A DNA stretch of 32,865 nucleotides from contig JASLZL010000110.1 of the NCBI GenBank assembly GCA_030754885.1, positions 1 to 32,865 on the forward strand, read 5' to 3'. Positions 1 through 32,865 of the stretch are shown one piece after another (within the stretch, counting starts at the first letter, position 1; every line of letters begins with the position of its first letter). The translations under genes were made by a program, and so were the position numbers. The stretch is from Rhodospirillales bacterium (GTDB lineage: Bacteria > Pseudomonadota > Alphaproteobacteria > Rhodospirillales > JASLLZ01). Under the pieces are notes generated by a model. That model did no database searches. It saw nothing but the letters and a program-made list of their open reading frames with translations, and was not told where the DNA came from.

Positions 1-893
1 ATCGTTTGCTGAATTTGGCTATAGATTTGGCTTGCCGTCACACCCGGTCGAACGGCCGCTAGACCGGCGGCGAAGCCTTCACTCACGGCCTCCGAGATAC
101 GGCGCTGTTCATCGGTCGGCTGAAAGATCTTAGTCCTGTAGAACGGGCTGTGGTGCCGGCCCACGGCACCGGAGGTTTCGATGGTTGTCGGCGCACTAGG
201 TTCGATCTCGACGCCTTGCCATGATGAATGGGAACGGCCGGTCTGGGCACCGAACCGCACCACGGGCCACGTCGCGATCCATTCGCTACCGGCGTTGAGG
301 AGCCCGGCCGCGACAACCGCTGCGACGTTAGCGTCGGTCTTGCCGAGTTGGGTTGCTTCCATGCCGGCTCGCATCGCTTCGACCACGATCCGGCCGGCTT
401 CGCGATGGCAGGCAATTTCACTTGGCGACTTGATGATGCGGAGTTCAGCCACAATGGAACTGGCGTCCACCATCTCGGCGTCCGAAAGCACGTTCTTCAA
501 AGTTTCATAATGTTCGACGGTAAGATAGATGGAGCTCTTCTCGATGCCGGTACGTCCTCCACCAAGGCCGTGTTTTTTCAGCAGATCGACGAAAACGTCC
601 ATCGGCGGGCGACCGCCGTCGTCGTAGGTGACCGCATCTGCGATTGGTGTGACATCTGCGATCCCCAAAAAATTTCCAAAATCCCTTAGTCGCGTCATGA
701 AGACCGGAGGTCTGCCCAGCGGGACAGCAAGGACCTGATGGCCGGCGATGGCCCGGGTCTGGTAGCCCGACGCGTAGTAGATGCTCTCCGGGTCGTTGAG
801 AATAAGCAGTTCGAGTTGGCGCGAATCCATCTCTTGGTGTATTCGCGCCAGACGTTCGTCATACTCTTGGCGAGTGAACGGATTTTGGATCAT
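1..893 (-). CDS. M24-family (creatinase/Xaa-Pro aminopeptidase-like) hydrolase, 3' end beyond the window
   Basis: This gene is missing from the ORF track because it runs off the left edge, but the minus strand stays open from an ATG at 893 to base 1 (297 codons). The protein starts MIQNPFTRQEYDERLARI and continues with LLILNDPESIYYASGYQT, the typical N-terminal creatinase-like domain. ELRIIKSPSEIACHREAGRI (about residues 147-166) opens the pita-bread catalytic domain, followed by a GRHHSPFYRT segment and AAVRPGVTASQIY. Family members hydrolyse X-Pro bonds, creatine or related C-N bonds using a dinuclear metal site; the metal ligands lie mostly in the missing C-terminal part, so activity and specificity cannot be judged. 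An in-frame TGA lies 21 codons upstream, and this is the only ATG after it. An AAGGA lies upstream but rather far away. It is the last visible gene of the minus-strand operon, 60 bp after the Rossmann-fold gene. Confidence 0.85.
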   Translation of the reverse strand, partial: MIQNPFTRQEYDERLARIHQEMDSRQLELLILNDPESIYYASGYQTRAIAGHQVLAVPLGRPPVFMTRLRDFGNFLGIADVTPIADAVTYDDGGRPPMDVFVDLLKKHGLGGGRTGIEKSSIYLTVEHYETLKNVLSDAEMVDASSIVAELRIIKSPSEIACHREAGRIVVEAMRAGMEATQLGKTDANVAAVVAAGLLNAGSEWIATWPVVRFGAQTGRSHSSWQGVEIEPSAPTTIETSGAVGRHHSPFYRTKIFQPTDEQRRISEAVSEGFAAGLAAVRPGVTASQIYSQIQQT

Positions 894-953
894 GCGCCTA
901 CGATGACCGTCCTTCCGGGAATCACCTTTGGCGCCGCGGCCCCGAATATCCCA

Positions 954-2057
954 TCACGCGGCCGTGGCCTTCTGCCTTTCCAGCTTCTCACGCAAAGCAA
1001 CCGTTTCAGCGAAGACCCGATCCAGGTCGTCGACGTGAAAGCCCGCCGCCAACTCGGGGCTGTGACGGGCCAATTCGTCGTGGAGCGGGCCGTGATACGT
1101 CACTCGTCCGTCGTCCACGGTCAGTCCGTTAATCTCCTCGAAGGCTTGGTTCCAGGCGATTGCCTCTTCGCGGCTGAGCCCGTCGGGCAGGTTCAACTCC
1201 AAGGTCCCGTTCTTAATCGTCGCTGGATAGCCACCGATGAGTCCGTGGGGGCCGGTCACGTGGCCCAGGTAGTCGCGATGGCCGGCATAGGCCAGAATGA
1301 TAGGCATCGCCGTGCAGCCAGAGATGGGAATGGACGGCCCTTTGGTCAGCTGAACCCTGGTGAAGCGTTCGTAGACGTCGTCGATCTCGTTCCCTTCGAT
1401 CCAGACGCGAGGCGGCGGCGTGCCGGCGCGCAGCTCGGCTGGGCCACGAAATGGCTTCAGGTTCTGATGGTGGGCCAGCACTTGGATCGGGCCGCGCTCG
1501 CGGATGCCAAGCTCGCCGGCGAAGACGGAGGCCAGGATCTCGATGTTGCCGCCGCCGCTAACGACGGGAAAGCCCATGGCCTTCAGGATCGCGTTAGTCA
1601 CGTCGGGATAGCAGCAGTTCATGAACGTGGCCTTGCTGCCCGCCAGCGCCATCGCCTTGCCCATACGCGAGCCAAGCAGAGCCTGGACGACGACGGTGGA
1701 GCTCATACTTCCGACGGCGGCCAGCCGCCCCCACTCGGATGTGTCGATGACCACCTTGGATGGCTGCACAGAGGCCGCATGCACGATCACGTCCGGGTCC
1801 CATTCGGCAATTGTTTCAGCCACCGACTCAGGCGATTCCCAGTTGATGAACGTGGTATCGAAGAAAGCCGGTCGTTCCGCGATGGCGGCCCGCGCGTTGC
1901 CGGCTTGGCGCAGCCATTCCAACTGCCTCCCCTCCTCCACCTCACGGGCGGCAATGGTAATCTTGATCGGCTTCGGTGCGGTCAGCGCGATGTCATTGGT
2001 GAAGCGCTTGGCGAACATTCCCGTCCCGGTGACCAGGACATCGCATTTCTCGGACAT
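954..2057 (-). CDS. Rossmann-fold NAD(P)-binding protein of unknown specificity
   Basis: I do not recognise a named family. The protein (367 aa from this start) begins MSEKCDVLVTGTGMFAKRF, a beta strand followed by a GxGxF turn that suggests a dinucleotide-binding Rossmann fold. Later pieces such as WDPDVIVHAASVQ and ATFMNCCYPDVTNAIL resemble the NAD-domain end and substrate-domain entry of saccharopine/opine-dehydrogenase-like proteins, but that is only an impression. No signal peptide or membrane segment is visible. The ORF track starts 15 codons earlier; I prefer the ATG at 2057 because GGGGGA lies about 8 bases upstream and the glycine turn then falls at the usual distance from the N-terminus. 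It sits between the flavoprotein and the M24 gene in the same direction, so it probably supplies a redox or lyase step in the same pathway. Confidence 0.7.
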   Translation of the reverse strand: MSEKCDVLVTGTGMFAKRFTNDIALTAPKPIKITIAAREVEEGRQLEWLRQAGNARAAIAERPAFFDTTFINWESPESVAETIAEWDPDVIVHAASVQPSKVVIDTSEWGRLAAVGSMSSTVVVQALLGSRMGKAMALAGSKATFMNCCYPDVTNAILKAMGFPVVSGGGNIEILASVFAGELGIRERGPIQVLAHHQNLKPFRGPAELRAGTPPPRVWIEGNEIDDVYERFTRVQLTKGPSIPISGCTAMPIILAYAGHRDYLGHVTGPHGLIGGYPATIKNGTLELNLPDGLSREEAIAWNQAFEEINGLTVDDGRVTYHGPLHDELARHSPELAAGFHVDDLDRVFAETVALREKLERQKATAA

Positions 2058-2131
2058 GATCTCGTTTCCCCCATTTGAATGAGCGCGGTCAACCTGAAGC
2101 AAACATTCCTGACCGTCAAGCGGAGGCCAGA

Positions 2132-4099
2132 TCAGAGCTGCCGGGCTACACGCGAGCCTTCAAAAATAGCCTGTTCGAGCTGGCGCGGCGCCCAGCAGTC
2201 GCCGATGGCGTGGAGTTCGCCGACTTGCCCCTTGAGCGCCCTGTAAATATTGCGTTCGGCCCGACCCTTGGAGCACAACACGATGCTGTCCGCCTCAATT
2301 TCCCGGGTGTCGCCATCGGTCCGCCTTGCCGTGACCCCGCCTTGGTGGATTTCGGTGATCTCTTCGAGCGGCGACATTTTGACGCCGTGCTTGAGCAACC
2401 GGTCATAGGTGGGACGCCACGTCAGCAGGTCCACGTCCATTCCGACAAAGAAGGTGCTGCTGACGATTTCGACGGTGTGGCCGCGTTGAGCCAAGGCTTC
2501 GGCGACGGAGAGCCCCATATGGCGGCCGTCCCAATCGCCGATCACAATGCGCTTGCCAAGTTCGGCTCCGGCCAGCACCTGGCGCGCCGTGAACACATCG
2601 GGTAGGTCCGAGCCCGGCACGTCCGGCTTGGCATCGACCGCCCCCGTCGCGACGATCACCACGTCGGGTGCCTGCGCCAGGACCTTTTCTGCCGTCAATT
2701 CGCTTTCAAGGCGAACCAGCGCGCCACTTCTACGGGCTTGCTGCTCCAACCAGGTAACGACCTGCAGATAATTTTGCCGGAACGGCGCGCGGCTGAACAG
2801 GCGCACCTGTCCGCCAAGCTCATCGGCGCGTTCATGCAGTTCGACATCATGGCCCCGCTTAGCGGCGACGCGCGCCGCCTCGAGCCCCGCCGGACCGCCG
2901 CCGATGATGAGCACGGACTTATAGTCGGATACCGGCGTCAGGGGCTCCCACTGGTCTTCGCGCCCACTGCGGGGGTTGTAGACGCACGATATATTGCCCA
3001 CCCTCACCTGGCGATGGAAGCAGGCCTCGTTTCCATGGATGCACGTGCGGATGTCGTCGAGACGGTCCTCCATGATCTTGCGAATAATTGCCGGTTCGGC
3101 GATGTGGGCGCGGGTCATGCCCACCATGTCGGCGTGGCCTGCCTTTAAGACGGCTTCGGCTTCGCTGGGGTCGGCGATCTTGCCGATGCAGAAGACGGGT
3201 ACGTCAACAGCGTCCTTGATGGCCCGCGCGTACGGCACCAGCGGCATTTGCGGAGACGAAATCGTTGGAAAGTGGATCGATCGGCTCATCATGCTGGAAT
3301 TGGTGCCGGCGCTGATGTTGAGGAAGTCAAGCTTGCCCCACTTCAACATTTTGGTAGCGTAGCGAACGCCGTCTTCAAGGTTGTATCCGCCCGGGATTAT
3401 TTCCGTCGCGCTGTAGCGGATACCGAGATTGAAATCCGGCCCAACGGCGGCCCGCGTCGCCTCCAGCACTTCGCGCGCCAGACGCAAGCGGTTCTCTTCA
3501 GAGCCGCCGTAATCGTCCGTCCGTTTGTTTGATTTTGGAGAGATGAACTCCTGCACCAAATTTCCGTGGGCGAAAGAAAGTTCAACGCCATCAAGGCCGC
3601 CTTCGCGGCAGCGCCGGGCGGCGGCGGCGAAGGATTGGACAATGACCTCAATTTCATCGATTTCCAGTTCGTGCGGAATGTCACGCGTGCGATCCATGGG
3701 AATTGGTGACGGCCCCAGCGGCGGCTGGCCATCGGCGCCCATCACGGTGTTGCAGCCCGAATGAGAGAGCATCGTGAAGACCCTGGCGCCTTCCCCATGA
3801 ACCGCCTCTGCAAGGCGCTGATAACCCGGTATGATGCTGTCGTCGATGTTGCTTAAAAACGCGCCCGGTGTACCGGCCCCGATCGGCGCCCCGGTGACCC
3901 CTGTCGCTTCGATAATGATCAGGCCGATGCCGCCCCGGGCACGCGCCCGGTGATAGGCAATCAGACGATCGGAAACCTTGCCGCCGGCGGCATAGCCCGT
4001 GCGGTGGGCGGTCGAAAGAGCCCGATTGCGAACCGTAATGCCACCAATATCGAGAGGCGACAGGAGGTGTTGGAATCCGATATCGGACGTACCATCCAT
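2132..4099 (-). CDS. Old-yellow-enzyme/2,4-dienoyl-CoA-reductase-like flavoprotein (FMN barrel + FAD/NAD domains)
   Basis: The 655-residue protein has the full layout of the FadH/trimethylamine-dehydrogenase group. An FMN-binding TIM barrel fills about residues 1-345, with SFAHGNLVQEFISPKSNKRTDDYGGS near 175-200. A cysteine cluster follows at 353-372, then a dinucleotide domain beginning VLIIGGGPAGLEAARVA near 396-412 and a second one around RIVIGDWDGRHMGLSVAEAL. Relatives reduce enoyl groups or oxidatively demethylate amines and betaines. The Fe-S motif reads CIHGNEAC...SC (C353, C360, C372), whereas FadH has CxxCxxxC; Gly356 replaces the second Cys. The ATG overlaps the stop of the upstream CaiB gene as TAATG, so translation is probably coupled. 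The substrate cannot be read from sequence; a dienoyl-CoA or an N-methyl compound are both possible. Confidence 0.88.
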   Translation of the reverse strand: MDGTSDIGFQHLLSPLDIGGITVRNRALSTAHRTGYAAGGKVSDRLIAYHRARARGGIGLIIIEATGVTGAPIGAGTPGAFLSNIDDSIIPGYQRLAEAVHGEGARVFTMLSHSGCNTVMGADGQPPLGPSPIPMDRTRDIPHELEIDEIEVIVQSFAAAARRCREGGLDGVELSFAHGNLVQEFISPKSNKRTDDYGGSEENRLRLAREVLEATRAAVGPDFNLGIRYSATEIIPGGYNLEDGVRYATKMLKWGKLDFLNISAGTNSSMMSRSIHFPTISSPQMPLVPYARAIKDAVDVPVFCIGKIADPSEAEAVLKAGHADMVGMTRAHIAEPAIIRKIMEDRLDDIRTCIHGNEACFHRQVRVGNISCVYNPRSGREDQWEPLTPVSDYKSVLIIGGGPAGLEAARVAAKRGHDVELHERADELGGQVRLFSRAPFRQNYLQVVTWLEQQARRSGALVRLESELTAEKVLAQAPDVVIVATGAVDAKPDVPGSDLPDVFTARQVLAGAELGKRIVIGDWDGRHMGLSVAEALAQRGHTVEIVSSTFFVGMDVDLLTWRPTYDRLLKHGVKMSPLEEITEIHQGGVTARRTDGDTREIEADSIVLCSKGRAERNIYRALKGQVGELHAIGDCWAPRQLEQAIFEGSRVARQL

Positions 4100-5331
4100 T
4101 ATTTCGATCCGCTCTTGACCGTCCCACTGACCGGCCCGGGCGAAGCACCTAGCACTTCCGCTTGATGGGTTCCCAGCAAACCGCCGGCCCAGTCGACGCG
4201 TCCTGGGGTGCGGGTCAGCCTGGGGAAAAACCCTTGCATCTTGATCGACCCCAGTTCTTCGTCAGGAACCTCGATGATGGCGTTCCTGTCGACGAAGTGT
4301 TCGTTCTTGGATATCCGCTCGATGCCGAGCACCGGGGCAAGCGCCGCGCCCAGTTTTTCGAAATGCTCCAACACGAAGTCGAACGGATGGTTGATGATCC
4401 ATTCGGCGATCAAGGCATCCAATTCGTCGGCGTTTTCCAGGCGGGCGGAATTTGTCGCGAACTTGGGATCGTCGGCCAGTTCCGGCCTTCCGATCGCAAT
4501 CAATATCCGTTTGGCCGTGTTCGGCGTGCTACCCGATAGCGCCACATATTCCCCGTCCTGGGTTTGATAGACGTTGCGCGGTGAGGAGTAGTGCACGCGG
4601 TTCCCCATGCGCTTTTGGACATAGCCCACTTGGTCATAATCGACCACCGTGGCACCCAGTACCGAAAAAATGCTCTCATATATGGCAAGATCGATGACCT
4701 GGCCCTTGCCGCTGCGCTCGCGTTCGTGCATCGCGGTGAGCACCGAAAAAGCGCCATAAATGCCCGAGATGTGATCGGCTAAGCCAAAGGGGGGCAGCAA
4801 AGGCGGGCCGCCCTTTTCGCCATTGATGGCGGCAAACCCGGCCATCGCTTCGGCGACGCTTCCGAAGCCCGGCCGATCACGGTAGGGCCCGGTCTGCCCC
4901 CAGCCCGTCATCCGCAGCATGATCAGTCCAGGGTTGTCGGCGCTAAGCTGCTCATACCCCATATTCCATTCTTCCAGCCTGCCAGGCCGGAAATTTTCAA
5001 TCACGACGTCCGCCGAGCCGGCAAGGTCACGTATGATTTGCTGGCTTTCCTCGGTATGAAGGTCCAGGACCACCAAGCGCTTGTTGCGCGCCAACCGCTT
5101 CCAATCCAAAGATGAATCATTCTTCTTGTTTCCCAAGGCGCGCCTGGGGTCGCCTTTGGGGTGTTCGACCTTGATGACGTCGGCGCCGAAATCGGCCAGC
5201 AACATCCCGGAAAAGGGCCCGGCAATGATGGTCGCGAGTTCCAGAATCTTGACACCCGCGAGAGGGCGATTATCCGTGTCCGACGGTGTGCGCCATGGTT
5301 GATCGGTCACGCCGGGTGAGGGTTTCGTCAT
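4099..5331 (-). CDS. CaiB/BaiF class III CoA-transferase
   Basis: The 410-aa protein is a full-length class III CoA-transferase, which moves CoA between carboxylic acids. It contains LAGVKILELATIIAGPFSGMLLADFGADVIKVE (about 24-56), the RNKRLVVLDL and IENFRPG motifs, and LADHISG, whose Asp186 is the expected nucleophile. The track begins 61 codons earlier inside the upstream gene; I chose the ATG at 5331 because GAAAGG lies about 10 bases before it, while the ATG at 5340 would sit right against that site. It begins 38 bp after the beta subunit gene and shares one base with the flavoprotein gene downstream. It is clearly more distant from the two CaiB proteins at 7.1 and 15.7 kb than those are from each other. 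It probably activates the acid handled by this operon. Confidence 0.93.
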   Translation of the reverse strand: MTKPSPGVTDQPWRTPSDTDNRPLAGVKILELATIIAGPFSGMLLADFGADVIKVEHPKGDPRRALGNKKNDSSLDWKRLARNKRLVVLDLHTEESQQIIRDLAGSADVVIENFRPGRLEEWNMGYEQLSADNPGLIMLRMTGWGQTGPYRDRPGFGSVAEAMAGFAAINGEKGGPPLLPPFGLADHISGIYGAFSVLTAMHERERSGKGQVIDLAIYESIFSVLGATVVDYDQVGYVQKRMGNRVHYSSPRNVYQTQDGEYVALSGSTPNTAKRILIAIGRPELADDPKFATNSARLENADELDALIAEWIINHPFDFVLEHFEKLGAALAPVLGIERISKNEHFVDRNAIIEVPDEELGSIKMQGFFPRLTRTPGRVDWAGGLLGTHQAEVLGASPGPVSGTVKSGSK

Positions 5332-5369
5332 CGGTCTCATGCCTTTCAAGCTGGGAAGAAAAATGCGGT

Positions 5370-6098
5370 TCAGCGGTCGGCAAGCCAGGGAATGGTGGAA
5401 GGGCCCAATTTTGGATAGACGAAGTCGCGCAATTCTCGCGCCTCGGCCTCGCTCAACGCCGGTGTTTCGTGAACATCGCTCGCCACGCGAAGCGGAAATC
5501 CGGTCGCCTCGCAAACCGTGTCGGGGCTCTCGCCGGGATGAAATGATTCAAGTTCGATCGCGCCGTTCAGAGGATCGATCCTCAGCACGGCCCGCGAGGT
5601 GATGATCTTGCTAGGCCCGCCGATGCGCCGTTCGCGCCGCCCTGCCCTTCCGGCGGCCGTTACGCAATCGACCTTTTTTACAAACACCCGCGGGGAATGT
5701 TCGGCGCGGAACAGTACGATGCGTTTGACCACCGAATAATAGATCGGCGCCGCGAACGCCCCCATAAAGCTCTTCTTGGTCCCATTGCGAACGATGTATT
5801 GCAGGTTGATGTTGGCGTGTTCGTCGATCTGAACGGCGGACAGGAAAAACAAGCCGACCTTGCCGCGCTGCGCAAGGGAGGTGAATTCGTGACTGCCAAA
5901 CAGCAGCGGGCCACCGGGAAGGCTCCGCGAAACATTGATCGCCGAGGGTGCGGACAGACGCATCGCAAGCAACGCCCCGACCATGGGAATGGGAGATTCG
6001 ACGCCAACGCCGAAACGCTCACCGTTGCGGATTTCCCGCGCGCAGAGAACGGCCATAAGCTCTTCGGGTGATGTCGTGTCAGGCATGGACGGAGACAT
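5370..6098 (-). CDS. Class I CoA-transferase-like beta subunit (GctB/IpdB type)
   Basis: About 242 aa, matching the beta subunit of glutaconate-CoA-transferase-type enzymes: RNGERFGVGVESPIPMVGALLAMRLSAP at about 24-51, SAVQIDEHANIN in the middle, and FHPGESPDTVCEATGFPLRV near the C-terminus. True transferases carry a catalytic Glu just after the APN segment (VESG in the Acidaminococcus enzyme, from memory). Here the stretch reads APSAINVSRSLPGG with no Glu, so the protein may not form the usual glutamyl-CoA intermediate. The IpdAB hydrolases share this fold and use a Glu on the other subunit. The start is uncertain: 6098 has AAAGG 9 bases upstream, while an ATG at 6086 overlaps the alpha stop. 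Both overlap the alpha gene, as expected for a coupled heteromer. Confidence 0.85.
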   Translation of the reverse strand: MSPSMPDTTSPEELMAVLCAREIRNGERFGVGVESPIPMVGALLAMRLSAPSAINVSRSLPGGPLLFGSHEFTSLAQRGKVGLFFLSAVQIDEHANINLQYIVRNGTKKSFMGAFAAPIYYSVVKRIVLFRAEHSPRVFVKKVDCVTAAGRAGRRERRIGGPSKIITSRAVLRIDPLNGAIELESFHPGESPDTVCEATGFPLRVASDVHETPALSEAEARELRDFVYPKLGPSTIPWLADR

Positions 6099-6906
6099 CG
6101 GCATCGGCCTTTTGGGGCGATCGAAGTCCCTCGACATAGCGCACCATGCTGTCGGCCGACTTGGCCGCGGCGAGATAGGCCTCCACCGCGCCTCTATCCT
6201 CGGCATAATGTCTCGGACAGGCCAAGGGACGAGCGCCGCCCGGTGCAACCACGACAGCATCGAAATACATTCCGGGTATGACTTGCTCGTCCGCCGCCAA
6301 ACCGTCCAGTGCGTCGTCCCGAATTTCCTCGACCGTCACGATGACGTGCCCGGCCGCCTGCACGATCAGACGGTCCTCGTTATGGATCGTTGTCACCACG
6401 TTGCCGTCGCGATCACCCCGCAAGGCGTGGATAATGGCGAAGTCGGGGCGCAGAGAAGGCGCGATGACGACCTCGTAGTCAGGGTCATAGGGGTCGTCGA
6501 TCACCTTCAGCTCCGCACGCTCTGCCAACATGTCGGAACCGAATAGGCCCAAGATAGGTGTGAAGGAGAAGCCGGCCGCACCGGCCCTCAACTGCATCTC
6601 AATAAGGGGACAGGAGGACTCGATCAATCGGAGGCCTCCGTCTTCGACCGCCCGCAGATGATTGCGGGCCGATCCGTGACTGCCCAGCACGAAGGCCCCG
6701 GTTTCAACCACGCCGACACAGCCCGCCGCGATCAAAAGATCAACAGCGAAACCCGCGGTCGGAACCCCGATCACGTGCAGGCCCGTTCGCTGCTGACGGA
6801 TCAACTCGCGCACCGCTTCCATCGGGTTGAATTTTGTGACAGCGACCGAAGCACCATCAGGAATGGCACCCATGGCATCGGCCAGGGTCGTCATGCGTGC
6901 GCTCAA
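6079..6906 (-). CDS. Class I CoA-transferase-like alpha subunit (GctA/IpdA type), TTG start
   Basis: This 275-aa protein matches the alpha subunit of GctA-like CoA-transferases: an N-terminal GASVAVTKFNPMEAVRELI strand-helix, the GLHVIGVPTAGFAVDLLIAAG unit, GSHGSARNHLRAVEDGGLRLIESS and LRAGAAGFSFTPILG. Glu96 in RLIESS lies close to where, as I recall it, IpdA keeps its catalytic Glu (residue 105). The track start at 7236 is far too early. A near-perfect AGGAGG ends 5 bases before a TTG at 6906, which I take as the start; the ATG at 6921 has no ribosome-binding site and the ATG at 6894 is too far from it. It is the first gene of the operon and faces the CaiB gene at 7097 across a 190-bp divergent spacer. 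Confidence 0.82.
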   Translation of the reverse strand: MSARMTTLADAMGAIPDGASVAVTKFNPMEAVRELIRQQRTGLHVIGVPTAGFAVDLLIAAGCVGVVETGAFVLGSHGSARNHLRAVEDGGLRLIESSCPLIEMQLRAGAAGFSFTPILGLFGSDMLAERAELKVIDDPYDPDYEVVIAPSLRPDFAIIHALRGDRDGNVVTTIHNEDRLIVQAAGHVIVTVEEIRDDALDGLAADEQVIPGMYFDAVVVAPGGARPLACPRHYAEDRGAVEAYLAAAKSADSMVRYVEGLRSPQKADADVSVHA

Positions 6907-7096
6907 GGACTCCTCCTGCATTATTTTTCGGAGATTACCCAACGGGCTCCCCGTTCGTCGACAATGTAGCAGATAAAGGCAACCCCGTGGAATCCGGGCG
7001 AAGAGGCCCGCGATTAAGAGAATGTTGTTGGCCCCGGAACGGCCGCTTGGTAGCCTCGCGCCGCTATTCGAGGAAAAATAAAGGATCAGACCCGTC
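6907..7096. promoter_or_regulatory. Divergent intergenic spacer between two catabolic transcription units
   Basis: The 190 bp between the alpha-subunit start and the CaiB start must hold promoters for both directions. I see a strong ribosome-binding site on the minus side (AGGAGG) and AAAGGA before the plus-strand ATG. I could not identify a convincing -35/-10 pair or operator by eye. Confidence 0.4.
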
Positions 7097-8311
7097 ATGA
7101 GTGGTGCCTTGGAAGACATCAGGGTTTTCGACCTGTCGCGCATTCTGGCCGGACCCGCCTGTACGCAGATTCTGGGCGATCTGGGGGCCGAGGTGATCAA
7201 GGTCGAACGTCCCGGCGTCGGCGACGACACCCGCAAATGGGGACCGCCCTACCTCAAGGACGCCGACGGTCGCGAAACCACGGAAAGCGCCTATTACCTG
7301 GCCATCAACCGCAACAAGCGCTCAATCACGCTCGATATCACCAAGCCCGAGGGCCAGGAACTGGCACTGCGCCTGATTGAGCATTGCGACGTCTTGATTG
7401 AAAACTTCAAGGTCGGCGACCTGGCGCGCCGCGGCCTCGGCTATGAGCAGCTTCGAGAGCGCTTTCCGCGCCTAATCTATTGTTCGATCACAGGCTTTGG
7501 GCAAACCGGACCTTACAAGGATCGTCCCGGCTACGACTACATGGCCCAAGCCATGGGCGGCATCATGAGCGTCACCGGAGATGCCGATGGCTCGCCGATG
7601 AAGGTCGGTGTCGGCATCGCCGACATCATGACCGGCATGTACGCAACATCGGCAATCCTGGCCGCGATCCACCATCGCACGGTCACCGGCAAGGGCCAGT
7701 ATATCGACATGGCGCTCCTCGATTCCCAAGTCGCGTGGTTGTCATCGAGCGGGCAGAACTACCTGACCAGCCGCGAGCCCGTACCCCGGTTCGGCAACGC
7801 CCATCCCAACATTGTCCCCTATCAGGTCTTTCCCTCGGCCGACGGCCACGTCGTCATCGCCGCCGGCAACGACGCGCAATTCCGCCGCCTGTGCGACTTC
7901 GCCAACCTACCCGAGCTGGCCGACGACGAACGTTTCGCCACCAATGCGGCCCGGATACGCAACCGCGATGCACTGATCCCCCTCATCGAAGACGCCGTTG
8001 TCCGTCATCCGTCGGCCCATTGGCTGGAAGGATTGGAAGGGGTCAAGGTACCGGCCTGTCCCATCAACACCATCGCCCAAGTCTTCGCCGACCCCCAAGT
8101 CCGCCACCGGGGCATGGAGATCGCGCTGACCCACCCAGAGAGCGCGGCCGCCACCCCCTTGATCGCCAGCCCGATCAAGATGTCGGACACGCCGCCCGAA
8201 TACCGCCGCGCGCCGCCGACCCTGGGCCAGCACACCGATGAGGTGCTGGGCGAAATGCTGGGCCTCGGGGCCGACGAAGTGGCTGCCCTTAGAGACGACG
8301 GCGTGGTGTGA
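7097..8311 (+). CDS. CaiB/BaiF class III CoA-transferase, copy 1
   Basis: The 404-aa protein is a complete class III CoA-transferase: DIRVFDLSRILAGPACTQILGDLGAEVIKVERPG (7-40), RNKRSITLDI, IENFKVGDLARRGLGY, and the nucleophile region GIADIMTG with Asp176. It probably transfers CoA from a dicarboxyl-CoA donor such as succinyl-CoA to the pathway acid, but the acceptor cannot be deduced. The ATG at 7097 follows AAGGA by about 11 bases. The D-aminoacylase gene begins 13 bp after its stop, so the two form an operon. Residues 18-148 differ from the paralogue at 15739 at only 5 of 131 positions, while the C-terminal half is far less alike. Confidence 0.93.
   Translation: MSGALEDIRVFDLSRILAGPACTQILGDLGAEVIKVERPGVGDDTRKWGPPYLKDADGRETTESAYYLAINRNKRSITLDITKPEGQELALRLIEHCDVLIENFKVGDLARRGLGYEQLRERFPRLIYCSITGFGQTGPYKDRPGYDYMAQAMGGIMSVTGDADGSPMKVGVGIADIMTGMYATSAILAAIHHRTVTGKGQYIDMALLDSQVAWLSSSGQNYLTSREPVPRFGNAHPNIVPYQVFPSADGHVVIAAGNDAQFRRLCDFANLPELADDERFATNAARIRNRDALIPLIEDAVVRHPSAHWLEGLEGVKVPACPINTIAQVFADPQVRHRGMEIALTHPESAAATPLIASPIKMSDTPPEYRRAPPTLGQHTDEVLGEMLGLGADEVAALRDDGVV
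7148..7540 (+). repeat. Direct repeat, copy A: near-identical 5' part of the two CaiB genes
   Basis: This stretch (codons 18-148 of CaiB copy 1) matches 15790-16182 closely at the DNA level, including many third positions; for example GAGCATTGCGACGTCTTGAT is shared exactly. Outside the stretch similarity falls off clearly. Both copies lie in the same orientation about 8.6 kb apart. Confidence 0.8.
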
Positions 8312-8324
8312 GAGGGAGAGAACC

Positions 8325-9809
8325 GTGACCGACAAGGGCTATTACGACATCATCATCCGGGGCGCCACGGTCATCGATGGCTCGGGCGCTCCGGGAAGCC
8401 TCGCTGACGTCGCCGTGTCGGACGGGCGCATCGCCGACGTGGGCGAACTTTCCGGCCTTTCGGCCACCCGCGAGATCGAGGCCGGGGGCCTGGTCGTGGC
8501 GCCCGGTTTCATCGATTCCCACACCCACGACGACCGGCTATTGCTTTCCGATCCGACCATGGCGCCCAAGGCGAGCCAAGGCGTGACCACGGTGGTCGCC
8601 GGCAACTGCGGTATCTCGCTCGCGCCGCTCCGCGCCAAGGGCACACCGCCGCCGCCCCTTAATTTGCTTGGCGGCGAGGACTGGTACCGCTTCGGCTCCT
8701 TCGCCGACTATCTCGACCATGTCGACGCCAACCCCGCCGCCGTCAACGCCCTCTTCCTGGTCGGCCACATGACCCTTCGGGTCGGGGCCATGGACACCTT
8801 GGATCGCGGCGCCAGCGACCGCGAGATCGCAGCCATGCGCGAAAGGCTTGCCGAGGCCCTGGACGCCGGGGCGGCGGGGCTGAGCACGGGTCTCGCCTAT
8901 GACCCCTCGCGCGCCGCCCCGACCGAAGAAGTCATCGCACTCGCCGAACTACTCGGCCCGGCGGGCGGCATCTATGCCACCCATATGCGCAACGAGAGCG
9001 ACGCTGTCACCGAGTCGGTGGAAGAAACCCTCAAGATCGGCCGGTGCGCCGGGGCGCGGGTGGTGATCTCGCACCACAAGGTGATGGGCCGGCGCAATTG
9101 GGGCATGACCCGCCAGACCCTGGCGCGTATCGAGGAGGCGCGTGCCGGGCAACCGGTGGCCCTCGACGTCTACCCCTACGTTGCCTCGTCGACGGTGCTG
9201 AACCCGCGCACCGCAGCTAGTGCGACGCGCACCGTCGTGCTGAGTTCCGGGGCACGGCCCGACCTCGCCGGCCTTGATCTCGACGAATGCGCCCACCGCC
9301 TTGGCTGCACCGAAGCGAAGGCCATCGAGCGCCTGCAACCGGCGGTCGGGCTCTACTTTTCGATGGACGAAGACGACGTTAAGCGCGTCCTCGCCTACCC
9401 CGGCACCATGATCGGCTCCGACGGCCTGCCCCACACCGATATGCCGCACCCACGCCTGTGGGGCACCTTCCCCCGTGTCCTCGGCCACTATTGCCGTGAG
9501 CTCGGCCTGATAACCTTGGAAGACGCGGTGCACCGCATGACCGGCCTCGCGGCCCGCGAATACGGCCTATCCAAGCGCGGCCTGGTGCGGCCGGGCTACC
9601 ACGCCGACCTGGTCATCTTCGATCCCAAAACCGTCGCCGACCGCGCCACCTTCGAAGACCCCATCCAACCCGCCGCCGGCATCGAGACGGTGCTGGTGGC
9701 CGGCATCCCCGTGTGGGAAGGCGGCCAACCGACCGGCGAACGCCCCGGACGGGCGCTGAGGCGGGGGGAGTTGCGCCCTTGCGGGGCGGCCGCGCCGGGG
9801 CGGGATTAA
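8325..9809 (+). CDS. N-acyl-D-amino-acid deacylase (D-aminoacylase, amidohydrolase superfamily)
   Basis: The 494-aa protein hydrolyses, by family, the amide of N-acyl-D-amino acids in the cytoplasm to give a fatty or acetic acid and a D-amino acid. All metal and catalytic residues known from the Alcaligenes D-aminoacylase are present at almost the same numbers: His66 and His68 (DSHTHDD), Cys95 (GNCGIS), His220 (YATHMRNESD), His250 (VISHHK) and Asp366 (GSDGLPHTD). The N-terminal beta sandwich begins YDIIIRGATVIDGSG and is completed by the C-terminal PGYHADLVIFD segment. The track start lies in the upstream gene; I use the GTG at 8325, preceded by GAGGGAGAG and 13 bp after the CaiB stop. Acyl and amino-acid preference are not readable. 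The inverted repeat of a mobile element starts 5 bp after its stop. Confidence 0.93.
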   Translation: MTDKGYYDIIIRGATVIDGSGAPGSLADVAVSDGRIADVGELSGLSATREIEAGGLVVAPGFIDSHTHDDRLLLSDPTMAPKASQGVTTVVAGNCGISLAPLRAKGTPPPPLNLLGGEDWYRFGSFADYLDHVDANPAAVNALFLVGHMTLRVGAMDTLDRGASDREIAAMRERLAEALDAGAAGLSTGLAYDPSRAAPTEEVIALAELLGPAGGIYATHMRNESDAVTESVEETLKIGRCAGARVVISHHKVMGRRNWGMTRQTLARIEEARAGQPVALDVYPYVASSTVLNPRTAASATRTVVLSSGARPDLAGLDLDECAHRLGCTEAKAIERLQPAVGLYFSMDEDDVKRVLAYPGTMIGSDGLPHTDMPHPRLWGTFPRVLGHYCRELGLITLEDAVHRMTGLAAREYGLSKRGLVRPGYHADLVIFDPKTVADRATFEDPIQPAAGIETVLVAGIPVWEGGQPTGERPGRALRRGELRPCGAAAPGRD

Positions 9810-9813
9810 TAGA

Positions 9814-9832
9814 TATACTGTCCCCGGAATTC
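9814..9832 (+). repeat. Left terminal inverted repeat of the 580-bp element
   Basis: TATACTGTCCCCGGAATTC, followed within 8 bases by a second GGAATTC. It matches the right end in inverted orientation with one mismatch. Confidence 0.75.
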
Positions 9833-9948
9833 TGTCCGGAATTCCCATCTAGAGTTCCCGTTATAATGTTTATATTTGCGCCTTTTATCAATTCACAATT
9901 GCAACCTATTCGCAAATATGTTCCTGTATTCGGTGCCTGGGAGGAACC

Positions 9949-10038
9949 ATGGTCATGGATTTGGAAACTATCTGGGGAGTATTGGGTAAGACCACTTTTA
10001 TCAGGGAGGTTCGTTATGGCAGAACAGGGTACATTTAG
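9949..10038 (+). CDS. Tiny ORF (29 aa) inside the element
   Basis: The ORF reads MVMDLETIWGVLGKTTFIREVRYGRTGYI and is below the ORF-track size limit. Its ATG follows GGGAGGAACC, a strong ribosome-binding site, which is the main reason to list it. It overlaps the start of the 103-aa ORF by 23 bp in another frame, so translation of the two could be coupled. No family is recognised. It could also be a leader peptide or chance. Confidence 0.35.
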   Translation: MVMDLETIWGVLGKTTFIREVRYGRTGYI

Positions 10039-10327
10039 GACGACAAGAAATTGCAGATCTGGAAAACGGGACGTCATCGTAGATCGATCAGCCAAGAGAC
10101 CCCGGCGGCCAGTTGTCTACCGCGTTAGTTTCAAGGAAGCGGAAGTGGACGCAAGCCCGGTGCTTCAGGTCCACGCATTCGGCGTACCCGCGAATCCAAA
10201 AAAAGTTTCTAATTACGAGTTGAATCCGGGAAATTCTGTCGACGTGGTTGCTTGGAAGATCGAAATCTACATGGATTCGATAAAAGATAAAGCTGCGATT
10301 ATTGGGACATATGAAGTGGTTTCTTGA
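10016..10327 (+). CDS. Hypothetical 103-aa protein carried by the element
   Basis: From the ATG at 10016 the protein reads MAEQGTFRTTRNCRSGKRDV and continues with a basic N-terminal third (KRDVIVDRSAKRPRRP) and a strand-rich rest (VVYRVSFKEAE, PVLQVHAFGVP, VDVVAWKIEIYMDS, IIGTYEVVS). No signal peptide or membrane segment is seen, and I recognise no family. The start is well supported by AGGGAGG 6 bases upstream; the much longer track ORF begins in the D-aminoacylase gene and crosses the inverted repeat, so I reject that start. Codon use is more AT-rich than the neighbours. Being the main cargo of an inverted-repeat element, it may serve the element or be a passenger. Confidence 0.55.
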   Translation: MAEQGTFRTTRNCRSGKRDVIVDRSAKRPRRPVVYRVSFKEAEVDASPVLQVHAFGVPANPKKVSNYELNPGNSVDVVAWKIEIYMDSIKDKAAIIGTYEVVS

Positions 10328-10374
10328 ATTTCCGGGGACAATGTATGAATTTCACGATGGAGGAATTCTCGGGG

Positions 10375-10393
10375 GAATTCAGGGGACAGTATA
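10375..10393 (-). repeat. Right terminal inverted repeat of the 580-bp element
   Basis: On the minus strand this reads TATACTGTCCCCTGAATTC, one mismatch from the left end. A second GAATTC lies just inside it, mirroring the left end. Confidence 0.75.
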
Positions 10394-10440
10394 CGTACTT
10401 ACCGGAGATGTCCGGGCTGCCCTTCCCCATCCGAGCGGGA

Positions 10441-10465
10441 TCAAACGGCCGGTTCCGTCCAGCCG
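10441..10465 (-). terminator. Possible weak terminator downstream of the SDR gene
   Basis: On the minus strand CGGCTGG and CCGGCCG can form a 7-bp stem (one G-U pair) with a 6-base loop, followed by TTTGA. It lies 10-35 bases after the SDR stop. The T-run is short, so efficiency is doubtful. Confidence 0.35.
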
Positions 10466-10474
10466 GATGATGCA

Positions 10475-11239
10475 CTAGCGTCCGGCGTTGACCCTTAGGT
10501 GCTCGCCCGTGATGGCGCTGGCGGTGTCGCTGGCCAGAAACAATGCCGTCTCGGCGATATCGCGCGTTTCGATCCTCTTGCGCAGTGCCGAGGACCGCAC
10601 GAAGGTCTTGTCGAAATACTCATCGACGGAACGCCCTTCCGCCCGTGCCAGGTCGCCAGCAATGACGTCGATCAAACCGGTGCCGGCGACGGCGCCCGGA
10701 CAGATGGCGTTGCACCGGATGCCATGGGCGCCGACCTCAAAGGCCACCGATTCGGTGATGCCGATGACGGCGAACTTGCTGGCGCAATAGGCGTTGCGCA
10801 GCGGCCCTCCCTTCAGTCCCGAGCCCGAGGACAGATTAATGATTGCGCCGCCCTGGCGCTTCATCAGCGCCACCGCGTGCTTGATACAGAGGACCACGCC
10901 GCGCACGTTGACGGCCATGGTCTCGTCCCAGACCGCCATGTCCTCGTTCTCGACGCTGACCGTGGGGCCGGGAACGCCGGCGTTGTTAACCAAGATATCG
11001 AGCCGCCCGTGGGCCTCGTCGCAGGATTTGAAAAGCGCCGCCACTTGGGCCTCGTCGGCGACATCGGTGACGACGGCCAGACCACCGATGTCTTTGGCCA
11101 CGCGCTCGGCCGCGTTCCGCTGGCGGTCGGCGACCACGACCCGGCAGCCTTCTTCGGCGTAGAGCCTGGCAATCGCCTCGCCGATGCCAGCGCCGGCGCC
11201 GGTGACGACGGCGACCTTGCCGTCGAGCTTTCCAGCCAT
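10475..11239 (-). CDS. Short-chain dehydrogenase/reductase (SDR, classical type)
   Basis: The 254-aa protein is a classical SDR using NAD(P)H to interconvert an alcohol and a ketone. The cofactor motif TGAGAGIG lies near residues 13-20, NNAG near 87-90, and the catalytic Ser and YxxxK appear in NLSSGSGLKGGPLRNAYCASK. The C-terminus (SDTASAITGEHLRVNAGR) is the usual tail strand. An acidic residue follows the second strand (VVVADRQ), which favours NAD over NADP. I place the start at 11239, where AAGGAGG lies about 9 bases upstream; the track start is 14 codons too early. It is 120 bp downstream of the ThDP-enzyme gene on the same strand, so the two may be co-transcribed. The substrate is unknown. 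Confidence 0.92.
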   Translation of the reverse strand: MAGKLDGKVAVVTGAGAGIGEAIARLYAEEGCRVVVADRQRNAAERVAKDIGGLAVVTDVADEAQVAALFKSCDEAHGRLDILVNNAGVPGPTVSVENEDMAVWDETMAVNVRGVVLCIKHAVALMKRQGGAIINLSSGSGLKGGPLRNAYCASKFAVIGITESVAFEVGAHGIRCNAICPGAVAGTGLIDVIAGDLARAEGRSVDEYFDKTFVRSSALRKRIETRDIAETALFLASDTASAITGEHLRVNAGR

Positions 11240-11358
11240 GCTCCCATTCCTCCTTCTTGACCGATGTTCCGGGAACACCATAGCAATTTCACCGGCGAGT
11301 CCGGTGGTCGCTCATCTTGGTTCGGAATGACGGATTGGGCGTCCCACGCAGGCGCGTC

Positions 11359-13047
11359 CTACTTCCCCTTCCCGGCCAGCGCCTGTTCGCGGATGGCGCT
11401 CAACGTCGTGCGGGTGGTGATGGCTTCGGGATCGATGCGCAGTTCCAGGACCGCGATGCGACCGGCGTTGAGCGCCCGGTCCAAGGCGGGGGCGAACTCA
11501 TCGGTTTCCTCCACTACCTCGCCGAAGGCTCCAAAGCTCTCAGCATATTGGGCGAAGTCGGGATTGGTCAGGTCGGTGGCGATGGTGCGGCCCGGGTAGT
11601 GGCGCTCCTGGTGCATGCGGATGGTGCCGTACATATTGTTGTTGATGACCAAGATAACCGGCGCAATGCCGTAGTGGATGGCGGTTGAAAGCTCTTGGCC
11701 GGTCATCATGAAGCCGCCGTCGCCGACAAAACAGATCACCGGGCGGTCGGGTGCCGTCGCCTTGGCACCAATGGCCGCCGGCACGCCGTAGCCCATGGCG
11801 CCGCAGGTCGGGCCGAGCTGGCTGCGATAGCGGGAGTAGCGATAGAAACGATGCCCCCAGCCGGCGAAATTACCGCCGTCGGTAACGATGAGTGCGTCCG
11901 GCCCCAACCGTTCCTGCACAAGGGAAACAACCTTCGCCATGTCGAGCTTATTGGGTACGAAATCGGGCTTGAGCCACTCCACATAGTCCTGGCGCGCCGC
12001 CTTTGCCCAATCGCCCCAGGCCGTTGAGTCGACCGGTTCCAGCGCCTTCGCGGCCTCCGCAAACTGTGCCATGCCCGATGCCATGGGAAGATCCGCCTGA
12101 TAGACGCGGTTCAATTCGTTTGATGTGGCGTGGATGTGGATGATGGTTTGCTGCGGGCGCGGCGGCGCCGGCAGCGTATAACCCTGGGTCGTCATCTCGC
12201 CCAATCTGGCACCCACCACTAACAAGAGGTCGGCGCCATGGATACGGTCAGCCAGAGCCGGATTGATACCGATGGCAACGTCGCCCATGTAGTTGGCATG
12301 ATTGTTGTCGAACAGGTCCTGACAGCGAAACGATGCGCCGGTGGGGATGTTGTTGGCCTCGGCAAAGGCGACGATGTCGCGTGACGCCTCGGCGCTCCAA
12401 CCGCCGCCACCGACAATCATGAGCGGGCGTTTCGCCGCCGCCAACAGGCGGCGCATTTCGTCCAACTGCCCCGGTGACGGGGCCGCGCGGATCACCTGAT
12501 AGGGCCCCGTGTCGGCAACATCGCATTCCTCGCGCAGCATGTCTTCGGGGAGCGCCAGGACGACCGGGCCGGGGCGGCCGGAAACCGCCAAATGGAAAGC
12601 GCGGCTCAGGTATTCGGGGATGCGCTCAGGACTCTCGATCTGGGCCACCCATTTGGACATCTCGCCAAAGACGCGGCGATAGTCCATCTCCTGAAACGCC
12701 TCGCGGTCCTGCTGATCGCGCGCCACCTGGCCGATGAGCAAAACCATCGGCGTTGAATCCTGAAAGGCGGTGTGGGCCGCGATGCTGCCATTGCAGGCGC
12801 CGGGACCGCGGGTAACGAAGCACACCCCTGGATTTCCGGTGAGCTTGCCGTGAGCTTCGGCCATGAAGCCGGCGCCGCTTTCGTGGCGGCAACTGATCAG
12901 ACGGATGGAGTCGCTGACATCGTAAAAGGCGTCGAGCGCGGCGAGATAACTCTCGCCGGGGACACCAAACACCGTGTCCACCCCATGGACGCCAAGGGCA
13001 TCGACCAAAATACGGCCGCCGGTTCGCAAATTAGAACTCTTCGACAT
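11359..13047 (-). CDS. Thiamine-diphosphate-dependent enzyme, acetolactate-synthase-like
   Basis: The 562-aa protein has the three-domain layout of the acetolactate synthase/pyruvate oxidase family. The N-terminal pyrimidine-binding domain includes FGVPGESYLAALDAF and the activating Glu56 in SCRHESGAGFMAEA. The C-terminal pyrophosphate domain has the GDG(G) motif at 442-445 and NN at 469-470 (VINNNMYG), about 26 residues apart as expected. No regulatory small-subunit gene is adjacent, which argues against the biosynthetic IlvBN enzyme. Neighbouring CoA-transferases recall oxalyl-CoA decarboxylase loci, but the N-terminal sequence looks more like catabolic acetolactate-synthase relatives. It is divergent from the acyl-CoA dehydrogenase at 13227 across 179 bp and lies upstream of the SDR gene. 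Substrate unknown. Confidence 0.88.
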   Translation of the reverse strand: MSKSSNLRTGGRILVDALGVHGVDTVFGVPGESYLAALDAFYDVSDSIRLISCRHESGAGFMAEAHGKLTGNPGVCFVTRGPGACNGSIAAHTAFQDSTPMVLLIGQVARDQQDREAFQEMDYRRVFGEMSKWVAQIESPERIPEYLSRAFHLAVSGRPGPVVLALPEDMLREECDVADTGPYQVIRAAPSPGQLDEMRRLLAAAKRPLMIVGGGGWSAEASRDIVAFAEANNIPTGASFRCQDLFDNNHANYMGDVAIGINPALADRIHGADLLLVVGARLGEMTTQGYTLPAPPRPQQTIIHIHATSNELNRVYQADLPMASGMAQFAEAAKALEPVDSTAWGDWAKAARQDYVEWLKPDFVPNKLDMAKVVSLVQERLGPDALIVTDGGNFAGWGHRFYRYSRYRSQLGPTCGAMGYGVPAAIGAKATAPDRPVICFVGDGGFMMTGQELSTAIHYGIAPVILVINNNMYGTIRMHQERHYPGRTIATDLTNPDFAQYAESFGAFGEVVEETDEFAPALDRALNAGRIAVLELRIDPEAITTRTTLSAIREQALAGKGK

Positions 13048-13226
13048 ACCTCTTTAACTCCATCTTTCACTAGGTATATTCGGGCATTGTTTGGCATGCG
13101 GAAAGCAAAACGGCAACCCCCGGCGCCCTCGCCAGTGTTGATCGCGCCCCTTGGTCGGTTGTATTCAACGGTGGGGGACTCGAGTACGTTGCCAAGCGCC
13201 CTGCCTCTCCCGCGGAGAACTCGCCA

Positions 13227-14420
13227 ATGGACTTCACCCTACCCGATGAAAGCGCCGCCGCCGCGGAGAGCATGCGCCAGTTCGCCGAGGCCGAGATATT
13301 GCCGGCCATCAACGATTACGAAGAGCGCCAAGAGTTCCCCCACCCGATCATCGAGAAGATGGGCGCCGCCGGTTTCTTCGGCGCCGCCTTTCCCGAAGAG
13401 CTTGGCGGCAGCGACATGGGATACCTGGCCGTGGCGGCGATCGCCGAGGAGGTATCGCGCCTGGCGCCGGAATTCGGTTATGCCATGAACATGCAGGCCA
13501 TGACCTGTCCGTTCACCATCTATAACTGGGGCACCGCGGAGCAGGTGCAGCGCTTCGTGCCCGACCTCATTGCCGGGCGCAAGATCGGCATGTTCGCTCT
13601 CTCGGAGCCGGGCGGTGGATCGGATGCGGCGGGATCGATGAAAACGACCGCGCGCCTGGACGGCGATACATACCGCCTCAACGGCTCCAAACAATGGATC
13701 ACCTTTGCCGACGCCTGCGATACGGGCCTCCTGTTTGCCAAAACCGACCCCGACGCCGGGCATCGCGGCATCACCGCCTTCATCGTCGAGCCCAGGTCCC
13801 ACCCTGGCTTCACGGCCAATCCCATCGAGATGTCGGGACTGAGCAAGTGCCTGCGGTCATGCGCCATCTTCCTCGACGACTTTCCTGTGCCCGCCCGCAA
13901 CCGGCTGGGCGAAGAGGGCGGAGGTTTCAAGATCGCCATGAACGCCCTTGAATGGGGTCGCCTTACGGTGTCGGCCAGGCTTGTCGGCCTGGCTCAGAGG
14001 TGCCTTGACGAAGCCAGCCGCTACGCAACAGAGCGCATCGTCGGCGGCCAGGCCATCGGACGCTACCAGATGGTCCAGCATCTGATCGCCGACATGACGG
14101 TCAATGTCGAGGCTGCCAGGCTCATGGTGCGGCGCATGGCCTGGACCATGGACCGGGGCGAGGCATCCAACCGCGCCGCTTCGCAGGCCAAGTATTTCGC
14201 CGGCATCGCAGCCAAGCACGCAGCCCTTTCGGCGGCCGAGATCTTCGCTGGCTATGCGCTGGCCGACGAATACCCGATCTCCAAAATAACAGCCTACGTC
14301 AACATGCTGTGCATCGGCGAGGGCACGCCCAATGTCCAACGCATCCTCATCGCCGAGGACACGCTGGGCTACAAGGACGCCAATCGCCACCCGGTGCGCA
14401 ACCCCAGGGGCAAGAGCTGA
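13227..14420 (+). CDS. Acyl-CoA dehydrogenase, Glu in the GEGT position
   Basis: The 397-aa FAD enzyme oxidises an acyl-CoA to the 2-enoyl-CoA and passes electrons to ETF. The N-terminal helical domain begins MDFTLPDESAAAAESMRQFA; the beta domain shows FALSEPGGGSDAAG (123-136) and NGSKQWITFADACD (152-165); the C-terminal helices end with CIGEGTPNVQRILIAEDTLGY, where Glu365 is the expected catalytic base in the common position. GGAGAA precedes the ATG by 7-8 bases. Only 10 bp separate its stop from the convergent second dehydrogenase. Chain-length or branch preference cannot be read. The two dehydrogenases may act on different intermediates of one pathway, or pair as alternative activities. 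Confidence 0.93.
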   Translation: MDFTLPDESAAAAESMRQFAEAEILPAINDYEERQEFPHPIIEKMGAAGFFGAAFPEELGGSDMGYLAVAAIAEEVSRLAPEFGYAMNMQAMTCPFTIYNWGTAEQVQRFVPDLIAGRKIGMFALSEPGGGSDAAGSMKTTARLDGDTYRLNGSKQWITFADACDTGLLFAKTDPDAGHRGITAFIVEPRSHPGFTANPIEMSGLSKCLRSCAIFLDDFPVPARNRLGEEGGGFKIAMNALEWGRLTVSARLVGLAQRCLDEASRYATERIVGGQAIGRYQMVQHLIADMTVNVEAARLMVRRMAWTMDRGEASNRAASQAKYFAGIAAKHAALSAAEIFAGYALADEYPISKITAYVNMLCIGEGTPNVQRILIAEDTLGYKDANRHPVRNPRGKS

Positions 14421-14430
14421 AGCGGCACCC

Positions 14431-15591
14431 CTAACGGCGCTGGTCGAAGCGTCGCCCCACCAGGGCAGCGGCGATGTTGATCTTTTGGATGTCGATGGTG
14501 CCGCCGGCGATGCCCCAGCCCCAGGCGTCGCGCAGGCGCCGTTCCATGACGTATTCCTTGGAATAACCGTATCCGCCCATGAGCTGGACCGCGGCGCCGG
14601 TAACCTCTCGCGCGATCTCGTTGGCAAAGCACTTGGCGAGGCTTGAATCAAGAACGCTCGGCAGGCCCGACTCCGTGCCGGCGGCGGCGCGCCAGATCAG
14701 GAGCCGCGCCGCCTCAACGCGCATCGCCATTTCGGCGAGTTTGAGCTGCACGGCTTGAAACTCAACGATGGGTTTGCCGAATTGGTGGCGTTCCTGGACG
14801 TAGGCCAGCACGTCTTCGAGGGCGCCCGCCGCCTGGCCGAGGGCCATGACGGCGTTGCCGCAACGCTCCAGATCGAAAGCCTCCATCAATTTGCGAAAAC
14901 CGCCGGCGGGTACGATCAGGTTCTCGGCCGGCACCCTGGCATCCTGGAAGACGACATCGGCCGACGGGATGCCGCGAAAGCCCATCAGGCGTTCGCGTTT
15001 ACCGAACGAGACACCGGGCCGGTCACGCTCGACATAGACGGCGCCGATACCCTTCGCCCCCAGTGCCTCGGATAGCCGGCAATAGACGACGTAGCCGTCC
15101 GCGTAGCCGCCGCCCGAACACCAGCGCTTGGTGCCGTTGAGGACGATGTCCCCGCCCTCGATGACGCCGGTGGTCCTGAGATCGGTAAGCGCCGTCCCCG
15201 CCTCGGGCTCCGACATGGCGACGGCGACGACGATCTCGCCGGCGCAGACGCGGGGGATGACACGGCGCTTCAATTCAGGCGCAGCGAAGTGCTCAATGGC
15301 GCGTACCGGGCCGACGGAGGATTCGAAGATGGGGAAGGCAACCGCCGACGAGACCCGGGCAAACTCTTCAAGCACGATCAGCGCCTCCAGATTGCCGAGG
15401 CCCAAGCCGCCCAGGTCGGCGGCCACGTTGATGCCAAGGAAGCCCATGTCGGCATAGCGCCGGCGCCATTCGCCCGACAGCGGCTCATCCGTCGCCTCGG
15501 CTTCCTCGGCAACGGCCGCCAATTCGGTACGGGCGAAACGCCGTGCCGTATCTTGCAAGCGGCGCTGATTCTCGTTGAGGTTGAAATCCAT
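14431..15591 (-). CDS. Acyl-CoA dehydrogenase, isovaleryl-CoA-type catalytic Glu
   Basis: The 386-aa FAD enzyme belongs to the acyl-CoA dehydrogenase family: MDFNLNENQRRLQDTARRFA at the N-terminus, VAMSEPEAGTALTDL (124-138) and NGTKRWCSGGGYADG (152-166) in the beta domain, RHQFGKPIVEFQ and LMGGYGYSKEYVMERRLRD in the C-terminal domain. The usual base position reads AGGT (Gly363) with no Glu, but Glu242 in AFDLERCGNAVMALG matches the alternative base of isovaleryl-CoA and long-chain dehydrogenases (IVD has LDLERL). The enzyme is therefore probably active with the base on the other helix. The track start is 185 codons too early; the ATG at 15591 follows AGGGG. It is divergent from CaiB copy 2 across 147 bp. 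Confidence 0.92.
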   Translation of the reverse strand: MDFNLNENQRRLQDTARRFARTELAAVAEEAEATDEPLSGEWRRRYADMGFLGINVAADLGGLGLGNLEALIVLEEFARVSSAVAFPIFESSVGPVRAIEHFAAPELKRRVIPRVCAGEIVVAVAMSEPEAGTALTDLRTTGVIEGGDIVLNGTKRWCSGGGYADGYVVYCRLSEALGAKGIGAVYVERDRPGVSFGKRERLMGFRGIPSADVVFQDARVPAENLIVPAGGFRKLMEAFDLERCGNAVMALGQAAGALEDVLAYVQERHQFGKPIVEFQAVQLKLAEMAMRVEAARLLIWRAAAGTESGLPSVLDSSLAKCFANEIAREVTGAAVQLMGGYGYSKEYVMERRLRDAWGWGIAGGTIDIQKINIAAALVGRRFDQRR

Positions 15592-15738
15592 ACCCCTATC
15601 CCCTCTCGTCCTGCCCCAAGGGAGTCCTAAGCGTCCCGGGCACTTCGGGCAAGAGCCTAAGAGGATGGCCGCCGAACGTGGGCCTTGATATGGTGCCCCA
15701 CCTTCGGCCCAAGCGATAGCTATGACAGGAATAGAATC

Positions 15739-16953
15739 ATGGACGGCGCACTTGCCGGCATCCGCGTCTTTGACATGACCCGCGTTCTCGCCGGGCCCGC
15801 CTGCACGCAGATTCTGGGCGACCTGGGGGCCGAAGTGATCAAGGTCGAACGCCCAGGTGTCGGCGACGATACGCGCAAGTGGGGACCGCCGTACCTCAAG
15901 GATAAGGACGGCCGCGATACCACGGAAAGCGCCTACTACCTGGCGGTCAACCGCAACAAGCGTTCCATCACACTCGACATCACCAAGCCCGAGGGCCAGG
16001 AACTGGCGCTGCGCCTGATTGAGCATTGCGACGTCTTGATTGAGAATTTCAAGGTCGGTGACCTGGCGCGCCGCGGCCTCGGCTATGACCAGCTTCGCGA
16101 GCGCTTTCCGCGCCTTATCTATTGTTCGATTACCGGCTTTGGGCAAACCGGGCCTTACAAGGAGCGTCCCGGCTATGACTATTTAGCACAGGCCATGGGC
16201 GGCATCATGAGCGTCACCGGCGAGCCCGACGGCCGGCCGATGAAGGTGGGTGTCGCCATCGCCGACGTCATGACCGGTATGTACGCAACGACGGCGATAT
16301 TGGCGGCCCTGCGCCACCGCGATGCGACCGGCGCCGGGCAGCATATCGACATGGCGCTCCTGGACAGCCAACTGGCCTGGCTGGCCAATGTCGGCCAGGG
16401 CTATCTGGTCAGTGGCGAGGAGCCGCCCAGGCTCGGTAACGACCATCCCACCGTAGTTCCCTATGGGGTGTTCGGTGCAGCGGATGGTCCCTTTGTTCTA
16501 GGCGTCGGGAACGACTCGCAGTTCCAGCGTTTTTGCGCCTTCGCCGAGATGCCCCAACTGGCCGAAGAGCAAAAATTCGCTACCAACACGTCCCGGGTGC
16601 GCAACCGAGATTCCCTGATCCCCCTCATCGAGGCCGCCATTGCCCGCCATCCGATGCGTTATTGGATCGAGGGATTGGAAAAGGTCAACGTGCCAGCGTC
16701 GCCCATCAACACCGTGGCCCAGGCCTTCGCCGATCCCCAGGCCAAGCACCGGGGCATGGTGAAAGAGATTGGCCACCCCCTGTCCGAGAAGCCGCTACGC
16801 ATGACAGCCAATCCCATCCACATGAGCCAGACGCCGGTGGAATATCGCCACGCACCGCCGACGCTCGGCCAGGATACCGAAAGGGTGCTGGCCGACGTCT
16901 TGAACATAGGCGGCGCCGAGATTACGGAACTGCGTAAGCGCGGGATCGTCTAA
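15739..16953 (+). CDS. CaiB/BaiF class III CoA-transferase, copy 2
   Basis: The 404-aa protein has the same length as copy 1 and the same motifs: GIRVFDMTRVLAGPACTQILGDLGAEVIKVERPG, IENFKVGDLARRGLGY and AIADVMTG with the nucleophile Asp176. After about residue 220 the two proteins diverge, for example FGAADGPFVLGVGNDSQF here against FPSADGHVVIAAGNDAQF in copy 1, which suggests different acid acceptors. The ATG at 15739 follows AGGAA by about 8 bases; the track start is 18 codons too early. It stands alone in its direction, divergent from the isovaleryl-type dehydrogenase, and probably charges or recycles the acid oxidised by the neighbouring dehydrogenases. Confidence 0.93.
   Translation: MDGALAGIRVFDMTRVLAGPACTQILGDLGAEVIKVERPGVGDDTRKWGPPYLKDKDGRDTTESAYYLAVNRNKRSITLDITKPEGQELALRLIEHCDVLIENFKVGDLARRGLGYDQLRERFPRLIYCSITGFGQTGPYKERPGYDYLAQAMGGIMSVTGEPDGRPMKVGVAIADVMTGMYATTAILAALRHRDATGAGQHIDMALLDSQLAWLANVGQGYLVSGEEPPRLGNDHPTVVPYGVFGAADGPFVLGVGNDSQFQRFCAFAEMPQLAEEQKFATNTSRVRNRDSLIPLIEAAIARHPMRYWIEGLEKVNVPASPINTVAQAFADPQAKHRGMVKEIGHPLSEKPLRMTANPIHMSQTPVEYRHAPPTLGQDTERVLADVLNIGGAEITELRKRGIV
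15790..16182 (+). repeat. Direct repeat, copy B: near-identical 5' part of the two CaiB genes
   Basis: This is the partner of 7148-7540. The encoded 131 residues differ at 5 positions (56, 60, 70, 117, 142 in either protein), and long DNA runs are identical. Confidence 0.8.
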
Positions 16954-16996
16954 AGGCGAATCGGCATGGACCGAACGAGGGCCAGGGAAACACCCA

Positions 16997-17578
16997 CTAA
17001 TTAGGATGCTTGCGTTTCCATTCCCGCGCTCGTTCATGTGCCATTTCAATTTGTTCCGCCGTCATTTCTCTTTCGACTTCATAGCGGGTGTAGCGCTTAT
17101 TTTCCTTGCCGTTGGTCGCCGAGATATTGAACCATGCGTGCGCTTGCACCCAATCTTGGGGGGCGCCCTTGCCCTCGGCGTACGCCACCCCAAGATTATA
17201 TTGCCCGCCCGCGTTTCCTTGTTTCGCCGCCCGCCTGTTCCAATCGACCGCTTGCGCGTGGCTTTGAGCGACACCCGTGCCCAATAGGTACATCTGCCCC
17301 AGATTTTTTTGCGCCGGCGCATATTCGCGCTCGGCTGCCTGGCGGAACCACCTCACCGCCTCTTCGTAATCGCGGGCAACACCCTTACCCTGAACATAGA
17401 CCAAGCCAAGTTCATTCTGCGCTTTCAGGTCTCCTTGTTCCGCCGCATCGCGAAGTTCCCGCGCAGCACCGGTGGTGCCGCCAAATCGGTCATAGAGCGT
17501 TCCCCCGCCATACAGCAGGCCCAGGAACGCCACCACCACCGCAATATAACCTCCCACCGTTTTGAGATGCTTTTCCAT
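16997..17578 (-). CDS. Membrane-anchored Sel1-repeat (TPR-like) protein
   Basis: The 193-aa protein has one N-terminal hydrophobic segment (YIAVVVAFLGLLYGGGTLY, about 11-29) after a short basic start, so it is probably an inner-membrane protein with its C-terminal domain in the periplasm, or a secreted one. Three Sel1-like repeats follow: NELGLVYVQGKGVARDYEEAVRWFRQAA, NLGQMYLLGTGVAQSHAQAVDWNRRAA and NLGVAYAEGKGAPQDWVQAHAWFNISA. The tail is charged. Such repeats make protein-protein contacts and carry no catalytic residues. It ends 43 bp after CaiB copy 2 on the opposite strand and lies downstream of tRNA-Val. Its partner is unknown. Confidence 0.85.
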   Translation of the reverse strand: MEKHLKTVGGYIAVVVAFLGLLYGGGTLYDRFGGTTGAARELRDAAEQGDLKAQNELGLVYVQGKGVARDYEEAVRWFRQAAEREYAPAQKNLGQMYLLGTGVAQSHAQAVDWNRRAAKQGNAGGQYNLGVAYAEGKGAPQDWVQAHAWFNISATNGKENKRYTRYEVEREMTAEQIEMAHERAREWKRKHPN

Positions 17579-17722
17579 TGTCGGAATTCCCCAACGTCCG
17601 CGAGAACCCTATCGTACAGGGACGACCTTAGGCCCCACTTCGAAGCCGGCCCCCAAATTTTAATCTTAGTTAAATTCTACTGTAAACAGCGTGGGATGAG
17701 TCCCACTAACCCACGGATATCA

Positions 17723-17798
17723 TGGTGGGCGGTGACGGGCTCGAACCGCCGACTTCCACGGTGTAAACGTGGCGCTCTACCAACTGAGCTAACCGCCC
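17723..17798 (-). tRNA. tRNA-Val (anticodon TAC)
   Basis: On the minus strand GGGCGGTTAGCTCAGTTGGT opens the gene and the acceptor pairs GGGCGGT with ACCGCCC. The anticodon arm is CCACG-TTTACAC-CGTGG with TAC, and the T arm contains GGTTCGAGCC. The 3' CCA is encoded. The 76-nt cloverleaf is complete. It lies downstream of hup and its terminator. Confidence 0.95.
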
Positions 17799-17884
17799 GG
17801 CCCAAAATGCCGCCACTCAAGGTACAGGGGCTAGGCGCTAGGACGCAAGCGGCGCGCACCACGAATGTCCAGTTCCAAGCGCCA

Positions 17885-17926
17885 AAACGACAATGCCGGC
17901 TGTCCTTGCGGATACAGCCGGCATTG
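17885..17926 (-). terminator. Rho-independent terminator of hup
   Basis: A perfect 12-bp stem (AATGCCGGCTGT / ACAGCCGGCATT) with a 10-base loop, followed on the minus strand by GTCGTTTT. It begins about 27 bases after the hup stop codon. Confidence 0.88.
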
Positions 17927-17952
17927 CTTTCGTTTACGAGACGTAAGGCCGA

Positions 17953-18225
17953 TTAGTTAACCAGGCCCTTCAGCCCTTTACCAGCCTTGAATTTCGCTTG
18001 GTTCGAGGCGGCAATCTGAATCCTCTCACCCGTCCGGGGGTTGCGACCTTGAGTCGCCTTCCGGTGTGAGACACTGAAAGTCCCGAAACCCACGAGGCGG
18101 ACTTCCTGGCCACCCTTCAACGAGTTGCCAATCGCATCGAATACGCCATCGACAGCCTTGGCAGCATCGGTTTTCGACAACCCCGCGCTGCTTGCAACGG
18201 TAGCAATAAGATCATTCTTGTTCAA
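17953..18225 (-). CDS. hupB: DNA-binding protein HU (TTG start)
   Basis: The 90-aa protein is a full-length HU, the dimeric histone-like protein that bends and compacts DNA. It shows NKNDLIATVASSAGLSKTDAAKAVDGVFDAI, then VRLVGFGTFSVSHRKATQGRNPRTGERIQI, which holds the DNA-contacting beta arm with the RNPRTG signature, and a basic C-terminal helix. The start codon is TTG at 18225, preceded by AGGGGGG; no ATG fits the family N-terminus. It lies 314 bp downstream of lon, as in many alphaproteobacteria, but has its own candidate promoter and terminator, so it is probably a separate unit. Confidence 0.96.
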   Translation of the reverse strand: MNKNDLIATVASSAGLSKTDAAKAVDGVFDAIGNSLKGGQEVRLVGFGTFSVSHRKATQGRNPRTGERIQIAASNQAKFKAGKGLKGLVN

Positions 18226-18539
18226 CTTCTGCCCCCCTCTCCTGTCAGTGAATGAAAATCTTTATGGAGCTCCTTACCCTATGCCCGGAAATGCCTGGGC
18301 GGATGCCAGTCTAAAGCGCCGAGATCGTATACGTCAATCGAAGAAGGGGACTTTTCCCCAGGTTTTTGCGGTTTTAGGCCTAATTTGGGTGCTCCCAGCG
18401 TTCCACGCGGTCCCGACGACGACACGAGAGGCCCACTCTTCAAGCCCATTACGTCGAAAGGTACTAAATCTGGTAGTCGTGGGTGGCCGATTCGGTGTCG
18501 TCCATGAGTGCCGAAGACAGAAGTCTCCGCCGACCACAA
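18226..18539. other. 314-bp lon-hup intergenic region
   Basis: Apart from the candidate hup promoter at 18309-18337 and a small hairpin (GGGGACTTTTCCCC, about 18346-18359) I see no gene here. The ORFs in the track are short, overlap on both strands and lack convincing ribosome-binding sites. Confidence 0.5.
18309..18337 (-). promoter_or_regulatory. Candidate hup promoter
   Basis: On the minus strand TTGACG (18337-18332) and TTAGAC (18314-18309) are separated by 17 bases, about 84 bases before the hup start. The -35 is close to consensus and the -10 is weak. Confidence 0.5.
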
Positions 18540-20948
<2,409 letters not shown>

Positions 20949-20996
20949 TGATAGGGTCCCTCTCGCTCAGGATGGCCCCGGCCACGGGATGCGGTC

Positions 20997-21025
20997 CGGT
21001 ATTGTTGCTCAGACGTCCGTGTCAA
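20997..21025 (-). promoter_or_regulatory. Candidate sigma-70-type promoter of lon
   Basis: On the minus strand TTGACA (21025-21020) is followed after 17 bases by ATACCG (21002-20997). The -35 is the exact consensus and the -10 is weak. It lies 50-77 bases before the GTG start of lon. Confidence 0.45.
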
Positions 21026-21026
21026 A

Positions 21027-21054
21027 AGTGGGTTCCAACAGCCGCCCGGTCAAG
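21027..21054 (-). promoter_or_regulatory. Candidate RpoH (heat-shock) promoter of lon
   Basis: On the minus strand CTTGAC (21054-21049) and CCCACT (21032-21027) are 16 bases apart, resembling the CTTGAA-N17-CCANAT pattern of alphaproteobacterial sigma-32 promoters. Its 5' part touches the last codons of clpX only marginally; it sits just before the other candidate promoter. Confidence 0.45.
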
Positions 21055-21067
21055 TCCCGGTGCGCCG

Positions 21068-22333
21068 TTAGGCACTGGTTCCCACGTCGTCCCGCCTGTC
21101 GGCATAGATGTAGAGCGGTTTTGAGCGCCCTTCCGAGACCTCGCGGTTGATAACGATCTCCTCGACGCTTTCCAGGCTGGGCAACTCAAACATGGTATCC
21201 AAAAGGATGCTTTCCATGATCGAACGCAGCCCACGCGCACCCGTCTTTCGTTCGATAGCCCGCTTGGAGATCGCCACCAGCGCATCCTCAGAAAAGGTGA
21301 GGCGAACGTCTTCCATCTCGAACAATCGTTCGTATTGCTTGACCAGGGCGTTCTTGGGCGTCGTTAGAATCTCGATCAGCGACTCCTCGTCCAAGTCGTC
21401 GAGGGTGGCGATGACGGGAAGCCGCCCGACAAATTCCGGGATAAGGCCAAACTTCAATAGGTCCTCGGGCTCAATGTCACGCAGAATTTCGCCGGTCTGG
21501 CGCTCATCAGAACCGCGCACGTCGGCGCCGAAACCCATGGAGGCCCCTTTGCCGCGCGCCGTGATGATCTTATCCAGGCCCGAGAACGCGCCGCCGCATA
21601 TGAACAAAATATTGGTGGTGTCGACTTGCAGGAATTCCTGCTGGGGATGCTTGCGTCCGCCTTGTGGCGGCACGCTGGCCACCGTGCCCTCCATGATCTT
21701 CAAGAGCGCCTGCTGGACACCTTCGCCAGAGACATCGCGGGTGATCGAGGGATTGTCCGACTTGCGCGAAATCTTGTCCACCTCGTCGATATAGACGATG
21801 CCGCGCTGGGCACGCTCAACGTTATAGTCGGCTGACTGCAGCAGCTTGAGGATGATATTTTCGACGTCCTCGCCAACGTACCCGGCCTCGGTCAGGGTCG
21901 TCGCGTCAGCCATGGTAAACGGCACGTCGAGAATGCGCGCCAAGGTCTGGGCGAGCAGGGTCTTGCCACAGCCGGTCGGACCGATGAGAAGAATGTTGGA
22001 CTTGGCCAATTCCACGTCGTTGTTTTTGGATTCGTGGTTGAGGCGCTTGTAGTGATTATGAACAGCCACCGACAGCACGCGCTTGGCGTGATCCTGGCCG
22101 ACCACGTAATCGTTAAGCACCGTGCAGATATCGAGCGGGTTGGGGACGCCGTCGCGGGATTTGACGAGGCTCGTCTTATGCTCCTCGCGGATGATGTCCA
22201 TGCACAGCTCGACGCATTCGTCGCAGATGAACACTGTCGGTCCCGCGATCAGCTTGCGAACCTCATGCTGGCTTTTGCCACAGAACGAGCAATAGAGGGT
22301 ATTTTTGGTATCTTCGCCAGTGGGCGTGCTCAT
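21068..22333 (-). CDS. clpX: ClpX, ATPase subunit of the ClpXP protease
   Basis: The 421-aa protein unfolds tagged substrates and feeds them to ClpP. The N-terminal zinc domain has Cys15, Cys18, Cys37 and Cys40 (CSFC ... CDEC). The AAA+ core shows Walker A GPTGCGKT, pore loop GYVGED, Walker [10 protein letters not shown], the GGRKHP loop and the sensor region [10 protein letters not shown]. The ClpP-docking loop reads [10 protein letters not shown], so the usual IGF tripeptide is MGF. The start is the ATG at 22333. It lies 97 bp after clpP on the same strand, the standard tig-clpP-clpX-lon order. Confidence 0.98.
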
Positions 22334-22430
22334 GGGAACCCCGTTGTTGCGGACCGCCCGCGCCGGTTCATGTTACCCGGATGCACGACGCGCGCACAAT
22401 GTAAATATCCGATCCTTGGTTGACATAACC

Positions 22431-23096
22431 TTAATTCTCTTTCCGGTCATTACCCTCGCTGCCCGCCCCGTCCTCATCGTCGAGCGGAGGGCGGCTAGCC
22501 ACCACCTCGTCGACGATGCCAAAATCCTTCGCCTCCTCGGGTGTCATAAACTTATCGCGCTCAACCGCTGCCTCAATATCCGACAAGGGCTGGCCCGTGT
22601 GATTTACATATATGTTGTTCAACCGGGATCGTAGCGACAAAATTTCGCGCGCCTGAATTTCGATATCGGTCGCTTGGCCTTGCACGCCGCCGGACGGCTG
22701 GTGAACCATGATGCGGGCATTGGGAAGCGCGTAGCGCTTGCCAGGGGAACCGGCGGCAAGCAACAACGAGCCCATGGACGCCGCCTGACCGATGCAAACA
22801 GTGGAAATATCGGGACGGATGTACTGCATGGTATCGTAAATGGCGAGGCCCGAGGTAACGACGCCCCCCGGAGAGTTGATATAAAACGCGATATCCTTGC
22901 TGGGATTCTCCGATTCGAGGAAAAGAAGCTGCGCTGAGACCAGGCTGGCGACCCCATCGTCGACACCGCCAGTGAGGAAGATGATGCGCTCTTTCAGCAA
23001 CCGCGAATAGATATCATAGGCGCGCTCCCCCCGGTTGGTGGTCTCGACAACCATGGGGACCAGCGTGTTCATAAAAGTCTGGGTCCGTTCGCTCAT
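22431..23096 (-). CDS. clpP: ClpP, proteolytic subunit
   Basis: The 221-aa serine peptidase forms the tetradecameric barrel of ClpXP. The catalytic triad is visible: Ser107 in [11 protein letters not shown], His132 in MVHQPSGG and Asp181 in [11 protein letters not shown]. The N-terminal [18 protein letters not shown] includes the short propeptide typical of the family. The track start at 23222 would add a 42-residue Arg/Lys-rich leader that overlaps the 3' end of tig; I choose the ATG at 23096 because AAGGA lies upstream and the length then fits. The C-terminal tail ([16 protein letters not shown]) is acidic and slightly longer than in E. coli. It follows tig by 55 bp. Confidence 0.98.
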
Positions 23097-23151
23097 GGGA
23101 GGATTGTCCTTTGTCACTATATCGGGTGCACCCGGGCTGGGCACTTCACGG

Positions 23152-24579
23152 TCATTCGCCTTTCTTGGCGGCCTTTTTCTTCGGCGCCGCCTTCTTGCGC
23201 TTCGCTGGTGTTTTTTTGGCAACGGCCTTTTTTTCGTCAGGGTCCTTCATCAGCTCTTCGACGGGAACCGTCTTATCGGTGATATTGGCCATCTCGAGGA
23301 TGAAGTCCACCACCTTTTCCTCGTAAAGCGGCGCCCTTAATGATTGAAGTGCCTCGGGGTTCTTGCTGAAGTGCTCAAGAACGGCTTGCTCCTGGCCCGG
23401 ATAGCGCTGGGCTTCGGCATTCATAGCCCGGTTCAGGTCTTCTTCGCTCACCTCGATATTGTTCTGGTGGCCGACTTCAGCCAGCAACAAGCCCAGGCGT
23501 ACCCGACGGTCGGCCATGACGCGGAATTCTTCCTTGATCTCGTCATCGCTCTTTCCGGCGAATTCGTCTTCCTCGTGATCATGGTCATGATCGTGGTCGT
23601 GGCCTTCACCCTTGCGGTGTTCGTCGTAGTGCTGCCAGATTTGCTCAAACTCGTGCTCGGCCATGGCCGGCGGCACCTCGAAAACGTAAGTCTCGGCAAA
23701 GACATCCAGCAGATCGCGCTTGAGCCGAGACCGCGCGATGGTCCTGAATTCCCGCTCGTGCTTCTCGTGGATCGAGCGCTTAAGATCGTCAAGTCCGTTC
23801 AGGCCCACCTTCTTGCCCAGTTCATCGTCGATCGCCGCCGGTCGGGGTTCGCGCAGTTCACGCACGTGAACATCGAACACAGCGTCCTTGCCGGCCAGCT
23901 CCGAAGCGCCGTAAGTCTCCGGGAAGGTGATCTCGACCTTTACCTTGTCGCCCACCTTGGTGCCCACCAATTGATCTTCAAAACCGGGAATAAAACTGCC
24001 CGAGCCCAGTTCGAGAAGATAGCTTTCCGCCTTGCCGCCGGGGAACTCTTCATCCCCAATTTTTCCAACAAAATCAATGAGCAGGACGTCTTCGACCTTG
24101 GACTTGCGTTTTGTGGCGATGGTCTCGGTCGTGCCATGTCCCTCGGACAAACGTTCGAGCTCCTTCTCCACCTCGCCTTCGTCGGCCTTAACAACCATCC
24201 GTTGCAACTTTATCTTGTCAAACTCGATGGTTCCTATATCGGGCATCAACTCGACGGCCATGGTGTATTCCAGGTCGGAGCCGTCCTTGAAAGAAGTAAT
24301 CTCAATCTTGGGCTGCATAGCAGGCCTGAGACCGCGATCAGACATTGCCTTCTGAGAACTGTCGTTGACCGTGCGTTCCAGCACCTCGCCCATAACCGAC
24401 GGCCCGTAGCGTTTCCTGAGCAGGGATAAGGGCACCTTGCCGGGCCGAAAACCGGGCAGTTGGACGGTATGAACCAGTTCCTGGAGCCGGGTGCTCACTT
24501 GGCTCTCAATGTCATCCGAGGGGACAACAATCTTGAATTCCCGCGTCAGGCCCTCAGCCTTTGTCTCCGTAATCTCCAT
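23152..24579 (-). CDS. tig: Trigger factor with His-Asp run and Lys/Ala-rich tail
   Basis: The 475-aa ribosome-bound chaperone and prolyl isomerase has the GFRPGKVP ribosome-docking signature (43-50), an FKBP domain (about 162-240, [18 protein letters not shown] to FDVHVREL) and the C-terminal arms. Compared with E. coli (432 aa) two additions stand out: [14 protein letters not shown] at 326-339 in the C-terminal arm region, and a tail from about 448 made mostly of Lys and Ala ([21 protein letters not shown]). The run could bind metal ions; the tail could help hold rRNA. Both functions are inference. The start at 24579 has GGGAG upstream, whereas the track start is 29 codons early and close to tRNA-Leu. 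Confidence 0.96.
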
Positions 24580-24685
24580 GCCCACTCCCATCGAATGTCG
24601 GCGCCGGGTCGAACTTGCAATTTCAGTGCCCCGGTAGGCGGTCGTGCCCCGGCGGGCGGCCGTCAACCGTTTGTCGGAAGGGCGG

Positions 24686-24770
24686 TGGTGCGGGCGGAGG
24701 GACTCGAACCCCCACGACTTTCGTCACAGGTACCTAAAACCTGCGCGTCTACCGGTTCCGCCACGCCCGC
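24686..24770 (-). tRNA. tRNA-Leu (anticodon TAG)
   Basis: On the minus strand the gene begins GCGGGCGTGGCGGAACCGGT and its acceptor pairs GCGGGCG with CGCCCGC. The anticodon arm is CAGGT-TTTAGGT-ACCTG (TAG), followed by a long variable arm (GACGAAAGTCGT), as in all class II leucine tRNAs. The T arm has GGTTCGAGTCC and CCA is encoded. It lies 106 bp upstream of tig. Confidence 0.94.
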
Positions 24771-24826
24771 GCCCGATGCGGGATCCGCTACCAATTGGCA
24801 ATCCTACGTCTGCACTGCCAGCCGAG

Positions 24827-24877
24827 TTGGCGAACTTATACGATTGGCGAACCCTGTCAATCACGTCCCGGGACGTG
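24827..24877. promoter_or_regulatory. Operator-like direct repeats and palindrome between tRNA-Leu and the racemase genes
   Basis: Two exact copies of TTGGCGAAC (24827-24835 and 24844-24852) lie 17 bp apart, followed by a perfect 16-bp palindrome CACGTCCCGGGACGTG (24862-24877). On the minus strand TTGACA (24860-24855) and TATAAG (24840-24835) fall within this stretch, 14 bases apart, and could be the tRNA-Leu promoter despite short spacing. On the plus strand the same stretch lies 156-206 bp before the first racemase-like gene. Confidence 0.45.
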
Positions 24878-25032
24878 CGCGCATTCTCTATGGACTTCAC
24901 GACCCAGAAAACTAAACTGCATCAAGCTTGATCGAAATTAATTGGGGGGGGCGATCTCCCAAATCACGCCCAGAAGTCCTGGACGGCCGCCTCGGCGGCT
25001 TATGCCAACATTACGAAACGGAAGGAAAAACT

Positions 25033-25761
25033 ATGCCTGTTTTCAAAGGGGGCCGAACCATCTATGGCGAAGCCATCGGAATTTTGTTGCTCGACACCGC
25101 ATTCCCGCGGCTCCCAGGCGACATTGGCAACGCATCGACCTTCGATTTCCCGGTGCGCTATAGCGTCGTGAGGGGAGCGACGGCTCAGCAGATCGTCCTC
25201 GAAAATGACGAATCGTCGATCACCGGCTTTGTCGCCGCGGCCAAGGAACTGGCCGACGACGGGGTACGCGCCATCACGACCAGTTGCGGCTACCTCACGA
25301 CCTACCAAGACGCCATTACCGAAGCGGTGGGCGTTCCGGTGTTCTGCTCAAGCCTGATGCAGGTCCCCATGGTCTCGAAAATGCTGCCCCCGGGCAAGAA
25401 GGTCGGCATCCTGACCATCCATTCCAAGCGTCTTGAAGAACGGACGCTACAGGCCGCCGGGATTACCGACGAGCCGATCGCCATCATGGGTTCCGAAGAC
25501 GTGCCGGAGTTCTATAACACCTACCCCCGCGGAGCCATGGAGATCGACCCCGATGTGGTCGGCGGCGCCGTCGTCGGCATGGTGCAAAAGCTGCTCGAGG
25601 AAAACCCCGAGGTCGGCGCCATCGTCTGCGAGGCCATCAACTATGCGCCCTACGCCTACGCCGTCCAACAGGCGACCGGCCTGCCGTGGTTCGACATCAT
25701 CGACCTGACCAAGCTGGTCTACGGCGCCGTCGTCAAACAGCCCTACACCGGCTTCCTATGA
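25033..25761 (+). CDS. Asp/Glu-racemase-family protein, copy 1
   Basis: The 242-aa protein belongs to the aspartate/glutamate racemase superfamily (also hydantoin racemases, arylmalonate decarboxylase and maleate isomerase). Two active-site cysteines are present in the two half-domains: Cys85 in ITTSCGYLTT and Cys199 in GAIVCEAINYAPYA. That pair is expected for cofactor-independent racemisation through proton transfer on both faces. The N-terminal GEAIGILLLDTAFPRLPGDIGNASTFDFPV is shared almost unchanged with the following gene. The ATG at 25033 has AAGGA 7 bases upstream; the track start is 35 codons early. The substrate cannot be read. The second copy starts 48 bp downstream, so they form an operon. 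Confidence 0.88.
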   Translation: MPVFKGGRTIYGEAIGILLLDTAFPRLPGDIGNASTFDFPVRYSVVRGATAQQIVLENDESSITGFVAAAKELADDGVRAITTSCGYLTTYQDAITEAVGVPVFCSSLMQVPMVSKMLPPGKKVGILTIHSKRLEERTLQAAGITDEPIAIMGSEDVPEFYNTYPRGAMEIDPDVVGGAVVGMVQKLLEENPEVGAIVCEAINYAPYAYAVQQATGLPWFDIIDLTKLVYGAVVKQPYTGFL

Positions 25762-25809
25762 GTTAGACCGGCCGCCTCGGCGCGCCCGTCAATAAAGGAG
25801 AATAAGCCA

Positions 25810-26538
25810 ATGACGGTCTATCACGGAGGCCGGACCATTTATGGCGAGGCCATCGGGATTCTGTTGCTGGAAACCCAGTTCCCCCGCATGCCGGGTGATA
25901 TCGGCAATGCCTCGACATTTGACTTTCCGGTCAACATCAAGGTGGTCAAGGGGGCGACGGTCCAAAAAATCATCATGGACGGCGACGATTCGTCCCTCAA
26001 CGACTTCATCGGCACGGCCCGCGAATTGGAGGCCGATGGCGTCAGGGCCATCACCACCAGTTGCGGATACCTCACCACCATCCAGCAGCCGCTTATCGAG
26101 GCTCTCAAGATCCCGGTATTCTGCTCCGGCCTCATGTTGGTGCCCATGGTGGCGCGTATGATGCCGATGGGCCGGAAGGTGGCAATCTTGACCCTCGATT
26201 CAAGCAAGCTCACCAAGCATCACCTGGAACTGGCCGGCATTGCCGACGAGGGCTTGGTGTTCATCGGCGCCGAAACGGTGCCCGAGTTCTATAACAACTG
26301 CGTCAAGAACGTCCTGGAATACGACCCCGCCGACGTCGAGCGCGGCGTCGTCGGTCTGGTCAAGAAACACGTGACCGAGAACCCCGACATCGGCGCCATC
26401 GTCTGCGAAGGGGTCAACTTCGCGCCCTATGGCGGCGGCGTCCAGGAGGCCACCGGATTGCCGTGGTTCGATATCGTCGATCTGACCAACATGGTCTACG
26501 CGGCGGTGGTCAAGCGGCGCCACACGGGCTTTGTGTGA
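25810..26538 (+). CDS. Asp/Glu-racemase-family protein, copy 2
   Basis: This 242-aa protein aligns with copy 1 end to end without a gap. Cys85 (ITTSCGYLTT) and Cys199 (GAIVCEGVNFAPYG) are conserved at identical positions, as are FPRMPGDIGNASTFDFPV and ATGLPWFDI. The middle (residues 130-190) differs most, for example SSKLTKHHLELAGIADEG against SKRLEERTLQAAGITDEP. The equal length points to gene duplication, and the divergence to separate or complementary substrates, or to a heteromer. AAAGGAG precedes the ATG by about 9 bases. It converges with the malonyl-CoA decarboxylase gene, 37 bp away. Confidence 0.88.
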   Translation: MTVYHGGRTIYGEAIGILLLETQFPRMPGDIGNASTFDFPVNIKVVKGATVQKIIMDGDDSSLNDFIGTARELEADGVRAITTSCGYLTTIQQPLIEALKIPVFCSGLMLVPMVARMMPMGRKVAILTLDSSKLTKHHLELAGIADEGLVFIGAETVPEFYNNCVKNVLEYDPADVERGVVGLVKKHVTENPDIGAIVCEGVNFAPYGGGVQEATGLPWFDIVDLTNMVYAAVVKRRHTGFV

Positions 26539-26575
26539 AATTGATGAGGCTCGGGAGCGGGCTGGCGCCTAAGCA

Positions 26576-27991
26576 TTAAGGCTTAGCCAGTCCCTTGACG
26601 GCCGAATCGGCAATGATTTTGCCGTCCGACGTATAGGCCTCGTGGTTGTCGTCGATCTCGGCGAGTTTGTAGACGTAGTTGATCATCATGCCCGCCGACT
26701 GCTGGAGCCCCCGGGCCGAGCGGTCGCCCATCCAGTGTAACCGCCCGATGCGCGCCCCGTTGCTCAGATGGAAATGGGCAACGGGATCGACGGCGCGCCC
26801 GTTCTCGCGCTGCTCGCGGGTCAGAAAGCGGGCGCAAAGGCGCATCAGCGGTCCGTGCAGGGCTTCCGAGAGGGCGTCGTCGCGGTGCCACTCGGGATTG
26901 GCGAGGGCCGCCTCGAGGCCGCCGTCCTTAGCGCCGGCAGCGGCGATCGCTTTTTGCTCCGCCGCCGTCAGCGAACCCTCTTCGCCGGCACTCAGTTGGC
27001 CGTCCAGCCAGGCCCGGAAGCCGGGTGCCGGCGACAGGGTGGCATAGGTCTTAAGGCCCTTGAATTCCGCCGCCAAGTTATCGACCACCCGTTTGATGAG
27101 AAAGTTACCGAAGCTGATCCCGGCCAGTCCCTTCTGGGCGTTGGAGATGGAATAAAGGATGGCCGTATCGGCGTCCTTGGGGTCAAGCAGCGGTGCCTCG
27201 GTGTCCAACAGGTCTTGGATGTTGCCGGCCATGCCGTCGACCAGGGCGACCTCGACGAATATCAGCGGCTCGTCGGGCATGCGCGGATGAAAATAGGCAA
27301 AGCAGCGGCGATCCGAAGCCAACCTGTTTTTAAGGTCATCCCAACTGGCGATGGCATGCACCGCTTCGTAGGCGATCAGCTTTTCCAGGAGTTTGGCCGA
27401 CGACGTGTCCCAGGTGATCCGCCTGAGTTCAAGAAAATCGACGTCGAACCAGGTGCCGAGCAAGGATTTGAGATCGGCTTCCACAAACTCGAGATGGGGG
27501 TTGCCACGCGCCAGCTCCATGAGTTCGGCGCGCATGTCGACAAGAAACTTGACCCCTTCGGGCAGGGCGTTGAACTGGGTCAAAAGTTTGACCCGGGGCG
27601 CCTTGAGGGTCTTGCGCAAGGCCTGTCCGGCGCCGTGGCGTTCCTCTACTCCGTCGGCCCGGTCGAGTTCCGCGACGGCCCGGTCCACAGCATTGCTATC
27701 GACACCGAAGTCGCGCGCCAGGATGGTCAGGAAACGCTCGCGCCCGGTAGCGTCGAGGGCAAGGTAGGCGTGTCCAAGGGCCGCCGCCCGGGCGCGCGCC
27801 GAAACCTCGCCGCCGCGGGTTTCCAGGCAAGCACGCATCTGTTCACGAAGGCGCTCGGCATGTCCTTTCGGCAGGTCGGGATGCGTACTGGCGGCGGCGT
27901 CATAGGTCGAGCCGGCAATGCCGCGCCAGGCATCGCGCAGATTGCCAAGCGCGCGGTCGAGAAATCCGGATTTGTTGTTCTGGGTCATCAT
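26576..27991 (-). CDS. Malonyl-CoA decarboxylase
   Basis: The 471-aa protein converts malonyl-CoA to acetyl-CoA and CO2. The N-terminal helical domain carries LNAL-type segments such as LLTQFNALPEGVKFLVDMRAEL; the C-terminal acetyltransferase-like catalytic domain holds LYSISNAQKGLAGISFGNFLIKRVV (about 279-303, with the active Ser) and DPVAHFHLSNGARIGRLHWMGDRS (402-425, with the active His408). Length fits the bacterial enzyme. The start is uncertain: the track uses a GTG at 28006, and ATGs exist at 27991 and 27988. No malonyl-CoA synthetase gene is adjacent. It follows the NAD(P)HX repair gene on the same strand, about 50 bp apart. Confidence 0.93.
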   Translation of the reverse strand: MMTQNNKSGFLDRALGNLRDAWRGIAGSTYDAAASTHPDLPKGHAERLREQMRACLETRGGEVSARARAAALGHAYLALDATGRERFLTILARDFGVDSNAVDRAVAELDRADGVEERHGAGQALRKTLKAPRVKLLTQFNALPEGVKFLVDMRAELMELARGNPHLEFVEADLKSLLGTWFDVDFLELRRITWDTSSAKLLEKLIAYEAVHAIASWDDLKNRLASDRRCFAYFHPRMPDEPLIFVEVALVDGMAGNIQDLLDTEAPLLDPKDADTAILYSISNAQKGLAGISFGNFLIKRVVDNLAAEFKGLKTYATLSPAPGFRAWLDGQLSAGEEGSLTAAEQKAIAAAGAKDGGLEAALANPEWHRDDALSEALHGPLMRLCARFLTREQRENGRAVDPVAHFHLSNGARIGRLHWMGDRSARGLQQSAGMMINYVYKLAEIDDNHEAYTSDGKIIADSAVKGLAKP

Positions 27992-28043
27992 GGCACCACG
28001 CTTCACCCCGCCATCTCAAGAATTGGCTCGTGAAGGTGAGCTT

Positions 28044-29519
28044 TCAACCTTTTGTTTGACCCGCTTCGACAAGACGGGCGAGGACGCCCGGCAAAGCCTG
28101 GGGTAGATCTTCAGCGATCAGCCCGGGTCCGAAGGCCGCCGCCGCGGCGCCGTGCAACCAAACGGCCGCGGCTGCGGCCTCAAAGGTATCCATGCCCTGG
28201 GCCAGCAGGCCGAGGGCGAATCCGGCCAGCACGTCGCCCGATCCCGCCGTCGCCAATTCGGGCGGTGCCGTGTCATTGACGATGGCGCGGCCGTCGGGCG
28301 CCGCGATCACCGTGTCGGCGCCTTTGAGCACGATCACGGTGCCGCTTGTCCGGGCCGCCCGGCGGGCTCGCGTGAGCTTGTCCCCAGCACCTGGGAATAG
28401 GCGTTGGAACTCCCCTTCATGGGGGGTGAGCAACCAAGACGGCGGCGCGACGCGGAAGAGCGCACCCGGATCATCTTCAAAGACGCTCAACGCGTCGGCG
28501 TCCAGTACACAGGCTTTGCCCGCGCCCAGGGCGGTCAACACGCGCGCCTTCGTTGTCCCGTTTACCCCGGCACCGGGACCAATGAGAAAGGCGTTCTTGC
28601 GCCCATCGCCAAGCAGATCTACGAAGGCGGTCTCGTCGGCGACGGGCTTGACCAGGGTTCCCGGCCAGTCGGAAGCGTAGACGGAGAAAACCTCTGGCGG
28701 CGCCGCGATGGTCACCATGCCGGCACCGATACGCCGTGCGCCGCGAGCCGCCAAACGGGCGGCGCCGGTCATCTCGGCGCCCCCCACCACCACCGCGTGA
28801 CCCCGGCTGTACTTATGATCCGCCAAGGTAGGCTGAGGAAGACGATGCCGCCAAATGCCCGGTCCGTTGGCGAAGGTGCGGGGTCCGATCTCGCCCAAGA
28901 CCGATGGGGGAATTCCGATGTCAGCAACCGTCACGTCGCCGCACAATTGACGGCCGGGGAGCAACAGGTGCCCGGGCTTGCGGCGGAAAAAGGTAACGGT
29001 CGCGGCGACGGCGGGCGCCGTCCCCATGATTTCCCCGGTGTCACCGTTGACGCCGCTTGGCATATCGACGGCGACACAGATCATGCCACGCTGGTTGATG
29101 GCTTCGATGGCGACTCCGGCGGCGCCGTCTAGGGGACGCGTCAGGCCGGCCCCGAACAGGGCATCGACGACCAACCGGCAATCGTCGGGGAGGTCTTTGT
29201 CGAGGGGGGCGATGGCGCCTTGCCAACGCTCGGCATTGACCCGGGCGTCGCCCTTGAGCGCTCCGCGCTCGCCAAGAAGAAAGATGCGAACCGGCCAGCC
29301 CGACTGGTCGAGCAGACGCGCCACGACGAAGCCGTCGCCGCCGTTGTTGCCCGGCCCGCAGAGGATAGCCAGCGGCTGCTTGGGCCAGCACCGCACGATG
29401 TGGCGCGCGATGGCGCTTCCCGCCGCTTCCATCAGATCAAGGCTGGGGATGCCGCCGGCCGCCGCGGCGGCATCGGCGCGGTACATCTCGTCGACCGTCA
29501 GAAGCGCGTCTTCGTGCAT
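28044..29519 (-). CDS. nnr: Bifunctional NAD(P)H-hydrate epimerase / ADP-dependent dehydratase
   Basis: The 491-aa protein repairs hydrated NAD(P)H. The N-terminal epimerase domain (YjeF-N, about 1-215) begins LLTVDEMYRADAAAAAGGIP and has the GPGNNGGDG loop at 55-63 and AVDMPSGVNGDTG near 148-160. The C-terminal kinase-like dehydratase domain carries HKYSRGHAVVVGG, LLTPHEGEFQRL and the ATAGSGDVLAG site with Gly-Ser-Gly-Asp at 426-429. Both domains look intact. The start is the ATG at 29519, where the family N-terminus begins. It is probably co-transcribed with malonyl-CoA decarboxylase, though the two functions are unrelated as far as known. Confidence 0.95.
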   Translation of the reverse strand: MHEDALLTVDEMYRADAAAAAGGIPSLDLMEAAGSAIARHIVRCWPKQPLAILCGPGNNGGDGFVVARLLDQSGWPVRIFLLGERGALKGDARVNAERWQGAIAPLDKDLPDDCRLVVDALFGAGLTRPLDGAAGVAIEAINQRGMICVAVDMPSGVNGDTGEIMGTAPAVAATVTFFRRKPGHLLLPGRQLCGDVTVADIGIPPSVLGEIGPRTFANGPGIWRHRLPQPTLADHKYSRGHAVVVGGAEMTGAARLAARGARRIGAGMVTIAAPPEVFSVYASDWPGTLVKPVADETAFVDLLGDGRKNAFLIGPGAGVNGTTKARVLTALGAGKACVLDADALSVFEDDPGALFRVAPPSWLLTPHEGEFQRLFPGAGDKLTRARRAARTSGTVIVLKGADTVIAAPDGRAIVNDTAPPELATAGSGDVLAGFALGLLAQGMDTFEAAAAAVWLHGAAAAAFGPGLIAEDLPQALPGVLARLVEAGQTKG

Positions 29520-29595
29520 TGCAGCCCCGCCATCACTCTCCCCCTTCCATCATAAAGGGAGTTGAGGGCCGCCGAAAGGCGGTCGGGCGCCGGGA

Positions 29596-30381
29596 CTACT
29601 TCTTCGGCAACGTCTGCGCTTAGGCAAGGATGTTGACCAGCGTCTACAAGGGCAGGAACCTGAGGGCCGGCATGGGAACTCCTGGGTGCCCGTTGCAAAT
29701 TTTGTGCAGGGCTTCCCACGGATTGGCGTTGGCCGCCGTGCCGATAAACTCGGGGTTTCCCTCGCTCTTGAAGTTGAGGGCCCTGCCATCAAACCCATGA
29801 CAGGCGGTGCAGACGTTCTGAAAGATGCGTTCGCCGAGGCCGGCGTCACCGAAGGACCTGAGCGATTTCGAGTCGATGAAGTGTTCCACTTCCTGTTGGC
29901 CGCGAGTGACGAAAAGGGCAAGCCGCTTGCCAACCTCGTCGGAGATCTGGCTGGGGGTGTATCCGTGAATCGGATCGCACAGGGCCTGCTCCGCGATCGC
30001 CGGATTCTTGCCCACCAGGTGGCGAAGGCCGTTTATGCCCGTGTAGTGGGACCCGGCGTTATATGCACCGTCCTTGCCCTTGTAGTCCCAGCCGTGACAT
30101 TCCTTGCAGCGCCAAGTCATGTATCCCTTCTGCTTTCCCCACGGAGGATAGGATGGATGGGCTTTGCGCAGCTCTTGGACGTCGGCGGCCACGGCCAAAT
30201 TGTCATAGAACCGGCCGCCAAAGGCCACCTCCCAGTCCTCGGTCGGCGCTTCCGGAATGCCGCCCAGCCAGTCGCGGCTGGTCTCCACGGTCGTGAGATG
30301 CTTCTCTTCATCGGCCTCGGCAGGAACCGAAAAGGATAGGTCGAGTCCGAGCGCGATCGCTACGAAGGCCCCGGGACCCAA
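29596..30381 (-). pseudogene. Diheme cytochrome c gene with two C-terminal nonsense codons
   Basis: The open part (245 aa) is a periplasmic c-type cytochrome with two heme sites, CKECH (92-96) and CTACH (191-195), after a signal-peptide-like stretch (GAFVAIALGLDLSFSVPAEA). It ends GHPGVPMPALRFLPL then TAG (29646-29644). In the same frame it continues TLVNILA, TAA (29622-29620), AQTLPKK, TAG. Restoring Gln and Tyr at the two stops gives FLPLQTLVNILAYAQTLPKK, the usual last helix of such cytochromes (LAYxQTLP). Two point mutations have thus cut off the tail. The start is also weak: the track uses TTG at 30381, the frame upstream reads RTYRRRWP, and no ATG is available. Loss of 18 residues may abolish or only weaken function. 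Confidence 0.8.
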
Positions 30382-30400
30382 CGGCCAGCGTCTACGGTAG

Positions 30401-31120
30401 GTCCTTCACTCTGCCCGATCGACCCAGTCCTTCCTGATCTTGATGGCCGGTGCGGTCTCTGAACTCGAGAACTCGTTGTGGAAATTTGCAAAATCGTCGG
30501 CATCACCCGGACGTTGCTTGGCCTGGGCCTATGCGGCGCCGTGATGATTCAGGTGCGCTACGGCTTGCAACCGCTCAGGCGCCTGAGCCGAATGCTCTCG
30601 AACATTCGCGCCGGCCGCGCCACCCGGCTCGAGGACCCTCTGCCGGTCGAGATGGCGCCCCTGTCCGGAGAGGTCAATGCCCTGCTTGACCACAACGCCA
30701 CCGTGATCGAACGCGCCCACACCCAGGCCGACGACCTGGCATACGCCTTGAAAACGCCGCTCACCGTACTGGCCAACGAAGCAGCACGGATTGAAGACGG
30801 AACCGGCGATGTCATCCGCCAACAAACGGCCCCCATGAACAAGCGTGTCGGTCACCACCTGTCGCGTCAACAGGTCCGCGTCGGCGCCGAATGCTACAAT
30901 GGCTTCGTAACCCTGATTGTCGAAGACGACGGACCCGGTATTCCAGAGGCCCTGCGCACCCAGGTTCGGCACCGGGAAGCGGCAACGGCCTTTCCATCGT
31001 TTTCGAGATGACTGAGATGTACGGCGGAGAGTTAACTCTCGGCTGTTCCCCCTTGGCGGTTTGGAGGCGCGCCTGCGCCCGCTGGCGGTCCCAGAAACCC
31101 CAATTGTTCGTAAAGCCTAG
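30401..31120 (+). pseudogene. Sensor histidine kinase remnant, frameshifted and internally deleted
   Basis: Pieces of one kinase appear in order but in different frames. Frame 1 from about 30401 gives FLILMAGAVSELENSL (periplasmic part). Frame 2 (30478 on) gives LLGLGLCGAVMIQVRYGLQPLRRLSRML (second membrane helix and HAMP), then DLAYALKTPLTVLANEA, where the phospho-acceptor His of the H-box (DLAHALKTPL) is Tyr, then after a short stretch VEDDGPGIPEALR from the ATPase domain. Most of the sequence between H-box and N-box is missing. Frame 3 gives GSGNGLSIVFEMTEMYGGELTLG (G2 box), and a last shift gives GGLEARLRPLAVPETPIVRKA before a stop at 31118-31120. The 5' end is missing too; no start codon is credible. 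It resembles PhoQ-like kinases. Confidence 0.85.
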
Positions 31121-31165
31121 AGCGCCGATGGCATAGGTTGGAAGCCGCCGGAAAACTGTCGGCTG

Positions 31166-31205
31166 TTGACGCGTGGGTTGATTGAATATAGAACAAAACG
31201 TGAAC
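31166..31205 (+). promoter_or_regulatory. LexA (SOS) box and promoter region of imuA-imuB
   Basis: GAACAAAACGTGAAC at 31191-31205 is an exact GAAC-N7-GAAC direct repeat, the LexA operator of alphaproteobacteria. A TTGACG (31166-31171) and a TATAGA (31187-31192) upstream form a possible promoter with a short 15-bp spacer, so LexA would cover the -10 region. The box ends 37 bp before the imuA start codon. Confidence 0.85.
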
Positions 31206-31242
31206 TTTATAAGACGGCTTTCTAGGTTAGGAGATACCCACC

Positions 31243-32010
31243 ATGCTTTCATCCTTTTCGTCGAGAGTGCCGGCCCAACCCGACCCGGTCCTTCTACGGA
31301 ATTTACGCGCCCGTATCCGCCGACTCGAAGGCCATGCCCCCGGCTCAACAGGCAACGGCGCGCCGGGCGTCGTTACTCTGGGCGCCGCGGACATCGACGG
31401 CGCCCTGCCCTGGGGGGGATTGCCGCGCGCCGCCTTGCACGAAGTCCTTGGCAACGACACCGGCAACGCCGCCGCCGGCTTCTGCGTCGCCCTTGCGGCC
31501 CGCCTCGCCGGAAGCACGGGATTGGTGTTGTGGTGCCGGCGCGGACACGATCCCTATGGACCGGGACTGGCTCTCTTTGGTCTCGATCTCCGGCGCTTGA
31601 TCGTGGCCCGCGGGCGCGCCGGCAAGGATGTCCTGTGGGCCATGGAGGAGGGTTTGCGTTCGGGCGCCCTCGCCGCGGCCCTGGGCGAGACCAGGGAGCT
31701 TGCGCCGATCGCCCGGCGGCGCCTGCAACTGGCCGCCGAGACCGGTAGCGCGACGGGTCTCTTGCTGCATCCGCCCGCCGCCAAGACAGCGCCGGGAGCG
31801 GCCCTGACACGGTGGCGCATCGCCCCTGCCCCCGGCACCGCCGCCGGCCCCCGCTGGCGGGTGGAACTCGAATACTGCCGCGGCGGCATGCCCGCGGCCT
31901 GGCTTGTGGAGTGGCACAATGAAAAGACGGGTGGTTTCACTGTGGTTGCCGAACTTCGCCACGGATCGGCTGACCACGCAGCTGGACCGGTGGCGGCCGG
32001 CGAAGGGTAG
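31243..32010 (+). CDS. imuA: ImuA, SOS mutasome accessory protein (RecA-like fold)
   Basis: The 255-aa protein fits ImuA, the RecA/SulA-related partner of ImuB and DnaE2 in damage-induced mutagenesis. It shows LRNLRARIRRLEG near the N-terminus, VTLGAADIDGALPWGGLPRAALHEVLG (43-69), GSTGLVLWCRRGHDPYGPGL and the LATAL-type central helix GLRSGALAAALGETRELAPIARRRLQLAAE, then a C-terminal WRVELEYCRGGMPAAWLVEW. No complete Walker A is seen. AGGAGA precedes the ATG by about 8 bases, and a LexA box lies 37 bp upstream, so it is expected to be SOS-induced. Its 3' end overlaps imuB by 92 bp in another frame. Confidence 0.9.
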   Translation: MLSSFSSRVPAQPDPVLLRNLRARIRRLEGHAPGSTGNGAPGVVTLGAADIDGALPWGGLPRAALHEVLGNDTGNAAAGFCVALAARLAGSTGLVLWCRRGHDPYGPGLALFGLDLRRLIVARGRAGKDVLWAMEEGLRSGALAAALGETRELAPIARRRLQLAAETGSATGLLLHPPAAKTAPGAALTRWRIAPAPGTAAGPRWRVELEYCRGGMPAAWLVEWHNEKTGGFTVVAELRHGSADHAAGPVAAGEG

Positions 32011-32865
32011 CTGGCGGGCTAGGTCTCTGGCCACCGTCATCGCGGCACGCAGCACCTTGGGCATCGCCGCCGTCAACCCGGCGGCCGAAGCCGTTGGCGT
32101 TCGCCCGGGCCTCTCCCTTGCCGACGCCCGCGCCCTGGTTCCCGGGCTCGCCACCTTCGAGGCCGATCCGGCGGCGGACCGCGAGGCCCTGGAAAGGCTG
32201 GCCGGGTGGTGCGGCCGCTACACCCCATGGACGGCGGTGGACGAACACGCCGGCGGTCCCGGCGCCGGCAGCCTATGGCTGGACATCAGCGGTTGCGCCC
32301 ATCTCTTTGGCGGCGAGGCGGCGCTCCTCGGCGATCTTGCCCTGCGCCTCGGCACTTTCGGTTTTGATGTCCGGACGGCGGTCGCCGACACGCCGGGCGC
32401 GGCCTGGGCCGTGGCTCGCTTCGCCGACACCGGTGCCACGACCGTCGTCCCACCGCAACAGACGCAGAGCGTCCTGGCGCCGCTGCCGGTGACCGGATTG
32501 CGCCTCTCGCCGGCCGTGGTCGAGGCCCTGGGCCGGGTCGGCCTTGACCGTATCGCCGACCTCGCCGCCGTGGCGCGGGCACCGCTCGCCGCCCGTTTCG
32601 GCGCTACCGCCCTGAGGCGCCTGGACCAAGCCCTGGGGCGGACGGACGAGGCAATCTCGCCGCGCCGTTCGGTAAAAGCACCGCGCGTCCGCCTTGCCTT
32701 CGCCGAGCCTATCGGGCGGATGGACGACGTCGCGGCCACTCTCGACCGCCTGCTCGCCGAGTTGTGCGCCCGCTTGGAAAAGACATCCAAAGGGGCACGG
32801 CGGCTGGAACTGGTTCTCTATCGGGTCAATGGCACCACCACGGGCGCCACCATCGGCACCGGCCG
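31919..32865 (+). CDS. imuB: ImuB, Y-family polymerase-like protein, 3' end beyond the window
   Basis: This gene is absent from the ORF track because it runs off the right edge; 315 codons are visible from the ATG at 31919 (GGAG upstream). The protein starts MKRRVVSLWLPNFATDRLTTQ and has the Y-family palm and finger layout: ARSTLGIAAVNPAAEAVGVRPGLSLADARAL, GSLWLDISGCAHLFGGEAAL, and a helix-hairpin-helix-like LPVTGLRLSPAVVEALGRVGLDRIADLAA. The catalytic acidic residues of active polymerases are not there: SLWLPNF replaces the HxDxDAFF motif, as in known ImuB proteins, which act as scaffolds linking DnaE2 to the clamp. The clamp-binding C-terminus and any dnaE2 gene lie outside the window. It is co-transcribed with imuA. 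Confidence 0.9.
   Translation, partial: MKRRVVSLWLPNFATDRLTTQLDRWRPAKGSWRARSLATVIAARSTLGIAAVNPAAEAVGVRPGLSLADARALVPGLATFEADPAADREALERLAGWCGRYTPWTAVDEHAGGPGAGSLWLDISGCAHLFGGEAALLGDLALRLGTFGFDVRTAVADTPGAAWAVARFADTGATTVVPPQQTQSVLAPLPVTGLRLSPAVVEALGRVGLDRIADLAAVARAPLAARFGATALRRLDQALGRTDEAISPRRSVKAPRVRLAFAEPIGRMDDVAATLDRLLAELCARLEKTSKGARRLELVLYRVNGTTTGATIGTG

Follow-up and report, generated by a model that had tools for sequence, protein, structure and literature searches.

The window, as we call the whole stretch of 32,865 nucleotides analysed here from a Rhodospirillales genome, carries two adjoining genes whose products have the class I CoA-transferase fold and are best seen as the Cys form of a new Cys/Sec variant of it. 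We think that the pair is probably a heteromeric acyl-CoA enzyme that has lost the catalytic Glu of the beta subunit and uses the thiol of alpha Cys99 instead. On balance, it would belong to a previously unlisted selenoprotein family with this fold, in which an alpha Sec (Cys in the window) at the position of IpdA Glu105 acts covalently on acyl-CoA; this would add one more catalytic solution to those of the Glu transferases, AibAB and IpdAB.

Both genes lie on the minus strand, in a compact unit of four. The alpha subunit (275 aa; positions 6079 to 6906; PF01144, E=2e-20) starts at a TTG preceded by AGGAGG, and the beta subunit (242 aa; 5370 to 6098; PF01144, 24.2 bits) more likely begins with an ATG at 6086, in overlap with the alpha stop. 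They are followed by a CaiB-type class III CoA-transferase gene (4099 to 5331, minus strand; PF02515, E=7e-117) and by the final gene of the apparent operon, coding for an OYE/2,4-dienoyl-CoA-reductase-like flavoenzyme (2132 to 4099, minus strand; PF00724, with TIGR03997 under its cut-off). On the plus strand, positions 7097 to 9809 hold another CaiB-type transferase gene and then an amidohydrolase-family gene, which run divergently from the operon. The PF01144 fold in adjoining A and B genes is the arrangement of class I (GCT-type) CoA-transferases, and the best solved relatives of both subunits, all distant, are AibAB, GctAB and IpdAB. In Foldseek, the AF2 model of alpha (pLDDT 88.8) matched AibA, GctA and IpdA with TM values of 0.84-0.86 by query length, and that of beta (pLDDT 84.0) matched GctB, AibB and IpdB with 0.76-0.80. 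We found no alpha relative above 45% identity in the order (297 genomes), in the class (385 genomes) or among the best named-genome matches, and a single-sequence scan of genome contigs gave no match.

The first-pass annotation held that the beta subunit has no Glu at the catalytic site of glutaconate CoA-transferase, and our alignments agree in either register. At APSAINVSRS (residues 50-59; 5922 to 5951, minus strand), the site of GctB Glu54 and AibB Cys56, the GctB Glu54 column is occupied by Asn55 in the pairwise alignment or by Arg58 in the profile alignment; the local sequence is IIVESG in GctB (with the catalytic Glu), LACVGS in AibB (with Cys56) and INVSRS in the window. The sole conserved Glu in the vicinity is the near-invariant Glu71 (5886 to 5888, minus strand), whose counterpart in GctB is another Glu, not the catalytic one. 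We rejected Glu71 as a displaced transferase Glu because its GctB counterpart coexists with the catalytic residue; thus the only nearby candidate for another beta Glu in the transferase position, which the same annotation had named as the finding that would speak against it, is ruled out by alignment. A Glu-anhydride mechanism is unlikely for this pair.

In the alpha subunit, residue 96 is indeed the Glu that had been read in RLIESSCP (codon 6619 to 6621, minus strand), but its proposed proximity to the catalytic Glu of IpdA did not survive the alignment with GctAB and IpdAB that had been suggested as a check. Glu105 is reportedly the catalytic base of IpdA. The wild-type structure (6co6, REMDE) and 6coj (REMDA), entitled 'IpdAB E105A COCHEA-CoA complex' in the PDB, differ in the profile alignment precisely in the column of Cys99, and therefore IpdA Glu105 corresponds to Cys99 (codon TGT; 6610 to 6612, minus strand), while Glu96 is aligned with the E of REM. 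Column 96 is Asp or Glu in 127 of the 128 Cys/Sec rows and in all 12 other rows, including relatives whose beta keeps its Glu, so that it has no discriminating value; on these two grounds we rejected Glu96 as the IpdA residue. Cys99, three residues further on and absent from the earlier annotation, turned out to be the informative position: of the 128 Cys/Sec rows, 105 have Cys and 23 have Sec in this column, which holds Asn, His, Glu or Ser in GctA-like relatives. In the alpha model Cys99 opens a helix (residues 99-111) that comes after a strand, a setting that would suit an active-site thiol held at a helix N-terminus, and this modelled position suggests that Cys99 is placed in the active site.

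Judging from the gene sequences, the Cys99 column is Sec in anaerobic relatives. A single TGA, precisely at the Cys99 codon, interrupts the alpha reading frame of six named relatives, giving the motifs DSTUP (L042, from Chloroflexi), ETIUP (L049, L092, L106 and L114) and EHTUP (L111). In a 297-genome sample of the phylum of L106, the 18 top matches all have one in-frame TGA, always in this column, and the two sets together comprise 23 distinct Sec sequences. The UGA is followed by CTCCAGGCTGG in all of the first six Sec genes, and among 74 Cys homologues with LQA CTCCAGGCT is seldom found. A hairpin with the core CUCC-AGG-CUGG lies about 15-20 nt beyond the UGA in nearly all Sec sequences; in RNAalifold, the 23 Sec sequences gave this hairpin at -7.4 kcal/mol and 102 Cys sequences gave none, and its outer pair is 96% paired in Sec genes (as GC, AU or CG) versus 16% in Cys genes. 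Past the UGA, dN/dS is 0.05-0.32 (pairs with finite dS), so purifying selection continues there. All of the first six Sec genomes have SelA; five of them have SelB, which in the sixth is split over contig ends. Of another 17 Sec genomes, 15 have SelB, although it is also common in that phylum at large (16 of 18 non-carriers). SelA occurs in 8 of 29 genomes with the Cys form, and the tRNA-Sec was weak in two of the first six Sec genomes. The relatives, and not the window gene itself, thus combine a UGA in the Cys column, a SECIS-like hairpin and genomic Sec machinery, as selenoproteins do. Since 23 distinct genes share one column, dN/dS is low after the TGA and the genomes have Sec machinery, we rejected sequencing error, pseudogenization and code change as explanations of the TGA. 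From the recurrent TGA, the purifying selection, the hairpin and the Sec machinery together, we take Cys99 to be, very probably, the catalytic residue of the Cys/Sec subfamily. In the genome of the window, where the alpha codon is TGT, selD, tRNA-SeC and selA stand side by side (G000:C13:5500-12500, locus L130), and a search for selB found none, perhaps owing to an assembly gap.

The Cys and Sec forms belong together. Maximum-likelihood analysis of 57 alphas gave a 42-row clade (support 100/99) that consists exclusively of Cys or Sec forms. It includes the window alpha, on a long branch, whose sister is the Sec protein from Chloroflexi, with 43% identity between the two (support 99/92). Well-supported branches imply at least two Cys/Sec exchanges, and GctA, AibA, IpdA and the etn proteins fall outside. 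The loss of the beta Glu is shared beyond the window: according to an automated table of the collected pairs, alpha Cys/Sec is paired with beta Leu, Ile, His, Tyr, Phe and a few others, never with Glu, and seven of eight GctAB-like pairs with alpha Asn or His have beta Glu in the column, the eighth having it one residue off. A strict exchange of beta Glu for alpha Cys across the superfamily was rejected, because in two etn clusters (L177:11977-13718 and L178:11974-13721) the Cys99 column of the alpha is Cys (ESCC) while the beta keeps its Glu (VEG); outside the clade the swap is not absolute. A Cys-type pair is also present in Paracoccus denitrificans PD1222 (WP_011750822 and WP_011750821). 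Two further pairs were noted: one in the phylum sample around L106 (L151, G881) has alpha Glu with beta Gly, as in IpdAB, and a paralogue in the genome of the window (L003, G000:C32), outside the main clade, has EGACQ in alpha, with Cys in the column, and beta Gly with a long GCT-type loop.

What reaction might the pair catalyse? To our knowledge, no member of the Cys/Sec clade has a measured activity. By alignment and homologous fold, Cys99 would face the acyl-CoA pocket from the helix N-terminus, where it may be ionised and act as a nucleophile on the acyl group; this is the simplest reading because the residue exchanged between Cys and Sec sits at the IpdA Glu105 site and the transferase Glu has been lost. 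As the most likely reaction among several, we tentatively propose that a C-C bond is cleaved in retro-Claisen fashion, as by IpdAB, with an acyl-Cys/Sec intermediate like that of thiolases; C-S or C-X cleavage and acyl transfer by way of acyl-Cys are near rivals. The CaiB and flavoenzyme genes could provide charging and reduction of the substrate. The genomic context is no more than suggestive here: the CaiB gene behind the pair, to which the earlier reading had appealed, is a recurrent partner, lying near 20 of 80 related loci.

One of these rivals is true CoA transfer, with Cys/Sec in place of the beta Glu as thioester nucleophile, so that an acyl-Cys/Sec enzyme forms and not an anhydride. 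The pair shares with glutaconate CoA-transferase (GctAB, class I) the fold, the two-gene order and PF01144, the loss of Glu coincides with the gain of Cys/Sec, and the etn relatives with alpha Cys are annotated as, and thought to be, CoA-transferases. However, the residue in question stands at the alpha position of IpdA Glu105 and not at that of beta Glu54, and the operon already has a CaiB transferase, which is also a frequent neighbour. We regard this alternative as possible, if unlikely. The window pair further differs from GctAB in Cys/Sec where GctA has Gln and in a beta loop about 19 residues shorter, and from the etn pair in that the latter lies outside the clade. A second one, which we also consider improbable though worth keeping in mind, is a C-S or C-halogen cleaving or redox acyl-CoA enzyme, in which Cys/Sec would attack the acyl chain by a logic like that of glycine reductase. 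Selenoproteins are for the most part regarded as redox proteins (PMC13188914), a Paenibacillus member has as neighbours genes for a sulfonate-type ABC transporter and a luciferase-like monooxygenase and one weakly like cysteine dioxygenase, and the etn (ethene/vinyl chloride) clusters act on CoM thioethers, in a coenzyme M pathway whose late steps are predicted. Yet such neighbourhoods number just two, sulfur genes are absent from the Sec loci, and there is no conserved resolving Cys or CxxC.

The reading of the first-pass annotation, an IpdAB-type C-C hydrolase with alpha Glu96 as the base and hydrolysis by water, now appears very unlikely. The likeness to the COCHEA-CoA hydrolase of Mycobacterium and Rhodococcus is real in the fold (the alpha model resembles IpdA within the TM range given above), in the use of the alpha active-site position and in the loss of the beta Glu; in RHA1 IpdB this Glu is replaced by Gly57, and no CoA transfer was detected (mBio 2017, PMC5380842). 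But Cys or Sec, and not Glu, occupies the Glu105 position, the acidic residue at 96 is found everywhere, IpdA lies outside the clade, and a steroid (HIP) gene neighbourhood with genes such as EchA20 or IpdC is absent from the operon; the neighbours are the CaiB, OYE-type flavoenzyme and amidohydrolase genes. Of the view that the pair is a hydrolase and not a transferase, what stands is the missing transferase Glu and an alpha active site at the IpdA position; Glu96 was the wrong residue. Least probable of all is a decarboxylase like AibAB (3-methylglutaconyl-CoA decarboxylase) with beta Asn at the Cys56 site mimicking the active C56N variant of AibB (PMC7756340), since, although AibA is the best alpha match in the PDB by sequence and its partner too has replaced the beta Glu, AibA has Gly in the Cys/Sec column, which leaves the selenium residue unexplained, and neither AibB Cys56 nor Glu72, with its loop, has a counterpart in the window beta.

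By motif, then, the pair is not a GCT-type transferase, an IpdAB or an AibAB. If our proposal is right, selenium extends to a fold absent from the 119 prokaryotic selenoprotein families inventoried in 2026 (PMC13188914); that inventory takes in the families of Haft and Tolstoy 2025 and lists no CoA-transferase, although the 2026 groundwater survey that it cites may mention one; the deep-Sep paper (PMC12013277) has none among its selenoproteins. NCBIfam holds no dedicated model for the Sec proteins, because they score far under the cut-offs of the nearest models. Sec would mark the catalytic atom and therefore show which residue to mutate in many genes annotated just as 'CoA transferase'. The fold could thereby be read as a code, in which alpha Asn, His or Gln with beta Glu denotes a transferase, alpha Gly with beta Cys a decarboxylase, alpha Glu with beta Gly a hydrolase, and alpha Cys or Sec without beta Glu a further class. 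No pathway emerged from the gene neighbourhoods of the Sec loci; a calcineurin-like metallophosphoesterase-type gene lies downstream of beta in all four of L049, L092, L106 and L114.
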